Source: Bacteroidota bacterium (GTDB lineage: Bacteria; Bacteroidota; Bacteroidia; Bacteroidales; Prolixibacteraceae). Taken from it: a stretch of DNA of 64,000 bases. The translations under genes and the position numbers were made by a program. The stretch lies in NCBI GenBank assembly GCA_030698405.1, contig JAUYMU010000094.1, positions 1 to 64,000 of the forward strand, given 5' to 3'. Under the pieces are notes generated by a model that searched no databases, had not been told where the DNA came from, and worked only from the letters and a program-made list of their open reading frames with translations. Shown in pieces: positions 1 through 64,000 of this stretch (the first letter of the stretch is position 1; each line of letters opens with the position of its first letter).

Positions 1-2
1 AG

Positions 3-137
3 GTGCTAAAGAAAAACATACAGCCCAAAGAAAAGCTTTCAGAAAAATATGCAGGGAAGCTACCTTCAGATGTTGCTGATGAACTTCAAAATTTTGTAAA
101 TGAAAGCCGTAACGAATGGAACAGTCGCAATGTTTAA
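3..137 (+). CDS. C-terminal end of a small unknown protein (5' truncated by window edge)
   Basis: An open frame enters from the left edge and ends at TAA 135-137, giving 44 residues that end in ADELQNFVNESRNEWNSRNV. The tail is charged and helical-looking. It recalls small Bacteroidota antitoxin-like proteins that end in an 'SRNEW' type motif, but that is an impression, not an identification. The start lies outside the window. The downstream acetyltransferase begins 8 bases after the stop, or overlaps it if an upstream ATG at 116 is used, so the two are probably co-transcribed. Confidence 0.45.
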   Translation: MLKKNIQPKEKLSEKYAGKLPSDVADELQNFVNESRNEWNSRNV

Positions 138-145
138 TTGATCCT

Positions 146-655
146 ATGTCAAATCCTCTTTCTAAACTTCATCCAAAAATCCACATTCGTAAAATCCAAC
201 CCTCCGATAATCCTGAATTGGCTGTAATTGTGCGCAATACGCTGACTGAGTTTGGTGCCAATGTTCCCGGAACTGTCTTTTTTGATCCGACAACTGATGC
301 ATTGTACGAGTTATTTCAAACATCTAAATCAGATTATTTTGTTGCCGAAGCTGATGGTAAATTATTGGGCGGTGGTGGAATATATCCTACCGAAGGTTTG
401 CCCGATGGCACCTGCGAACTGGTGAAAATGTATTTATTGCCCGAAGCCCGCGGAATTGGATTGAGCCGGATGCTGATGGAACGTTGCCTCGAAACTGCCC
501 GCAATAATGGATTTCAGCAGATTTACCTTGAAACTTTGCCCGAACTTAATCTGGCTGTAAAAGTTTATGAGAAGTTTGGATTCGAATATTTATCTGCACC
601 GCTGGGCAACTCAAAGCACTTCGGTTGCGGATTGTGGATGCTGAAGAAATTGTAA
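146..655 (+). CDS. GNAT-family N-acetyltransferase
   Basis: This 169-residue protein has the GNAT layout: an N-terminal beta-strand/helix (IHIRKIQPSDNPELA), central strands, and the acetyl-CoA pyrophosphate-binding loop ARGIGLS at about residues 101-107, followed by a helix and the C-terminal VYEKFGFEYL segment typical of the fold. It should transfer an acetyl group from acetyl-CoA to an amine; the substrate cannot be read from the sequence. An ATG at 116 is also in frame but overlaps the preceding gene by 22 bases. I prefer 146 because it starts close to the conserved fold and just after the upstream stop. A strong terminator follows the stop. Confidence 0.85.
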   Translation: MSNPLSKLHPKIHIRKIQPSDNPELAVIVRNTLTEFGANVPGTVFFDPTTDALYELFQTSKSDYFVAEADGKLLGGGGIYPTEGLPDGTCELVKMYLLPEARGIGLSRMLMERCLETARNNGFQQIYLETLPELNLAVKVYEKFGFEYLSAPLGNSKHFGCGLWMLKKL

Positions 656-662
656 TAAATGC

Positions 663-703
663 TACTCAGCAGGTGACTTCAAGTCACCTGCTGAGTAATT
701 TTT
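663..703 (+). terminator. Strong Rho-independent terminator
   Basis: A perfect inverted repeat with 17-base arms (663-679 and 681-697) around a single central base is followed by a T run at 699-703. It lies 8 bases after the acetyltransferase stop and should end that transcript. The same hairpin also separates it from the convergent tsaD gene. Confidence 0.85.
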
Positions 704-717
704 CTGTCGAATTCGCG

Positions 718-740
718 GTAGCTGAGCCTGTCGAAGCTAC
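718..740. repeat. Short palindromic element with TTCGACAGGCTCAG core
   Basis: The 23-base element has 6-base inverted arms (GTAGCT 718-723, AGCTAC 735-740) around a core whose complement reads TTCGACAGGCTCAG. I know this core as a common dispersed motif of many bacterial genomes. The tsaD stop codon (TAG on the minus strand, 737-739) lies inside the right arm, so the repeat supplies the end of that gene. Confidence 0.5.
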
Positions 741-1774
741 ACCCGAATATCCATCCTTGCAAAAGGCACCGCGTCCATGCCAATAAATTCACCTTTCAGG
801 TATTTAAAATGACCGGTAATGGCAATCATGGCAGCGTTGTCGGTGGTGAAAGCAAATTTTGGGATGTGCATTTTCCAGCGGTATTTTCCAGCAGTTTCAA
901 CCAAAGCCTGTCGCAATCCTGAGTTGGCCGAAACGCCTCCGGCAACCGTAATTTCTTTGATACCCGTTTCTTTGGCAGCTTTTATCAACTTATCCAAAAG
1001 AATTTCAATGATGGTTTTTTGCAGTGAGGCACACAAATCGGCTTTTCGCTCTTCAATAAAGTTCTCGTTTTCTTTCAAATGATCGCGCAGAGAATACAAA
1101 AAACTGGTTTTCAATCCGCTGAAACTGTAATCAAAATTGGCTATCCGCGGTTTCGAGAATTGAAAGGCATCCGGATTTCCTTCTTTGGCCAGCTTGTCCA
1201 CAAAAGGTCCGCCGGGGTAGGGAAGTCCCATCACTTTGGCGCATTTGTCGAATGCTTCGCCAGCCGCATCGTCAATGGTTTGCCCGATCACTTCCATGTC
1301 GAGGTAATCTTTCACGAGAATGATTTGTGAATTTCCGCCTGAAACCAAAAGACACAGAAACGGGAATTTTGGCGGGTCGTAAGGTTCGTTGTGTTCCTGA
1401 ATAAAATGCGCCAGAACATGTGCCTGAAGGTGATTGATTTCAATCATCGGAATGCCGGTTGCCAGCGAAAAACCTTTTGCGAAAGATGTTCCGACGAGCA
1501 GCGAACCCAACAATCCTGGGCCGCGCGTGAAAGCGATGGCCGTAATGTCTTCATTGGTAACTCCGGCCTGTTTGATCGCCTGATCAACAACCGGAATGAT
1601 ATTTTGCTGATGTGCCCGGCTTGCAAGTTCAGGAACCACGCCTCCATAAATTTCGTGAACTTTCTGGCCTGCTATAATATTCGACAACAGATAACCATTC
1701 TTAATTACCGAAGCAGAAGTATCGTCGCACGATGATTCGATGCCAAGTATGATGATGTCTTTTTCTTTGTTCAT
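737..1774 (-). CDS. tsaD: tRNA N6-adenosine threonylcarbamoyltransferase TsaD
   Basis: TsaD transfers the threonylcarbamoyl group from threonylcarbamoyl-AMP to A37 of ANN-decoding tRNAs (t6A), working with TsaB and TsaE, neither of which is in this window. The 345-residue protein has the family length and an N-terminal ASKHA-fold start (LGIESSCDDTSASV). The metal-binding HxxxH motif (H115, H119) lies in NHLQAHVLAH, the phosphate-loop-like VSGGNSQ is near 145-150, and the C-terminal FTTDNAAMIA motif contributes metal and nucleotide contacts. The ATG at 1774 is the only reasonable start. The gene stands alone and converges on the acetyltransferase. Its TAG stop lies within a short palindromic repeat. 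Confidence 0.97.
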   Translation of the reverse strand: MNKEKDIIILGIESSCDDTSASVIKNGYLLSNIIAGQKVHEIYGGVVPELASRAHQQNIIPVVDQAIKQAGVTNEDITAIAFTRGPGLLGSLLVGTSFAKGFSLATGIPMIEINHLQAHVLAHFIQEHNEPYDPPKFPFLCLLVSGGNSQIILVKDYLDMEVIGQTIDDAAGEAFDKCAKVMGLPYPGGPFVDKLAKEGNPDAFQFSKPRIANFDYSFSGLKTSFLYSLRDHLKENENFIEERKADLCASLQKTIIEILLDKLIKAAKETGIKEITVAGGVSANSGLRQALVETAGKYRWKMHIPKFAFTTDNAAMIAITGHFKYLKGEFIGMDAVPFARMDIRV

Positions 1775-1907
1775 TTTTCAATAAAAAGTCCGTTCAATCG
1801 TTTATTTCTTTATTAAGCTGGTTTTTATCAGCCTATTTATGTTATTTTGCTAAATCAATAAGAGCGACAAAATTATCAAAAAAACACTCAAAATAGGGTT
1901 TTCAGTA

Positions 1908-4900
1908 TTGGGCACGGTATTAATCCTGCTCATTTGCTTCTGGTTCATTCTTCAAAGTCCGGGAGTACAGACTTTTCTTATCGGTAAACTGACTGAACAC
2001 TTTTCAAATAAATACAACACAAGTGTCACTATCAAAGGTGTTTCCATTTCATTTTTCAACAAGGTTGTTCTTGAAGAAGTTTTAATCCTGGATCAAAAAA
2101 ACGATTCTCTTTTGTACGTTCAGGAATTGGTGGCAAGCATCAATTCATTCAGCATAAAAAAACGTACTGCCGGAATAGATAAACTTGAGTTGAACAATAC
2201 TTTTCTAACCGTCGTTTCCGACACCACCGGAACATCAAATTACCAGTTTCTGGTCGATTTATTTGCAAAAAAAGATGCTCCAAAAACTACAGACAGCCTT
2301 CAGTTCGATTTTAACATGAAACGGTTCGAGTTCAACAATGCATCGGTAAAATATACTTATCACGACAGTATTGGGCAACATCTGATTGATTTGAGGAACA
2401 TTACGCTGGGAGTTTCCGATTTGGAACTTCAGTATGAAAAAATAGCTTTTTTGATTACGCAATTTCAGTTAAACGACCACAAGGATTTTTATCTCGAAGA
2501 TTTTACCGCCCGCTTTATCGCTACGTCCGATTCAATCAACCTGATGAACCTTCATGCCCTGACATCCAATTCAGAAATAACCGAGCTGAATGTGATGATT
2601 GAGAAAAAGAAACGCGGGACCGAATTTGACCTGAAAAAGATGAAGGTCAATATGGATCTGAGAAAATCGAGGATCAGCCTCAAAGACCTCGGTATGATGG
2701 TTCCTTTCCTGAAAGGCATGGAAGAAGTCATTGACGTTTCGGGCCAGGTTTCAGGAACACTGGCCGATTTAAAAGGAAAAAACATACAGATGAGTATGCG
2801 AAACAATACGCAATTGGCTTTCGATTTATATTTGAATGGATTGCCCGACATTGAAAATACATACATGCACATCGACCTGAAACAATCATTTGCCGATTTC
2901 AATGATTTGAGCAAGGTTAAACTTCCAGATAATTTTCCACTTCAGCAACTGACGGTTCCGGCTCAACTTCTTCAGGCAGGAGTTATTGAATACAAGGGAA
3001 ATTTTACTGGTTTTCTAAGCGATTTTGTTGCCTTCGGAACTTTCAGATCGAAATGGGGAGTTTTGACAACTGACTTGTCGTTTGTTCCATCTGACGGTGA
3101 AAAACTGAAAATAAACGGAAAATTACGAACTGTCAATTTTAAAATCGGGAAATTATTCAAAACGGATTTATTGGACGGGATTACGTTTAACGGCGATATT
3201 AAAGGAATACTCAATCAGCAGACACACAATTTTTCGGCCAAGGTTTTAGGTAAGATCGACAGCGTTTTTGTGTATAATTATCAGTACAAAAATATCCAGT
3301 TGAACGGTGATGTTCTGAACAAAAAATTTGATGGTTATTTGCTGGTTGACGATCCGAATTTGAAATTAAGGTTCGATGGTAAATTTGACCTGAATGTTCC
3401 GGTTCCGGTGTTTAACTTTGAAATGCAGTTAGCGAAAGCCGATCTTCGGGCGTTGAAATTTGACCGAAAGTTCAAACAATCGGAGGTTTCTTTTGCCCTG
3501 AATGCAAATTTTACAGGTAGTAATATTGATAATATCGATGGATTAATACATTTTACCAAAGGTACTTACCGAAATGAAAACGATTCTGTTTCATTCGATA
3601 ACTTTGATTTGAAAACATATTATCAAAACGGACCTGTATTGCAGGTACGTTCTGATTTTTTGGATGCAGACATTTACGGGAAGTATGAATTTCACAACCT
3701 CCACCATTCTGTAAAGAAAATTATTGCCAAATATCTTCCATCGGCTGGTCTTACATTTCCGGTTGAAGGAACGCAGAATAATTTTGATTTTAAGTTTGTC
3801 CTGAAGGATGTCAATCGTTTTACACGGGTGTTAATGCCTGATTTAATGATGGAACCGGCAACAATTGACGGGACTATTAATTCAGGAAAAAATACGTTGA
3901 CAATAAATGCCCTGTTTCCGGAGATTCAATACCAAACTGCGGTCTTCCATAAATTTGCTTTCAATTTGAATGGGAATTCGAAACTGGACATCCACAATAA
4001 AATTGAAGAATTAAGTCTTGGTGAGAAGTTCAAAGTTTACAATCTTTCACTGATTTCGGAGGCTGAAAATAATGTGATGGATTCGAAACTGATCTGGAAT
4101 AATTTCGACGCAGTTTCGTACAGCGGATCGCTGAATACAAGCGCAAAGTTTTTCAAACAAATAAATAGTCCGCATATTGAGATTTCGGTTAAACCGACCC
4201 GTATTTACCTTGCCGATACTTTGTGGCAGCTCAATTCGGCATTGATAACAGTTGACTCTACGCTGATAAAAGTGAACAAACTTAAATTATCGAACAAAGG
4301 CCAATCCATTACGGTCGATGGTTCAATTGATAAAAATCAGGATAATAAACTCAATCTTATTTTTGATCAGATTGATCTGAATGTGCTGAATCAATTCGTT
4401 GCTGGCGATCTGGCCCTTAAAGGAAATCTTAATGGAAGTCTTTCATTTTTCGATATTTATGAGCGTCCGTTGTTTTTGTCTGATTTGAAAATAAGCGGAT
4501 TAAGCCTGCTTCGGCATTCGCTGGGAACTGCATCGGTTCAGAGCCGTCTCGATCGGTCGGCCGGTGAAATTAATGCAGAAGTGTTGTTGACTTCGAATGA
4601 TAAAAACACCTTGCTTGCTTACGGAATTTACAATCCGGCCAAAGACAGTCTCTCCGTAAATGCGAATTTCGATCAGTTTTCATTGTTGATTCTTCAGCCG
4701 CTGCTGGGAATCAGTTTTAGCAACTTTCATGGTGAAGCTACCGGCAAAGTACGTGTTTACGGTAAACTGAATCATATTCAGCACAAAGGCGCTTTGTTTG
4801 CGTCCAATGCCGGCCTGATGCTTTCTGAATTACAGGTCAACTACACCATGAACGACTCCGTAAAATTTGAAGGTGATAAGATTATATTTCCGCAGATGAG

Positions 4901-6257
4901 AGTTTACGATGATTACGGAAATTCAGGAATATTTAATGGTTCCATCCAGCACCGTAGTTTCTCAAACATGATTTATGACTTGTCTGTCAGATCCGACAGG
5001 ATTATGGCAATCAATACCACATCGGCCATCAATCAGCAGTTTTACGGTAAAACCTTCGGAAGCGGGAATGTGCGGATTACCGGCCAGGGCACGAATGTTT
5101 TAATTGCCGGTGTTGCGCAAACAGAAAGAGGAACAGACATGAATATCTATTTGGAATATGCTGACGAAGCAAGGCAATACGATTTTCTGACTTTTGTTAA
5201 CCCTGAAAACAAAAATTTGGAAGAAAAGGAGAAAACTCCTGTAATCAAGTCGAATCTGCAAATGAGGTTCGATATTCGGATTACTCCTGAAGCCAAAGCC
5301 CAACTGATTTACAATTCGAAAATCGGTGATGTGATACGTGCACAGGGTTCATCAGACAATATGCAGATATACATCGACAACAATTCAAATATCACCATGT
5401 ATGGAGAATATACGGTGGAACAGGGAGATTATCTTTTTACCCTACAAAATGTAATCAATAAAAAATTCGAAATTCAGCGGGGCGGCACAATACAGTGGAA
5501 TGGTGATCCAACCAATGCAACTGTGGATCTCAATGCGACTTACCGGCTGAAAGCATCCTTGAGCGAATTGTTCGCGAATACGTATGATGATATTGATAGT
5601 CAACGGATACCGGTATTGTGCAAGATTTCACTTGCCAGAAACCTTAGCAATCCGGATATAAAGTTTGACATTGAATTGCCCTCAGCCGATGCAAGTACCA
5701 GTGATTTGATCAGGCAGTTCATTAGTTCAGATGAAGATATGAACAAACAAATGTTATCGCTTCTGGTACTTGGCCGATTTTATGCAACCGGAGTAAATAG
5801 CAATCTTGCCGGATCAACGGCGTCCACAGCATTCGAATTGTTTTCCAACCAGTTTAGTAACTGGCTGTCACAAATAAGCAACGATTTTGATATCGGGTTC
5901 AATTACCGTCCGGGAGATCAAATTTCCAATGATGAAGTTGAATTGGCGCTCAGTACCCAAATGTTCAACAACAGGGTCAGTATCAACGGAAATATAGCGA
6001 ACAACTCGTCGCAGAAGTTAAATGCCAATAATAACAGTCTGGTTGGCGATGCTGATGTCAATGTAAAACTCACCCGAAACGGAAAGCTTCAGCTGAAAGC
6101 ATACAACCATGCCAACAACAACCTGATTTACGAAACTTCGCCCTATACACAGGGAGTTGGTCTTTCGTACCGGGAAGATTTTAACGACTTCGAAGAGCTT
6201 TGGCAAAAAATGAAAAGTTTGTTTGGTTTAAATTCCAGAAATAAAAAGTCTCTTTAG
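1908..6257 (+). CDS. TamB-like translocation/assembly module protein (DUF490 family)
   Basis: This is a 1449-residue protein with one N-terminal membrane anchor (about residues 2-22), a long beta-rich repetitive body, and a C-terminal region typical of TamB/DUF490 proteins: a MYGEYTVEQGDYLFTLQNVINKKFEIQRGG-type segment near residues 1165-1195, then NATVDLNATYRL. TamB-like proteins span the periplasm and are linked to outer-membrane protein assembly or lipid transport; in Bacteroidota they are usually annotated as 'translocation/assembly module TamB'. Start choice is unusual. The reading frame is open back to 1854 but contains no ATG or GTG upstream, so the TTG at 1908, just before the membrane segment, is the best conventional start. 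ATT or ATC codons further up would give a more Lys-rich N-terminus. An ExbBD-TonB operon follows. Confidence 0.88.
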   Translation: MGTVLILLICFWFILQSPGVQTFLIGKLTEHFSNKYNTSVTIKGVSISFFNKVVLEEVLILDQKNDSLLYVQELVASINSFSIKKRTAGIDKLELNNTFLTVVSDTTGTSNYQFLVDLFAKKDAPKTTDSLQFDFNMKRFEFNNASVKYTYHDSIGQHLIDLRNITLGVSDLELQYEKIAFLITQFQLNDHKDFYLEDFTARFIATSDSINLMNLHALTSNSEITELNVMIEKKKRGTEFDLKKMKVNMDLRKSRISLKDLGMMVPFLKGMEEVIDVSGQVSGTLADLKGKNIQMSMRNNTQLAFDLYLNGLPDIENTYMHIDLKQSFADFNDLSKVKLPDNFPLQQLTVPAQLLQAGVIEYKGNFTGFLSDFVAFGTFRSKWGVLTTDLSFVPSDGEKLKINGKLRTVNFKIGKLFKTDLLDGITFNGDIKGILNQQTHNFSAKVLGKIDSVFVYNYQYKNIQLNGDVLNKKFDGYLLVDDPNLKLRFDGKFDLNVPVPVFNFEMQLAKADLRALKFDRKFKQSEVSFALNANFTGSNIDNIDGLIHFTKGTYRNENDSVSFDNFDLKTYYQNGPVLQVRSDFLDADIYGKYEFHNLHHSVKKIIAKYLPSAGLTFPVEGTQNNFDFKFVLKDVNRFTRVLMPDLMMEPATIDGTINSGKNTLTINALFPEIQYQTAVFHKFAFNLNGNSKLDIHNKIEELSLGEKFKVYNLSLISEAENNVMDSKLIWNNFDAVSYSGSLNTSAKFFKQINSPHIEISVKPTRIYLADTLWQLNSALITVDSTLIKVNKLKLSNKGQSITVDGSIDKNQDNKLNLIFDQIDLNVLNQFVAGDLALKGNLNGSLSFFDIYERPLFLSDLKISGLSLLRHSLGTASVQSRLDRSAGEINAEVLLTSNDKNTLLAYGIYNPAKDSLSVNANFDQFSLLILQPLLGISFSNFHGEATGKVRVYGKLNHIQHKGALFASNAGLMLSELQVNYTMNDSVKFEGDKIIFPQMRVYDDYGNSGIFNGSIQHRSFSNMIYDLSVRSDRIMAINTTSAINQQFYGKTFGSGNVRITGQGTNVLIAGVAQTERGTDMNIYLEYADEARQYDFLTFVNPENKNLEEKEKTPVIKSNLQMRFDIRITPEAKAQLIYNSKIGDVIRAQGSSDNMQIYIDNNSNITMYGEYTVEQGDYLFTLQNVINKKFEIQRGGTIQWNGDPTNATVDLNATYRLKASLSELFANTYDDIDSQRIPVLCKISLARNLSNPDIKFDIELPSADASTSDLIRQFISSDEDMNKQMLSLLVLGRFYATGVNSNLAGSTASTAFELFSNQFSNWLSQISNDFDIGFNYRPGDQISNDEVELALSTQMFNNRVSINGNIANNSSQKLNANNNSLVGDADVNVKLTRNGKLQLKAYNHANNNLIYETSPYTQGVGLSYREDFNDFEELWQKMKSLFGLNSRNKKSL

Positions 6258-6324
6258 TTAATGTTAACGATAACTTCAAATATGCTGAAATTTGCCTGGT
6301 AGAAAATTTCTTATAAATAAATTG

Positions 6325-6332
6325 TATTTTTG
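6325..6332 (+). promoter_or_regulatory. Putative -7 element TATTTTTG of the exbB operon
   Basis: TATTTTTG matches the Bacteroidota consensus TAnnTTTG. No convincing -33 TTTG lies at normal spacing. Transcription would start just before or within the hairpin at 6333-6362, giving a leader of roughly 50-60 bases before the exbB ATG at 6396. Confidence 0.4.
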
Positions 6333-6373
6333 CGGGGCATACTATTTGTAGGGTATGTCCCGTTTTTCTTTTT
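6333..6373 (+). terminator. Terminator-like hairpin in the tamB-exbB gap (possible exbB leader attenuator)
   Basis: Arms 6333-6342 (CGGGGCATAC) and 6353-6362 (GTATGTCCCG) form a 10-pair stem with one G-U pair and a 10-base loop, directly followed by TTTTTCTTTTTG. It would end the tamB-like transcript. It lies directly after a -7-like element and upstream of the exbB start, so it could also act as a leader attenuator. The sequence alone does not separate these roles. Confidence 0.6.
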
Positions 6374-6395
6374 GTTGACTTTAAACAAAACTCAT

Positions 6396-7103
6396 ATGTT
6401 GAATTTTATCATCTTACAGGCAGGTCAAAATTTAGCCACCGGTGTGCAAGCCGCGGCAAAACCCGTTCAACCGGAGGGTATAGTTACTGGATTTTTCGAT
6501 ATGGCCATGAAAGGCGGTCCATTAATGGTTCCGATTGTATTGCTGTCATTTCTGGCAGTATTTATTTTTTTCGACCGGTATATGGCCATTCGTAAAGCAG
6601 GAAAAATGGATCCGCGTTTAATGGATCGTGTCCGTGAATACATTATGGACGGAAAAATTGAATCAGCTTACGCTTTGTGCCGTACTGAAGATTCGCCCAC
6701 TTCGCGTATGATCGAAAAGGGTATTTCGCGCATTGGCCGGCCAATGGCTGATGTAACCACTGCAATTGAAAATGTTGGAAACCTTGAAGTTTCGAAGCTT
6801 GAAAAAGGACTTCCAGCCCTGGCAAGTGTTGCCGGCGGAGCGCCTATGCTTGGTTTCCTCGGTACTGTAACCGGTATGATCTCTGCCTTTTATGACATGG
6901 CAAATGCCGGGAACAACATTAATATTACCTTGCTTTCATCAGGGATTTATCAGGCAATGGTAACAACTGTTGCCGGTTTGATTGTTGGTATTGTTGCTTA
7001 TTTTGCTTACAATATTTTGGTAGCCAACGTCGAAAAAGTGGTATTTAATATGGAAGCTGCCACCAGTGATTTTATGGATATGTTAAACGAACCAGCAAAA
7101 TAA
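6396..7103 (+). CDS. exbB: ExbB/MotA/TolQ-family proton channel subunit
   Basis: ExbB forms the pentameric inner-membrane proton channel that, with ExbD, energises TonB. With the ATG at 6396 it has 235 residues, with membrane segments near 41-60, 137-160 and 187-210. The conserved block LASVAGGAPMLGFLGTVTGM (about 142-161) is the family signature for the second transmembrane helix. An in-frame TTG at 6330 would add 22 residues but would place the coding start inside the terminator-like hairpin, so I reject it. exbD follows after 10 bases and a TonB-like gene after that, so this is a complete ExbB-ExbD-TonB operon. Confidence 0.93.
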   Translation: MLNFIILQAGQNLATGVQAAAKPVQPEGIVTGFFDMAMKGGPLMVPIVLLSFLAVFIFFDRYMAIRKAGKMDPRLMDRVREYIMDGKIESAYALCRTEDSPTSRMIEKGISRIGRPMADVTTAIENVGNLEVSKLEKGLPALASVAGGAPMLGFLGTVTGMISAFYDMANAGNNINITLLSSGIYQAMVTTVAGLIVGIVAYFAYNILVANVEKVVFNMEAATSDFMDMLNEPAK

Positions 7104-7113
7104 AAAGGAAATC

Positions 7114-7521
7114 ATGGCTTTAAAACGTCGGAATAAGGTGAATGTGACTTTTAGTATGGCTTCGATGACTGATATTGTTTTCCTGTTGCTGCTATTTTTC
7201 ATGATAACTTCCACAATGGTGGCGCCAAATGCTCTCAAGTTGTTACTGCCGCAAAGCAATAATCAAACTGTTGCAAAGGCAATTACAACTGTATCTATTA
7301 CTGCTGATCTGAAGTATTATATCAACGAGGATGGTGATTTGAAAAGGGTTTCTTTTTCAGAAATTGAGCCGCATTTACAACAAATGATAAAGGAAAATGA
7401 AGAGACTTACATTGCTCTTCATGCTGATAAAAGCGTTCCGATTGAACAAGTGGTGAGTATAATGAATATTGCCAAACGCAATAATATAAAAATGATTCTT
7501 GCTACTGCAGCCGAAGAATAA
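7114..7521 (+). CDS. exbD: Biopolymer transport protein ExbD/TolR
   Basis: This 135-residue protein has one N-terminal transmembrane helix (about 17-36) carrying the essential proton-relay aspartate D20 (SMTDIVFLLLLFF) and a periplasmic domain after it. It sits within the ExbB channel. The periplasmic part has the ExbD/TolR look (HADKSVPIEQVVSIMNIAKR). Its stop overlaps the start of the TonB-like gene by one base (TAATG), which indicates translational coupling. Confidence 0.94.
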   Translation: MALKRRNKVNVTFSMASMTDIVFLLLLFFMITSTMVAPNALKLLLPQSNNQTVAKAITTVSITADLKYYINEDGDLKRVSFSEIEPHLQQMIKENEETYIALHADKSVPIEQVVSIMNIAKRNNIKMILATAAEE

Positions 7522-8480
7522 TGGAATATATAAGAGAACATAGAACAGGTTTAATTGGTACCCTCATAACGCATGGGGTGGTGCTTGCATTGTTGCTGTT
7601 CTTTGGTTTTTTCACTCCGCTACCTTTGCCTGATGAAGAAGGTATTCTGGTGAATTTTGGCGATTCGGAAACCGGATTTGGCGCTGAAGAACCAGCTCCC
7701 AGTGAAACTGCACCCATTAAGGATCAGGAAGAAAAACAGGCTGAAACAAAAGCGCCTCCGCCACCTCCTGTAAAAAAAGTTGCAACTCCTGTCGAAAAGG
7801 AAGCTTTGATGACTCAGGAATTGGAAAAGACAGTTGCTCTTGAAGCTGCCAAAAAGAAAAAGGAAGTTGAAAAGGCCAAAGACCTGGAAAAAGAGAAACT
7901 CCTGAATGAAAAACGGAAACAGGAACAGCTCGAAAAACAAAGGCAGGCTGAAAGTGACAGGCAACGGTTGGCCGAAATCGCCCGCCAGAAAAAAGAAGAA
8001 GAACAGAAATTAGCCCAGGCTGCTGCTGAAAAGCGAAAAGCTGGTGAAATAAATAACCGTGCAAAAAATGCTTTTGGAGGTTCAGGACAAGGAACAGCCG
8101 ATTCAAAAAGTACCGGACAAGGCGTAACTTATGGCGCAGGCAATCAGGGTAGTCCGCAGGGAACTGCCAATGCTGATAAATATGGCCCGGGTGGTGGGGT
8201 AGGCAATGGAACATCCTTCAGCCTTGATGGACGAAGTGGCTTATCACTGCCAAAACCGAATTATCCGGGCAACGATGAAGGAATTGTTGTGGTTCAGGTT
8301 ACAGTTAATAAAGCTGGTCAGGTTACCAAAGCCGAAGCCGGTGTAAAAGGTTCAAATACAGCCGATCCTGATATGATTGCTGCCGCCAGGAGAGCAGCAC
8401 TTCAGGCTCGTTTTAATGCCGACGAAAATGCTCCCGCCTTCCAGGTTGGAACTATCACTTACCGTTTCGTACTGGATTAG
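7521..8480 (+). CDS. TonB-family energy transducer (TonB/TolA-like)
   Basis: This 319-residue protein has an N-terminal inner-membrane anchor (about residues 10-32), a Pro-rich stretch (PPPPPVKK), and a long Lys/Glu/Ala-rich segment (about 80-175) likely to be helical or coiled-coil as in TolA. A Gly/Ser-rich linker follows, then a C-terminal TonB-like domain (about 235-319) with IVVVQVTVNKAGQVTKAEA and AARRAALQARFN. It should carry energy from ExbBD to outer-membrane receptors. The long helical region makes it resemble TolA, but the C-terminal domain reads as TonB. The gene is translationally coupled to exbD, so the two proteins probably act together. Confidence 0.87.
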   Translation: MEYIREHRTGLIGTLITHGVVLALLLFFGFFTPLPLPDEEGILVNFGDSETGFGAEEPAPSETAPIKDQEEKQAETKAPPPPPVKKVATPVEKEALMTQELEKTVALEAAKKKKEVEKAKDLEKEKLLNEKRKQEQLEKQRQAESDRQRLAEIARQKKEEEQKLAQAAAEKRKAGEINNRAKNAFGGSGQGTADSKSTGQGVTYGAGNQGSPQGTANADKYGPGGGVGNGTSFSLDGRSGLSLPKPNYPGNDEGIVVVQVTVNKAGQVTKAEAGVKGSNTADPDMIAAARRAALQARFNADENAPAFQVGTITYRFVLD

Positions 8481-8586
8481 ATACCAACTCCCGATCTATA
8501 TAAAATCTTAATACTCTCCTTTTAAATTCTTATAAAACCTTTATAGAATCCATCGCAAATTTGCATTGTTCAAAAAATGTAACAAT

Positions 8587-8751
8587 ATGAAGACAATGGA
8601 TTTTATTTTAGGAGTTGTGCCACCTGCGATTGAAGGCGGCACAAAAGCTGGCGGGATGAACAGTCCTGTATGGTATGTTATTGGAGCATTGCTCGCTATT
8701 TTTCTACTGGCATATTTGATATATGCACTTATTAAACCTGAAAAATTCTAA
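8587..8751 (+). CDS. kdpF: KdpF-like small subunit of the potassium-transporting ATPase
   Basis: This 54-residue protein has one transmembrane helix (about 28-48) and ends in YLIYALIKPEKF, the recognisable KdpF tail. KdpF stabilises the KdpFABC complex in the inner membrane. The upstream in-frame codon at 8566 is not ATG and adds only seven residues, so I use the ATG at 8587. It starts the kdp operon, with kdpA 11 bases downstream. The N-terminal extension (GVVPPAIEGGTKAGG) is longer than in E. coli KdpF. Confidence 0.85.
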   Translation: MKTMDFILGVVPPAIEGGTKAGGMNSPVWYVIGALLAIFLLAYLIYALIKPEKF

Positions 8752-8762
8752 AAGCTATCAGT

Positions 8763-10454
8763 ATGACAACTTTAGATATAATTCAGGTATTACTATTCAT
8801 CGCTTTATTGATAGGCTTAACGCCTGTTTTAGGCAAATACATGTACAAGGTTTTCACAGGCGAAAAACAGTTCATGCACCCTGTGTTTGGCTGGCTCGAA
8901 AAACTGATCTATAAATTCATCAAGGTAAATCCGGATGAAGAATCAAACTGGAAGTCATATACTTTCGGGTTGTTGCTGTTTAATTTGGTAGGATTTATCT
9001 TTGTATTCCTGATTCAACTCTTTCAGGCACAATTACCATTGAATCCGGCCAATCTACCCAATGTTTCGTGGCATTCGGCCTTTAATACAGCGGTAAGTTT
9101 TATGACCAATACCAACTGGCAGGGATACGCCGGTGAAACAACGCTGAGTTACTTTGTTCAGATGATTGGGCTTGCCGTTCAGAACTTCGTAAGCGCGGCA
9201 ACCGGAATCGCTGTAATTATTGCTGTATTAAGGGGTGTTTCCCGAAAAAACACCGATAAATTGGGCAATTTCTGGTCTGATCTTACCCGTTCAACATTGT
9301 ATATTCTATTACCACTTTCAATTCTGTTTGCTGTGGTTTTGGTCGGTCAGGGAGTTGTTCAAAATTTTAACGCTAATGAAACGGTTCAAACATTGCAAGG
9401 AGCCGAACAGGTACTTCCAATGGGGCCTGCGGCTTCACAGATTGCCATCAAACAACTCGGCACAAATGGTGGTGGATTTTTTAATACCAATAGTTCGCAT
9501 CCGTTCGAAAACCCAACGCCATTTAGTAATTTTTGGGAGATGTTTGCCATTCTTCTTATTTCAGCAGCGCTCACCTACACTTATGGGAAAATGGTAGGTT
9601 CAACGCGACAGGGATGGACCATTTTTAGCGTGATGATGTTATTATTTGTAACTGGTTTGGCGATCTCATTATATGGAGAATATTCTACCAATCCGGTTTT
9701 TGGCCACATCAGTTCGATGGAAGGCAAAGAAACCCGGTTTGGAATAACGAACAGTGTCATGTGGTCAACCTCAACGACGGCTGCTTCCAATGGTTCCGTC
9801 AATTCCATGCATGATAGTCTTTCACCACTGGCTGGTATGGTCGCTATCGTTAATATGATGTTGGGCGAAATAATTTTTGGTGGTGTGGGTGCAGGATTAT
9901 ACGGCATGTTTGTATTTGTTATACTGACCGTATTTATTGCTGGCTTGATGGTGGGGCGCACACCCGAATATATGGGCAAAAAAGTAGGCGCTTTTGAGGT
10001 TCAAATGGCCATCATTGCCAACCTGTCGACAAGTTTTGTAATATTGATTTTTACGGCTTGGGCTGCAGTTAGTAGTTATGGTTTATCAAGCCTTAACAAT
10101 GCCGGGCCTCATGGCTTTTCCGAAATACTTTATGCATTCACATCGGCTGCCGGAAACAATGGAAGCGCTTTTGCCGGACTCAATGCCAATACACTTTTTT
10201 ACAATCTGACTCTTGGAATTGGAATGCTGATCGGCCGTTTCGGGGTAATTATCCCGGTTTTGGCTATTGCCGGAAGTTTAGCCGGTAAGAATATTACTCC
10301 CAATTCGGCTGGTACATTTCGTACCGATACCTGGCTTTTTGCCGGCTTACTAATTGCAGTTATCCTGATTGTTGGCGGATTGACCTATTTCCCGGCTTTG
10401 TCATTGGGACCTATTATTGAGCATTTGCTGATGAATAGTGGAATAACCTTTTAA
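8763..10454 (+). CDS. kdpA: Potassium-transporting ATPase subunit KdpA
   Basis: KdpA is the K+-selective, channel-like subunit of the KdpFABC pump, related to the Trk/Ktr superfamily. The 563-residue protein has the expected length and about ten membrane helices. It shows the selectivity-filter regions: TNTNWQGYAGE (about 116-126), GTNGGGFFNTNSSHPFENPTPF (about 234-255), the SMHDS region, and SAAGNNGSAFAGL (about 461-473). It is followed closely by kdpB. Confidence 0.97.
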   Translation: MTTLDIIQVLLFIALLIGLTPVLGKYMYKVFTGEKQFMHPVFGWLEKLIYKFIKVNPDEESNWKSYTFGLLLFNLVGFIFVFLIQLFQAQLPLNPANLPNVSWHSAFNTAVSFMTNTNWQGYAGETTLSYFVQMIGLAVQNFVSAATGIAVIIAVLRGVSRKNTDKLGNFWSDLTRSTLYILLPLSILFAVVLVGQGVVQNFNANETVQTLQGAEQVLPMGPAASQIAIKQLGTNGGGFFNTNSSHPFENPTPFSNFWEMFAILLISAALTYTYGKMVGSTRQGWTIFSVMMLLFVTGLAISLYGEYSTNPVFGHISSMEGKETRFGITNSVMWSTSTTAASNGSVNSMHDSLSPLAGMVAIVNMMLGEIIFGGVGAGLYGMFVFVILTVFIAGLMVGRTPEYMGKKVGAFEVQMAIIANLSTSFVILIFTAWAAVSSYGLSSLNNAGPHGFSEILYAFTSAAGNNGSAFAGLNANTLFYNLTLGIGMLIGRFGVIIPVLAIAGSLAGKNITPNSAGTFRTDTWLFAGLLIAVILIVGGLTYFPALSLGPIIEHLLMNSGITF

Positions 10455-10466
10455 TTTCTGAATAAA

Positions 10467-12551
10467 ATGAGTACACGACAAATAAATAGCCTTTTCAATA
10501 AAAAGATATTGTTACAGGCAACAAAAGATAGCTTTACCAAATTAAATCCTATTATTCTGATTAAAAATCCGGTCATTTTCATGGTTGGCATCGGATCGGT
10601 TTTAACAACTATAGCGGTAATCAGCGGAATATTTTCTGGCAACTTTTCAGGATTCAATTTACAGATTGCCATCTGGTTATGGTTTACCGTGCTGTTTGCC
10701 AATTTTTCGGAAGCGATTGCCGAAGGGCGAGGCAAAGCGCAGGCTGACAGCCTAAGGAAAAGCCGTATCCAAACCATGGCACGCAGGCTGGTTGGCGATA
10801 AGGAAGAAATGGTTGCTGCTCCGGAATTGAGAAGGGGAGATGTGGTTATTTGCGATGCAGGCGATGTAATTCCTTCGGATGGTGAAGTGGTTGAAGGTAT
10901 TGCCAGTGTTGACGAATCGGCCATAACCGGCGAATCAGCTCCTGTTATACGCGAAAGTGGCGGTGACCGTTCGGCAGTTACCGGAGGAACCAAAGTAATC
11001 AGCGACCGGATTTTGGTTAAAATCACTTCGGAACCGGGCGACAACTTTATTGATCGCATGATTGCCCTGGTTGAAGGCGCCAAACGGCAGAAAACGCCTA
11101 ACGAAATTGCGCTGTCAATTTTATTGGCAGGATTGTCTATCATCTTTTTATTGGCAGTAGTCACACTTCCTGCTTTCTTCGGATATAGTTTATCGGCTTC
11201 AGGATTGCCCATGTCGCAAAACCTGACGATTCCGGTATTAATTGCTTTATTGGTTTGCCTGATTCCAACTACCATTGGTGGTTTGCTGAGCGCCATTGGT
11301 ATCAGCGGGATGGACCGGCTTTTGCAACGGAATATTATCGCCACCAGCGGAAAAGCCATCGAGGCTGCCGGGGACGTGGATGTACTTTTGCTCGATAAAA
11401 CCGGAACGATTACCTTGGGTAACCGAATGGCCACCAACTTTTTCCCGGCTGATGGCATAAGCGAGTCCGATCTGGCTCACGCGGCACAACTTTCATCGTT
11501 ATCCGACGAAACTCCGGAAGGCCGGTCTATTGTGATTTTGGCCAAGGAAAAATTTGACTTCCGAGGAAAGGAGATTCATCAAAAAAATGCGGTTTTCATT
11601 CCTTTTACCGCGCAATCAAAAATGAGTGGGGTCAATCTGACTGACGCTAAGGGAATCGTTCATCAAATCCGGAAAGGATCGTCGGAGGCCATTCGTTCAT
11701 TTATCCTGAATGGCAATGGGTTTTTCCCGAAAAAGATGGAAGAGAAAGTTGCCGAACTTGCCCGTATGGGAGCAACTCCGTTGGTGGTAGCTGAAGATAA
11801 TAAAGTTCTGGGGATCATCCAATTGAAAGACATTGTTAAAGGTGGTATTAAACAGCGGTTTGCTCAACTTAGAACCATGGGAATCCGTACAGTGATGATA
11901 ACTGGCGATAACGCTTTAACCGCTGCCGCCATTGCTGCCGAGGCGGGCGTTGACGATTTTATGGCCGAAGCAACTCCTGAAGATAAACTCCGCCGTATTC
12001 GTCTGGAGCAGACCAATGGGCATTTGGTAGGGATGATTGGTGATGGAACCAACGATGCTCCGGCGCTGGCTCAAGCCGATATTGGAATTGCTATGAATTC
12101 AGGAACCCAGGCAGCTCGCGAAGCTGGTAACATGGTTGATCTGGATAGCAATCCAACAAAACTGATTGAAGTGGTTGAGGTGGGCAAACAATTGTTGATG
12201 ACCCGTGGCGCCCTCACTACTTTCAGTATTGCCAATGATGTGGCCAAATATTTTGCCATTATTCCCGCCATAGCCGTTTCTCTTTACGCCGGGAAAGACG
12301 GAATTGGTCCCTTGTCAGCATTAAATGTAATGAATTTAGGCTCTCCGGAAAGCGCTATTTTGAGCGCGGTAATTTTTAATGCGCTTATCATTATTTTATT
12401 AGTTCCTCTGGCTTTAAAAGGCGTTGCTTACCGGCCGGTTTCGGCAAATACTGCATTAATCCGTAACCTGGTTATTTATGGGTTTGGCGGTATTATCGCA
12501 CCGTTTGTAGGAATAAAAATCATTGATCTAATCATCAATTTATTTGCCTGA
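10467..12551 (+). CDS. kdpB: Potassium-transporting ATPase ATP-binding subunit KdpB
   Basis: KdpB is the P-type ATPase subunit that powers K+ import. The 694-residue sequence carries the actuator TGES motif (154-157, whose serine corresponds to the inhibitory phosphorylation site known in E. coli KdpB). It also has the phosphorylation motif DKTGTIT with D310, the nucleotide-domain KGSSEAI, and the hinge [20 protein letters not shown] and [19 protein letters not shown]. Its length and domain order are standard. A small extra ORF, not kdpC, follows after two bases. Confidence 0.98.
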
Positions 12552-12553
12552 TC

Positions 12554-12751
12554 ATGGAACATTTGATTAAAGATTTGATTGAACAAATATCAATTCGAAA
12601 AAAGAATGAAATGGCCTGGTTTGAAAAATACAAAAACGAAGAACTTAAGGATTTAATGCTGATTTCTTCAGGGAAAGTCATGGAAATGGATCACTTAATC
12701 CGCCAATTAAAGGAAATGATCAAATACAAATTGAAACGTAAAAATTATTAA
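12554..12751 (+). CDS. Small charged protein inserted between kdpB and kdpC
   Basis: This 65-residue protein, rich in Lys, Glu and Met, has no membrane segment or signal peptide. It begins two bases after kdpB ends and stops three bases before kdpC, so it is almost certainly co-translated with the pump. The sequence is amphipathic and helical-looking (LIEQISIRKKNEMAWFEKYK, then MDHLIRQLKEMIKYKLKRK). I do not recognise a family. Its position suggests a cytoplasmic accessory or regulator of KdpFABC assembly or turnover, which is inference from context only. Confidence 0.72.
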   Translation: MEHLIKDLIEQISIRKKNEMAWFEKYKNEELKDLMLISSGKVMEMDHLIRQLKEMIKYKLKRKNY

Positions 12752-12754
12752 GTC

Positions 12755-13336
12755 ATGAAAACACAAATCATAATTGCAATAAAAATATTTGTTCTGTTTA
12801 CCATCCTTCTTGGGGTTGCTTATCCACTATTGGTTACCGGAATCGCACAACTCGCTTTTCCGGAGAAAGCCAATGGAAGCCTGATCGTTCGGGGACATAA
12901 GGTGATTGGCAGCGAATTGATTGGCCAGAAGTTCGACAGCATTATCTATTTTTCGTCGCGACCATCAGCTACCGATTACGGTGCAATGCCTTCGGGAGGT
13001 TCAAACCTGGGACCAACCAGTTCGAAGCTCAAACAATTGGTAGCGGAACGTGCTGCTCAATTTACCGGATTCAATCAACTTCCGCCTTCAGAAACAATTC
13101 CCTCCGAAATGCTTTTGGCATCAGCAAGCGGACTCGATCCACACATTTCGCCAAAAGCCGCTTTATTGCAGGTGGAACGAATTGTTAAAGCCAGGAATTT
13201 TGACGATAGCAAAAAGCAGCAGCTTTTGAAGTCTATTTTGGAATTATCTGAAGTGCCCCAATTTTCATTCCTGGGTGAAGATCGTATTAATGTTTTGGTA
13301 TTGAACCTTGAACTTGATAAGTTAGACAACAATTAA
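12755..13336 (+). CDS. kdpC: Potassium-transporting ATPase subunit KdpC
   Basis: KdpC is the single-span subunit that assists ATP binding and complex stability. The 193-residue protein has an N-terminal membrane helix (about 7-27), the SxPSATDYGAMPSGGSNLGPTS block that marks the family (about 70-91), and a LLASASGLDPHISPKAALLQVERI block (about 121-144). It lies last among the structural kdp genes, directly behind the small unknown ORF. Confidence 0.96.
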   Translation: MKTQIIIAIKIFVLFTILLGVAYPLLVTGIAQLAFPEKANGSLIVRGHKVIGSELIGQKFDSIIYFSSRPSATDYGAMPSGGSNLGPTSSKLKQLVAERAAQFTGFNQLPPSETIPSEMLLASASGLDPHISPKAALLQVERIVKARNFDDSKKQQLLKSILELSEVPQFSFLGEDRINVLVLNLELDKLDNN

Positions 13337-13348
13337 AAACTACATAAA

Positions 13349-14260
13349 ATGAAACTATCTATCCGTACAAAATTTACCTTGGGAATGGTGTTTATATTTC
13401 TCATCATTCTTGGATTATTGGGATTTTCAGCCTATTCACTGACGAAATTGTCGAAGAAAACTAATGCTATACTTAGGGAAAATCATGTGTCGGTAGTGTA
13501 TGCACGAGATATGACCGAAAATTTGATGAACTTGAATCAGGAAATGTCAAATTGTTACGTGACCAATCGGGCTCCGGATACCGTTCTTATTGAAAATGAA
13601 TTTAATAAACTGAATAAAACCATTCTATTAGAACTCAATAACATCACCGAAGTGGGAGAAGATAAGCTTGCGGCCTCCATTCAGAAGGAAATAAATGAAC
13701 ACCATGAAATTTTCAAACAGTTTTTCAGGTCGCCAAAACAGGTAGACATTGTTCTTGTTCTGCAAAAGAAGTTTGGAATACTATACCAACAATTGGCAAT
13801 TTTGTCACAAATGAACGAAAAGGCAATTGAAGTAAAGACCGAAGATGCCAAAGTTTCATCAAAAATTGCACTCACACAATTGTCTGTGATCGGTAGTTTA
13901 TGTTTTTTGATTGCATTAAGTTTTATATATAGCTTTGCCTCCTATTTCAACGAAAGGTTCTTCCAATTGTATAACGGGATTAAAGAAATCGTTTCGAGTA
14001 ATTATGGCCAAAGACTTTATTTTGATGGAGCTGATGAATTCAATGAAATTTCATTGGCCTTTAATCAAATGGCAGAGGCGTTGAGTGCCAGGCATCAGGA
14101 AAAAACAACAACTTTTTTTGAAGATGCTGAAATTGAAGATAGCCAAAGCGGTATTGAAGAGCTGAAAGACATTGATGAGTTGAGAAACGTTTTATCACGT
14201 ATCAAGAGCATTGAAAAACAAGCAGCAGAGGTAATTTCGAGAATTGAAAACAAGGAATAA
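13349..14260 (+). CDS. HAMP-domain membrane protein with four-helix-bundle sensor-like region, in kdp operon
   Basis: The 303-residue protein has an N-terminal transmembrane helix (about 9-28), a helical extracytoplasmic region (about 29-170) resembling the four-helix-bundle ligand domain of chemoreceptors and kinases, and a second membrane helix (about 175-196). A HAMP-like segment (about 197-250) and a short coiled C-terminus follow. It has neither a methyl-accepting signalling domain nor a kinase domain, so it would be a receptor without a built-in output. It lies between kdpC and kdpD, and I infer a role in sensing K+ or turgor upstream of KdpD. No named family is certain. Confidence 0.75.
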   Translation: MKLSIRTKFTLGMVFIFLIILGLLGFSAYSLTKLSKKTNAILRENHVSVVYARDMTENLMNLNQEMSNCYVTNRAPDTVLIENEFNKLNKTILLELNNITEVGEDKLAASIQKEINEHHEIFKQFFRSPKQVDIVLVLQKKFGILYQQLAILSQMNEKAIEVKTEDAKVSSKIALTQLSVIGSLCFLIALSFIYSFASYFNERFFQLYNGIKEIVSSNYGQRLYFDGADEFNEISLAFNQMAEALSARHQEKTTTFFEDAEIEDSQSGIEELKDIDELRNVLSRIKSIEKQAAEVISRIENKE

Positions 14261-14326
14261 GTAATTCAATGAATTTGTTTCATTCAAATAAATCGTAAAT
14301 CGTTAAATCGTAAATATTCGAAATTT

Positions 14327-17014
14327 ATGGATCTCACAGACAATCGACCAAATCCTGACGATTTGTTGGCTTCGATGAAAGAGGATGAAGAAAAAAGCAA
14401 ACGCGGAAAGCTGAAGATATTTTTTGGCATGTGCGCGGGTGTGGGTAAAACCTACACCATGTTAGAGGCCGCAAAAATCGAGAAAGTAAAAGGTGCAGAT
14501 ATTGTGATCGGTTATGTTGAAACCCATAACCGAAAGGAAACTGCAGCGTTGGTTGAAGGCTTTGAACTCATTGCGCGAAAGAAATATTTATACAAATCTA
14601 CTCATGTTGAGGAAATGGATCTGGATACAATCATTTCCAGAAAACCACAGATTGTGCTGGTCGATGAACTGGCGCATACCAATGCCCCTGGTAGTCGTCA
14701 TTTAAAGCGTTATCAGGATGTACAGGAAATTCTTGATAGCGGTATCAATGTTTATACCACGGTAAATGTTCAACACCTTGAAAGCAGGTCGGAAGTAGTT
14801 GCACAAATAACAGGAATTATAGTCAGGGAAACGCTTCCTGATGATGTTTTTGAAAGCGCTGATGAGGTTGAAGTGGTGGATCTTACTCCTGATGAGTTAT
14901 TGCAAAGGCTTTCAGAAGGTAAGGTTTATGCCCCCGAACGATCAAAAGAAGCGGTTTTGAATTTCTTTCGAAAAGGAAATATTACTGCCCTGCGCGAAAT
15001 GGCTTTACGCATTGTGGCCGACAGGGTTGACAAACAACTGCACGATTACATGCAACTCAAACGAATCAGGGGGCCATGGAAATCGGGCGTTCATCTGCTT
15101 GTGGCGGTGAGCTATACCACTCAATCATCCAGGTTGCTTCGATGGGCAAAAAACCTTTCCGACACGATGGGCGGCAACTTACAGGCAATTTATGTTGAAA
15201 CTGCCCACGATCTGACCGATAAAGAGCGCGAAAACCTTGATAAAAACATTAATCTGGCCAAACAATTAGGGATTCGATTCCGGATTGTAACCAATTCAGA
15301 TATTGTAAAAGCGATTGTGGATTTTGCCCAAAAAGAAAATATAACCCATATTATTATTGGCAAACCAAGGGTTCGAAACCTTTTGACATTATTCCGGCTG
15401 GGTAATTTTGTGAACAGGCTGATTCGTTACAGCGGTAACATTGATGTTTATATTCTTGGCTCTGATATGTTGGCTGATGATAAGTTCAGGCAAAAAGCCT
15501 CTATGCCTTCCTTTACTTCAAGTATCAATCAGTATTTGGCAGCTACAGTGATGATTACGATTACAGCAGCCATTTTCTTTCTGTTGAAAGAGTTTGTTGG
15601 CTATCAGATTGTTTCGTTTGCATTGTTGTTTATGGTTTCTATCCTTGCCTTTTTCTTTGGCCGTGGCCCTATTTTACTGGCAGCAACACTCAGTTCATTA
15701 ATTTGGGACTTCTTTTTTATCCCACCTCCCTATACCCTTCATGTTGAGAAGCCCGAAGATATGCTGATGTTGGCCATGTTTTTCATTATTGCTCTTTTAA
15801 ATGGAGTGCTAACATCAAGGGTTCGGGCGCAGGAACAAAAAATACGGGTACGTGAAGAGCGTACACATGCCTTTTATCAATTGGCCAAAGGACTTTCAGC
15901 AACATCAGGAATTGATGATGTTTTAAGTCTGGCAGTGAAAGATATCCGAAAATATTTCAAAATCGAATGTGCCTTTATTTTGAGGGACAAGGCCAACCAG
16001 CTCGAAAATCATATCAGGCACGAAACCACGCTCAACTTTTCGGAGAATGAATTGAGCATTGCGGAATGGACTTTCCGGCATTCGACAAAAGCCGGCAAAT
16101 ATACTGATACGCTTCCATCCGGAAATTACACCTTTTATCCGCTTAAGGGTAACAACGATAATATGGGAGTCATTGCCGTTCAGCATTCAAAAGTGTTTAC
16201 CCAAGGGGAAGAGCAATTCTGGGAAGGTTTCCTTCCTCAAATTTCAGGTAAAATAGAACGGGAGTTTTTGCGCGATGCAGCCCGCAATTCTTATATCCTG
16301 AGTGAATCAGACAAACTTTACAAAACACTTTTCAATTCCATCTCTCATGAACTTCGAATTCCTGTTGCTACTATTCTCGGTGCTTCGGATGCTTTGATTG
16401 ACCAGGATTATTCGCGTGAATCGAGAAAAATGTTACACGAAGAAATTAATAAGGCAGCCATCAGGCTGAACCGGTTGATCGAAAATTTACTGAATATGTC
16501 GCGGCTCGATTCTGGCCGCTTGACTCCGCGTATCGATTGGTGCGATTTACATGACTTGATCAATAAAGTAACTCAAAGCCTTTCTGAAGAATTAAATCAT
16601 TTCGATGTTGACATTGTTTTACCTGATGACATGCCTTTGGTTCAGCTTGATTTCGGATTGATGGAACAGGTCATTCACAATTTGTTGCTCAATGCTTCGC
16701 AACTTGCCCCTGAAGGTAGCAGTTTGCGAGTTAAGATCTTTTACGATAATGGATTTCTGTTTATCCAGGTGATGGACCGTGGACCTGGATTTTCCGTTTC
16801 TGATTTGCCGATGGTATTTAATAAATTTTACCGGGGCGAATTGGCAGTTGCCGGAGGTACAGGGCTGGGATTATCGATTGTAAAGGGTATTGTAGAGGCT
16901 CACAAAGGAACAATCACCGCTGAAAACAGAACCAATGGCGGTGCCTTGTTTACCATTAAAATCCCGACAAACACTTCTGATATGATGAACATTGACGCTG
17001 AAAACAAGATTTAA
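14327..17014 (+). CDS. kdpD: Sensor histidine kinase KdpD
   Basis: KdpD senses K+ limitation and phosphorylates KdpE. The 895-residue protein has full KdpD architecture. It starts with the N-terminal KdpD domain with Walker A GMCAGVGKT (34-42) and the VLVDELAHTNAPGSRH motif (about 107-122), then a universal-stress-like domain (about 250-375) and four closely spaced membrane helices (about 395-495). A GAF-like region (about 515-650), a HisKA domain with SISHELRIPVATILGASD (phospho-acceptor H674), and a HATPase domain ending with GTGLGLSIVKGIVEAHKG complete it. kdpE follows after two bases. The ATG at 14327 is preceded by a 66-base gap, so a separate regulator promoter is possible. Confidence 0.97.
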   Translation: MDLTDNRPNPDDLLASMKEDEEKSKRGKLKIFFGMCAGVGKTYTMLEAAKIEKVKGADIVIGYVETHNRKETAALVEGFELIARKKYLYKSTHVEEMDLDTIISRKPQIVLVDELAHTNAPGSRHLKRYQDVQEILDSGINVYTTVNVQHLESRSEVVAQITGIIVRETLPDDVFESADEVEVVDLTPDELLQRLSEGKVYAPERSKEAVLNFFRKGNITALREMALRIVADRVDKQLHDYMQLKRIRGPWKSGVHLLVAVSYTTQSSRLLRWAKNLSDTMGGNLQAIYVETAHDLTDKERENLDKNINLAKQLGIRFRIVTNSDIVKAIVDFAQKENITHIIIGKPRVRNLLTLFRLGNFVNRLIRYSGNIDVYILGSDMLADDKFRQKASMPSFTSSINQYLAATVMITITAAIFFLLKEFVGYQIVSFALLFMVSILAFFFGRGPILLAATLSSLIWDFFFIPPPYTLHVEKPEDMLMLAMFFIIALLNGVLTSRVRAQEQKIRVREERTHAFYQLAKGLSATSGIDDVLSLAVKDIRKYFKIECAFILRDKANQLENHIRHETTLNFSENELSIAEWTFRHSTKAGKYTDTLPSGNYTFYPLKGNNDNMGVIAVQHSKVFTQGEEQFWEGFLPQISGKIEREFLRDAARNSYILSESDKLYKTLFNSISHELRIPVATILGASDALIDQDYSRESRKMLHEEINKAAIRLNRLIENLLNMSRLDSGRLTPRIDWCDLHDLINKVTQSLSEELNHFDVDIVLPDDMPLVQLDFGLMEQVIHNLLLNASQLAPEGSSLRVKIFYDNGFLFIQVMDRGPGFSVSDLPMVFNKFYRGELAVAGGTGLGLSIVKGIVEAHKGTITAENRTNGGALFTIKIPTNTSDMMNIDAENKI

Positions 17015-17016
17015 AT

Positions 17017-17700
17017 ATGAATGAAAAAGAACTGATATTGATTGTTGATGACGAGGTTCAGATTCGTCGGTTACTCGAAATTACGCTCTCTTCCAACGGG
17101 TACAAAGTTCTTTCAGCTGCAACTGGTCATGAAGGAATTTCCCAGGCTGCATCTCATCCACCTGTATTAATTATATTGGATTTAGGGCTTCCTGATACCG
17201 ATGGCTTTGTAATTCTGAAAAAACTTCGCGAATGGTACCTGAAACCCATTATTATTCTTTCTGTCAGGAGTTCGGAAGATGATATTATTAAAGCGCTGGA
17301 TAATGGGGCCAATGATTACCTGACCAAGCCTTTCCGTACAGGCGAATTACTGGCACGCATCAGGGTGGCTATTCGCCAAAACCAGGGGAATAGTGATAAT
17401 CCCCGGTTTCTTTTTGAATCACTTGAGATTGATTTGATTAGTCACATCGCTCGGAAAAACAGTGAAATTCTGAAGTTGACTTCAACTGAATTTTCACTAT
17501 TGGCCTTATTTGCTAAAAATGAAGGAAGGGTGTTAACGCATCATTACATCCTAAAAGAGGTATGGGGAATGGGTTATATGGAGCAAACCCAATACCTGAG
17601 AGTTTTTGTAGCCCAGCTCAGGAAAAAAATTGAAGACAATCCGGCTAAACCCAAATTGTTGATCACCGAATCCGGAATCGGCTATCGGTTTGGAAGTTAG
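17017..17700 (+). CDS. kdpE: Response regulator KdpE (OmpR/PhoB type)
   Basis: This 227-residue regulator has a receiver domain (acidic pair D11-D12, phosphorylation site D55 in ILDLGLPDTDGF, and the conserved Lys in NDYLTKPF) followed by a winged-helix DNA-binding domain (about 130-225, with LTSTEFSLLALFAKN and YLRVFVAQLRKKIEDN). It is the partner of KdpD and should activate the kdp operon. It overlaps no gene and follows kdpD by two bases. Confidence 0.96.
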   Translation: MNEKELILIVDDEVQIRRLLEITLSSNGYKVLSAATGHEGISQAASHPPVLIILDLGLPDTDGFVILKKLREWYLKPIIILSVRSSEDDIIKALDNGANDYLTKPFRTGELLARIRVAIRQNQGNSDNPRFLFESLEIDLISHIARKNSEILKLTSTEFSLLALFAKNEGRVLTHHYILKEVWGMGYMEQTQYLRVFVAQLRKKIEDNPAKPKLLITESGIGYRFGS

Positions 17701-17756
17701 GAAACAATACGATTGTGGATTAAAACAAAATAAACTATCAGGAATTGACCAATACA

Positions 17757-19742
17757 ATGCAAAAGGTCAATGAAAACTTATTCAATATGCAAGAATCTTC
17801 ATCTCATTCAAGTTTAAACAAAGTTACTTTTGCAGGCTTAATAATAACACTTGGAATTGTTTACGGTGATATTGGTACCAGCCCTTTGTATGTGGTTAAA
17901 GCCATTACTTCAGGGGCTGATGTGTTTGATAAACTTCTGGTTTACGGAGGTTTATCCTTGGTTTTCTGGACACTGACACTGCAAACCACTCTAAAATATA
18001 TTCTGATAACGCTTCGGGCTGATAATCATGGCGAGGGCGGAATTTTTGCGCTGTATGCCCTGATGAAGAAGAAAACAACATGGGCGGCCATAATCACCCT
18101 GATTGGAGGTTGCGCCCTTTTAGCCGATGGGGTAATCACTCCGTCAATTACTGTAACCTCTTCCATTGAAGGTCTTCGTCTTATAAATCCTGACATAAAG
18201 GTTCTTCCGGTAGTTCTTTCTATTCTAACAGCCCTGTTTTTTATTCAGCAATTTGGTACCAAATTCATCGGGAAATCGTTCGGTCCAATGATGGTAATCT
18301 GGTTTTCGATGCTGGCATCACTTGGATTTTCGCAGATTATTAGTAATCCGGAAGTTTTGAAAGCCGTTAATCCATTTTATGCCATTGATTTTCTTGCCAA
18401 TTATCCCGGTGGGTTCATACTCTTAGGCGCTGTATTTCTGTGTACTACCGGAGCCGAAGCATTGTATTCAGACCTTGGTCACTGCGGAATAAAAAACATA
18501 CGGATTTCCTGGATTTTTGTTAAAATTTCACTGCTCCTGAACTATTTCGGGCAGGGAGCCTGGCTAATGAACCATCCCATTCCGCAGGAAGACTTAAATC
18601 CGTTTTATTCCATGATGCCAGGCTGGTTTCTTATTCCCGGTATTTTGATTTCGACCGCCGCTGCGGTCATTGCCAGTCAGGCATTAATTACCGGTTCATA
18701 TACGCTAATCAGCGAGGCTGTTTCATTGAATTTCTGGCCGAAAATTAAAGTTCTGCATCCGACCTTTATTAAAGGACAAGTCTATATTCCATTTATTAAT
18801 TGGCTGTTATGGGCATCCTGCTGTTTTGTTGTCCTTTTCTTTCAGGAATCGTCAAGTATGGAAGCTGCCTACGGACTTTCCATCACTATTACCATGATTA
18901 TGACGTCCTTGCTTTTAATTCATTATTTGCACGAGCGAAATGTCAACATACTGCTGCTTGCTTTGCTAAGCCTGTTGTTTGGCGCAATCGAAGGTTCATT
19001 CCTGATTGCCAATCTGCATAAATTTTCACATGGAGGATGGTTTTCAGTGATGCTTGCATTCGTTTTTTCACTGATTATGGTTGGGTGGTTTTTTGGCCGA
19101 AAGATTAAGAACCGGTACATCAGTTTTTCAAATCTCAATAAATACCTGCATTTGTTCGAAGACCTCAGTAAAGACAATTCGATTCCACCCATTGCGACCA
19201 ACCTGGTATATATTATCAAGGCCAACCATAAGTATCAGATTGAGTCGAAAATAATGTATTCCATTTTCAGCAAGCAGCCAAAACGCGCTAAAACATACTG
19301 GTTGTTACATGTAAATACTACAAACGAACCGGAAACCTTTAGTTATGAAGTTACTCAGCTTATCACCGGAACCTTAATCAGGATTGATTTCCATCTCGGA
19401 TTTAAGATTGAGCCAAGGATCAATCTTTATTTCAAAGAAGTTTTAAAAGACCTGGTTGCCAGTGGAGAAATTAAACTGACCAGTACATACGAATCAATGA
19501 AGAAACATTTCTATCCGGGAGATTTTCTGTTTGTTAATCTTGATCGTATTATGACTCAGGATTATCAACTTTCGCCTTGGGAAACAATCATCATGGGATT
19601 GCATGCCTTAACCCGTTTAATGAGTATCAACGACGTTAAAGCGCTTGGCCTTGATTCCAGTAGCGTAATTGAGGAAAAAGTACCTATTTCAATTGAACGG
19701 CCATTAAACAGAAATATCCGTCGTATTGTAAATACAGAATAA
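17757..19742 (+). CDS. kup: Potassium uptake protein Kup
   Basis: Kup (TrkD) is a proton-coupled K+ importer of the HAK/KUP/KT family. The 661-residue protein begins with the family signature GDIGTSPLYV near residue 39, has about twelve membrane helices up to residue 445, and a C-terminal cytoplasmic domain (about 455-661). A TTG at 17745 would add four residues; the ATG at 17757 is preferred. It follows kdpE by 56 bases, so low-affinity and high-affinity K+ uptake are physically linked here, an arrangement consistent with joint control by KdpDE. Confidence 0.96.
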   Translation: MQKVNENLFNMQESSSHSSLNKVTFAGLIITLGIVYGDIGTSPLYVVKAITSGADVFDKLLVYGGLSLVFWTLTLQTTLKYILITLRADNHGEGGIFALYALMKKKTTWAAIITLIGGCALLADGVITPSITVTSSIEGLRLINPDIKVLPVVLSILTALFFIQQFGTKFIGKSFGPMMVIWFSMLASLGFSQIISNPEVLKAVNPFYAIDFLANYPGGFILLGAVFLCTTGAEALYSDLGHCGIKNIRISWIFVKISLLLNYFGQGAWLMNHPIPQEDLNPFYSMMPGWFLIPGILISTAAAVIASQALITGSYTLISEAVSLNFWPKIKVLHPTFIKGQVYIPFINWLLWASCCFVVLFFQESSSMEAAYGLSITITMIMTSLLLIHYLHERNVNILLLALLSLLFGAIEGSFLIANLHKFSHGGWFSVMLAFVFSLIMVGWFFGRKIKNRYISFSNLNKYLHLFEDLSKDNSIPPIATNLVYIIKANHKYQIESKIMYSIFSKQPKRAKTYWLLHVNTTNEPETFSYEVTQLITGTLIRIDFHLGFKIEPRINLYFKEVLKDLVASGEIKLTSTYESMKKHFYPGDFLFVNLDRIMTQDYQLSPWETIIMGLHALTRLMSINDVKALGLDSSSVIEEKVPISIERPLNRNIRRIVNTE

Positions 19743-19782
19743 AAAACGCAGGTAATCCGGTTTTATCCGAAGTCCCTGCGTT
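19741..19782 (-). terminator. Hairpin between convergent kup and oxidoreductase genes
   Basis: Arms AACGCAGG (19745-19752) and CCTGCGTT (19775-19782) pair perfectly. Read on the minus strand the stem is followed by a run of six T (19741-19746), so it fits a terminator for the Gfo/Idh gene that ends at 19816. It begins immediately after the kup stop and may also block that transcript from the other side. Confidence 0.7.
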
Positions 19783-19815
19783 ATGCAACTACATCCGAAG
19801 ATGCTTATTATTCAG

Positions 19816-21141
19816 TTATACCAGTTTCCAGCCTTCGCGGTATTGGTAATGAAGTAAATTGGTTGCTGCACCGTCGGCATCATCAATGAAAGTTTCGGTT
19901 GCAGGATCCCATTTAATGGTGCGTTTCAGTTCGCAGGCAATGTTCCCCAAAGTGCAAACAGTGCAACTACTATGGCCTATTTCAACCGGTACAATCGGAT
20001 CTTTGCGTTCTTTTACTGCCTCGATAAAATTGATCTGGTGAGGAATTTTGGTTTCATAAGGACCGGTGTCGCCTTCAGCTTGTGCCGGTGGCAGAAATTT
20101 GTCGTCAGAAGCAAGGAAGTGTCCGCGTGATACTTCAATCCAGCCATCTTTTCCGGTAAATTTGACCCCTTTGGTATTCTTATCGTCAAATGGTTCCGAA
20201 GTCAGGACTACGCCATTGGCATACACAAACTTCATATACTGAGTTCCGTCACCAATTGGCGAAATTTCAACCGGACCACTTCTGTCCATTCCAAGTCCCC
20301 ATTGTGCAACGTCGAACATGTGAGCGCCCCAGTCGGTTGTGAAACCACCACCCATTTCTTTGTACCAGCGCCATCCGCCCCAGAATTGCTCGTTTTGTTC
20401 AGGATCAATAGAGATTGGCGGGTTCAGTTGACTGTTGTAATGAATGGTTGATGGCAAAGACGTCAGCCATAGATCCCAGTTCAAATCGGCAGGAAGAGCT
20501 TCTTCCGGCAAATTATATGGTGTTGGAGGAGCGCCAACATAAGCGTTTACAGTTTCAATTTGTCCGAGTGCGCCCGACTGCACCAGGTTAACAGCGTGCT
20601 GGAAATTCGGATCTGAACGTTGCTGGCTTCCAACTGCCAGAATGCGGTTTGTTTCGCGCACAACACGACGTAATTCCTGACCTTCTTTGATGGTGAAGGT
20701 CATCGGTTTTTCAAGATATACATCTTTGCCCGCCTTGCATGCTGCAATGGCAATCATGGCATGTGAGTGATCGGGTACGGCAATTACAACTACGTTGATG
20801 TCCTCACGAGCCAGTAAGTCCTGGTATTTTTCGTAAGTCTGAATTTCAACAGGTTTTGTTGAAGTTGAGTAAAATTCTTTTACTTTTTTCTCGAAACGCT
20901 GACGTTTAACACCGTAAACATCGCATCCGGCAACTACTTTAACGCCCGGAATTTGAAGGAAGCCATTCAGCAAAAACATTGCCTGCTGTCCCATTCCGAT
21001 GATTCCAATTTTCAAATCAGTATCAACCACATTTTGTTTGCAGGCTGCTAACGATGAGAACATTGCTACTCCTGCCATACTAATGGCAGTTGTTCCAAGA
21101 AACCGTCTTCTTGAAACTCCTTTTCTTTGTTGGTTTTCCAT
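19816..21141 (-). CDS. Gfo/Idh/MocA-family oxidoreductase with Tat lipoprotein-type signal
   Basis: This 441-residue NAD(P)-dependent oxidoreductase of the glucose-fructose oxidoreductase/inositol dehydrogenase type probably acts on a sugar or polyol. It starts with a twin-arginine signal (SRRRFLGTTAISMAG) ending in a lipobox-like LAAC, so it is likely exported folded and lipid-anchored. The Rossmann start is IGIIGMGQQAMFLLNGF, the EKP motif (DVYLEKPMTF) is present, and the C-terminal part reads DWGAHMFDVAQWGLGMDRSG. The substrate cannot be assigned. The gene is monocistronic and diverges from the M20 peptidase gene. Confidence 0.9.
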   Translation of the reverse strand: MENQQRKGVSRRRFLGTTAISMAGVAMFSSLAACKQNVVDTDLKIGIIGMGQQAMFLLNGFLQIPGVKVVAGCDVYGVKRQRFEKKVKEFYSTSTKPVEIQTYEKYQDLLAREDINVVVIAVPDHSHAMIAIAACKAGKDVYLEKPMTFTIKEGQELRRVVRETNRILAVGSQQRSDPNFQHAVNLVQSGALGQIETVNAYVGAPPTPYNLPEEALPADLNWDLWLTSLPSTIHYNSQLNPPISIDPEQNEQFWGGWRWYKEMGGGFTTDWGAHMFDVAQWGLGMDRSGPVEISPIGDGTQYMKFVYANGVVLTSEPFDDKNTKGVKFTGKDGWIEVSRGHFLASDDKFLPPAQAEGDTGPYETKIPHQINFIEAVKERKDPIVPVEIGHSSCTVCTLGNIACELKRTIKWDPATETFIDDADGAATNLLHYQYREGWKLV

Positions 21142-21325
21142 GTGAATAATTTATGTGTGTATTAGTTGAACTTTTTTATGGTTTCTGGTTGTAAAAGTAC
21201 CTTTTTGTAAGTTTTACGCAAAACAAAAAGTTACAATGCTATTAATATTTCATGTTTTTCCTGAATTTGGTGTCAAATCCGAACATTTTTTTTGATTTTT
21301 GTCAATCATTGAAACGAAAGGAGCC

Positions 21326-22375
21326 ATGAGAAATTACATTGATCTGTTAAAATCGTTAATCGCAGTGTCTTCACTTAGCAAGAACGAGCAAGATGCAGCA
21401 ACTCTGATCCGTCAGTTTTTGGATCATTCAGGAATAAAATACGATATAAAAAATAATAATACCTGGGCCAAAAACCTGCACTGGAAAGATGGCCTTCCCG
21501 TTATTTTGCTGAATTCGCACATCGACACGGTTAAACCTGCCAGCGGATATACGCGCGATCCGTTTTCTCCGGATGTGGAGAATGGGATTCTTTATGGTCT
21601 GGGAAGTAATGATGCCGGTGGTGCATTGGTAACGCTTCTGGCAGTTTTTATGCATTTTAACGAAAGGGAAAATCTTCCGTTCAATCTGATTTATGCTGCT
21701 ACTGCCGAAGAAGAAATTTCAGGAATGAACGGGCTGGCCAGTATACTGGATGAATTGGGACCATTGGATCTGGCAATTGTTGGCGAACCGACACAAATGC
21801 AGTTGGCCATTGCCGAAAAAGGTTTAATGGTGCTGGATTGTACCGCTCACGGAAAGTCGGGACATGCTGCCAGGGAAGAAGGAGAAAATGCGATTTACAA
21901 GGCGATTGCTGACATTGAAAAGCTCAGAAATTACCGGTTTGAAAAGACTTCGGATATTTTAGGCGCGGTAAAAATGTCGGTTACAATCATCAATGCAGGC
22001 ACTCAGCACAATGTAGTTCCTGATACCTGTTCGTTTACTGTTGACGTTCGGACAAACGAATATTATTCAAATCAGGAAGCTTTCAGGATTATTGATGAAT
22101 TGATTGATTCTGAAGTGAAACCCCGCTCGTTCAGGCTGAATTCTTCAGAAATTTCGGTTGATCATCCGATTGTTCAGCGTGGAATTAATCTGAGATTGAG
22201 TTATTACGGATCTCCAACTACGTCCGATCAGGCAGTGATTCCTTATTCGTCGGTTAAAATCGGACCGGGCGACAGTGCCCGTTCGCATACTGCCGATGAA
22301 TTTATCCTGATTTCGGAGATTGAAGAAGGATTCAGTATTTATGTGGATTTACTGACAGGTTTGAGCATTGTATAA
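21326..22375 (+). CDS. M20-family metallo-deacylase (ArgE/DapE-like)
   Basis: This 349-residue zinc hydrolase has the M20 residues: H65 and D67 in NSHIDTV, bridging D96 in GLGSNDAGG, the catalytic E128-E129 pair in ATAEEEISG, and a later metal ligand region (GEPTQMQ). A lid/dimerisation domain starts near HGKSGHAAREEGENA. Such enzymes release an acyl group from ornithine, citrulline, diaminopimelate or lysine. In Bacteroidota the arginine pathway often uses succinylated intermediates, and argH is present elsewhere in the window, so an arginine-pathway deacylase is plausible but unproven. The ATG at 21326 has AAAGGAG just upstream and is preferred to the TTG at 21299. Confidence 0.88.
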   Translation: MRNYIDLLKSLIAVSSLSKNEQDAATLIRQFLDHSGIKYDIKNNNTWAKNLHWKDGLPVILLNSHIDTVKPASGYTRDPFSPDVENGILYGLGSNDAGGALVTLLAVFMHFNERENLPFNLIYAATAEEEISGMNGLASILDELGPLDLAIVGEPTQMQLAIAEKGLMVLDCTAHGKSGHAAREEGENAIYKAIADIEKLRNYRFEKTSDILGAVKMSVTIINAGTQHNVVPDTCSFTVDVRTNEYYSNQEAFRIIDELIDSEVKPRSFRLNSSEISVDHPIVQRGINLRLSYYGSPTTSDQAVIPYSSVKIGPGDSARSHTADEFILISEIEEGFSIYVDLLTGLSIV

Positions 22376-22412
22376 AAAAGAGAGACCTGCCTTGTGACAG
22401 ATCTCTCAATTT
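22374..22412. terminator. Bidirectional Rho-independent terminator
   Basis: GAGAGA (22380-22385) and TCTCTC (22402-22407) form the outer stem, with an inner CTG/CAG pairing. A-rich sequence on the left and T-rich on the right give U runs on both transcripts. It separates the convergent M20 deacylase and amtB genes. Confidence 0.8.
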
Positions 22413-22462
22413 TTAAAAACCTAAAGCATATTACTTATTGAGATCGAACTAAAACTTCCAAA

Positions 22463-23824
22463 TTAATCATTCTCAGCATAAGCCATTTCGTTGTGTTGTG
22501 AAATGTCGAGACCTGCAATTTCTTCTTTCTGAGTGGCCCGGATTCCAAAGAATTTGTCCACTATTTTAAATATTACATAGGTCATTACTCCTGAGAAAAC
22601 CATGGTCGCAACTGTAGCAATTAATTGAATCCAAAGCTGTTTTGGGTTTCCGTAGAATAAACCGCTGTATGATGCCTGAATGGCAGGAGTGGCCAGTAAC
22701 CCTGTTAAAAGTGCGCCCAGAATACCACCAACACCGTGAACGCCAAATGCGTCGAGTGTGTCATCGTAGCCATATTTGTGTTTCACAACCGAAACCATAA
22801 AGAAACAAGCGATTGAAACCACAACACCTATAATTACGGCACCCGGTACTCCAACAAACCCGGCAGCGGGTGTAATGGCAACCAGTCCACCCACCGCACC
22901 TGTACAAACGCCGATCACTGTTGGCTTTTTGTTGATTGTCCAATCGAGCAAAGCCCATGTTAATGCAGCAGTTGCAGTTGCAACATGGGTTGAAAGGAAT
23001 GCGCTGATGGCCAGTCCGTCGGCAGCCAATCCACTTCCGGCGTTAAAACCGAACCAGCCAAACCAAAGCAATGCGGTTCCAATAACTACCAGTGGAATAT
23101 TGTGGGGCGCTGTTGGATGATTGTTGTAATTTCTTCTGTTTCCAATCATTAGAGTCATAACCAGTGCGGCAATACCTGCATTGATGTGAACTACTGTTCC
23201 GCCGGCAAAATCAAGTGCACCCATTTTTAGCAACCAACCGTCGGCCGACCAAACCCAATGTGCAACCGGATTATAGACAAAAATGGCCCAAAGTAGCGAG
23301 AAAATGAGGAATCCGCGGAATTTAATGCGTTCGGCATAAGCGCCGATAATTAATGCAGGAGTAATAACTGCAAACATTCCCTGAAAAAGCACAAACAACA
23401 GGTGCGGGATCCTGGCAGTTTCCTGCGAAATGTAGTATGGACTAACATCGTTAATTCCTATTCCATTCAGAAATACCCAGTCGAAACCGCCAATAAACGG
23501 AGCAAGGACTCCTGTTGACGAGCTAAAAGCAAGACTGTAGCCGAAGAATACCCATTCGAGGGTAATCACTGCTGTTAAAATGAAACACTGCATCAGTATG
23601 TTTAAAACATTTTTCTGACGAACCAAACCACCGTAAAATAAAGCCAGGCCGGGAATAGTCATCAGCATTACCAGCGCTGTTGCAACAATCATCCATGCAG
23701 TGTTGCCAAAATCAATATAAGGAGTTGGTTCTGCGACTGCCACGGCAGCTTCCTGAGCAAAAAGGAGAGTGGGGGCAATTAATCCGAGTAATGCCATCCC
23801 GGCGTATTTTATTTTTGTATTCAT
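22463..23824 (-). CDS. amtB: Ammonium transporter AmtB (copy 1, with signal peptide)
   Basis: Amt/MEP/Rh-family ammonium channel of 453 residues with about eleven membrane helices. The twin pore histidines are visible in GGTVVHINAG and DAFGVHGVGG. The N-terminus (MNTKIKYAGMALLGLIAPTLLFAQE) reads as a cleavable signal peptide, as in several Amt proteins whose mature form starts outside. The ATG at 23824 is chosen because an upstream in-frame start at 23869 would run into the preceding PII gene. The PII gene ends 17 bases upstream, so the pair forms a GlnK-AmtB unit in which PII would plug the channel when nitrogen is sufficient. Confidence 0.95.
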   Translation of the reverse strand: MNTKIKYAGMALLGLIAPTLLFAQEAAVAVAEPTPYIDFGNTAWMIVATALVMLMTIPGLALFYGGLVRQKNVLNILMQCFILTAVITLEWVFFGYSLAFSSSTGVLAPFIGGFDWVFLNGIGINDVSPYYISQETARIPHLLFVLFQGMFAVITPALIIGAYAERIKFRGFLIFSLLWAIFVYNPVAHWVWSADGWLLKMGALDFAGGTVVHINAGIAALVMTLMIGNRRNYNNHPTAPHNIPLVVIGTALLWFGWFGFNAGSGLAADGLAISAFLSTHVATATAALTWALLDWTINKKPTVIGVCTGAVGGLVAITPAAGFVGVPGAVIIGVVVSIACFFMVSVVKHKYGYDDTLDAFGVHGVGGILGALLTGLLATPAIQASYSGLFYGNPKQLWIQLIATVATMVFSGVMTYVIFKIVDKFFGIRATQKEEIAGLDISQHNEMAYAEND

Positions 23825-23840
23825 AGGATATGCTTCTGAA

Positions 23841-24185
23841 TTATTTGTTGTAGAGGGATTCGTCGCCACGGTCTTTGGTTCGGATGCGGATGGATTGAGC
23901 GATGTCGCTTACAAAAATTCTTCCGTCACCGCTTTCGCCGGTATAGGCCGATTCGAGAATGGCATTGATCGATTTTTCGACATTGATGTCGCGTACAACA
24001 AATGAAATGCAAATACGCGCAATAGAATTTACGTCGTAGGCAATTCCGCGAAATATGAGTCCCTGCCTGGCGGTTCCCTGTCCTTTTACTTCCCACCAGG
24101 AAAGAAAGTCGATGTCGGCATCGTGCAGTGCTGCCCGTACTTCCTCAAATTTGGTTTTTCTAACGATGGCTTCAATTTTCTTCAT
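23841..24185 (-). CDS. PII nitrogen regulator (GlnB/GlnK family, copy 1)
   Basis: PII proteins bind ATP/ADP and 2-oxoglutarate and control ammonium channels and nitrogen enzymes. This 114-residue copy has the PII start (MKKIEAIVRKTKFEEV), a T-loop about one residue shorter than E. coli GlnK ending in FRGIAY (R46 and Y50, equivalent to R47 and Y51), and the B-loop TGESGDGRIFV. The usual Glu before the tyrosine is Ala. Arg is retained, so channel plugging is possible, and the Tyr could in principle be modified. It precedes amtB copy 1 in the same transcript. Confidence 0.93.
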   Translation of the reverse strand: MKKIEAIVRKTKFEEVRAALHDADIDFLSWWEVKGQGTARQGLIFRGIAYDVNSIARICISFVVRDINVEKSINAILESAYTGESGDGRIFVSDIAQSIRIRTKDRGDESLYNK

Positions 24186-24211
24186 GTCAATTAAATTTTG
24201 GATTAGTGAAA

Positions 24212-24263
24212 TCAGGAATGGGTTTTTCCTGAAAGTTTATAATTATTTATTCGAACAAAAATA
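24212..24263 (-). promoter_or_regulatory. Putative promoter and leader hairpin of the first PII-amtB pair
   Basis: On the minus strand TATTTTTG (24256-24263) matches TAnnTTTG. Downstream of it the leader contains a 7-base inverted repeat (24212-24218 and 24226-24232). Together with the terminator behind amtB copy 2, this suggests that copy 1 of the PII-amtB pair has its own promoter. Confidence 0.4.
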
Positions 24264-24420
24264 TAAAAATATTAATACGGTGTATAACAAATAGGGGTAT
24301 TTTAATTAAAATAGATATATAAAATTAATAAATAATGAAAAATAGATTGTAATATGCTGAAAAAATGCACAAAGTGTCAGAATTTAGGTTTTAGGAAAAG
24401 AGACATTATTCTTTGCTCTC

Positions 24421-24464
24421 AGGTGCAAAAAGAAAGAGAGGCCTGTCCCCCAACAGTCCCCTCT
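24421..24464 (-). terminator. Terminator downstream of amtB copy 2
   Basis: AGAGG (24437-24441) and CCTCT (24460-24464) form the base of a stem, with inner CTGT/ACAG pairing. On the minus strand it is followed by a T-rich tract (24427-24436). It should end the torF-PII-amtB transcript before the next PII gene. Confidence 0.65.
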
Positions 24465-24504
24465 TCTTGAAAAACAACAAATCTAATTGTTGAAGAAACA
24501 TTTA

Positions 24505-25761
24505 TTAATTGTAAGCGCTTTCTCCGTGTTCGTAAATGTCCAAACCTTCTTCCTCGATACGTTTTGGAACTCTCAAACCTACGGCTACTTTTAATATTTT
24601 GAATAGTATAAATCCGGTTACCCCAGCCCATGCTGCTACTGCAACTACACCAATAAGCTGTGAAACAAGTTGAGCTGTTCCGTGTCCATAAAAAAGACCA
24701 GTTGATTCTGAAAATAAACCAACCATGATGGTTCCCAAAGCTCCACAAACTCCATGTACAGATATTGCGCCAACTGGATCATCTATATGAAGCACATTAT
24801 CGATAAAGGTTACTGCAAATACAAGTACTGTTCCTGCGATGAGGCCAATTAAAAGGGCTCCGGTAGCTGTAACGACGGCGCAACCGGCAGTTACTCCAAC
24901 CAATCCGGCCAAAGCGCCATTCAATGCAAAACTTAAACTTGGTTTTCCCCATTTAATCCAACTGATAATTAACGCCGCAATTGATCCGGCAACGGCTGCA
25001 AGGTTGGTAGTAACGAAAATGTGTGAGATTGCTGTGGCATTTGCAGATCCCGAAGCAGCCAGCTGCGATCCTGGGTTAAATCCGAACCATCCAAGCCATA
25101 GGATAAATACGCCCAAAGCTCCGAGGGTCATGCTGTGACCGGGAATAGCATTTACTTTTTTACCAGTGTATTTACCTATGCGTGGACCAAGAGCCATCGC
25201 TCCTGTTAAAGCAACCACTCCGCCGACCATGTGTACCACTGTTGAACCGGCAAAATCGTGGAAAGGAGTTGCCAGTTGCGATAACCAACCTCCGCCCCAG
25301 ATCCAGTGACCTGAAACAGGATAAATGACCGCAGAAACTACAAGTGAAAAGATCAGGTATGATTTAAATTCAGTACGTTCTGCCATAGCTCCTGAAACAA
25401 TAGTTGCGGCTGTTGCAGCAAATACAGTTTGGAAAATCAGGAAAGCTTCTGCAGGTATTCCTCCAGTCCATCCGTTCTTGAAAAATAAATCGGGAGTTCC
25501 GATGAAACCGGCGATATCTGTTCCGAACATCAGACCAAAACCCAATACCCAGAATACAATTGAGCCTACAGAGAAGTCCATCAGGTTTTTATATAGGATA
25601 TTTACCGTGTTTTTCGAACGGGTGAATCCCGCTTCTACCAGGGCAAAACCTGCTTGCATGAAGAATACCAGAGCAGCTGTTATTAAAACCCAGATGGTAT
25701 CTATTGATCTGGCCATGTCCGCTGCGGATTCGGCCAGAGTTGTGAGTGTTACTTCGTCCAT
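24505..25761 (-). CDS. amtB: Ammonium transporter AmtB (copy 2, no signal peptide)
   Basis: The 418-residue Amt channel has the pore-histidine motifs STVVHMVGG and GAISVHGVCG and about eleven helices. Unlike copy 1 it lacks a cleavable signal and begins with a short hydrophilic segment (MDEVTLTTLAESAADMARSIDTIW). The two copies differ substantially in sequence, so this is not a recent duplication. Its own PII gene ends 23 bases upstream. The channel carries ammonium in, and the PII partner is expected to gate it. Confidence 0.95.
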   Translation of the reverse strand: MDEVTLTTLAESAADMARSIDTIWVLITAALVFFMQAGFALVEAGFTRSKNTVNILYKNLMDFSVGSIVFWVLGFGLMFGTDIAGFIGTPDLFFKNGWTGGIPAEAFLIFQTVFAATAATIVSGAMAERTEFKSYLIFSLVVSAVIYPVSGHWIWGGGWLSQLATPFHDFAGSTVVHMVGGVVALTGAMALGPRIGKYTGKKVNAIPGHSMTLGALGVFILWLGWFGFNPGSQLAASGSANATAISHIFVTTNLAAVAGSIAALIISWIKWGKPSLSFALNGALAGLVGVTAGCAVVTATGALLIGLIAGTVLVFAVTFIDNVLHIDDPVGAISVHGVCGALGTIMVGLFSESTGLFYGHGTAQLVSQLIGVVAVAAWAGVTGFILFKILKVAVGLRVPKRIEEEGLDIYEHGESAYN

Positions 25762-25784
25762 GATTGATAATTTTTCAGTTGTTT

Positions 25785-26141
25785 TTAAATTTCTTTCCCT
25801 TTTATGAATAATGACTCATCTCCAAATTCACCGGTTCTGATTCGGTATGATTCGTCGATGGTCGAGACGAATATTTTTCCATCGCCAATTTCACCGGTTC
25901 TGGCAGCTGTCATGATTGCCAATACCGTTTTTTCTACGTTTTTATTCCGTACAATAATGGAAAGTATGGTGCGTTCGATGGTACTGGTGTCGTAAGCAAC
26001 GCCTCTGTAAACCCGACCTTCCCTGGTCTGGCCAACACCGCGTACATCCCAGAAAGAGAAGAATTCAATACCTGCTTCGTTGAGTGCTACTTTAACATCT
26101 TCGAATTTGGTTTTGCGTATAATCGCTTCAATCTTTTTCAT
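25785..26141 (-). CDS. PII nitrogen regulator (GlnB/GlnK family, copy 2)
   Basis: This 118-residue PII protein starts MKKIEAIIRKTKFEDV, has a T-loop ending YRGVAY (R46, Y50), and the B-loop TGEIGDGKIFV. As in copy 1, the residue before the tyrosine is Ala instead of the common Glu, and the loop is one residue shorter than in E. coli GlnK. The adjacency to amtB copy 2 and the conserved Arg support channel regulation. Confidence 0.93.
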   Translation of the reverse strand: MKKIEAIIRKTKFEDVKVALNEAGIEFFSFWDVRGVGQTREGRVYRGVAYDTSTIERTILSIIVRNKNVEKTVLAIMTAARTGEIGDGKIFVSTIDESYRIRTGEFGDESLFIKGKEI

Positions 26142-26183
26142 GATATATTGTTTTAATTTGAATAATCTTAATCTAATAAAGTT

Positions 26184-26852
26184 TTACAGGGAAAATCCTA
26201 CAACCATAAACATCTGATTTTTATCAGGATTGAATATTACCTGTCCGGTTACCGGAATAGAGAAGCTATCGGTGATTTTAATTACTTTACCTGTTCCAAT
26301 ACCTACATGGCAAACATTAAATTCTCCATCTGAAGTATGCCAACCGTCTCCTGCGCCAACTGTTAAGCTGAAATTTTTAAAGGCATAGGCGGCCTGAAAG
26401 TATTTGTCTTCACCAGCCGATGCTGCTACAGAGGCTTCGTTTACAATGTAGTTTGCGCTTAAGCTTAAACCGCCAATGGCATAACCAAGGTTGATTTCTA
26501 CAGCATTTGTTGAATCTGCGGTGAATGAACCTCCAGATCTTGGATAATAATAGTCTGTTACGCCAATGCTAAGACCATTTGAGAATGCATAAGAAATGTA
26601 TGGATCTGCTTCTGCATAGCCAGCTGCATCGAATGATCCCCATACTCCGATGGTTAAACCGCCAGTACTAAATTTTACTGAGGGTTGGAAGGCAGGTCCT
26701 GTACCTAATAATGATCCTCTCCATACATAGTTGCTGTAAAAATCAGCTCCTGCTGTGAAAGGTGATTCTTTTTCTTCTACTTCTTGTGCGTTAACATTCA
26801 AAGTACAAATCGCAAGAATTGTAAAAACAATGAGGGTAATTTTCTTTTTCAT
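26184..26852 (-). CDS. TorF-family putative outer-membrane protein
   Basis: This 222-residue protein has a signal peptide (MKKKITLIVFTILAICTLNVNAQE) and an alternating beta-strand pattern (AGADFYSNYVWRGSLLG, then SIGVTDYYYPRSGG, NLGYAIGGLSLSANYIV, ending VVGFSL). It resembles the TorF-type porin family found near ammonium channels in several Gram-negative bacteria. It is first in the torF-PII-amtB transcript, and I infer that it is an outer-membrane protein expressed under nitrogen limitation. Transport of ammonium or amines across the outer membrane is only a hypothesis. Confidence 0.75.
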   Translation of the reverse strand: MKKKITLIVFTILAICTLNVNAQEVEEKESPFTAGADFYSNYVWRGSLLGTGPAFQPSVKFSTGGLTIGVWGSFDAAGYAEADPYISYAFSNGLSIGVTDYYYPRSGGSFTADSTNAVEINLGYAIGGLSLSANYIVNEASVAASAGEDKYFQAAYAFKNFSLTVGAGDGWHTSDGEFNVCHVGIGTGKVIKITDSFSIPVTGQVIFNPDKNQMFMVVGFSL

Positions 26853-27474
26853 GATACTTAATTTTAAGTGTTAAAAAATTTTATTTGTTTTATTATCTAT
26901 CTGCATCTAATTTTTGGGGGATCATTTAATAAAAAACAACTTTTTTCCAGAAGCACCCCTTTCGTTTGATATGCTTGGCCAAAAGTATGTATTATTTCTA
27001 TTGTTGTTTATTTTTAAATAGGGGGTGTGTGTGAATTAAAGATAAATTAACAAACGAAATGCTAAAAAAAAATGGGGTTGTATTCTTAAAAAACATGTAA
27101 AAATGAGGTATTAGTCTAAAAAATGAGGGTATATTGCTAAAAATGATAAAAATGATGTTTTGATTTGTGTTTCTAAATGTTTGCAAATCAAATAGTCGCG
27201 AAATGCGGTGTGTATATATTAAAATGTATCTAATGACATTTAAAAAATATCAAAAAGATATAATAAGTCTTGTTGTTGGAATAAAAAGTAAATTTATCGA
27301 ATTGATTCTCATTTTGTCTTTGTATTTCTGTTTTCCACCTGAAATCCAAAAAACAATCATCTTTTTTGTTTTGTATTAATTCGTCAGGATTTTCAGCGCT
27401 ATAAAATTGCGAAGTTCAGTTTTGTTATATTTGCATTCCATTTTCAATTAAATCATAATGCAAACCTGAATTTC
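26853..27474. other. AT-rich intergenic region between divergent torF and LtaS-like genes
   Basis: About 620 bases without a convincing gene. Two short open frames here (26998-27186 minus, 27167-27379 plus) have low-complexity Phe/Lys/Ile content and no start context. On the minus strand TACTTTTG (26980-26987) fits TAnnTTTG and may serve torF; on the plus strand TATATTTG (27426-27433) fits the downstream gene. There are several A and T runs but no tRNA or hairpin that I can support. Confidence 0.6.
27426..27433 (+). promoter_or_regulatory. Putative -7 element TATATTTG of the LtaS-like gene
   Basis: An exact match to the Bacteroidota -7 consensus TAnnTTTG. A TTG lies 16 bases upstream (27407-27409) as a possible -33 element. 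The gene's ATG at 27475 is about 40 bases downstream. Confidence 0.5.
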
Positions 27475-29310
27475 ATGAGGCAACAATTGTTACGGCTTTT
27501 GAAGTATTTTCTATTCTGGATGACTTTCCTTTGGGTTGCCAAGATCTTATTTCTGATATGGAATTTTAAAATAACCGGTCAATTATCTTCAGGTGAGATT
27601 TTGGGAATATTTTGGCATGGTTTGATAATGGACGTTTCAACCGCTTGTTATCTGCTTTTACTGCCTGGATTACTTTTGTGCTTCCGTATTGTTTTGCCAT
27701 CGAAGTTTATTAATCGTTTCATACATATATATACACTGCTTTTTTTGATTGTTGCATCCGCCTTAATCGTGCTTGATTTGGGTTTGTACCCACATTGGGG
27801 AACCCGTGTGAATGTCACTGTATTCAATTATCTCGGCGATCCGGTGGCCATAGGAGCATCAGTTTCAGTATTAGATGTATTGCTGGGTTTGCTGATTTCA
27901 GGAAGTTTAATCTTTGGCTTTCTTTTTATATACAGAAAAATATTTCCTGATGGTTTTTCTCCTGAAGGTAGGGTTAAATGGTATTTTCCTTTGATTCAAC
28001 TATTAATAGTAGCAAGCTTGATTCTCCCAATACGCGGTGGATTGGATACTTCGCCGCTGAATCTTAGTTCGGTAGCCTTTAGTTCAAAGTTATATGTCAA
28101 TCAGGCAGCAATCAATTATTTGTGGAATTTTGCAAAATCGGTTGAAAAACGCAAACGGTTTTCGAATCCATGTGCCTATATGGAAAAGGATGAGAGCCTG
28201 CGGATTTTTAGTGAATATCAAAAAAACGACACACTAATTACCAGGCCGCAACTCCTGAAGTTGAATCCGGAGAAACAACCCAATGTAATCCTCATTATTT
28301 TGGAGAGTTTCACCAATAAAGTAATCGCTCCTTTGGGCGGATTGCACGGAATTGCGCCCAATCTGGATTCTCTTTGCACCAAAAGTACGGTTTTCACTTC
28401 CTTTTATTCAACCGGAAACCGTTCTGACCGCGGTATTTCTGCATTGCTTGGCGGATATCCATCATTGCTAAGCACTTCAATCATGGTTTATCCTGAGAAA
28501 TCAATTGGTTTGACATTGCTTCCGGAGTATTTTAACCGAAAAAACTACAATACCTCCTTTTATTACGGGGGTGACATCAATTTTTATAACCTGAAAACAT
28601 TTGTACTGAAGGGCAATTTTGGGAAGTTGGTCACAAAGGCTGATTTTCCATCGGAATTGGGCAGAATGACAAAATGGGGAGTTCCCGATGGATATGTTTT
28701 TGAACGAGCCACCGAAGATTTGAAAACTGAAAAGGAGCCTTTTATGAAAACCATTTATACCATTAGCAGTCATCCGCCTTATGATGTGCCGTTTTCGAAG
28801 TTCCCCGGAAGTTCAAACGAAGAAAAATACCTGAATTCGGTGGCATATACCGACAGTTGTCTGGGTGCATTTATCGATTCGTTCCGGAAATCGCCGCTTT
28901 GGGAGAACACTTTATTAATAGTAACATCCGATCATGGAACTTTGCCGCCGGGACCGACAGACATTACCGATCCGGCATCGTATCGGATACCGTTGATTTG
29001 GTCGGGTGGGGTAGTTGACACATTGCAGCGGATTGAAACCATTACGCAACAGGTTGACTTTGGTACTTCGCTCGTTCATCAGTTGGGTTGGGAAACTGAT
29101 CCTGCTCCATTCGCGAAAGATTTTTTTTCATCACAGCCCCACGCATTTTACATGCTCGATTCAGGTTGGGGATATGTTGTTCCTGAAGGAAGTTTTTATT
29201 TCGATCAGAACAGAAATGATTTTGTTTCGAAACCAATAGATAAATCTGTGGATTTAGCATTTCCAAAAGCATACATGCAGGTTTTACACGATGATTTTAT
29301 TAACCGATAA
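27475..29310 (+). CDS. LtaS-type membrane sulfatase-fold enzyme (phosphoglycerol transferase-like)
   Basis: This 611-residue protein has five predicted membrane helices in the first ~190 residues and a C-terminal extracytoplasmic sulfatase/alkaline-phosphatase-fold domain (about 260-590). Visible motifs are NVILIILESF (metal-binding Glu), the nucleophile region STGNRSDRGISALLGGYP, and LLIVTSDHGTLPPG (metal-binding Asp and His). LtaS relatives transfer phosphoglycerol or phosphoethanolamine-like groups to lipids or glycans. In Gram-negative Bacteroidota these enzymes modify envelope polymers of unknown identity. A diacylglycerol-kinase-like gene follows, consistent with recycling of diacylglycerol from such a reaction. 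Confidence 0.88.
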   Translation: MRQQLLRLLKYFLFWMTFLWVAKILFLIWNFKITGQLSSGEILGIFWHGLIMDVSTACYLLLLPGLLLCFRIVLPSKFINRFIHIYTLLFLIVASALIVLDLGLYPHWGTRVNVTVFNYLGDPVAIGASVSVLDVLLGLLISGSLIFGFLFIYRKIFPDGFSPEGRVKWYFPLIQLLIVASLILPIRGGLDTSPLNLSSVAFSSKLYVNQAAINYLWNFAKSVEKRKRFSNPCAYMEKDESLRIFSEYQKNDTLITRPQLLKLNPEKQPNVILIILESFTNKVIAPLGGLHGIAPNLDSLCTKSTVFTSFYSTGNRSDRGISALLGGYPSLLSTSIMVYPEKSIGLTLLPEYFNRKNYNTSFYYGGDINFYNLKTFVLKGNFGKLVTKADFPSELGRMTKWGVPDGYVFERATEDLKTEKEPFMKTIYTISSHPPYDVPFSKFPGSSNEEKYLNSVAYTDSCLGAFIDSFRKSPLWENTLLIVTSDHGTLPPGPTDITDPASYRIPLIWSGGVVDTLQRIETITQQVDFGTSLVHQLGWETDPAPFAKDFFSSQPHAFYMLDSGWGYVVPEGSFYFDQNRNDFVSKPIDKSVDLAFPKAYMQVLHDDFINR

Positions 29311-29313
29311 CCC

Positions 29314-29339
29314 GTAGAGACACGATTTATCGCGTCTCT
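29314..29339. repeat. Imperfect palindrome of the GTAGAGACGCGAT family
   Basis: AGAGACacGA and TCgcGTCTCT form an imperfect hairpin around a 4-base centre, directly behind the LtaS-like stop codon. The same GTAGAGAC/GTCTCTAC motif recurs at 50308-50420. It could act as a terminator or as part of a dispersed element. Confidence 0.6.
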
Positions 29340-29384
29340 TATCATGTCTCTCATTACGTCTCAAAAATATATAGAAAAGCAACA

Positions 29385-30272
29385 ATGCCACAACAAAAAA
29401 ATAAAATATTTCTGATCATTAATAAATATGCAGGCCATCAGAATGGGGCCAGCGCTCTTGATATCGTCGCTCCGTATTTAAAGATGAATAGTTGTTCGGT
29501 TGAATATTCCTTTACAAATCATCCCGGACATGCCACAGAACTTGCATCTCAGGCTTTAGCCAATGGGTTTGATTTGGTAGTTGCAGTGGGTGGCGACGGA
29601 ACTGTTAATGAAGTTGCAAAAGGATTGATAGGATCACATACGTTGATGGGAATAATCCCGATGGGCTCTGGAAATGGTCTTGCCCGCGAACTTGGAATTT
29701 CTATGAACATGCGTAAAAGTGCCCGTACTTTGATTGAAGGGAAAAACATTCAGTTGGATGTATGCAAACTTAATAACCAGCATTTCCTTTGTACTAGTGG
29801 TATCGGATTCGATGCGCTTGTTGCCCATAAAATGAGCAAAGCTGCATCACGTGGATTTCTGAAATATGTACAGTTGGTTATTCAGGAAAGTATTTTTTAC
29901 AAACCGCTTGGTGTACGAATGAAAATTGACGGGGTTTTGGTCGAAAAGCCTGTTTTCCTGGTTACTTTTGCCAATGCTTCGCAATTTGGCAACAATGCGT
30001 TTATTGCACCTGCCGCCAGCATGACCGACGGATTGATTGATGTGGTGGTGGTGCGCAAATTTGCAAAAATATGGATGCCGGTTTTTGCGGTAGCCTTGTT
30101 TACCAAGCTGATGCCCAAACTCCCGTTTGTTGAATGTTTCAAGGCCAAACAAATTGAGCTGGAACTGGCCGATACACCTTATTATCATTTCGATGGCGAA
30201 CCCGGACAACTGCAAACTCCGGCAATAATTAAACTTGATGCGGAAAAAATTTGGGTACGGTGTGGAAAATAG
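29385..30272 (+). CDS. Diacylglycerol kinase/sphingosine kinase-family lipid kinase
   Basis: This 295-residue kinase of the DAGK_cat family (DgkB/YegS type) has the signature GGDGT (69-73) inside LVVAVGGDGTVNEVAKGL, then IPMGSGNGLARELGI and a C-terminal domain ending DGEPGQL. It should phosphorylate a membrane lipid such as diacylglycerol using ATP at the cytoplasmic face. It lies 74 bases behind the LtaS-like gene, and joint function in lipid headgroup turnover is plausible. Confidence 0.9.
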   Translation: MPQQKNKIFLIINKYAGHQNGASALDIVAPYLKMNSCSVEYSFTNHPGHATELASQALANGFDLVVAVGGDGTVNEVAKGLIGSHTLMGIIPMGSGNGLARELGISMNMRKSARTLIEGKNIQLDVCKLNNQHFLCTSGIGFDALVAHKMSKAASRGFLKYVQLVIQESIFYKPLGVRMKIDGVLVEKPVFLVTFANASQFGNNAFIAPAASMTDGLIDVVVVRKFAKIWMPVFAVALFTKLMPKLPFVECFKAKQIELELADTPYYHFDGEPGQLQTPAIIKLDAEKIWVRCGK

Positions 30273-30378
30273 CTTTTTCAACCTGTTATTTCAACAATCA
30301 TTTAATATTCACGTTGTCTTTTACTAAGATTGATTGCTTATAATTCATTATATTTAACCAACTTAAATTACGGTCAAT

Positions 30379-32136
30379 ATGAAAGCATTTGAGAAATATT
30401 TCCTGTCGCGTCGAAATTTTATCAGAACCTCGGTTACTACTACGGCCACAATTTCTTTATTTCCATTGGCATGCCTCAGGCCAGCTTCAATATCAGCAGA
30501 GGAAATTTCTGTTGAGCGGCTTCCTCTAATTTTGAAACGAAAATTTGGAAGTTTTGATTTTGAGGTAACTACAATGGGTTTAGGTGGGCAGGCAGGTGTG
30601 CAGTGGCCACCTTCTGGAACGAACCCTGTTGCAATAATAATTAAGGCTATTAAGCTTGGAATCAATTATTTTGATACTTCGAACCTTTATGGAAACAGTC
30701 AATTGAATTATCACAAGGCTTTTGTTGAGATGAATTTGATTTCAGGAGAACCAAACTATGACGAAAATCTACGAAATTCTATTTGGATAACCAGCAAAAC
30801 CCACATGCGATGGGGTAATTCAGGTTATCCTGAATTGCCGGTCGTTTCAAATACATCAAATGGGAGACCTAATGTTAAATGTGCAATTGATGATTTAAAA
30901 AGGTCTTTGAGTCAAATCTTTGGAGATAACAAGGGAAATTATCCGGAAGGAGCGTATCTGGACATGATGTTAATTCATTCAGTAAAAGATACAGAAAATG
31001 TTAATGTATTATATGAAGGTCTGGAAACACCTCTCGATCCTTCAAAAAATTTTGGAGCATTAGTTGCATTGCGCGATTTTCGTGATGGAACAAATCTAAC
31101 AGGAATGAATCCAAAAAATGAAAAACTGATTCGGCATATCGGATTTTCTGGTCACACCAGTCCTCCTGTAATGATTGATATGATTCAGCGAGATGAATAT
31201 GGAGTTCTTGAAGCGGTTTTAGTTGCCATTAATTCAAACGATAAAACAAAATATAACATGCAGCATAATGTGATACCCGTTGCTTCTGCGAAAGGTATGG
31301 GCATTATCGCTATGAAAATATTTGCTGATGCTGCTTTGTATCATAAAGCTCCAAGGTGGTCAGGTTCTTCTGATGATGTTTTCCTTCAGGTTGGCACGCA
31401 AGAATTGCCTAGCAGGCCACTTATTGAGTATAGCCTTACAACCCCGGGAGTACATACGGCTATTATCGGTATAGGGCATATTGATGAAGATTCTCAGAAA
31501 TGTCAGTTGATCCAGAATTTTTATGCAGCACAAATAGAACCGGAGGGGATTGATGAGATCGAGCGTAAAAAAACGGAAGAACTTACAAAATCACTTAAAC
31601 CAAATTCTAACTACTTCCAATTATCTAAAGTAGGATTGACTCCACCCCAAAATCTGAGAAAAGAGGGAGATAGATTATATTGGGATAATGCATTTGCCGG
31701 AGATTCTCCATTAAAATCTTACGAGATTTTGGTGAATGGTGTAAAAGTCGGAGAAGTTCAGCACCAACCTCAAATTTTAAAGAGTAAGCCCTTTACTTAT
31801 GATATTTCGTTAAACTCAAACGATAAAGTTGAAATTGCGGCGGTTGATCAGAGTGGCAAGAGGGCTGTTGAATTGCTTGTAACCATTTTGTCTTCTAAAG
31901 ATTCAGGCAAAAATAACAAGGTTCAGCTTTATCCGAATCCATGTCTGACAGAACTGACCGTAAGTGGTATTGAATCGGCTAATTCTAATGTCTCAATTCA
32001 CTCAGCCGCTGGTGTCAAACTGATCGAAAAAGCAGCAAACGGCACTTATGCGAAATTTGATGTTTCACACTTGCCTAAGGGAACCTACTTTGTTAGGTTT
32101 TCTAATGGGATCAGTGAAAAATTTATCAAGTTGTAG
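30379..32136 (+). CDS. Exported aldo/keto reductase with T9SS C-terminal sorting domain
   Basis: The 585-residue protein starts with a twin-arginine-like signal (SRRNFIRTSVTTTATISLF). An aldo/keto-reductase barrel follows with its tetrad (D99 and Y104 in NYFDTSNLYG, K140 in ITSKTHM, H200 in MMLIHSVKD). Next come a fibronectin-like or beta-sandwich linker (about 425-505) and a type A T9SS sorting domain (about 512-585, VQLYPNPCLTELTV through GTYFVRFSNG). It is probably delivered to the cell surface. Tat plus T9SS routing would allow the barrel to be exported folded with its cofactor. The substrate is unknown. It converges with a second aldo/keto reductase. Confidence 0.85.
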   Translation: MKAFEKYFLSRRNFIRTSVTTTATISLFPLACLRPASISAEEISVERLPLILKRKFGSFDFEVTTMGLGGQAGVQWPPSGTNPVAIIIKAIKLGINYFDTSNLYGNSQLNYHKAFVEMNLISGEPNYDENLRNSIWITSKTHMRWGNSGYPELPVVSNTSNGRPNVKCAIDDLKRSLSQIFGDNKGNYPEGAYLDMMLIHSVKDTENVNVLYEGLETPLDPSKNFGALVALRDFRDGTNLTGMNPKNEKLIRHIGFSGHTSPPVMIDMIQRDEYGVLEAVLVAINSNDKTKYNMQHNVIPVASAKGMGIIAMKIFADAALYHKAPRWSGSSDDVFLQVGTQELPSRPLIEYSLTTPGVHTAIIGIGHIDEDSQKCQLIQNFYAAQIEPEGIDEIERKKTEELTKSLKPNSNYFQLSKVGLTPPQNLRKEGDRLYWDNAFAGDSPLKSYEILVNGVKVGEVQHQPQILKSKPFTYDISLNSNDKVEIAAVDQSGKRAVELLVTILSSKDSGKNNKVQLYPNPCLTELTVSGIESANSNVSIHSAAGVKLIEKAANGTYAKFDVSHLPKGTYFVRFSNGISEKFIKL

Positions 32137-32156
32137 TATTAAATTGCCTGTTAAGA

Positions 32157-33119
32157 TCATCCACTATACCGAAACAATGGTGTAGCAGTTGTCGCTTTTG
32201 TCTTGATAGCTGCCACTTCCTTATTGCTCAACGGACTGAGTGTATCTCTCATATTAATGGCAATTTTAAACAGCTCGGCATCGCCCGGGGTAATGGCGTT
32301 TGTTACCGGGTGCGATAATGTAAAACGTAATCCCATTCTTATATCTTCCTCGCCCAAAAGGGGTTCGTACCAGCACTTTGGGTATTTCGAACGGTCTGCA
32401 TCTTTTGGCCACGGCCCTTTTGCCATTGCTTTTAATGCAATAATTCCCATTTTCTTCTGCCGGGCAAGTTCCAGAACCTGCGGTCCAAAATTACCAACAT
32501 TCCAGGTGACATAATTGAAAGGGAACATGATGGAATCGAAATCGAATCCATTCATTAAAGCCATTGCGGCTTCAACCGAATGTGCAGAAAATCCGATATA
32601 CCTGATTTTACCCTCTTTTTTTGCTTCGAGGAAAGTTTCCATTGCACCACCCGGCTCAAATATCGTTTTAACATCTTCAAGTGAAGTTACCGCATGTAGC
32701 TGATACAGATCAAAATGATCCGTCCGAAGGTTTTTGAGCGATTGCTCCAATTCCTTACGGGCATCATCTTTTGTGCGTTTGCCGGTTTTACAGGATAGAA
32801 ATACATTTTTCCGGTAGGGTTCCAAAGCCGGTCCAAGTTTAACTTCAGCATCGCCGTATGATGGAGCTACATCGAAGTGGTTAACGCCTGCATCAATGGC
32901 GAACTTCACAGAGGCAGCAGCATCTTCCGGAGTTGCATCCATAACGATTATTCCACCGAAACCGATCACTGAAAGCATCTCGCCGGTTTTGCCCAAAGCT
33001 CTCTTTTCAAGCTTACCTGCAGGTGAAGATTCTCGTGCAATAAACGACAAATCGGCTGGGAAAAGGCTGAATACAGGAGCAGCCAAAACTGTTTTACTGA
33101 TAAAGTCACGACGTTTCAT
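32157..33119 (-). CDS. Aldo/keto reductase with Tat-like signal
   Basis: The 320-residue protein begins MKRRDFISKTVLAAPVFSLF, a twin-arginine-type signal, and has the AKR catalytic tetrad D83 and Y88 (HFDVAPSYGD), K111 (SCKTGKR) and H142 (YQLHAV). It lacks the T9SS tail of its convergent neighbour. The start at 33119 is preferred to one at 33161, which would place 14 extra residues ahead of the signal. The substrate is unknown, and the protein is likely periplasmic. Confidence 0.88.
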   Translation of the reverse strand: MKRRDFISKTVLAAPVFSLFPADLSFIARESSPAGKLEKRALGKTGEMLSVIGFGGIIVMDATPEDAAASVKFAIDAGVNHFDVAPSYGDAEVKLGPALEPYRKNVFLSCKTGKRTKDDARKELEQSLKNLRTDHFDLYQLHAVTSLEDVKTIFEPGGAMETFLEAKKEGKIRYIGFSAHSVEAAMALMNGFDFDSIMFPFNYVTWNVGNFGPQVLELARQKKMGIIALKAMAKGPWPKDADRSKYPKCWYEPLLGEEDIRMGLRFTLSHPVTNAITPGDAELFKIAINMRDTLSPLSNKEVAAIKTKATTATPLFRYSG

Positions 33120-33205
33120 AATGAGTGTTTTAAGAAATAAATGGTAAACTGTTTGCGACAATGTTCGTGCAAGTTACAATATAAACTGGTAACAGAAGTT
33201 CATGA

Positions 33206-33361
33206 TTAGTTAAAACTTTTCTTCAGTTGTTCAAACAGGTTTTTTTGAATGGGTGTAATATTTTCCGGAATATCAATTTGTAACTGAACCAATAAATCGC
33301 CAAACATGCCGGCTTTTCCGTAAACTGGCATTCCCTTGCCTTTTATTCGTATAAAGGGAAA
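33206..33361 (-). pseudogene. C-terminal remnant of a DnaJ/CbpA-type chaperone
   Basis: On the minus strand, 33206-33361 reads FPFIRIKGKGMPVYGKAGMF, then a GDLLVQLQIDIPENIT segment, ending EQLKKSFN and a stop. This is the standard C-terminus of DnaJ/CbpA (LKGKGMP-YG--G-YGDL-V). The J domain and the rest of the protein are missing: the frame upstream is closed by the TGA of the preceding lipoprotein gene. It sits beside an hsp20 gene, so a cbpA-like gene probably once stood here and was deleted from its 5' side. Confidence 0.7.
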
Positions 33362-33380
33362 CCATGACAGTTTCCCTTTA
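33352..33380 (-). terminator. Perfect 11-bp hairpin downstream of the lipoprotein gene
   Basis: TAAAGGGAAAC (33352-33362) and GTTTCCCTTTA (33370-33380) pair perfectly around a 7-base loop. It lies 15 bases after the lipoprotein stop and overlaps the upstream edge of the DnaJ remnant. No clear T run follows on the minus strand, so termination is uncertain. Confidence 0.5.
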
Positions 33381-33394
33381 CCCTTAATTAAAAA

Positions 33395-33877
33395 TCAATT
33401 GCTTTTCTTTGGAACTTGTTTTTTGTTTTTCAATTCAGGAAACTGTTGCTGTTGAAAATAATAGTTTTTAATCGAATCCATTTCCATGAAAAGCTTATCC
33501 ATTTGTTGCATGTTGTTTTTAAACCTGTTTGAAAAGAAATCATTCCTGTAAAAATCATACTTCAATAACGAATCCTGAAAAAAGAAATCATTAAAATATG
33601 GTTTCTGCGAGAAAAAATACTGTTGATTGAATTGATTTTTAAAATTACTAAAGATGCTGTCTCCCAATATTGTATCATTTAAAATGTTGGAATAGAAATA
33701 CGAATAGGTAGAATCGTACCTGATAAGATTTCCATCCTTATCGTATTCCTTGTTGACCTTTATATCGGTTTTTGGTAAGTTTTTATCAGCAGTTTCCTTT
33801 TTCCCTTTTACCGATTGTCCATTGCAGCTACCTAAACATAGTAGAAATGCAATGGTAAGATAACCAATGCGTTTCAT
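33395..33877 (-). CDS. Hypothetical lipoprotein next to Hsp20
   Basis: This 160-residue protein starts with a lipoprotein signal (MKRIGYLTIAFLLCLGSC, lipobox LGSC) and has an unusual mature part rich in Phe, Tyr, Asn, Asp and Gln (YFFSQKPYFNDFFFQDSLL). I do not recognise a family. An earlier in-frame codon at 33904 adds nine residues before the signal and is rejected. It follows hsp20 behind a terminator hairpin, and it may be part of the stress locus, but only by position. Confidence 0.7.
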   Translation of the reverse strand: MKRIGYLTIAFLLCLGSCNGQSVKGKKETADKNLPKTDIKVNKEYDKDGNLIRYDSTYSYFYSNILNDTILGDSIFSNFKNQFNQQYFFSQKPYFNDFFFQDSLLKYDFYRNDFFSNRFKNNMQQMDKLFMEMDSIKNYYFQQQQFPELKNKKQVPKKSN

Positions 33878-33910
33878 AATAGTTAGTTTTTTGGGATTAA
33901 ACAACTCTGT

Positions 33911-33947
33911 TTTAAAATATAGACGGCTTTTGGCAAGCCGTCTATAT
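33911..33947 (-). terminator. Terminator of the hsp20 gene
   Basis: A perfect 13-base stem (33917-33929 and 33935-33947) with a 5-base loop is followed on the minus strand by TTTTAAAA. It lies 9 bases after the Hsp20 stop. Confidence 0.8.
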
Positions 33948-33956
33948 CATTCTTAA

Positions 33957-34394
33957 TTAATTAATCTCAATTTGCTTAACAGGTTTAGGTTTAGCTTCCT
34001 CTTTTTTCGGAATTGCAACTTTTAATATTCCGTTTTCATACTTTGCCTGAATTTTTTCACCTTCAACGGTATTCGGCAAGGTAAACGAGCGGCTGAAAGA
34101 CTGATAGCTAAACTCCTGACGGGTAAACTGCTGTCCTTCCTTTGTCTCAGTTTCAACTTTTTTCTCCGACGAAATAGTCAGCAAATTGTTGATTAATTCG
34201 ATTTTGAAATCTTTCTTTTCAAAACCGGGTGCTGCCATGTCAACTTCAAAACCATTTTCATCTTCCCTAATGTTTACTGAAGGAAGTGTTGTGTTTGTGT
34301 TGGAAAAATTTCTCGTTGTCCAATCAAATAAATCGTTTTCAAAAAAACGGTTAAACATGGACGGAAATTGATCCTGAAATTTCATGAGTGCCAT
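33957..34394 (-). CDS. Hsp20/alpha-crystallin small heat shock protein
   Basis: The 145-residue holdase has a short N-terminal arm (FPSMFNRFFENDLFDW), an alpha-crystallin domain (about 38-135, with VDMAAPGFEKKDFKIELINNLLTISSEKK and YENGILKVAIPKKEE) and a short tail. It binds unfolding proteins without ATP. The start is marked by a full AGGAGG Shine-Dalgarno about ten bases upstream, which is uncommon in Bacteroidota and suggests strong translation. It sits near a DnaJ remnant. Confidence 0.95.
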   Translation of the reverse strand: MALMKFQDQFPSMFNRFFENDLFDWTTRNFSNTNTTLPSVNIREDENGFEVDMAAPGFEKKDFKIELINNLLTISSEKKVETETKEGQQFTRQEFSYQSFSRSFTLPNTVEGEKIQAKYENGILKVAIPKKEEAKPKPVKQIEIN

Positions 34395-34731
34395 AGTTTA
34401 GTCCTCCTTTTCTTTAGTTAAACAATGAATTTAATTTTTGTTTTCAAACTTCGGTTTTCAAATAAAATGCCAATGCATAAATAGGTGTTTGTGTCATTTA
34501 ATGACTTAGTAATTAGATGTATAGTGTGAAATTTTGTCATTTTCCGAAGTCAATTTGGCAGTTGTGTTTTCGGAAAATGTCATTTTTTCAACTTCAGGAT
34601 ATTTAGGATGCAACTGAAATGGCTAAAGATCAAACCTACATTAAAAAACAGGAGGCATTTGAATAAAAATTCACTTGAAAAGTATAAACCCCTATTTTGA
34701 TTTATATTTGAGGCTTCAAAATACTATTACT
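34395..34731. promoter_or_regulatory. Divergent hsp20-argH control region with long inverted repeat
   Basis: The gap carries the hsp20 Shine-Dalgarno on the minus strand, and a perfect 10-base inverted repeat (ATTTTCCGAA 34539-34548, TTCGGAAAAT 34569-34578) with a 20-base loop and extra flanking GTCATTTT copies. It also has TATATTTG at 34703-34710, an exact -7 match for argH. Because that element lies inside an upstream extension of the argH frame, it argues for the later argH start at 34732. The inverted repeat could be a hairpin or an operator. Confidence 0.5.
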
Positions 34732-36069
34732 ATGAAACTCTGGGATAAAGGAATATCGGTTAACGAACTCATCGAAAAATTTACAGTTGGAAAAGATCGG
34801 GAACTGGATTTGTACCTGGCAAAATACGATGTGCTGGGATCGATTGCTCATGCTAAAATGTTGCAATCCATTAATTTGCTTACCGGGAGTGAGCTTGCCG
34901 AACTCCAGACAGAACTGATTGAAATTTACCGTTTGATTGAAAGCGGAGGGTTTCTGATTGAGGATGGAGTGGAAGATGTGCATTCTCAGGTTGAGTTGAT
35001 GCTGACCCGCAAATTGGGTGACATAGGTAAAAAGATTCACAGCGGGCGTTCGCGCAACGACCAGGTTTTGCTTGACCTGAAACTTTTTACCCGTTCTGAA
35101 ATTCAAAAACTGGTAGTCGCCACCAATGAATTGTTTGAAAAGTTGATGGCCAAAGCCGACGCGAACAAACAATACCTTATGCCGGGTTATACGCATTTAC
35201 AGGTTGCCATGCCATCGTCTTTCGGATTGTGGTTTAGCGCTTATGCCGAAAGTTTGGTTGACGATTTGGTTTTGTTGCAGGCTGCATATAAAATTACCAA
35301 CCAGAATCCACTTGGTTCGGCTGCCGGATATGGTTCTTCCTTTCCGCTCGACCGGCAAATGACGACCGATTTACTTGGTTTCGAATCGATGAACTACAAT
35401 GTGATTTATGCCCAGATGGGACGCGGAAAGATGGAGAAAACCGTCGCTTTTGCTTTGTCGTCGGTGGCTGCAACTATTTCGAAATTCGCTTTTGATGTTT
35501 GTTTGTTCATGAGTCAGAATTTTGGCTTTGTTTCGCTTCCCGACGAGCTGACTACCGGTTCGAGCATCATGCCACACAAAAAAAACCCCGATGTGTTTGA
35601 ACTCGTTCGCTCGCATTGCAATAAAATTCAGGCTATTCCTTATCAAATCAGCCTCATGACCAATAATCTTCCAAGTGGTTATTTCCGCGACCTGCAAATT
35701 CTGAAGGAAGTTTTTCTACCTGCATTTCAGGAATTAATGGATTGCATAAGTATTGCCGGTTTTGCAATCGATAATATGGCGGTGACAAAAAATTTACTGG
35801 ACGATGATCGGTACAAATACGTGTTCAGTGTTGAAGATGTGAATAAACTTGTAATGCAGGGTGTGCCGTTCCGGGACGCATATAAAGCTGTTGGCGGCCA
35901 GATTAACGAAGGAAACTACAAGCCAGGCCGCGAGATAAATCATACCCATCAGGGTAGTCTTGGAAATTTATGTCTTGAACAGATTGCCGGAAAAATGGAA
36001 ATGGTTATTGAAGGTTATGAATTTCAGGAAATAGAAATAGCCTATGCAAAATTGCTGGGAGAGACTTAA
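34732..36069 (+). CDS. argH: Argininosuccinate lyase ArgH
   Basis: ArgH cleaves argininosuccinate to arginine and fumarate, the last step of arginine biosynthesis. The 445-residue protein has the fumarase/aspartase-superfamily signature GSSIMPHKKNPD with the preceding catalytic-loop Ser region, IHSGRSRNDQV, and the TPGYTHLQ-like motif MPGYTHLQVAMPSSF. The frame is open back to 34675, but a -7 promoter element lies there, so the ATG at 34732 is used. No other arg gene is adjacent except the possible M20 deacylase at 21.3 kb. Confidence 0.96.
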   Translation: MKLWDKGISVNELIEKFTVGKDRELDLYLAKYDVLGSIAHAKMLQSINLLTGSELAELQTELIEIYRLIESGGFLIEDGVEDVHSQVELMLTRKLGDIGKKIHSGRSRNDQVLLDLKLFTRSEIQKLVVATNELFEKLMAKADANKQYLMPGYTHLQVAMPSSFGLWFSAYAESLVDDLVLLQAAYKITNQNPLGSAAGYGSSFPLDRQMTTDLLGFESMNYNVIYAQMGRGKMEKTVAFALSSVAATISKFAFDVCLFMSQNFGFVSLPDELTTGSSIMPHKKNPDVFELVRSHCNKIQAIPYQISLMTNNLPSGYFRDLQILKEVFLPAFQELMDCISIAGFAIDNMAVTKNLLDDDRYKYVFSVEDVNKLVMQGVPFRDAYKAVGGQINEGNYKPGREINHTHQGSLGNLCLEQIAGKMEMVIEGYEFQEIEIAYAKLLGET

Positions 36070-36443
36070 TTGCTTTTTATCAACATGTAAGCAGTTTGAA
36101 TTTTAATCGAGCAGTTTGTCAGGATTTGTTAATTTATCGTTATTTATTGATTTCTGCCCGATTAAAAGAAATGGTTGGATTGTATTTTTAATATTCTGTT
36201 ATTCAGCGTTTTGTGTGTTTTGTATGAAGCTTTTCATACCAGAACGATTTAATTTCTCATTTCTATTCGTTTTATAGAATTTGAATTTTCTGTAAAAATA
36301 ACTACTTTCGCTTTCAGTTCGTAAGAAAAAAGATTGATTTGCTTATAAATTCTCAGTATTTGTCGATTGTTTCGTTCAGAATGATTTTTTAACTGATGAT
36401 CTTTAAGCTTTTTGTGAAAACAAGATATTAAAAAATAAAGACA
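36070..36443. promoter_or_regulatory. argH-gltB intergenic region with palindrome
   Basis: There is no gene in 374 bases. A perfect palindrome with 7-base arms, GTATGAA (36222-36228) and TTCATAC (36233-36239), around a 4-base centre is a candidate operator for gltB. A direct repeat GCAGTTTG occurs near 36090 and 36110. The rest is AT-rich. Confidence 0.4.
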
Positions 36444-39400
36444 ATGAGTATAGGATATCCAAAGGCGCAGGGGTTGTACGATCCGGCCAATGAGCACGAT
36501 AATTGCGGAATCGGTTTTGTTGCCCATATCAAGGGGCAGAAATCGCATGAAATTATCGAACGGGGATTAGAGGTTCTTGAAAATATGGATCACCGTGGCG
36601 CTACCGGTTCTGACAATAAAACAGGTGATGGCGCCGGTATTTTAATGCAAATACCTGATCAATATATCAAGGAAGTTTTGAAGGTGAATATTCCGGCTTC
36701 AGGCAAGTTCGGAACAGGTTTGATTTTTCTGCCTCAGGATAAGGAGGAGGCCAATATTTGTCAGGAAATTTTAAGTAAGTACATCAAACAGGAAGGACTT
36801 GAACTGATCGAATACCGCGATGTGGCTGTTGATAGCTCCGCACCTGGCGAAATTGCAAAACTGGCAGAACCTTATGTAAGGCAAATATTTGTGAAAGCCG
36901 ACCTTGAACAGGATGTGCTGGAGCAGAAATTATACCTTGCCCGCAAACAGACCGCACAAGAGATAAGAGAATCCAATCTTAAATCCAAAGGTGCCTTCTA
37001 TATCGTCAGTTTATCTTCCCGGACCATCATTTACAAAGGAATGTTAACACCGGGTCAGTTAAGGGATTATTACAAAGATTTGACACATCCGAAATTTACC
37101 AGCGCCATTGCTTTGGTACATTCAAGGTTCAGCACCAATACTTTTCCAACATGGGATCTGGCTCAGCCATTCCGCATGATTGCCCACAACGGCGAGATCA
37201 ATACCATAAAAGGCAACCGCATGTGGATGCAGGCGCGCGAAGGATTATTGAAATCGGAAGTCTTTGGCGAAGACCTGAAAAAACTGTTTCCGGTTATCGA
37301 GCCCAATAAATCCGACTCGGCTTCGTTCGACAACACGCTCGAATTCCTTCACATGACCGGACGTTCGATTCCTCATGTATTGTGTATGATGATTCCTGAA
37401 TCGTTCAACTCGAAAAACCCGATTCCTGACAGTCTCAAGGCTTTCTACGAATACCATTCAACCATTATGGAACCCTGGGATGGCCCGGCTTCCATGGTTT
37501 TTTCCGATGGACGTTACATTGGCGGAACCCTTGACCGTAACGGATTGCGCCCTTCAAGATACATTATTACAAAAAACGATATGATCGTGATGGGATCGGA
37601 AGTAGGGGTGCAAACTTTTCCTGCTGAAGATGTGAAAGAAAAAGGCCGTTTACGTCCCGGAAAAATTCTGCTGGTTGATACCAAATTGGGAATTATTATT
37701 CCTGATAAAGAGGTAAAAGCACAGTTAAGCTCCCGTAATCCATATGGTAACTGGCTGAAGGAAAATCGTTTGGTAATGGATGATATTGAAGTGAAACAAC
37801 GTGTTTCTTCATCACTCGGCGATCAGTTTTTTACCTTGTCGAAAGTCTTTGGCTATTCGAAAGAAGATATGGAGATGATTATCACCCCAATGGCCGTTTC
37901 AGGAGTTGAACCTACCAGTTCGATGGGTAATGATACGCCGCTGGCATGTTTCTCTGAAAAACCACATCGTTTCTTCGATTATTTCCGCCAGGTATTTGCA
38001 CAGGTTACCAATCCACCTATCGACTCTATCCGCGAAGGGCTTGTTATGTCGCTGACCAATTACATCGGTTCATTGCATTCAAACATTCTGGACGAATCAA
38101 CGGAACACGCCAAACTGATTAAATTCGAAGAGCCGATCATTACCAATACCGACCTTGGAAAGATCAAAGACCTGAAACACGAACAGTTTTCTCATGCCAT
38201 TTTACCCATGGTATTTCCGGTAAAAGATGGTGCTGAGGGTTTTCAAAAGGCATTTGACAATTTGCTGAAACTTGCCGAAAAAGCAGTGGATGACCGCAAG
38301 AATTTCATCATTCTTTCCGACCGTCAGGTTTCCGCAGAATATGCTCCAATCCCATCATTACTGGCAGTCGCAGCCGTACACCATCACCTGATTCAGACAC
38401 AAAAAAGGATGCAGATCGGGATCATTGTTGAGACTGGCGAAGCCCGCGAGATTGCACATTTTGCCTTGTTATTTGGCTATGGAGCCAGCTCGGTGAACCC
38501 TTACCTGGCTTTTGCGGCCATCGACGATATGGTTAAAAACGGACAGATCAATCTGAAGTATTCGGAAGCCCGCTACAACTATATCAAATCTATTGATAAA
38601 GGTCTGTTGAAAGTGATGTCAAAAATGGGAATCTCAACTCTTCGGAGTTATCAGGGGTGTCAGATATTTGAAGCATTGGGCATAAGCGATGAACTAATTG
38701 CCAAATATTTTACCGGAACTGCTTCCAAATTTGGAGGAATGGGTTTTGAAGAGATTTGTCAGGAATCACTTTTATTCCATAAGGAAGCTTTTGGAAAAAA
38801 GAAACACCTGATCAATAGTAATTTTGAAAGTGTAGGAACTTATCATTACCGTAAAAACGGCGAGCACCACGCATGGAACCCCGAAACAATCGGATTGCTG
38901 CAATGGGCTACACGTACCAACGATTACAGCGTATTCAAGGAATTCTCCAAATTGGTGGATTCCGAAAATGCCAAACCTACCTTTATTCGCGGTTGCCTGA
39001 AATATAAGCGGAACCCGATTGATATCTCGCTGGTCGAACCTGTTGAAAGTATCATGAAACGTTTTGTTACCGGCGCCATGTCGTACGGATCCATCAGTAA
39101 AGAAGCCCACGAAGCTTTGGCTGTTGCAATGAATTCCATCGGCGGACGAAGCAATACGGGTGAAGGTGGCGAAGATGCCGAACGTTTTGGAACCAATAAA
39201 CGCAGCGCGATCAAACAGGTTGCTTCGGGACGATTTGGAGTTACCAACAATTACCTCATCAATGCTGATGAGTTGCAGATTAAAATTGCACAGGGAGCAA
39301 AACCGGGCGAGGGCGGGCAGTTGCCAGGTTTTAAAGTCAATAATATTATTGCGAAACTCCGGAATTCAACTCCCGGAATTACGCTGATTTCCCCTCCGCC

Positions 39401-40967
39401 GCACCATGATATTTATTCGATTGAAGATTTGGCGCAGTTAATTTACGACCTGAAAGTAACCAACCCGAGAGCGAAAGTTTCGGTAAAACTGGTTGCCGAA
39501 AATGGGGTAGGGACCATTGCCGCCGGTGTGGCAAAAGCTTTTTCAGATGTGATTATCATTGCAGGTTGCGAAGGCGGTACAGGTGCAAGTCCTGCCAGCT
39601 CAATAAAATTTGCCGGATTGCCAGCTGAATTGGGTATTGCAGAAGCGCAGCAAACATTGGTAATGAACAACCTTCGGGGTCGTGTAAAATTACAGGTTGA
39701 CGGTCAGCTTAAAACAGGTCGCGACGTGGTGATCATGGGAATGTTGGGTGGCGAAGAATTCGGATTTTCAACATCAGCGCTCATTACTTTGGGCTGTATA
39801 ATGATGAGGAAATGTCACCTGAATACTTGTCCTGCCGGTATTGCCACACAGGATGAAACACTTCGCAAACGGTTCATAGGCCGCTCAGAATATGCCATTA
39901 ATTTTTTCCGTTTTATTGCCACCGAAGTTCGCGAACATCTTGCGGAACTTGGTTTTACAACTTTCGAAGAAATTGTTGGACGTGCCGATCTGCTCGAACA
40001 AAACAATGATGTACTGAACTGGAAAATGAAAAACATGGACTTCTCCAAGATAATTTATATGCCTGAAGAAGCCAAACATCATGACATTCACAATACTTTT
40101 CCAAATATTAAATCGGTTGATGATCACATGGACCATGCACTCATCCGTGAAGCTAACAAAGCCATCAAAAGCAAGGAAAAAGTTTGGTTGTCGCATACCA
40201 TCACCAATGTTGACCGTACTGTTGGCGCCATGTTATCAGGCGAGATTTCACGTCGCTACGGCGAAGAAGGATTGCCGAACAACACGATCATGGCTAATTT
40301 TACCGGAACTGCCGGGCAAAGTTTCGGCGCTTTCCTTGTAAAAGGTTTGAGTTTCAGATTGGAAGGCGATAGCAATGATTACATCGGGAAAGGACTTTCA
40401 GGGGGACGAATAATCGTTGTTCCGCCGGTTGGTACAACATTTAATCCTGAAGAAAATATCATCGTCGGAAATACTTCTTTTTATGGTGCAACTTCAGGAG
40501 AAGCATTTATCCGCGGTGTTGCCGGCGAACGTTTCTGTGTGCGAAATTCAGGAGCCAAAACAGTAATTGAAGGAAGCGGCGACCATTGTTGCGAATACAT
40601 GACCGGTGGTCGTGTGGTTGTTCTGGGAACTACCGGACGTAATTTCGCTGCCGGAATGAGCGGAGGTATTGCTTATGTGCTCGACGAGGAAGGTAATTTT
40701 GCCTACTTCTGTAACAAAGGATTGGTTGAACTTGGCCCGGTTGAAGACAAAGCAGACATTGTTGAACTTCAGGATCTGATTAACAAGCACCTGTTATATA
40801 CACAAAGTACAATGGCGGCAAAAATTCTTACCAACTGGGACGAATACCTACCAAAATTTGTAAAGGTAATTCCGTTTGAGTATAAGAAAGTGCTTGAAGA
40901 GTTAAAGCTTCGTGAGTTGGAGAAAAAACTTCAGTTGACTGAAGATAATCCGACACATCAGGAGTAG
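36444..40967 (+). CDS. gltB: Glutamate synthase large (alpha) subunit
   Basis: GltB makes two glutamates from glutamine and 2-oxoglutarate. The 1507-residue protein starts with a short propeptide before the catalytic N-terminal cysteine C21 (HDNCGIGFVAHI), followed by the class II amidotransferase domain (to about 420). A central domain, an FMN-binding synthase domain with CIMMRKCHLNTCPAG ([3Fe-4S] cysteines, about 1115-1130) and a C-terminal GXGXG beta-helix domain complete it. With gltD it forms the GOGAT complex, which receives the glutamine made from ammonium imported by the Amt channels. Confidence 0.98.
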   Translation: MSIGYPKAQGLYDPANEHDNCGIGFVAHIKGQKSHEIIERGLEVLENMDHRGATGSDNKTGDGAGILMQIPDQYIKEVLKVNIPASGKFGTGLIFLPQDKEEANICQEILSKYIKQEGLELIEYRDVAVDSSAPGEIAKLAEPYVRQIFVKADLEQDVLEQKLYLARKQTAQEIRESNLKSKGAFYIVSLSSRTIIYKGMLTPGQLRDYYKDLTHPKFTSAIALVHSRFSTNTFPTWDLAQPFRMIAHNGEINTIKGNRMWMQAREGLLKSEVFGEDLKKLFPVIEPNKSDSASFDNTLEFLHMTGRSIPHVLCMMIPESFNSKNPIPDSLKAFYEYHSTIMEPWDGPASMVFSDGRYIGGTLDRNGLRPSRYIITKNDMIVMGSEVGVQTFPAEDVKEKGRLRPGKILLVDTKLGIIIPDKEVKAQLSSRNPYGNWLKENRLVMDDIEVKQRVSSSLGDQFFTLSKVFGYSKEDMEMIITPMAVSGVEPTSSMGNDTPLACFSEKPHRFFDYFRQVFAQVTNPPIDSIREGLVMSLTNYIGSLHSNILDESTEHAKLIKFEEPIITNTDLGKIKDLKHEQFSHAILPMVFPVKDGAEGFQKAFDNLLKLAEKAVDDRKNFIILSDRQVSAEYAPIPSLLAVAAVHHHLIQTQKRMQIGIIVETGEAREIAHFALLFGYGASSVNPYLAFAAIDDMVKNGQINLKYSEARYNYIKSIDKGLLKVMSKMGISTLRSYQGCQIFEALGISDELIAKYFTGTASKFGGMGFEEICQESLLFHKEAFGKKKHLINSNFESVGTYHYRKNGEHHAWNPETIGLLQWATRTNDYSVFKEFSKLVDSENAKPTFIRGCLKYKRNPIDISLVEPVESIMKRFVTGAMSYGSISKEAHEALAVAMNSIGGRSNTGEGGEDAERFGTNKRSAIKQVASGRFGVTNNYLINADELQIKIAQGAKPGEGGQLPGFKVNNIIAKLRNSTPGITLISPPPHHDIYSIEDLAQLIYDLKVTNPRAKVSVKLVAENGVGTIAAGVAKAFSDVIIIAGCEGGTGASPASSIKFAGLPAELGIAEAQQTLVMNNLRGRVKLQVDGQLKTGRDVVIMGMLGGEEFGFSTSALITLGCIMMRKCHLNTCPAGIATQDETLRKRFIGRSEYAINFFRFIATEVREHLAELGFTTFEEIVGRADLLEQNNDVLNWKMKNMDFSKIIYMPEEAKHHDIHNTFPNIKSVDDHMDHALIREANKAIKSKEKVWLSHTITNVDRTVGAMLSGEISRRYGEEGLPNNTIMANFTGTAGQSFGAFLVKGLSFRLEGDSNDYIGKGLSGGRIIVVPPVGTTFNPEENIIVGNTSFYGATSGEAFIRGVAGERFCVRNSGAKTVIEGSGDHCCEYMTGGRVVVLGTTGRNFAAGMSGGIAYVLDEEGNFAYFCNKGLVELGPVEDKADIVELQDLINKHLLYTQSTMAAKILTNWDEYLPKFVKVIPFEYKKVLEELKLRELEKKLQLTEDNPTHQE

Positions 40968-41192
40968 CGAAGCCCCCTTCCCGTTCCCCCCAAGGGGGAA
41001 AGCTTTGGATACTGCAAGTTGCAGCTTTTTCGCCCTGAAGGGGCAGCACATCAATAGCCCGGGGCGAAACCCCGGGTTGAAAAGACAACAAATGTAACCG
41101 ACCGGGAGATAATGTTATTCAGAGTGGTAACTTCATTTCGGTCGGAATAGAATTAAAGTTAATTTATTGATTTTTGATTAATATACATTACC
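40968..41192. repeat. Cluster of four hairpins between gltB and gltD
   Basis: The first 110 bases of the gap contain four inverted repeats in a row: TTCCCCC/GGGGGAA (40984-41000), CTGCAA/TTGCAG (41012-41024), GCCC-TGAA-GGGGC (about 41032-41043) and AGCCCGGGG/CCCCGGGTT (41056-41078). The first and last recur as typical low-complexity palindromes near other genes here (52440-52580). They could stabilise gltB mRNA or reduce gltD expression. A more spaced CCGACCG/CGGTCGG pair lies closer to gltD. Confidence 0.6.
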
Positions 41193-42617
41193 ATGGGAAA
41201 TCCAAAAGGTTTCATGACAATAGGACGAAAAGAAGCAGGTTATCGTCCGCTGAATGACAGAATATACGACTACGGCGAAGTGGAGCAAACGCTTGACGAT
41301 AAAGACCGTAAAGAACAGGCTGCACGCTGCATGGATTGCGGTGTTCCGTTTTGTCACTGGGTTTGCCCTGTCGGAAGTAAAATTCCGGAATGGCAGGATC
41401 TGGTGTACAAAGCCGATTGGAAAGGTGCATACGAAGTATTGCATTCGAGCAACAGTTTTCCGGAGTTTACAGGTCGCGTTTGTCCTGCTCCCTGCGAAAA
41501 AGCCTGTGTATTGGCCATTCACGACGAAGCCGTTACTATTCGCGAAAACGAAGCATCTACGGTTGAACATGCTTTCAACCTTGGATTTGTACAGCCACGT
41601 ATTCCTGAAGTTCGTACAGGAAAAAAAGTTGCAGTGGTTGGCTCAGGTCCAGCCGGACTTTCGGCTGCTGATTTATTGAATCAGGCAGGACATGAAGTGA
41701 CTGTCTTTGAGAAAAATAATGCAATTGGTGGTTTGCTCCGATACGGAATTCCTGATTTCAAACTAAGTAAAACAGTAATCGATCGTCGTTTGGCAATATT
41801 CCTTGATGAAGGAATCATTTTTAAACCAAATGTAGCTGTTGGTACTGACATCACCCGAGACGAATTGCTGACTAAGTTTGACGCTGTGGTTTTGGCCAAT
41901 GGCGCTGAGCAGGCCCGTGATTTACCGGTTGAAGGTCGCGATTTGAAAGGTGTTTATTATGCCATGGAATTCCTGATGCAATCGAATAAACGGATTGCAG
42001 GCGAAATTATTCCTGAAGATATCAGCATATTGGCCAAAGATAAACGGGTTCTGGTAATTGGTGGAGGCGACACAGGTTCCGATTGTGTGGGAACTTCCAT
42101 TCGTCAAAAGGCGAGAAGTGTTACACAAATAGAAATTCTACCCAAACCAACATCCAAACGAGCTGACAACAACCCATGGCCCTACTGGCCTGCTACGTTG
42201 CGCACTTCAAGCTCACACATGGAAGGTTGCGAGCGGCGCTGGAGTTTATCTACCAAAAGGCTGATCGGTGAGAATGGCCAGCTTAAACAGGTTGAACTGG
42301 TGGGCGTTGAATGGGGCAAAGACGAAGCCGGACGGTGGGTAATGACAGAGATTCCCGGAACTACTGAAATTATTGACGTTGATTTGGTATTGCTTTCTAT
42401 GGGATTTACCCAACCAGTTCACAACGGTTTGCTCGATCAGCTGGGCATTGAATACGATGCTCGTGGCAACGTGAAGGTGAATGCAAAGAAGCAGACTTCC
42501 ATCGAAAAAGTCTTTGCCTGTGGCGACATTGAAGCCGGTGCAAGTCTTGTGGTTCGTGCCATCGAAGCCGGAAAAATTGCCGCTGCAAACGTGGATGAGT
42601 TTCTTTGTCCTGAATAA
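41193..42617 (+). CDS. gltD: Glutamate synthase small (beta) subunit
   Basis: GltD is the NAD(P)H-dependent FAD subunit that passes electrons to GltB. The 474-residue protein has N-terminal iron-sulfur cysteine motifs (CMDCGVPFCHWVCP and RVCPAPCEKAC), the FAD-binding GSGPAGLSAADLL (about 150-162), and a second Rossmann motif for NAD(P)H, VIGGGDTGSDCVG. It lies 225 bases behind gltB, an unusually large, hairpin-filled gap for this gene pair. A terminator follows. Confidence 0.97.
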   Translation: MGNPKGFMTIGRKEAGYRPLNDRIYDYGEVEQTLDDKDRKEQAARCMDCGVPFCHWVCPVGSKIPEWQDLVYKADWKGAYEVLHSSNSFPEFTGRVCPAPCEKACVLAIHDEAVTIRENEASTVEHAFNLGFVQPRIPEVRTGKKVAVVGSGPAGLSAADLLNQAGHEVTVFEKNNAIGGLLRYGIPDFKLSKTVIDRRLAIFLDEGIIFKPNVAVGTDITRDELLTKFDAVVLANGAEQARDLPVEGRDLKGVYYAMEFLMQSNKRIAGEIIPEDISILAKDKRVLVIGGGDTGSDCVGTSIRQKARSVTQIEILPKPTSKRADNNPWPYWPATLRTSSSHMEGCERRWSLSTKRLIGENGQLKQVELVGVEWGKDEAGRWVMTEIPGTTEIIDVDLVLLSMGFTQPVHNGLLDQLGIEYDARGNVKVNAKKQTSIEKVFACGDIEAGASLVVRAIEAGKIAAANVDEFLCPE

Positions 42618-42642
42618 CTTTTACAAGTAATCTAAAATACAT

Positions 42643-42677
42643 AAGGCCGTCTCAATTTAGTTTGGGGCGGCCTTTTT
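42643..42677 (+). terminator. Terminator downstream of gltD
   Basis: AAGGCCG and CGGCCTT pair, with inner CTC/GGG pairing, and are followed by a TTTTT run (42673-42677). It separates gltD from the convergent metal-binding lipoprotein gene. Confidence 0.75.
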
Positions 42678-42679
42678 AA

Positions 42680-42979
42680 TTATTTTACCTCAAATCCCCG
42701 AAGTGCAATTGCTTCCGAAATTTCTTTCAGATTGGTTTTGGTTGAATCGAACCTGACAAAAGCTGTTGAGTCTTCATGGTTGGCGCTGATACTGTAGATT
42801 CCGGCAAGTAAATTAACTCCTGTGGAGATGGAGGCTTCGCAATGGTCGCAGGTCATGCCTTCTACTTTCAGTTTCATTTCAACCATTACCGGAGTTTTAT
42901 CTTTGTCGGCAGGTTTTTGTTTGGGCGAACATGCTGCAATTGCAATGCTGATGAATGCAATGAAAAGTAATTTCCTCAT
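42680..42979 (-). CDS. Heavy-metal-associated (HMA) domain lipoprotein
   Basis: This 99-residue protein has a lipoprotein signal (MRKLLFIAFISIAIAAC, C17) and an HMA domain with GMTCDHC (41-47), the CxxC copper-binding motif. It probably binds copper in the periplasm. It is the last gene of the oxidase cluster, 4 bases behind the DUF302 gene, so a role in copper delivery to cytochrome oxidase is reasonable but inferred from position. Confidence 0.85.
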   Translation of the reverse strand: MRKLLFIAFISIAIAACSPKQKPADKDKTPVMVEMKLKVEGMTCDHCEASISTGVNLLAGIYSISANHEDSTAFVRFDSTKTNLKEISEAIALRGFEVK

Positions 42980-42983
42980 GATT

Positions 42984-43493
42984 TTATTCTTTTATAACCG
43001 ATTTCAAAATATTTTCACTTCCGGAACCAGCGTCTCCCATAACAGCTGTTGCATTGCCGCCCAGAAGAATTGAAAATAATCCGGCATTCATTCGTGCAAT
43101 GTAGGTTTTTCCGTCGGCTTTTTCGTAAATGGCAACACGACAAGGCATCATTGATGAAATATGCCGGTCGTCATCGGTACCTAATACCCTGATTGCAATA
43201 TCCGGCTTGCAAATTGAAAATACCTTCACCGGTTTTACTTCATGCCCATGTTTGGCCATTGTTTGTTGCAAATCGTATTGATGAGAAAGGTTCCAATTGT
43301 TTTCTTTTACTGATTCGGTGAGGATTTCAGCAGTTTGTTCAAAATTATACTTGCTTTCGCTCACAGAGAACATCAATTTAGAAAATGAGAAATAGACGAC
43401 CAACCCTGAAATAATTATCCCGGATAAAAGTCCGACTATAAAATTTTTAGCAGGATTCGAAGTTGATCTCTTCGAACGTGGTGAGTTTTTCAT
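42984..43493 (-). CDS. DUF302-domain membrane-anchored protein
   Basis: The 169-residue protein has one N-terminal membrane helix (about 17-37) and a C-terminal DUF302 domain (about 45-160, with AEILTESVKENNWNLSHQYDLQQTMAKHGHEV and SSMMPCRVAIYEKADGKTYIARM). DUF302 proteins often sit near copper and oxidase genes, but the function is not established. It lies between ctaB and the HMA lipoprotein in the same transcript. Confidence 0.8.
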   Translation of the reverse strand: MKNSPRSKRSTSNPAKNFIVGLLSGIIISGLVVYFSFSKLMFSVSESKYNFEQTAEILTESVKENNWNLSHQYDLQQTMAKHGHEVKPVKVFSICKPDIAIRVLGTDDDRHISSMMPCRVAIYEKADGKTYIARMNAGLFSILLGGNATAVMGDAGSGSENILKSVIKE

Positions 43494-43562
43494 GGTTTTT
43501 ATTGTTTGAAATGAATACTGATAACAAATTTATTTGGGCATTTGTTTTTTGCTCTAAAGCTT

Positions 43563-44447
43563 TTACAATTTTCCGGTAGAAAAAAGACTATCAATGATCA
43601 GTACGATCATCATTAACAGGTACATAAAGTTAAGCTTCAGAAAAGATGCCCTTACCGGAATATCCTTTTTTACCATTATTCCGGAAGTAAGCGAAAACAA
43701 TAAGTAAAAAATATAAACCAACAGTAATAACATGGTTGTTGTTCCTTGCAATACGGTCAATGCAACAATAAAGGCCGTTGCAATAGTGGCCAAAATCCAT
43801 GTATAACTCAGCCGTTTAATTTGGCTGTCGCTGAAAACTGAATTCAGGCTTGGGTAACCTGCCAACGTATATTCTTTCCCGAACATGAGCAGTAATAGCC
43901 AGAAATGAGGAATTTGTCCGATAAAAAAGAAAAGTGCAACCCAGATAATTTGCTCGTCAATCAGCGCGCCTCCGCCCGCAAACCAACCAATATATGGCGG
44001 CAACGCCCCAACCAGCGAACCCGGAACGACCGCAAAGGCAGTTACTTTTTTTAGGGGGGTATAAATTGCATTGTATGACAACAAAGTGAGAAAGCTGGTA
44101 TTAAAAACGATTGGTGGAAAACTTGCGAACAAAATAGCACTACCAAAAGTAAAAAATAAAAATGCTACCCAAATGGCACCTTTCACACTTATTTTTCCTG
44201 AAGGGATAGGCCTGTTTTTGGTCCTTGGCATCAAGGCATCCGTTTTGTATTCCTGAATATGGTTAATCGCTCCCGAACTGCACGACATTAGAAAAACTCC
44301 TGACATCAGCATCCATACTTCACTGCCAAATGAGCCTGTTTTCATGGTAAAACCTACTAGAGCAGATAAAGCAATGGGCAAAGATATACGCACTTTGCCC
44401 AGTTCTAAAATTATTTTTATCCAGAAAATCAAACTCTTTTTTGTCAT
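43563..44447 (-). CDS. ctaB: Protoheme IX farnesyltransferase CtaB (CyoE family)
   Basis: CtaB makes heme O from protoheme and farnesyl diphosphate, a precursor of heme A for aa3-type oxidases. The 294-residue UbiA-superfamily protein has about eight membrane helices and the family motif NHIQEYKTDALMPRTKNRPIPSG with the two-Asp diphosphate-binding pattern. It lies in the oxidase cluster, and no ctaA (heme A synthase) is in the window. Confidence 0.94.
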   Translation of the reverse strand: MTKKSLIFWIKIILELGKVRISLPIALSALVGFTMKTGSFGSEVWMLMSGVFLMSCSSGAINHIQEYKTDALMPRTKNRPIPSGKISVKGAIWVAFLFFTFGSAILFASFPPIVFNTSFLTLLSYNAIYTPLKKVTAFAVVPGSLVGALPPYIGWFAGGGALIDEQIIWVALFFFIGQIPHFWLLLLMFGKEYTLAGYPSLNSVFSDSQIKRLSYTWILATIATAFIVALTVLQGTTTMLLLLVYIFYLLFSLTSGIMVKKDIPVRASFLKLNFMYLLMMIVLIIDSLFSTGKL

Positions 44448-44464
44448 TATTGCGGGGATCTGAT

Positions 44465-44764
44465 TTATTTTATTCTTTCGACACTCTGTTGATTATTAAA
44501 TAAATATACCAGATAGATCATTTGTCCGGATACCTCATAGAAAATAGTAGTATGTTTGCTCAATACTGCTTTTCGTAAACGTCTGTTGTAATCAGAACGA
44601 GGAAATAAATTTGGATTATTTTCAATTAGTTTGATCTGTTTGCCTAATCTTTTTCTGAAATTATCAATTTCGCGTTGTGTCCATCTGCTTTTAAGATAAT
44701 CCAATATGGATTCCAGATTTTTTATTGCTTCATCTGTCCAGCAAATTTTATAATCAGAGTCCAT
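44465..44764 (-). CDS. RelE/ParE-family toxin of a type II toxin-antitoxin pair
   Basis: This 99-residue protein has the RelE/ParE fold signature: WTDEAIKNLESILDYLKSRW near the start and the terminal VLSKHTTIFYEVSGQMIYLVYLFNNQQSVERI. Family members are either ribosome-dependent mRNA interferases or gyrase poisons, and which applies cannot be told here. The gene overlaps its antitoxin by 11 bases. The pair sits between coxB and ctaB. Confidence 0.88.
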   Translation of the reverse strand: MDSDYKICWTDEAIKNLESILDYLKSRWTQREIDNFRKRLGKQIKLIENNPNLFPRSDYNRRLRKAVLSKHTTIFYEVSGQMIYLVYLFNNQQSVERIK

Positions 44765-44981
44765 ACTTTAACTTGACATCGTTATGTGAATGAACTCTGC
44801 CAGCTTCAATATCTTTTAATCCTCTCTCGATTCCGGATTTCTGCACATCTGACAAGTCGAGCCACCAATCCGTTTTAGAATCGCAAGCATCCTTTACCAC
44901 TTTCAGATAATCAAGTGTTTCATTATCGTCAAGCTTGGTCAGCCAGCCAATTAATTCAAGTTTTATTGCATCGTGTTCCAT
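44754..44981 (-). CDS. Cognate antitoxin of the RelE/ParE pair
   Basis: The 75-residue protein is acidic and helical-looking, and lies immediately before and overlapping the toxin, as expected for an antitoxin. The C-terminal part (SGIERGLKDIEAGRVHSHND) resembles the antitoxin-family segment that wraps ParE/RelE toxins. No clear DNA-binding fold is visible, so identification rests partly on context. Confidence 0.78.
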   Translation of the reverse strand: MEHDAIKLELIGWLTKLDDNETLDYLKVVKDACDSKTDWWLDLSDVQKSGIERGLKDIEAGRVHSHNDVKLKYGL

Positions 44982-45066
44982 AGTTGAATTTTTTACAAAT
45001 TTACGAAAATATCAAATTGGATCATGACTCAACCGGAAAACCAATATCAGATTAAACTAACATCCC

Positions 45067-46011
45067 TTATTTTAAGGTTTTCAGGTACTCTGTAATTTGA
45101 ACGATATCTTCGTCGGAAAGCTGGCCTTCATAAGGCATCATTAAACCTTTGTTGAATCCTTTTACCACATCGGCATTCGGGTCATATATTGAACGTTTGA
45201 TGTATTCGTCATCAACCATCACCACGCGTTCTTTTCCGCCAGTTATTACAGTAGCTTCATGTCCGTATATTCCTTTGAATGATGGTCCGATTAGTTTCGA
45301 TCCATCTATCGAGTGACAGGCGAAACAACCAATGTTTTTCATGATACGTTTTCCATTGGCAGCCGGTGAATCAGTTATTGCTGCAACTTGTTGCGTGGTA
45401 TCAACATACCAGGAATTAAATTGCTGTTCGGGCATTACCTTTACAGTGTTAATCATGTAGGAGTGGTTTAGTCCGCAGTATTCAGTACAAAACAAGTCGT
45501 AAAGTCCTTCGCGTTGGGCAATGAACCATACCATTTTTTCCCTGCCCGGGACAACATCTTCCTTTACGCGGAAAGATGGAATGTATAAACTGTGTATTAC
45601 ATCGAGCGAAACAAGGTTGAGTTTAACAGCTTTGTCCATTGGAACAAAAAGGGTATCTGTTCTTTTTCCGTTTTCGTACTCGAAAGTGAAATTCCACATC
45701 CTTGCGGTAACTTTAATGTTAAAACTGTCATCCGGTGCTTTTTTCATTGGCGCCCAACCAGCCCAACCGTAATAGAACATGACCAAAACCAGAATCGTTG
45801 GAATGATTGTCCAGATAATTTCCAACTTCGTACTTCCTTTTATCTGCGTTGCAACCGGGTTTTTGTGCTTGTTGTATTTGAAAACAAAATACAACATTGT
45901 AAAAGTCAATCCGATCAGAAAGACAAAGGATATGCCCATGATTATTACAAAGGACTTATCGACCCCTGCCACAAAATTGGAGGCATTTGTAGTATTAGAT
46001 AAGATATACAT
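45067..46011 (-). CDS. coxB: Cytochrome c oxidase subunit II with fused cytochrome c domain
   Basis: The 314-residue protein has two N-terminal membrane helices (about 22-44 and 66-84) and a CuA cupredoxin domain with ligands H140, C175, E177, C179, H183 and M186 (CTEYCGLNHSYM). A C-terminal cytochrome c domain follows, with C229-x-x-C232-H233 (GCFACH) and a later Met. It belongs to a caa3-type oxidase, in which cytochrome c electrons enter through the fused domain. In this cluster it is last among the cox genes. Confidence 0.95.
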   Translation of the reverse strand: MYILSNTTNASNFVAGVDKSFVIIMGISFVFLIGLTFTMLYFVFKYNKHKNPVATQIKGSTKLEIIWTIIPTILVLVMFYYGWAGWAPMKKAPDDSFNIKVTARMWNFTFEYENGKRTDTLFVPMDKAVKLNLVSLDVIHSLYIPSFRVKEDVVPGREKMVWFIAQREGLYDLFCTEYCGLNHSYMINTVKVMPEQQFNSWYVDTTQQVAAITDSPAANGKRIMKNIGCFACHSIDGSKLIGPSFKGIYGHEATVITGGKERVVMVDDEYIKRSIYDPNADVVKGFNKGLMMPYEGQLSDEDIVQITEYLKTLK

Positions 46012-46017
46012 AAGCTT

Positions 46018-46302
46018 TTATCTGAAATAGTAATCTAAAAATGTGATAAAAATTACAGCAAAAAACAACAGGACGACAAAACCTACCATGAAACGCAGCA
46101 ATGGTTGATCGAACTTCAGGTGCATAAACCATGTTAAAACCAATACAGATTTAACGGTTGCAAATATCATTGCCCCCAATACTGAATAAGCGCCAAGGTT
46201 TATTTTGGTGATCCCTATCGACATGAATGTCATGACAACCAGTGCAATCAGAATATATACGTAAACCCTGTAAGGAACTATATGATGTTTTTCAGTTTCC
46301 AT
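46018..46302 (-). CDS. Cytochrome c oxidase subunit IV (CtaF/CoxD-like)
   Basis: This 94-residue protein has three membrane helices (about 11-29, 33-56, 66-92), as in the small subunit IV of caa3-type oxidases (MHLKFDQPLLRFMVGFVVLLFFAVIFI). Its place between coxC and coxB, with 6- and 14-base gaps, supports the assignment. It contributes to oxidase assembly and stability. Confidence 0.85.
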   Translation of the reverse strand: METEKHHIVPYRVYVYILIALVVMTFMSIGITKINLGAYSVLGAMIFATVKSVLVLTWFMHLKFDQPLLRFMVGFVVLLFFAVIFITFLDYYFR

Positions 46303-46316
46303 TTGAAAAGTATTTC

Positions 46317-46937
46317 TTAATGAATTAAATAGAACAATGGGAAAAGGAATATCCAGATCAGATCGACCAGGTGCCAGTACAAACCGGCATTTTCGAGCAA
46401 CGAAGGCCGATCGGCGTTTACGGTCCCTTTCTGAATCTTGTTCAGTGCCACTACAATAATCACAAGACCAACAACAATGTGAAGTGCATGAAGTCCGGTC
46501 ATTACGAAATACAGGCCGAAGAACAGAATTTCACCCTTCCCCAAATCATTTAATAAATGTTCAGATCCCGGCCAGATCCCGTGGTCAAATTTAACGCCCC
46601 ATTCAAAATATTTGTTGATCAGGAAAATGACCGCAAGAATGATGGTGATTTCGAGCAAAAGAACTGTCAACCCTTTGTTTTTTTTCTGAAGGGAGGAAGT
46701 TGACATGGCGATGGTCATACTGCTCACCAGAAGAATAATGGTATTGATTGCCCCAATCGTAATATTTAGTTCCTTTCCGGCCATTTGAAAGGCTTCTGGG
46801 TTCATAAACCGGTATATGGCGTAAACGATGAAAAGACCGCCAAAAAGGAGCAGCTCGGTAAATATAAAAAGCCACATTCCCATTTTTGATGCTTCCTGAT
46901 CGTAATGGGGATCTGAATGTTGTGCTACATGTTCCAT
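46317..46937 (-). CDS. coxC: Cytochrome c oxidase subunit III
   Basis: The 206-residue subunit III has five membrane helices and the family segments KMGMWLFIFTELLLFGGLFI, FFGLYFVMTGLHALHIVVGL and ENAGLYWHLVDLIWIFLFPLFY. It lacks a heme or metal site and stabilises the oxidase. It lies 16 bases behind coxA. Confidence 0.95.
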   Translation of the reverse strand: MEHVAQHSDPHYDQEASKMGMWLFIFTELLLFGGLFIVYAIYRFMNPEAFQMAGKELNITIGAINTIILLVSSMTIAMSTSSLQKKNKGLTVLLLEITIILAVIFLINKYFEWGVKFDHGIWPGSEHLLNDLGKGEILFFGLYFVMTGLHALHIVVGLVIIVVALNKIQKGTVNADRPSLLENAGLYWHLVDLIWIFLFPLFYLIH

Positions 46938-46953
46938 AAAGTGATGTCAAAGT

Positions 46954-48567
46954 TTAGTATTCGTAAGGTCCGTCTTTTTCTCCGTAAACAGGTATTTCAT
47001 CAAAATTTTCCAAAGGAGGTGGCGAAGGCACCGTCCATTCAAGTGTCTTACTGTTCCAAGGGTTCATTTCAGCAATTGGTCCGTTTTTAGCCGATCTGAA
47101 CAGGTTGATTACCACGATAAGCAATCCAAATGTCATAACCCATGAACCAAGCGATGAAAGGATATTTGCTGCATGAAACTCGGGTAAATAATCGTAATAG
47201 CGGCGTGGCATTCCCATCATTCCCAGGTAAAACATCGGGGAATATAGGGTGAGGAATCCAACGGTAAAAAATGCCCATCCAACTTTCGCCCAGACTTTGT
47301 CGTACATGCGGCCAAACATTTTGGGGAACCAATAGTGGATGGCGCCGAAGAAAGCAAAACCAACGCCTCCAAATACAATGAAGTGAAAGTGTGCAACCAC
47401 AAATGCTGTATCGTGAACATGCACATTCGCAGCCAATGCGCCAAGCACCAAACCGGAAAAACCTCCGATCATGAAAACAAAAATGAAACTAACAGCCCAT
47501 AAAAAAGGAGCTTCAGGATTAATAGAACCCTTGTGCATGGTTGAAATCCAGTTAAATACCTTTATGGCACTTGGTATGGCGACTATAAATGTCAGGATTG
47601 AAAAGGTATATTGTGCGGTTCCGCTCATTCCTGAAGTAAACATGTGGTGACCCCAAACGAAGTAACCTACAAAGGCAATGGCCAGTGTTGAAGCAATGAT
47701 TGCCCGGTATCCGAATATATGTTTTTGCGAGAATGTTGGAATAATTTCAGAAATGGCACCCATCGCCGGAAGTATCATTACGTAAACGGCGGGGTGGGAA
47801 TATATCCAGAATAAATGCTGGTATAAAATCGGGTCGCCGCCCAACGCAGGATCAAATACCCCGATGTTAAAAATTCGTTCGAGAGCGACAAGCACCAGTG
47901 TAATTCCAACAACAGGGGTTGCCAGTAGCTGAATCCAGGCTGTTCCGTATAGCGACCATGGGAAAAGTGGCATTTTAAACCAGGTCATGCCTGGTGCACG
48001 CATCCTGTGTATGGTCACAATAAAGTTTAATCCGGTTAGAATAGACGAAAATCCCAGCACAAATGCTCCGAATATGGCAGGAAGCAAATTTGTCCCCGAT
48101 TTAAAACTGTAAGGAGCGTAAAAAGTCCATCCGGTGTCGGGTGTTCCGTTTCCGAAAAGTACTGATGAAATTACCAGCAATGCGCCCGCTACATAGAAAT
48201 ACCAGGATAGCAGGTTTAACTTCGGAAAAGACACGTCTTTGGCTCCGATCATGATGGGGAGAAAAAAGTTGCCAAATACCGCCGGAAGTCCAGGTATTAC
48301 AATCATGAAAATCATGATTACACCATGTACCGTAAAAACTGCGTTGTATGTTCCCGGATCCATGATGGTTTTACCCGGTGCAATTAATTCAAGTTTCATG
48401 GCCAGTCCAAGACCTACGCCCACCACGAACATGACCAACATCGAATACATGTATAAAAGGCCGATACGCTTATGGTCGGTAGAAAATATCCATCCGAATA
48501 TTCCTTTGTATTTTCCTTTGTAATCGAGGTAACTTACCTCGTTTGAAGGATGAGTTGCTGTTTGCAT
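46954..48567 (-). CDS. coxA: Cytochrome c oxidase subunit I
   Basis: Subunit I carries heme a and the heme a3-CuB site. The 537-residue protein has twelve membrane helices and the CuB/heme motifs WIYSHPAVYVMILPAMG, WGHHMFTSGM and FVVAHFHFIVFGG. Its length and motifs are standard for aa3-type heme-copper oxidases. The preceding gene is the copper chaperone sco. Confidence 0.98.
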   Translation of the reverse strand: MQTATHPSNEVSYLDYKGKYKGIFGWIFSTDHKRIGLLYMYSMLVMFVVGVGLGLAMKLELIAPGKTIMDPGTYNAVFTVHGVIMIFMIVIPGLPAVFGNFFLPIMIGAKDVSFPKLNLLSWYFYVAGALLVISSVLFGNGTPDTGWTFYAPYSFKSGTNLLPAIFGAFVLGFSSILTGLNFIVTIHRMRAPGMTWFKMPLFPWSLYGTAWIQLLATPVVGITLVLVALERIFNIGVFDPALGGDPILYQHLFWIYSHPAVYVMILPAMGAISEIIPTFSQKHIFGYRAIIASTLAIAFVGYFVWGHHMFTSGMSGTAQYTFSILTFIVAIPSAIKVFNWISTMHKGSINPEAPFLWAVSFIFVFMIGGFSGLVLGALAANVHVHDTAFVVAHFHFIVFGGVGFAFFGAIHYWFPKMFGRMYDKVWAKVGWAFFTVGFLTLYSPMFYLGMMGMPRRYYDYLPEFHAANILSSLGSWVMTFGLLIVVINLFRSAKNGPIAEMNPWNSKTLEWTVPSPPPLENFDEIPVYGEKDGPYEY

Positions 48568-48584
48568 AGATAAAATATGTTTGT

Positions 48585-49481
48585 TTATTTTTTTCTTTTT
48601 GGTTTAAATATCAGGAACAGAAAAAAAATACTGGCAAAGAACAGTATCAATGTGCCGGTTATCTTTGTTACATTCAGCACATAGGCCTGTCCAACCGGAT
48701 CGTACGAAAAGCAATACTGCATTATTTTATTGATGGTTGGCGCCGACATTCCCTTTGACGATTCGATAATTGCCATTTTTAAATCGAATGGCTGGAAATA
48801 AGTGCCATTCATGTAACGGGTAATTTTACCTTTCGGGCTCACCACAGTTACTGATGCAGCATGCAGAAAGTCATTTCCTGTTCTTTTGTATTTGAACCCG
48901 GTTGCATTGGTTCCTTTTACAATGCTTGCACTATCCGAAACAAAAAACTTCCATCCATTACTGATTTCCTCTTTTTTGTCCACCAGATTCAGATAGTTTA
49001 CTTTTTTCCGAATGCCTAAATCAATGGTTTCAGTAGGATCAAAACTGATGGTAAGCACCTGGTAATCCACACCTGCAACCATATCCGATGCGTTCATTAC
49101 ATTTGCCAAACCTTCCATCAGGGGGCTGCAAATTCCGGGACATCTGAAATAGACCCAATTAATAATGGTTGGTTTGTCGATTAAATCGGTTAGAACTACC
49201 CGCTGGTTGTTCTCGTCAATCAAATAAATATCGGTGGGAATAAACTCATCAAGATGTTCAACAATACCAATCTCAGGATCTTTTGTTTTGTCGTCGAAGG
49301 CTTTTTGTCCTGAAGAAATTATGCCTGCGAAAAGTATAAAAACAGACAGAAGTACAAAGGATTTATTGCAGATCATTTTAAAAATATCGTTTACAATCAA
49401 CTTGCTCTTTTTTAATGGGAAGTTATCCTGACTTTCAGGTTTCTTCTTTCGGGTTAATCTGTTACGCTTAGGTTGATCCAT
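48585..49481 (-). CDS. SCO1/SenC copper chaperone
   Basis: SCO proteins deliver copper to the CuA site of subunit II. The 298-residue protein has an N-terminal anchor (about 40-56), a thioredoxin-like domain with the copper-binding C114-x3-C118 (FRCPGICSPL) and H207 (FLHAASVTVV), and an extra C-terminal membrane helix (about 272-292), unlike short SCO1 proteins. The first 35 residues are very basic and may not be translated if the ATG near 49376 is used. It precedes coxA in the same operon. Confidence 0.93.
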   Translation of the reverse strand: MDQPKRNRLTRKKKPESQDNFPLKKSKLIVNDIFKMICNKSFVLLSVFILFAGIISSGQKAFDDKTKDPEIGIVEHLDEFIPTDIYLIDENNQRVVLTDLIDKPTIINWVYFRCPGICSPLMEGLANVMNASDMVAGVDYQVLTISFDPTETIDLGIRKKVNYLNLVDKKEEISNGWKFFVSDSASIVKGTNATGFKYKRTGNDFLHAASVTVVSPKGKITRYMNGTYFQPFDLKMAIIESSKGMSAPTINKIMQYCFSYDPVGQAYVLNVTKITGTLILFFASIFFLFLIFKPKRKK

Positions 49482-49579
49482 TTCTGATTTTTGGTTTTCA
49501 ACAAAATGCTTGTTGGCTCAATAGCTGTTTTGCCATAAGAAACCCAAAACAGCTTTGAATGTTTATGAAAATTCAATAT

Positions 49580-50296
49580 TTATTTGCAGCAACTGCCAGC
49601 TTCGGTCTTTACATGAGGCGCCAATTTTTCAGCATTTGGACTGATAAATGGAATACCCAGCGACATGCCCCTCAGGATAAAAAGCACACCAAGCATAAAA
49701 ACAAAGTAAGGAACTACCTTTTGCATTTTGCTTCGTACCCGTTGTCCGATGGCATCACTTGCCAACGTTGCGATTAAAAGTAGCGGAATCGTACCAATTC
49801 CAAAAAACATCATAAAAAGTGCGCCTGTCAGAACTGTTCCTGAACTGATGGCTCCGGCAATCGCCACATAAACCAGTCCGCAAGGCAATAAGCCGTTCAG
49901 TAAACCGATCATCAGGAGCGAAAAATACGAACGGTCGGTGAATAGTTTTCTAAGCCTGCCTATCAGACGTGCAGAAAAGCCTGTAAACAAGTTGCCGATG
50001 GTAATTTTCTCCCTGAAAAAGAATGGAAACAACACGCTGATTATCATTGCTGCACCGAGCAAAATGGAAGTCCATTGCTGAAAACCTGCCATGTGAATTC
50101 CGCGACCCAGCAACCCGAATAAAATACCCAAAATGCTGTAAGTGACTACCCTTCCCGAATTGTACAATACAGCTCCGGAAATTTTTGAAATCAGGTTGTG
50201 CTTTTTCAGCGGAAGGGCAACCACAATTGGGCCACACATTCCAATACAGTGAAAACTGCCGATAAGGCCAATGGTTAGCGGTGTGAAGAAGTCCAT
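49580..50296 (-). CDS. SafE/TauE-family membrane protein linked to cbb3 oxidase
   Basis: The 238-residue protein has six or seven membrane helices and motifs of the 'sulfite exporter TauE/SafE' and UreH-like cytochrome c biogenesis families (FHCIGMCGPIVVALPL near the start; LNGLLPCGLVYVA). A Cys-rich end (CCK) is present. Genes of this type regularly accompany cco genes and may help copper handling or maturation. The substrate is not known. It is separated from ccoH by a tandem repeat block. Confidence 0.85.
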   Translation of the reverse strand: MDFFTPLTIGLIGSFHCIGMCGPIVVALPLKKHNLISKISGAVLYNSGRVVTYSILGILFGLLGRGIHMAGFQQWTSILLGAAMIISVLFPFFFREKITIGNLFTGFSARLIGRLRKLFTDRSYFSLLMIGLLNGLLPCGLVYVAIAGAISSGTVLTGALFMMFFGIGTIPLLLIATLASDAIGQRVRSKMQKVVPYFVFMLGVLFILRGMSLGIPFISPNAEKLAPHVKTEAGSCCK

Positions 50297-50307
50297 ATTT
50301 GTTTTTT

Positions 50308-50420
50308 GTAGAGACGTAATTTATTACGTCTTAATTGTTTGCAAATTACTATTTAGACGCGATGAATCAGACACGATGAATCAGACGCGATGAATCAGAC
50401 GCGATGAATCGCGTCTCTAC
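50308..50420. repeat. Palindrome plus tandem 14-base repeat between ccoH and the SafE-like gene
   Basis: A palindrome with arms AGACGTAAT/ATTACGTCT lies at 50312-50331. It is followed at 50355-50410 by four tandem copies of a 14-base unit (AGACGCGATGAATC; copy 2 has A for G), and a closing GCGTCTCTAC. The ccoH stop codon (TAG on the minus strand, 50417-50419) lies in the closing arm. Confidence 0.85.
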
Positions 50421-50866
50421 GGCATCACAATCTCTTCTTCCTGAAAATAGGAAACCTTGTTTGCTGTCCAATCGATTTTTACCTGATACCTTCCTTTTTC
50501 AAGGTTTTTCAGATCAATGATCTGCAAAAAGGCAGTATCCGTTTTAACTTCAAGGTTATAATCCCTTCTTGCTTCAACCGGACTATAAAAATGAATTTTA
50601 CCGGTCACGTTCTGATAATCTCCAAGACCTGGAAATGTCAGCTTCAATGTGTCTGCCGAAAGTCCAAAAACAATTTTCACATCAAGTTTGGCCGTATTCT
50701 CAACCTTTTCGATGTGTTGCTGGTAAATGATTGATTTCTGATAATAGTCCTTGTCAACCAAATCAAAATCTTGCCTAACAGCTATTGAAACCAAAAAACT
50801 CATTCCGGCTACCATCACCAGCAAAGCCAATACAACTCCAGTTCCCCAGTTAAATTTTATCTTCAT
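50417..50866 (-). CDS. ccoH: CcoH/FixH-family cbb3 oxidase assembly protein
   Basis: The 149-residue protein has one N-terminal membrane helix (about 8-27), then VRQDFDLVDKDYYQKSIIYQQHIEKVENT, characteristic of FixH/CcoH, and a periplasmic beta domain. It is required for stable cbb3 oxidase. The stop codon is supplied by a dispersed repeat, so the last residues (EEEIVMP) abut it directly. Confidence 0.88.
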   Translation of the reverse strand: MKIKFNWGTGVVLALLVMVAGMSFLVSIAVRQDFDLVDKDYYQKSIIYQQHIEKVENTAKLDVKIVFGLSADTLKLTFPGLGDYQNVTGKIHFYSPVEARRDYNLEVKTDTAFLQIIDLKNLEKGRYQVKIDWTANKVSYFQEEEIVMP

Positions 50867-51029
50867 ATCTCAATCAATTCCAAATATTAAGTTCCAAAAT
50901 TATTCTTTATTATTGTTGTCATCAAGTCATTCAATTGTCATTATTAGTCATTTATTGTCATTGAATTGACACAAATGAAATGATGACAAATGACCGCTCC
51001 TGCGCACTGCGACTGTTTACTGTGACTGA
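50867..51029. repeat. ccoG-ccoH gap with CTGCGACTG-type and ATTGTCATT-type short repeats
   Basis: The 163-base gap contains variants of TCATT(A)GTCATT (50920-50975) and the dispersed CTGCGACTG motif (ACTGCGACTG at 51006-51015, CTGTGACTGATCACT about 51019-51033). No gene is visible. Confidence 0.55.
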
Positions 51030-52433
51030 TCACTTTTTCCCGTCCAGAGAATTTGGCCCGACAAACGATGTCGATATTTTGTCAATCATTATTCCATTTT
51101 CGAATATGCCAATTTCCAGATGGCTGTTCGACGATTTTAAGGTTTCCTTTTTCAGTACCACCAGCAGGTTTCTGTTGGCAACTTCGCCTTTCTCTGTTTT
51201 GAGGGAATCTCCCATCAGCAGAATTTCACCTTCAGGAGATAGTAGTTTTAATTCGATACTGACGTCTGAATTGGTTTTGTTCACCATTTGCAGGTTGTAC
51301 AAATTGCTGTAATGATCCTGTCCGTATTCCTGAAACATGGTTCCGGGCGAGCGGTTGATTGAAGTTTCCACATCGCCGCGAACAGTGAATAAATAGATCA
51401 TCAAGGTCAACAGGGCAATTAACACCGCTGAATATGCAATAACACGTGCATTGAACTTTACCCTTTTTCCTTCCGAGATTGATTTTTCAGAAGCAAAACG
51501 TATCAAACCGCTTGGTTTTTTCACCCTTTTCATTACCGAATTACAAGCATCGATGCACGAGGTACAATTGATGCATTCGAGTTGGGTTCCGTTACGAATG
51601 TCAATTCCGGTCGGGCAAACATCAACACAGTTAAAGCAGTTGATGCAATCGCCGTGTTCGCTTCTTCGGAGTTCAGCATTTCTGCGTGGTTCACCGCGTT
51701 TGTAATCGTAGGCTACCAAAATGGTATTCACATCGAGCATTACCCCTTGCAATCTGCCATAAGGACATACTACTGTGCAAACCTGTTCGCGGAACCATCC
51801 AAACACAAAATAATGAACTCCTGTAAATGCAATTACACCCATTAGCAGGCCGAAACGTTCCTGCGGCCAGCTATTTATAATTTCGCCAAGCTTGTCAGTG
51901 CCGGTGACATAGGAAACAAATGTGATAATGGTGAAGAACGAAATAAACATGTAAATGCTGTGTTTCAGTATCCGCTTCAGGATTTTTATCGCATCAGCAT
52001 CTTGCGCTGCCAGTTCTTTTTGTTGTTCCGCATTGCCGTCAATCAGGTATTCGATGGGTCGGTATAAAAACTCCATAAAAACCGTTTGCGGACAAACCCA
52101 ACCGCAGAAAACCCTTCCGTAGATAACTGTAAACAATACAATAAACACAACCAAAGTGATGATTGCCAGTACCAGTAAATGAAAATCCTGCGGATAAAAA
52201 GTCGTTCCAAACAATACAAATTTGCGTTGCAGAAAATTCAGAAAAATCAAAGGATCTCCATTGATTTTCAGGAATGGAGCCAGGTAGAAAAAAGTGAGCA
52301 ATGTCCAGGCAATAATTCGCCTGATATTGTACAACTTCCCTTTGGGCATTTTCGGGAAAAGCCAAACACGCTTGCCATCTTTTCCAAATGTTGACGGCCG
52401 GTCTCTGAAGGTCGTTTCCTGAAAATTATCCAT
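51030..52433 (-). CDS. ccoG: Cytochrome c oxidase accessory protein CcoG
   Basis: CcoG (RdxA/FixG) is a membrane iron-sulfur protein implicated in copper reduction for cbb3 oxidase. The 467-residue protein has about five membrane helices (including CGWVCPQTVFMEFLYRP), two ferredoxin-type motifs (CINCFNCVDVCP and CINCTSCIDACN) and a C-terminal periplasmic IgFN-like domain. The start at 52433 is favoured over 52448 because the longer form reads into the dispersed repeat. Confidence 0.95.
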   Translation of the reverse strand: MDNFQETTFRDRPSTFGKDGKRVWLFPKMPKGKLYNIRRIIAWTLLTFFYLAPFLKINGDPLIFLNFLQRKFVLFGTTFYPQDFHLLVLAIITLVVFIVLFTVIYGRVFCGWVCPQTVFMEFLYRPIEYLIDGNAEQQKELAAQDADAIKILKRILKHSIYMFISFFTIITFVSYVTGTDKLGEIINSWPQERFGLLMGVIAFTGVHYFVFGWFREQVCTVVCPYGRLQGVMLDVNTILVAYDYKRGEPRRNAELRRSEHGDCINCFNCVDVCPTGIDIRNGTQLECINCTSCIDACNSVMKRVKKPSGLIRFASEKSISEGKRVKFNARVIAYSAVLIALLTLMIYLFTVRGDVETSINRSPGTMFQEYGQDHYSNLYNLQMVNKTNSDVSIELKLLSPEGEILLMGDSLKTEKGEVANRNLLVVLKKETLKSSNSHLEIGIFENGIMIDKISTSFVGPNSLDGKK

Positions 52434-52592
52434 TAAAGCCTCCCCCAACCCCCTCCAAAAGAGGGGGCTTAAAAAAACAGTACTTGCAGGTTTGATTTTT
52501 TGACATATAAAATTTCGTTATAGAGATAAATATCAATAATATTCAGTCACCAAACTCCCTTCCCCTTGGGGGACGGGTTGTGGATGGGGCTG
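52434..52592. repeat. G/C-run palindromes upstream of ccoG
   Basis: CCTCCCCCAACCCCCTCC followed by AGAGGGGGCTT (52440-52470) and CTCCCTTCCCCTTGGGGGAC (52555-52574) form small hairpins. They match the type of element seen after gltB (40984-41000). They may terminate or attenuate the ccoP transcript. Confidence 0.5.
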
Positions 52593-53222
52593 TTAGTTTT
52601 TTACAAATTTCTCTCCCTCCGGCGCTTTCTGGTTTGGAGGATTGGTTCCGTGCAAGCTAATAATATATTGGATCACATTGTTTATCTGGGTTTTATTCAA
52701 TTGACTTTTATACGAAATCATCCCTTTTTCAATAACACCTTCATTCACAACCTTGAGCAAATCTTCCGGGTTTCCGCCGTGAATCCAGTAATCGTCGGTG
52801 AAGTTGGGTCCAACAAGGCCTTCGCCAAACTTACCATGACAAACAATACAGATTTTATCAAATGTAACCTTTCCGGCTGCAAGAATTTCTTCTTTCGTTG
52901 GAGGAGCAACTGTTGCCGCTTTAGTTGCCTCTTCATTCACTGCTTCATCTGTTTTCGCACGTGCTGCGATCATCTCTTTGCGGTATTCTTTGCGCTGCAC
53001 AAAGTCGTCATCTTCAAAAACAAATATCAGCATCAGATAGGAAAATGCGATGACAATGGTTACATAAAACAGGTATTTCAACCATGGTGGAAGCGGATTG
53101 TCAAGCTCTTTAATGCCATCGTATTCATGATCGCCTCCAAAATATTTAATTTGCGTGGCATCATCTACTTCATGATGAACTTCTTCCTGTCTGTTCAATT
53201 GATCCTCATCATTTGTATGCAT
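52593..53222 (-). CDS. ccoP: cbb3 oxidase subunit CcoP (monoheme form)
   Basis: The 209-residue protein has an N-terminal segment with KYFGGDHEYDGIKELDNPLPPWLKYLFY, a membrane helix (about 47-69) and one cytochrome c domain with C125-x-x-C128-H129 (ICIVCHG) and a later Met. Proteobacterial CcoP has two hemes, while this one has one. It passes electrons to the CcoN site. Confidence 0.93.
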   Translation of the reverse strand: MHTNDEDQLNRQEEVHHEVDDATQIKYFGGDHEYDGIKELDNPLPPWLKYLFYVTIVIAFSYLMLIFVFEDDDFVQRKEYRKEMIAARAKTDEAVNEEATKAATVAPPTKEEILAAGKVTFDKICIVCHGKFGEGLVGPNFTDDYWIHGGNPEDLLKVVNEGVIEKGMISYKSQLNKTQINNVIQYIISLHGTNPPNQKAPEGEKFVKN

Positions 53223-53286
53223 AATTTCAGAATTTGCAATATTGTTTGATTTATCTTATAAATTAGTGTTGCTAATATTTTCTTGC

Positions 53287-53481
53287 TTACTGCGACTTAT
53301 CACTGACCACTCCTTGTGCTTCCTGATCATCCAGCGGCAAATTACTAAATTCTTCCACTTCTTCTTTTTTCATCCTGAATGCATTGATGGTAACGAAGAT
53401 GAAGAAAGTGAAGAAAATTATAAAGCCTATCAATGCATAAATTTCAACATGAAATATATTGCGTAATGTATCTCCTACCAT
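53287..53481 (-). CDS. ccoQ: CcoQ-like small cbb3 oxidase subunit
   Basis: This 64-residue protein has one membrane helix (about 14-36) and an acidic C-terminus. Its location between ccoNO and ccoP fits CcoQ, which stabilises the complex. The last residues (VVSDKSQ) are encoded by the dispersed CTGCGACTTATCACTGACCACTCC-like repeat, so the native C-terminus may have been altered by repeat insertion. Confidence 0.75.
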   Translation of the reverse strand: MVGDTLRNIFHVEIYALIGFIIFFTFFIFVTINAFRMKKEEVEEFSNLPLDDQEAQGVVSDKSQ

Positions 53482-53484
53482 GGC

Positions 53485-55626
53485 TTATTCTTTTACCGGT
53501 TTATTCATAATGTCAACACCAAGTCGCTGCATATAAGCGATTAAAGCGATTATTTCGCGGTTGCTGTCGGTTTGTATTCCGGCAGTTGCCAGATTTTTCG
53601 CAATACTGTCGGCCTGAGCTTTTAAATCGGCAATGGCCTGATGTTCATAGTTGTCGGGGTAGGGGACGCCCAATAATTTCATCGCCCTTATTTTTCCCGG
53701 AGTCGATTGAATATCGATTTCCTTTTTAGCCAACCACGGATAAGCAGGCATAATCGATGCTTCGTTCATTTTCTGCGGATCTATAAAATGGTTGTAGTGC
53801 CATGCATCGGGCTTGTAATTCCTTCCGGTTTTTACTCCTTCGCGCGCTAAGTCCGGACCGGTTCGTTTTGATCCAAACTGGAACGGATGGTCGTACACCG
53901 ATTCGCCCGCTTTCGAGTATTCTCCGTATCGCTCTGTTTCAGAGCGGAATGGCCGGATCATTTGCGAATGGCAGTTGTAGCAGCCTTCTTTCACATAAAT
54001 ATCCCTTCCCTGTAATTCGAGCGGTGTGTATGGTTTTACACTGGTTATGGTCGGAATATTTGATTTGATCAGGTAAGTCGGGATAACTTCAACGATTCCA
54101 CCGATCAGAATGGCAATGGTTGCAAATATCAGGAAGCGGATGGGTTTACGTTCAAGAAAACGGTGACCTGATTCCGACGATGTTTTTCCAACTGGCATTA
54201 CTTCCAGCGCCGGAGCCTGTGCTTCTTCGTCGGCAACAAACGAGCCTGCCTTTATTGTCATTACAATGTTGTACACCAGAATGAAGAATCCGGAAACATA
54301 TAAAAATCCGCCAAATGCCCTGATGGCGTACATCGGAATTAACTGAGTTACTGTTTCCAGAAAATTCGGGTACATCAGGAATCCGTCAGGAGTAAATTGT
54401 TTCCACATCAAAGCCTGCGTAATTCCTCCGATATAAAGTGGTACTGCATAAAAAACAATTGCAAGTGTGGAAATCCAGAAGTGGATATTGGCCAGTTTGG
54501 TCGAATAAAGAGTTGTGTTGTAAATTCGGGGAACGAGCCAGTAAATCATACCGAAAGTTAACAATCCGTTCCATCCCAATGCTCCGATATGAACGTGACC
54601 GATTGTCCAGTCGGTAAAGTGACTGATGGCGTTCACGCTTTTAAATGACAAAAGTGGTCCTTCAAAAGTGGACATTCCATAAGCAGTTATGCCTACAACA
54701 AACATTTTCAGGATAGGATCCCTGCGTACTTTGTCCCATGCACCGCGCAGGGTGAGCAGGCCGTTTATCATGCCACCCCAGCTTGGGGCAAGCAACATGA
54801 CCGAAAAAGTGGTTCCAAGCGCCTGAAGCCAATCTGGCAGCGAACTGTACAGCAAGTGGTGTGGTCCGGCCCATATATAAAGGAAAATGAGCGACCAGAA
54901 GTGTACGATTGAAAGTTTGTAGGAATACACAGGTCGTCCGGAAACTTTGGGCACAAAATAATACATCATTCCCAGAAATGGGGTTGTCAGGAAGAATGCC
55001 ACTGCATTGTGTCCGTACCACCATTGCACCAAGGCATCCTGAACGCCTGCATACAGCGTATAACTTTTCAGGAAACTAACCGGTACTGCCAGTGAATTGA
55101 AAATATGAAGAACAGCAACTGTAACCCAGGTGGCAATGTAAAACCAGATTGAAACATAAATGTGACTGGTGCGGCGTTGCAAAATTGTTCCGAACATGTT
55201 CCATCCAAATACTACCCAAACAAGTGTAATGGCAATGTCGATGGGCCATTCAAGCTCGGCGTATTCTTTACCGGTTGTAAATCCTGCGAGTAAAGTAACG
55301 GCTGCGGCCACTATAATCGACTGCCATCCCCAGAAATGGATTTTACCTAACAGTTCGCTGTACATGCGTGTTTTCAGCAAACGTTGAAGCGAGTAATAAA
55401 CTGCTGTAAAAATAGCATTTCCGACAAAGGCAAAAATCACAGCATTGGTGTGTAATGGCCGGGTTCGTCCGAAGGTGGTGAATTCGAGCCCGAAATTCAT
55501 CCAAGGCAGAAATATTTGAAGGGCAACGAGCAAGCCCATCAATAATCCAACAACCCCCCAAACAATGGTTGCAATTGCAAAATTGCGGGTCATTCGGTTG
55601 TCGTAAGAGAATTTTTGTTGTTCCAT
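53485..55626 (-). CDS. ccoNO: Fused cbb3 oxidase subunits CcoN and CcoO
   Basis: The 713-residue protein joins the twelve-helix catalytic subunit CcoN (about 1-480, with WWYGHNAVAFFLTTPFLGMMYYFVP, IVHFWSLIFLYIWAGPHHLLY, WTIGHVHIGALGWNGLL) to CcoO (about 500-713). The CcoO part has its own membrane anchor and heme c motif C549-x-x-C552-H553 (EGCYNCHSQMIRPFRSE) plus a late Met. Fusion of ccoN and ccoO is common in Bacteroidota. It reduces O2 at high affinity and pumps protons. Confidence 0.97.
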   Translation of the reverse strand: MEQQKFSYDNRMTRNFAIATIVWGVVGLLMGLLVALQIFLPWMNFGLEFTTFGRTRPLHTNAVIFAFVGNAIFTAVYYSLQRLLKTRMYSELLGKIHFWGWQSIIVAAAVTLLAGFTTGKEYAELEWPIDIAITLVWVVFGWNMFGTILQRRTSHIYVSIWFYIATWVTVAVLHIFNSLAVPVSFLKSYTLYAGVQDALVQWWYGHNAVAFFLTTPFLGMMYYFVPKVSGRPVYSYKLSIVHFWSLIFLYIWAGPHHLLYSSLPDWLQALGTTFSVMLLAPSWGGMINGLLTLRGAWDKVRRDPILKMFVVGITAYGMSTFEGPLLSFKSVNAISHFTDWTIGHVHIGALGWNGLLTFGMIYWLVPRIYNTTLYSTKLANIHFWISTLAIVFYAVPLYIGGITQALMWKQFTPDGFLMYPNFLETVTQLIPMYAIRAFGGFLYVSGFFILVYNIVMTIKAGSFVADEEAQAPALEVMPVGKTSSESGHRFLERKPIRFLIFATIAILIGGIVEVIPTYLIKSNIPTITSVKPYTPLELQGRDIYVKEGCYNCHSQMIRPFRSETERYGEYSKAGESVYDHPFQFGSKRTGPDLAREGVKTGRNYKPDAWHYNHFIDPQKMNEASIMPAYPWLAKKEIDIQSTPGKIRAMKLLGVPYPDNYEHQAIADLKAQADSIAKNLATAGIQTDSNREIIALIAYMQRLGVDIMNKPVKE

Positions 55627-55830
55627 AGAGTATTAGTTTTTTAATAATTCCAAATTCCAAATTTCAAGTTGCAGACTCTGTTTAAGGTTTAAAGTTCAAC
55701 GTTTAAAGTAGCTCCCAACTGAGCACTGACCAGTGTGACTATTTTTCTTCATTTTCTGCCAACTGCGACTGGGATTACTGCGACTTTCTTTCTTTTTTCT
55801 CTGCCAACTGCGACTGATCACTGCGACTTT
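55627..55830. repeat. Dispersed CTGCGACT repeats around the ccoS 3' end
   Basis: Copies of (CTGCC)AACTGCGACT occur at 55756-55770 and 55802-55816, with CACTGCGACT nearby, and extend into the ccoS coding end (stop 55775-55777). Further upstream (55640-55740) lie AAATTCCAAATTTC and TTTAAGGTTTAAAGTTCAACGTTTAAAG stretches. The same CTGCGACT motif occurs behind ccoQ and ccoG. Confidence 0.6.
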
Positions 55831-56017
55831 TCGCCTGTGCCTTCTCCTTTTCCATTATCTTTTCTTCCTCTTTCACCGCCGGATCGTCAAACAATATCCT
55901 GACCGATGGGGTGTAAGTATCCTCGTACTGGCCATTTTTTACCGACCAGATAAATGCCAGCAAAAATATACCTGCCATGATGATTGCTACAAAAACCAAT
56001 ACGATTACTACTGACAT
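55775..56017 (-). CDS. ccoS: CcoS-like cbb3 oxidase assembly protein
   Basis: CcoS is a small membrane protein needed for copper and heme insertion into cbb3 oxidase. This 80-residue protein has an N-terminal helix (about 4-26) ending in WSVKNGQYEDTYTPSVRILFDD, the CcoS signature. The tail from about residue 60 (AKSRSDQSQLAEKKERKSQ) is encoded by the dispersed CTGCGACT repeat, so the original C-terminus was probably shorter or different. Confidence 0.88.
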   Translation of the reverse strand: MSVVIVLVFVAIIMAGIFLLAFIWSVKNGQYEDTYTPSVRILFDDPAVKEEEKIMEKEKAQAKSRSDQSQLAEKKERKSQ

Positions 56018-56058
56018 GCCTGCTTGTATAAATTATTTTTCGTTCATTTTATCAAACT

Positions 56059-58455
56059 TCACAACCGGTAACCTTTTGCGGATAAATGTATGGAAAAACT
56101 TGCAAATGCAACTACCGACACCGAACTTATTGGCATCAATATGGCTGCAACAATAGGGGTCAGGTTTCCCTGGACCGCAAACGATAATCCCACGATGTTG
56201 TACAAAAATGAAATCAGGAATCCCAATTTCACAATGGTCATGCTTCGGTGGGTAAATTGCATGAATTTATCGAGTTTGCCAAATTGTTTCGATTGAAGAA
56301 TGGCATCGCAGGCTGGCGAGAAATTGAAAACATTGTCGGCAATCACAATTCCCACATTGCTTTCGTTCAGCGCACCTGCATCGTTTAAGCCATCTCCGAT
56401 CATCAAAACCTTCCGGCCTTCCTTTTGTAATTTCCTGATATAGTTTAGCTTATCAGTTGGCGATTGGTTGAAATGTAAACTTTTGCCGTCACCGAAAAAT
56501 TGAATCAGGTTGGCTCTTTCAGCATCATTATCGCCCGTTAAAAGATGCAATTCGTGTGTTTTTTGCAGTTTCTGAATAAGTTCGCGCAAGCCGGGGCGGT
56601 ATTCGTTTTCGAGCTGAAAATGGCCAACAACCGCATCCTGAAGATAAACCCAAACTTCAGTATTCAGGTTTATATCCTCCTTTTTTTCTCCGGAAACAAA
56701 ATATCTGGAACCTATATTTAATCTCAAACCATGTATCAATCCTGTGATTCCCAGCGAAGGGATCTCCTGAAAGTCTTTTACTTCAAACAGTTCGTCACCG
56801 TCTATGGAATTGAAAATGGCTTTACTCAATGGATGAGATGAGTGGAAAACAAGTGATTTAATCTGCTGGAGTTGCACTGAATTTAGTTCTTTCCCCACAA
56901 ACCGGATTTCGGACGATTGAGCGTTGGTAATCGTACCGGTTTTGTCGAAAACCACCGTGTCAACTTTGTAAAGATGTTCGATTACCGCTGTGTTTTTCAG
57001 GTAAAAACCTTTGCGGCCATATTGCCTGATGGTACTTCCGAAAGTGAACGGAACCGTTAAAGCCAGCGCGCATGGACAGGCAATAATGAGTACCGAAGTA
57101 AAGGCGAAAAGTGCGACTTCAGGATTGTTGAAATACCAGAAAATAGCGGAACCAACAGCAATAAGTATAATAATAACTGTAAAATACTGGCTCACACGAT
57201 TGATGATGGTATTCAGTTTGTTTTCGGCGGTAAGCGGATTTTCAATCTGGTTCCAAAGTTGGGTGAGGTAACTTTGCTGAACTTCTTTTTCGATGGTAAG
57301 TTCGATTGCACTTCCAATCTGACGGCCTCCGGCAAATACAAAGTCGCCCGCTTTTTTTGTCACGGGCATCGATTCACCTGTTACAAAACTGTAGTCGATA
57401 CTGGCCGTTGCGCTTGTAAGAATCGAATCAGCCGGTACAATTTCCTGATTACGAACCAGAATCTGATCGCCCGACTTCAAATCTTCCAGAGGGATGGTTA
57501 TACTTCCGGAGTTGGTAATTTTTGTCACTGCCAGCGGAAAATATGTTTTGTAATCGCGCTCGAACGAAAGCGCCTGATAGGTTTTTCCCTGGTACCAGCG
57601 GCCAATCAGCATAAAAAAGACCAGTCCGGTAAGTGAGTCGATGTACCCAATTCCTGCTCCCGAAATGATTTCAACCAGACTTTGTACGAAAAGTGTTACC
57701 AATCCGAGCGCAATCGGCAGGTCGATACTGATCATTTTTTTCTTCAGGCTTTTGTATGCGGTTAGAAAATAATCGCTGCCGCTGTATAGTAAAACCGGAA
57801 TGGCGAGCAAAACGCTCAACCAGCCAAACAATTTTTTCATGTCGGCTTCCAGAAATTCATTTCCGGGCAGGTATTGCGGAAAATGATAAATCATGGCATT
57901 CATGAAACTGAACCCGGCTATCCCAATTTTGATGAAAAGCTTTTTGTCCGACTGATCGGTGGACTTTTTATCGATGCTGTGCTGGTTAATTTCAGGAATA
58001 TAATGTATGCTTACCAGCAGATCGACCAGTTGCCGCAGCGAAATCTCATTTTCGTTAAAAGTAACATTGATCTCTTTCTTCGGAAAGTTGACGAATGACT
58101 GGATAATCCCGTTGTTCAGGCTGTGCAGGTTTTCGAGCAACCATATACACGATGCACAATGTATTTCAGGAATAAAAAAACTGACTTTTGAAATGCCGCC
58201 TTCTGAAAAAGTAAGGATTTTGGATTTGAACTGATCCAGATCGAGAAATGCGTATGTTTCGCTGGCAGGAAGTTGCATTTCAGCGATTTTGATGCCCGCC
58301 ATTGGCTCAATCTTGTAATATTGTTTTAGCTGGCTCGCATGAAGTATTTGGTAAACCGTGGAGCAACCTGAACAGCAGAACGGTTTCCCCTCAAAAAGGA
58401 CAGGGGATTTTCCGCACGAATTACCGCAATGGATACATTTCAAATCTTCACTCAT
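56059..58455 (-). CDS. ccoI: Copper-translocating P-type ATPase CcoI
   Basis: CcoI (FixI) supplies copper for cbb3 oxidase assembly. The 798-residue protein begins with a Cys-rich metal-binding region (CIHCGNSCGKSP and FCCSGC, about 7-31), an HMA domain with HCASC, eight membrane helices with the CPC motif (ACPCALALTVP), the TGES loop, the DKTGTIT phosphorylation site, and MIGDGLNDAGAL near the end. An upstream frame to 58587 has no convincing start; the ATG at 58455 sits just before the Cys-rich domain. Confidence 0.93.
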   Translation of the reverse strand: MSEDLKCIHCGNSCGKSPVLFEGKPFCCSGCSTVYQILHASQLKQYYKIEPMAGIKIAEMQLPASETYAFLDLDQFKSKILTFSEGGISKVSFFIPEIHCASCIWLLENLHSLNNGIIQSFVNFPKKEINVTFNENEISLRQLVDLLVSIHYIPEINQHSIDKKSTDQSDKKLFIKIGIAGFSFMNAMIYHFPQYLPGNEFLEADMKKLFGWLSVLLAIPVLLYSGSDYFLTAYKSLKKKMISIDLPIALGLVTLFVQSLVEIISGAGIGYIDSLTGLVFFMLIGRWYQGKTYQALSFERDYKTYFPLAVTKITNSGSITIPLEDLKSGDQILVRNQEIVPADSILTSATASIDYSFVTGESMPVTKKAGDFVFAGGRQIGSAIELTIEKEVQQSYLTQLWNQIENPLTAENKLNTIINRVSQYFTVIIILIAVGSAIFWYFNNPEVALFAFTSVLIIACPCALALTVPFTFGSTIRQYGRKGFYLKNTAVIEHLYKVDTVVFDKTGTITNAQSSEIRFVGKELNSVQLQQIKSLVFHSSHPLSKAIFNSIDGDELFEVKDFQEIPSLGITGLIHGLRLNIGSRYFVSGEKKEDINLNTEVWVYLQDAVVGHFQLENEYRPGLRELIQKLQKTHELHLLTGDNDAERANLIQFFGDGKSLHFNQSPTDKLNYIRKLQKEGRKVLMIGDGLNDAGALNESNVGIVIADNVFNFSPACDAILQSKQFGKLDKFMQFTHRSMTIVKLGFLISFLYNIVGLSFAVQGNLTPIVAAILMPISSVSVVAFASFSIHLSAKGYRL

Positions 58456-58916
58456 AAGTTCAGGGCCTGGCAGTTGATTTTCGGTATAAGTAAGGATTAA
58501 TTGGTCATTTTGTTCAGTGATCAGGACAGAAATTTCAAATAAAAATGTTCGGCACTGTAAGTGTTTCCATAATTCATTAAACACCAATTTTCTAGTCTTA
58601 CAGACTGAATGATAATCTCAAGGATTAGATTTTACAATTGATCGTTTTTTTTATCCACGCAGTCAAAGTGTTCTTTTTGTTGGAAACAAACGGAAGGCAA
58701 TTTGCGATGGGGGATGAGGATAATCTTCGCGCAATAGATTCAATTCATAACTCAGGTACTTTACGCCGTTGGTTTCGGGTACTGCTTGTTCTTCTGGTGG
58801 TATCTGTTAGCACCTGAACATGTGCCGTTTATTGAAAGGATTTTCTTATATTTATTCAAGAGTATGCCACCAATAAAGAACCTGCTTAGAATCATATCTT
58901 CATTTGTTACATTAAT
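58456..58916. other. ccoI to BspA-like gene intergenic region
   Basis: About 460 bases between the ccoI start and the BspA-like gene. It holds one remnant open frame on the minus strand (58663-58806, listed separately) and otherwise AT-rich sequence. No exact TAnnTTTG is visible upstream of 58917. I see no tRNA or hairpin of note. Confidence 0.5.
58663..58806 (-). pseudogene. Possible gene remnant (46 codons, no start)
   Basis: The minus strand reads PPEEQAVPETNGVKYLSYEL, then a NLLREDYPHPPSQIAFRLF segment, ending PTKRTL and TGA. It is bounded upstream by a stop (58807-58809) and has no ATG or GTG start. Its amino-acid mix looks coding rather than random, so it may be the C-terminal piece of a lost gene. 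I cannot name the family. Confidence 0.35.
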
Positions 58917-61589
58917 ATGAAACTTGCTATTTTTCTTTTCAGTCTATTTCTTCCAATGATGCTTCATGCGCAAGTATCAAAAAAAATTGAAGTTGCTGCG
59001 GGCACTTTAAAAACAACATTGACAGGCAGTGAGCTTAACACAATTACAAACCTCACAATTGAAGGCAAAATTGATGCCCGGGATTTTAAAACTATGCGCG
59101 ATTATATGCCATTGTTGGAAGTAATTGATCTAACCGGTGTAATTGTGGAGGCATATACAGGAACCGAAGGTACATCCTGGATATCAACATATAAGGCAGA
59201 TGTATTTCCTGAATATGCTTTTTGGAGCGATATCACAGGCAGTAAAGCAAGTTTAATTTCTGTATCAATTCCATCTTCAGTCAAAACAATTGGTGAAGGA
59301 GCTTTTTCAGGATGCCGTGGTTTGACTTCTTTAAACATTCCATCGTCGGTTACTACAATCGGACAAAGTGCTTTTTCTCAATGCAGCGGATTGGTATTTG
59401 TTACAGTCCCTTCGTCGGTGAAAACTATTAAATCCGGAGCTTTTGAGGGCTGTAGTGGTCTTACTTCCATTACGATTCCATCATTTGTTACTTTAATTGA
59501 ATACGCTACTTTTTGGGACTGTAACGGATTGAAATCTGTTGCAATTCCGCCATCTGTTACTTCAATCGGCAGTCATGCTTTTTTTAGATGCAGCAGATTA
59601 AATTCGATAATACTTCCTTCATCTGTAAGCTCAATCGGGGAGCATGCTTTTGATGGTTGTACCGGATTAGCCTCAATTCATTCACACATTTCAATTCCGG
59701 CAAATTTAGTCTCAGCATTCAGTGTTTTTAGCGAAGTAAATAAAAACACCTGTAAATTATATGTGCCTTCCGGATCTTCCGCTCTATATACTAAAGCTAT
59801 CGGATGGAAAGATTTTTCGAATATAATAGAAATGCCTGATATAAAACTTTCGGCAACAACCGCAATTGTTGCTGCGTCTAAGGCAAGCACGGTGATCCTG
59901 GAAATTCGATCTGATGTTGCATGGGTTGCCAGTTCAGACCAATCATGGATTACCATAAGTCCGGCATCCGGTAGCGGAAACCAAACACTTACCTTTACAG
60001 CCGAAGGAAATCCATTGCGTTCTGCCAGAAATGCTTTGGTATCAATTTCGGCAACGGGCGGATATTTACAAACTATTTTTATAATGCAGGAAGCTTTGAA
60101 CGAAGCGCCTCTGGCCAATGCCGGATCCGATCAATCTGTTGACGAAGGATCAACTGTTACGCTTGATGGTTCGGCTTCTTCCGACCCGGAAAATGATGCC
60201 CTGACTTATCATTGGACTGCCCCAGCCGGAATTGCACTTGACCCGGTAACCGCTGCAAAACCGACTTTTATTGTTCCTGAAGTCATTGCTGATACTGAAT
60301 TTGTTTTCTCGCTGGTGGTAAACGATGGAAATACTGATTCTTCTGCTGATGAGGTTGTTGTGAAAGTAAAGAAAATATACCCTAAAGTAATTCAGAATTT
60401 GGACTTAAGCATGGGCTGGAATATTATCTCTTTTAATGTTGTTCCTGATGATCTTAACCTGCAGGACAATATTCAGAGTTTGATTGATGCTGGAAGACTA
60501 AAAAAAGTAATGGATATAAATGATAAAACCATTGAATATGTGGAATCTGTTGGCGGATGGAACAACAACATTGGCAATTTGACAGTGACCAATGGTTATA
60601 AAGTAAATGTTGCCGCTAAATCTACTTTATCTGTTGAGGGAGTTCCCGTTCAAATACCGCTGGATATTACTTTGAAGGCTGGTTGGAATATTATCGCCTA
60701 CCCTTATACGAAAATACAGAGTGCAAAATTGCTTATTCAATCGCTAATCGACGACGGCAAACTTATAAAAGTCATGGACGAATCCGGTAAAAGCATTGAA
60801 GACTATGGTTTACACGGCGGCTGGAAAAATACGATTGGAAACTTTGTTCCGGGCAAAGGGTACAAAGTTAATGTTCTTGAAAACTGTACTTTAACCATCC
60901 CGGCGAACGTAACTAAAACTGCCGTTTTTATTGCGGATCAAATAACATCAGAATATTTTAAACCTGTTTTTATTGGCAATGGAACCGATCATATGAACAT
61001 TAACCTTGTGAACCTGAAAGCTTCGGGATTAACTGCCGGAGACGAGATCGGCATATTCGATGGACCATATTGCGTAGGATCTGCAACAGTTGGAACAGAG
61101 CACATGATGGACGGAAGTATTGGCATTCCGGCATCATGTAACGACGATCTGGAAGAAACGATCAACGGATTCACTCCCGGTCATCCTGTTACGATTAAAC
61201 TATACCGGGGAGGACAAATTTACCTGCTGAATGCAATGAAAGTTAGCGGTGCGCATTGGTTTGAGAAGAATGGTTCAGTGTTCGCTGAGGTAAATACAAA
61301 CGACATGACTGCACTTCAAATTGTTGAAGATTCAACGCGGTTTAGATGTTACCCAAATCCGTTTTCAGAAGAAATTACCATTGAAATTCATAACCCAAAA
61401 CGAACGAATTTAAAAGTTGAAATCTATAATCTTACCGGACAACTGATTAAAAATCTGTCAATTGAAAAAACTGACAAATACGTTGAAATAATCTGGAATG
61501 GCACCAACGAATTGGGTAAGAAAGTTACTCCGGGCGTCTATTTCTGTAAGATAGAAAATCAGTTTATACAAATTCTATTTGCCGGATAA
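58917..61589 (+). CDS. Secreted BspA-type LRR/BACON/PKD protein with T9SS sorting domain
   Basis: The 890-residue modular surface protein has a signal peptide (MKLAIFLFSLFLPMMLHAQ). Six BspA-type leucine-rich repeats of ~23 residues follow (about 113-255, with consensus IPSSVTSIGxxAFxxCxGLxS), then a BACON-like domain (about 308-393, WVASSDQSWITISPASGSGNQ) and a PKD-like domain (about 396-485). Two homologous ~80-residue modules (about 494-575 and 582-661, each with GWNII and a GGW-N-IGN motif), an IFDGPYCVG-type domain (about 680-805) and a type A T9SS sorting domain (about 808-890, YPNPF through GVYFCKIEN) complete it. Such proteins bind carbohydrates or host/biofilm ligands, but the ligand is unknown. 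It ends 74 bases before the CRISPR array. Confidence 0.87.
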   Translation: MKLAIFLFSLFLPMMLHAQVSKKIEVAAGTLKTTLTGSELNTITNLTIEGKIDARDFKTMRDYMPLLEVIDLTGVIVEAYTGTEGTSWISTYKADVFPEYAFWSDITGSKASLISVSIPSSVKTIGEGAFSGCRGLTSLNIPSSVTTIGQSAFSQCSGLVFVTVPSSVKTIKSGAFEGCSGLTSITIPSFVTLIEYATFWDCNGLKSVAIPPSVTSIGSHAFFRCSRLNSIILPSSVSSIGEHAFDGCTGLASIHSHISIPANLVSAFSVFSEVNKNTCKLYVPSGSSALYTKAIGWKDFSNIIEMPDIKLSATTAIVAASKASTVILEIRSDVAWVASSDQSWITISPASGSGNQTLTFTAEGNPLRSARNALVSISATGGYLQTIFIMQEALNEAPLANAGSDQSVDEGSTVTLDGSASSDPENDALTYHWTAPAGIALDPVTAAKPTFIVPEVIADTEFVFSLVVNDGNTDSSADEVVVKVKKIYPKVIQNLDLSMGWNIISFNVVPDDLNLQDNIQSLIDAGRLKKVMDINDKTIEYVESVGGWNNNIGNLTVTNGYKVNVAAKSTLSVEGVPVQIPLDITLKAGWNIIAYPYTKIQSAKLLIQSLIDDGKLIKVMDESGKSIEDYGLHGGWKNTIGNFVPGKGYKVNVLENCTLTIPANVTKTAVFIADQITSEYFKPVFIGNGTDHMNINLVNLKASGLTAGDEIGIFDGPYCVGSATVGTEHMMDGSIGIPASCNDDLEETINGFTPGHPVTIKLYRGGQIYLLNAMKVSGAHWFEKNGSVFAEVNTNDMTALQIVEDSTRFRCYPNPFSEEITIEIHNPKRTNLKVEIYNLTGQLIKNLSIEKTDKYVEIIWNGTNELGKKVTPGVYFCKIENQFIQILFAG

Positions 61590-61663
61590 TTGCTGATCAA
61601 AATATTCAATTGTTTTTAACAGACCTCTACGAAGCTCAATGTTCTTAATAGCGATCGTTTCTT

Positions 61664-64000
61664 GTTGTGATTTGCTTTCAAATTGTATCTTTAACGAGTT
61701 CTATCACATCTGACACATTCCGAGCTGATAGGTCCCGCGAGTTGTGATTTGCTTTCAAATTGTATCTTTAACGAGTTCTATCACATCCGAAGGCAAGGCA
61801 GGGAGTTGCATTTGGAGGTTGTGATTTGCTTTCAAATTGTATCTTTAACGAGTTCTATCACATCGGAAACTTTTTAATGTACATCTGATTCTCCGTTGTG
61901 ATTTGCTTTCAAATTGTATCTTTAACGAGTTCTATCACATCCAGACTTGGAATTGTACAAACAAAGTTTATGTTGTGATTTGCTTTCAAATTGTATCTTT
62001 AACGAGTTCTATCACATCACAAAGTTTGCACGATTTACGAAGGCGCGAGTTGTGATTTGCTTTCAAATTGTATCTTTAACGAGTTCTATCACATCGCCAA
62101 GCGCTTAGACTGTCGCATGGTGGTAGTTGTGATTTGCTTTCAAATTGTATCTTTAACGAGTTCTATCACATCGAGACAATATGCGAATATAGCATTAATC
62201 GTGTTGTGATTTGCTTTCAAATTGTATCTTTAACGAGTTCTATCACATCAATTAGAATATCAATATCATTTATATCTCTGTTGTGATTTGCTTTCAAATT
62301 GTATCTTTAACGAGTTCTATCACATCATCCGACCTGAGAACTAATTCCGCTATGAGGTTGTGATTTGCTTTCAAATTGTATCTTTAACGAGTTCTATCAC
62401 ATCATGCCTATGGCTAAAGGGATTACCGAAACTGTTGTGATTTGCTTTCAAATTGTATCTTTAACGAGTTCTATCACATCCGCTCGATTTTTTTGTAGGC
62501 GTCTGTTGTTGTTGTGATTTGCTTTCAAATTGTATCTTTAACGAGTTCTATCACATCTGTAAGAATATCCGCATAAACTATTAGTAGTTGTGATTTGCTT
62601 TCAAATTGTATCTTTAACGAGTTCTATCACATCAAAAATTCAAATGTTCAAAACAGTACATCAGTTGTGATTTGCTTTCAAATTGTATCTTTAACGAGTT
62701 CTATCACATCCCGGAGGTAATCCTGTTCCTGCTTCTGACCGTTGTGATTTGCTTTCAAATTGTATCTTTAACGAGTTCTATCACATCAAAACAGGCACCA
62801 ACCCTATCGAAGAATGGGTTGTGATTTGCTTTCAAATTGTATCTTTAACGAGTTCTATCACATCAGGATGATGCGTGCGCTCTGGCGCATTTCTGTTGTG
62901 ATTTGCTTTCAAATTGTATCTTTAACGAGTTCTATCACATCATTATAATGTTTCCAACCACGCCCAACACGTTGTGATTTGCTTTCAAATTGTATCTTTA
63001 ACGAGTTCTATCACATCAACTTCTGAAAACCATTCAGCAGTACTACGGTTGTGATTTGCTTTCAAATTGTATCTTTAACGAGTTCTATCACATCTACATC
63101 AAAGCCTTTCAGTTTGTTGGCTTCGTTGTGATTTGCTTTCAAATTGTATCTTTAACGAGTTCTATCACATCCATTTCAGCATGTTCATTGTATTGATTGA
63201 TGTTGTGATTTGCTTTCAAATTGTATCTTTAACGAGTTCTATCACATCATATCGGGATGCTCAGTAACTTCGAACACTGTTGTGATTTGCTTTCAAATTG
63301 TATCTTTAACGAGTTCTATCACATCTGCTCTTTTGCAGTTGTGTGCAACTAATAAGTTGTGATTTGCTTTCAAATTGTATCTTTAACGAGTTCTATCACA
63401 TCCAAAAGGTGTACAGTTCAGACTATTTTAGTGTTGTGATTTGCTTTCAAATTGTATCTTTAACGAGTTCTATCACATCAACGAAGTTGTGATCAAGGTT
63501 GCCAAGACTGTTGTGATTTGCTTTCAAATTGTATCTTTAACGAGTTCTATCACATCATTGATCACATAACGGTAAAGGCTACTGACGTTGTGATTTGCTT
63601 TCAAATTGTATCTTTAACGAGTTCTATCACATCTTATTGAAATTGTAAACGGCGCGGAGTTGCGTTGTGATTTGCTTTCAAATTGTATCTTTAACGAGTT
63701 CTATCACATCCGCTTTCAGGTATAGTGTTCGACCATACACGTTGTGATTTGCTTTCAAATTGTATCTTTAACGAGTTCTATCACATCAAATGGAGTGCCG
63801 GTATTGAGTGCAATACCGTTGTGATTTGCTTTCAAATTGTATCTTTAACGAGTTCTATCACATCTTTCCTGAATCCTTCAAAGTGATTCCAAGCGTTGTG
63901 ATTTGCTTTCAAATTGTATCTTTAACGAGTTCTATCACATCCAATCGGAATGACGAACAGCATTCAGCACTGTTGTGATTTGCTTTCAAATTGTATCTTT
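61664..64000 (+). CRISPR. CRISPR array: 30 complete 47-base repeats plus a partial one, cut by the window edge
   Basis: The 47-base repeat begins GTTGTGATTTGCTTTC and ends GAGTTCTATCACATC. It starts at 61664 and recurs every 77 bases (76 twice). I count 30 full copies and a partial 31st at 63972, with 30 spacers: 28 of 30 bases and two of 29 (62558-62586, 62942-62970). All copies I read are identical, so there is no degenerate end in view. The repeat ends can pair (TGTGAT with ATCACA). The 47-base length, ~30-base spacers and GTTGTG start match what I recall of Bacteroidota type II-C (Cas9) arrays. By analogy with other type II repeats the crRNA would read on the plus strand. No cas gene or matching anti-repeat (tracrRNA) was seen in the window. 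Confidence 0.98.

Follow-up and report, generated by a model that had tools for sequence, protein, structure and literature searches.

The array and its repeat

How are the spacers of a type II-C CRISPR array expressed when the array lies antisense to cas9 and its leader is at its 3' end? The question is raised by an array at positions 61664..64000 (plus strand) of the 64,000-nucleotide stretch of Prolixibacteraceae DNA analyzed here (the window). Its repeat, GTTGTGATTTGCTTTCAAATTGTATCTTTAACGAGTTCTATCACATC, is 47 nt long, with the first copy at 61664-61710, mostly 30-nt spacers, and a period of 76-78. Thirty repeats lie whole within the window, whose end cuts the array 29 nt into the 31st; the contig runs on to 65344 and carries the array to 65019, so that the full array has 44 identical repeat copies, the last of them at 64973-65019. 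In every 47-base repeat, the initial annotation had noted a TTG at positions 2-4, followed after 18 bases by TATCTTTA at positions 23-30, and had read the pair as a Bacteroidota-type promoter module with -33 and -7 elements. The arrangement itself is exact in all copies, up to the end of the array. The TTG of repeat 1 is at 61665..61667 and the -7-like box at 61686..61693 (both plus strand), the box recurring in each repeat at repeat start + 22 with one mismatch, at its last base, to TAnnTTTG. Bacteroidota sigma-ABfr promoters combine this -7 box with a -33 TTTG/TTG element. Inside the window this match proves little, because 44 identical copies amount to a single observation, and about 12% of shuffled repeats (14.2 of 118) contain a box with at most one mismatch at positions 21-30. 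Taken alone, it is hardly more than chance, and it becomes significant only through comparison with relatives.

The cas locus and the tracrRNA gene

The cas genes are found on contig C74, which is not the contig of the array, in the order cas9, a transposase-like ORF (L011:9139-9993; of the REP-associated type by eye), cas1, and cas2; csn2 and cas4 are absent. Cas9 was identified by PF18541, and Cas1 and Cas2 were assigned solely by reading the ORFs. The system is a type II-C CRISPR-Cas system, and the nearest named relatives of its Cas9 are from Bacteroidales and Bacteroidota, among them Paludibacter. Because of a frameshift at L011:5624-5745, cas9 is read as two overlapping ORFs, one of 404 aa and the other of 1171 aa, the open frame in a genus relative (G795) being 1520 aa; the split is either an assembly error or a real loss.

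The cas2-side end of C74 and the 3' flank of the array match adjoining stretches of one genus-relative locus (L289), which would put the focal array on the downstream side of cas2, in antisense orientation. At the 3' end of cas2, C74 and the array contig (C102) both diverge from the relatives (L011:11217-11352 and L010:4208-4345), which suggests that DNA has been inserted between the array leader and cas2. The tracrRNA gene is upstream of cas9 on the opposite strand (L011 minus strand). By alignment, its anti-repeat pairs with repeat positions 2-23 (61665..61686, plus strand, in repeat 1, and identical in every repeat), and its own box, TATCTTTG, begins 12 nt before the anti-repeat. A tracrRNA-body-like stretch (TTTAAATGTTTTTACAACGGAATAA) occurs twice upstream of cas9 (L011:4335-4370 and 4440-4465), perhaps as a partial duplication.

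A -7 box conserved in Bacteroidota type II-C repeats

Arrays were taken from Cas9-bearing genomes of the order and the phylum and from 80 named relatives. The collected repeats split into a class of 44-49 nt and a class of 36 nt, the former comprising 118 Bacteroidota type II-C arrays, including a few genomes sampled twice. An exact TAnnTTTG is present at positions 21-30 in 70 of these 118 long repeats, compared with 0.9 in shuffled repeats, although shared ancestry means that the counts are not independent. After clustering at 85% identity, the exact box is found in 37 of 69 (0.54 expected), and at 75% in 13 of 31 (0.2 expected). A single antisense match was seen among the first 65 long repeats. 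The exact box is present in 32 of the 41 long repeats of the order sample, most boxes in the class sample are one base off at the end (TATTTTTA, TATCTTCG, TATCTTAG), and the few long repeats of other classes keep CTTTG while often losing TA (TTTCTTTG, GTTCTTTG). Repeats of the 36-nt class have the exact box in 2 of 26 cases. In several of these shorter Bacteroidota repeats (L082, L170, L103, L108), GATCTTTG lies just a few bases short of the repeat end, where it might mark a start closer to the spacer.

Information content is concentrated in three blocks of the long repeats, the first being the 5' part that pairs, the second the box, and the third a terminal ACA; the tails between these blocks are close to random. 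The box is not fixed in place but ranges over positions 22-28, with variation at nn, and the tail that follows it has almost no information. As a rule, pairing with the anti-repeat extends from repeat position 2 to about 22-25, leaving the box outside the duplex or at its edge; because anti-repeats generally stop where the box starts, tracrRNA pairing does not maintain the box. Furthermore, TAnnTTTG also precedes tracrRNA genes, being exact in 21 of 32 Bacteroidales-order loci as well as in the focal genome. There it lies mostly 8-14 nt, and most often 11-12 nt, before the anti-repeat.

Fibrobacter has Cas9 relatives (57-59% identical) and shares the repeat 5' half and the tracrRNA. The box region in its repeats reads TACTTTAA or TAGTTTTA, and two Fibrobacter tracrRNA promoters read TTGAYY-N17-TATATT. 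By motif count, the 5' half of the repeat is present several times on the same strand in about 16 of 168 Fibrobacterota genomes; within this set, a correctly spaced exact TAnnTTTG is recurrent in one genome and occurs once in another. This scarcity, set against the 70 of 118, gives Fisher p values of 6e-5 to 8e-4, which are optimistic because the genomes are related. Two Fibrobacter type II-C repeats (L186, L191) have a small inverted repeat in place of the box (CTACTTTAAGTAG, CTAGTTTTACTAG).

Thus, one part of the proposed promoter module stands, namely a -7 box on the crRNA-sense strand that is conserved in the phylum beyond the requirements of tracrRNA pairing and is mostly absent from Fibrobacterota repeats. 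Promotion from each repeat by a Bacteroidota-type -7 box appears highly probable for the 44-49-nt repeat class.

Array direction and the source of transcription

The collected arrays, like the focal one, are antisense to cas9. Their 3'-most repeat is essentially perfect in 114 of 114 arrays (mean of 0.009 mismatches), while the 5'-most repeat has a mean of 4.5 mismatches and is degenerate in 46 of 94, which indirectly places the entry of new spacers at the 3' end of the transcript. Experiments in Riemerella, where spacers enter at the leader/cas2-side end (PMC6008519), and in Flavobacterium columnare (PMC8092290) point to the same end. The 3' flank of the array is conserved in the genus, with up to 94% identity. 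Between the array and cas2, about 40 nt from the array, is a near-perfect 25-bp palindromic terminator (L010:4060-4115, corresponding to C102 ~65059-65114), which folds with its flanks at -48.8 kcal/mol (z of -7.5) and is conserved after the last repeat in the genus. It closes what would be convergent transcription of the array and cas2. Transcription from the leader would yield an antisense repeat that is unable to pair with the tracrRNA, and a leader promoter would therefore give the wrong strand. With transcription running toward the leader and cas2, such a promoter would be of no use to the crRNA strand, so that every spacer would need one of its own.

An external promoter upstream of the arrays is not supported. 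TAnnTTTG within 150 nt upstream is scarcely enriched (14 of 94 arrays, against 8.5 in shuffled sequences), and the 5' flanks of related arrays look dissimilar. The leader-distal 5' flank of the focal array (61590..61663, plus strand) follows a co-directional ORF ending at 61589; neither TAnnTTTG nor a terminator-like hairpin was found in it.

The TTG and the terminal repeats

The reading of TTG at positions 2-4 as the -33 element is not supported in the form proposed. This TTG falls inside the tracrRNA-paired GTTGT block, so that its conservation is confounded with pairing. It also stays unchanged where the box is missing, most 36-nt repeats and the Fibrobacter repeats without the box keeping it. 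Moreover, 30 clipped terminal repeats have lost it and mostly retain the -7 box; a replacement TTG (gap of 17-23) is present in 6 of them compared with 4.8 expected, which is not above chance. When intergenic DNA of the focal genome was searched for the -33/-7 spacing, the TTG enrichment was too weak to settle the gap. The proposed -33 element at 61665..61667 is thus without independent support, and the comparisons do not support TTG as a required -33 element.

Degenerate 5'-most repeats are altered almost solely in the tracrRNA-pairing half, with changes at 60 of 111 TTG positions, 2 of 222 -7 positions, and 13 of 555 positions of the 3' tail. The clip points are mostly upstream of the box, which is kept in 32 cases and broken or lacking in 13. 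However, retention of the box does not exceed that of the 3' tail (2/222 versus 13/555; p of 0.25), and because the tail is as well kept, the clipping pattern does not single out the box. Taken as a specific test of box retention, clipping is consistent with it but does not settle the matter. For the oldest type II-C repeat, mutations within its first 15 nt have been published, and the authors of that study suggest for type II-C extra repeats that the repeat must keep its promoter (PMC12080349); the clipping observed here agrees with this.

Alternative explanations

The last base of the focal box is A. A count over 288 upstream regions of the focal genome shows enrichment of TAnnTTTG (85 sense and 54 antisense, against 24 shuffled) and none of TAnnTTTA (46 sense and 47 antisense, against 59 shuffled). 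This lack of enrichment would fit a reading that we consider unlikely, namely that the box is ancestral and a genuine promoter element but is weak or inactive in the genus, with crRNAs arising by read-through from the co-directional upstream gene and RNase III processing. The ORF ending at 61589 stops 74 nt before the array, and the absence of a detectable hairpin in between favors the same reading. However, TATCTTTA is fixed in the genus, where four repeat variants keep it while the bases after it change, and A as the last base is the commonest one-mismatch form of the box (9 of 20), other lineages included. Both observations speak against decay. The dissimilar 5' flanks of related arrays, with their barely enriched upstream boxes, likewise argue against read-through. 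Per-repeat promotion is the reading we prefer for the focal array, where it is probable.

It is also conceivable, if rather improbable, that the box is kept for another function of the repeat, such as Cas1-Cas2 recognition or a protein contact of the pre-crRNA, and that its -7 likeness is incidental. Such a function would account for the repeats of other classes that keep CTTTG and lose TA, and for the clipped terminal repeats, which keep the entire 3' part and not the box alone. It accounts less well for a box that fits the sigma consensus of the phylum, shifts in position, is variable at nn, is found again before tracrRNA genes, and is mostly absent from Fibrobacterota repeats that share the 5' half. 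Transcription from a cas2-side leader promoter, which has been proposed for Riemerella, has in its favor the AT-rich leader between cas2 and the array, which a generic predictor scored highly (PMC5006608). We give this explanation very little credence, since its product would be the strand that cannot pair with the tracrRNA and would have to pass the genus terminator close to the array; spacer entry at the leader end and F. columnare reads that run toward the leader also argue against it.

Proposed mechanism

According to the preferred reading, the 47-nt repeat would consist of a tracrRNA-pairing 5' part, a -7 box that follows directly and reads TAnnTTTG in most of the order's members examined and TATCTTTA in the focal array, and a 3' tail whose sequence is constrained only at its ACAAC/ACATC-like terminus. 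At each box, the housekeeping sigma factor would initiate transcription about 4-6 nt further downstream, around repeat positions 35-37 (61698..61700, plus strand, in repeat 1), a start predicted from the distance between box and anti-repeat in tracrRNA genes. The off-consensus focal box is presumed to be active in this way. The primary transcript would begin with about 11-13 nt of repeat, continue through a single 30-nt spacer, and include the repeat after it, in which the tracrRNA would pair and RNase III would cut. We regard this mechanism as a whole, a type II-C array with three-part repeats and a box-driven start in each of them, as quite probable.

If true, it would explain how widespread Cas9 arrays of gut, oral, and environmental Bacteroidota are expressed despite spacer entry at the transcript 3' end, and it would correct the published statement that such repeats hold no promoter. 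It predicts crRNA 5' ends unlike those of Campylobacter, and it implies that a construct moving such repeats into another bacterium has to be given an extra promoter. A segment displaced from the rest of the array would be expected to remain expressed; the suggestion of the initial annotation that orphan or relocated segments would be functional is plausible.

Comparison with known systems

A promoter in each repeat was established for Campylobacter jejuni type II-C by dRNA-seq (Dugar 2013, PMC3656092) and is described for Neisseria in papers that cite Zhang 2013. The likeness to these systems includes the three-gene type II-C locus, a promoter element in every repeat, seen in the present case as a sequence element, and, as predicted here, a crRNA made from the following spacer and transcription toward the leader. 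In C. jejuni, an extended -10 is at the extreme 3' end of the repeat, and transcription starts at spacer position five, whereas the focal type has a Bacteroidota -7 box in the middle of a 46-48-nt repeat. Given this placement, the predicted start would be about 11-13 nt before the spacer and would leave a repeat-derived 5' extension.

Within the same phylum, a per-repeat promoter was proposed for F. columnare and F. psychrophilum type II-C arrays, only the TTG (-33) being named and no -7 box (PMC8092290, PMC10309648). Transcription there also runs toward the variable end, with some RNA-seq support in F. columnare (eight within-array reads toward the leader; PMC8092290). However, the Flavobacterium-kind 36-nt repeats in our collection are mostly without TAnnTTTG, and the TTG named for them is the element that the present comparison does not support.

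The 47-nt type II-C arrays of Riemerella anatipestifer and Prevotella intermedia match the focal one in repeat family and locus layout (PMC5006608, PMC5608340). The Riemerella paper reported a leader promoter and found none in the repeats, and the Prevotella paper found tracrRNA promoters not strongly predictable; both used the BDGP predictor, a tool not designed with Bacteroidota promoters in mind. Read in reverse, the P. intermedia repeat as published (PMC5608340) has TATCTTTG at positions 24-31, and the R. columbina repeat has it at 27-34. No earlier report of this -7 box in 47-nt repeats was found in a literature search confined largely to openly available papers.

A broader idea, for and against which we see about equal chances, is that Bacteroidota type II-C repeats have been rebuilt around the sigma factor of the phylum, with a -7 box placed just outside the duplex in a 46-48-nt repeat, crRNAs starting within the repeat and bearing a repeat-derived 5' extension, and a box that is rewritten upon a move to a phylum with another promoter code. 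Relative to Campylobacter and Neisseria, the system described here would be a lineage-specific version of the known repeat-embedded promotion, with a different, group-specific signal.
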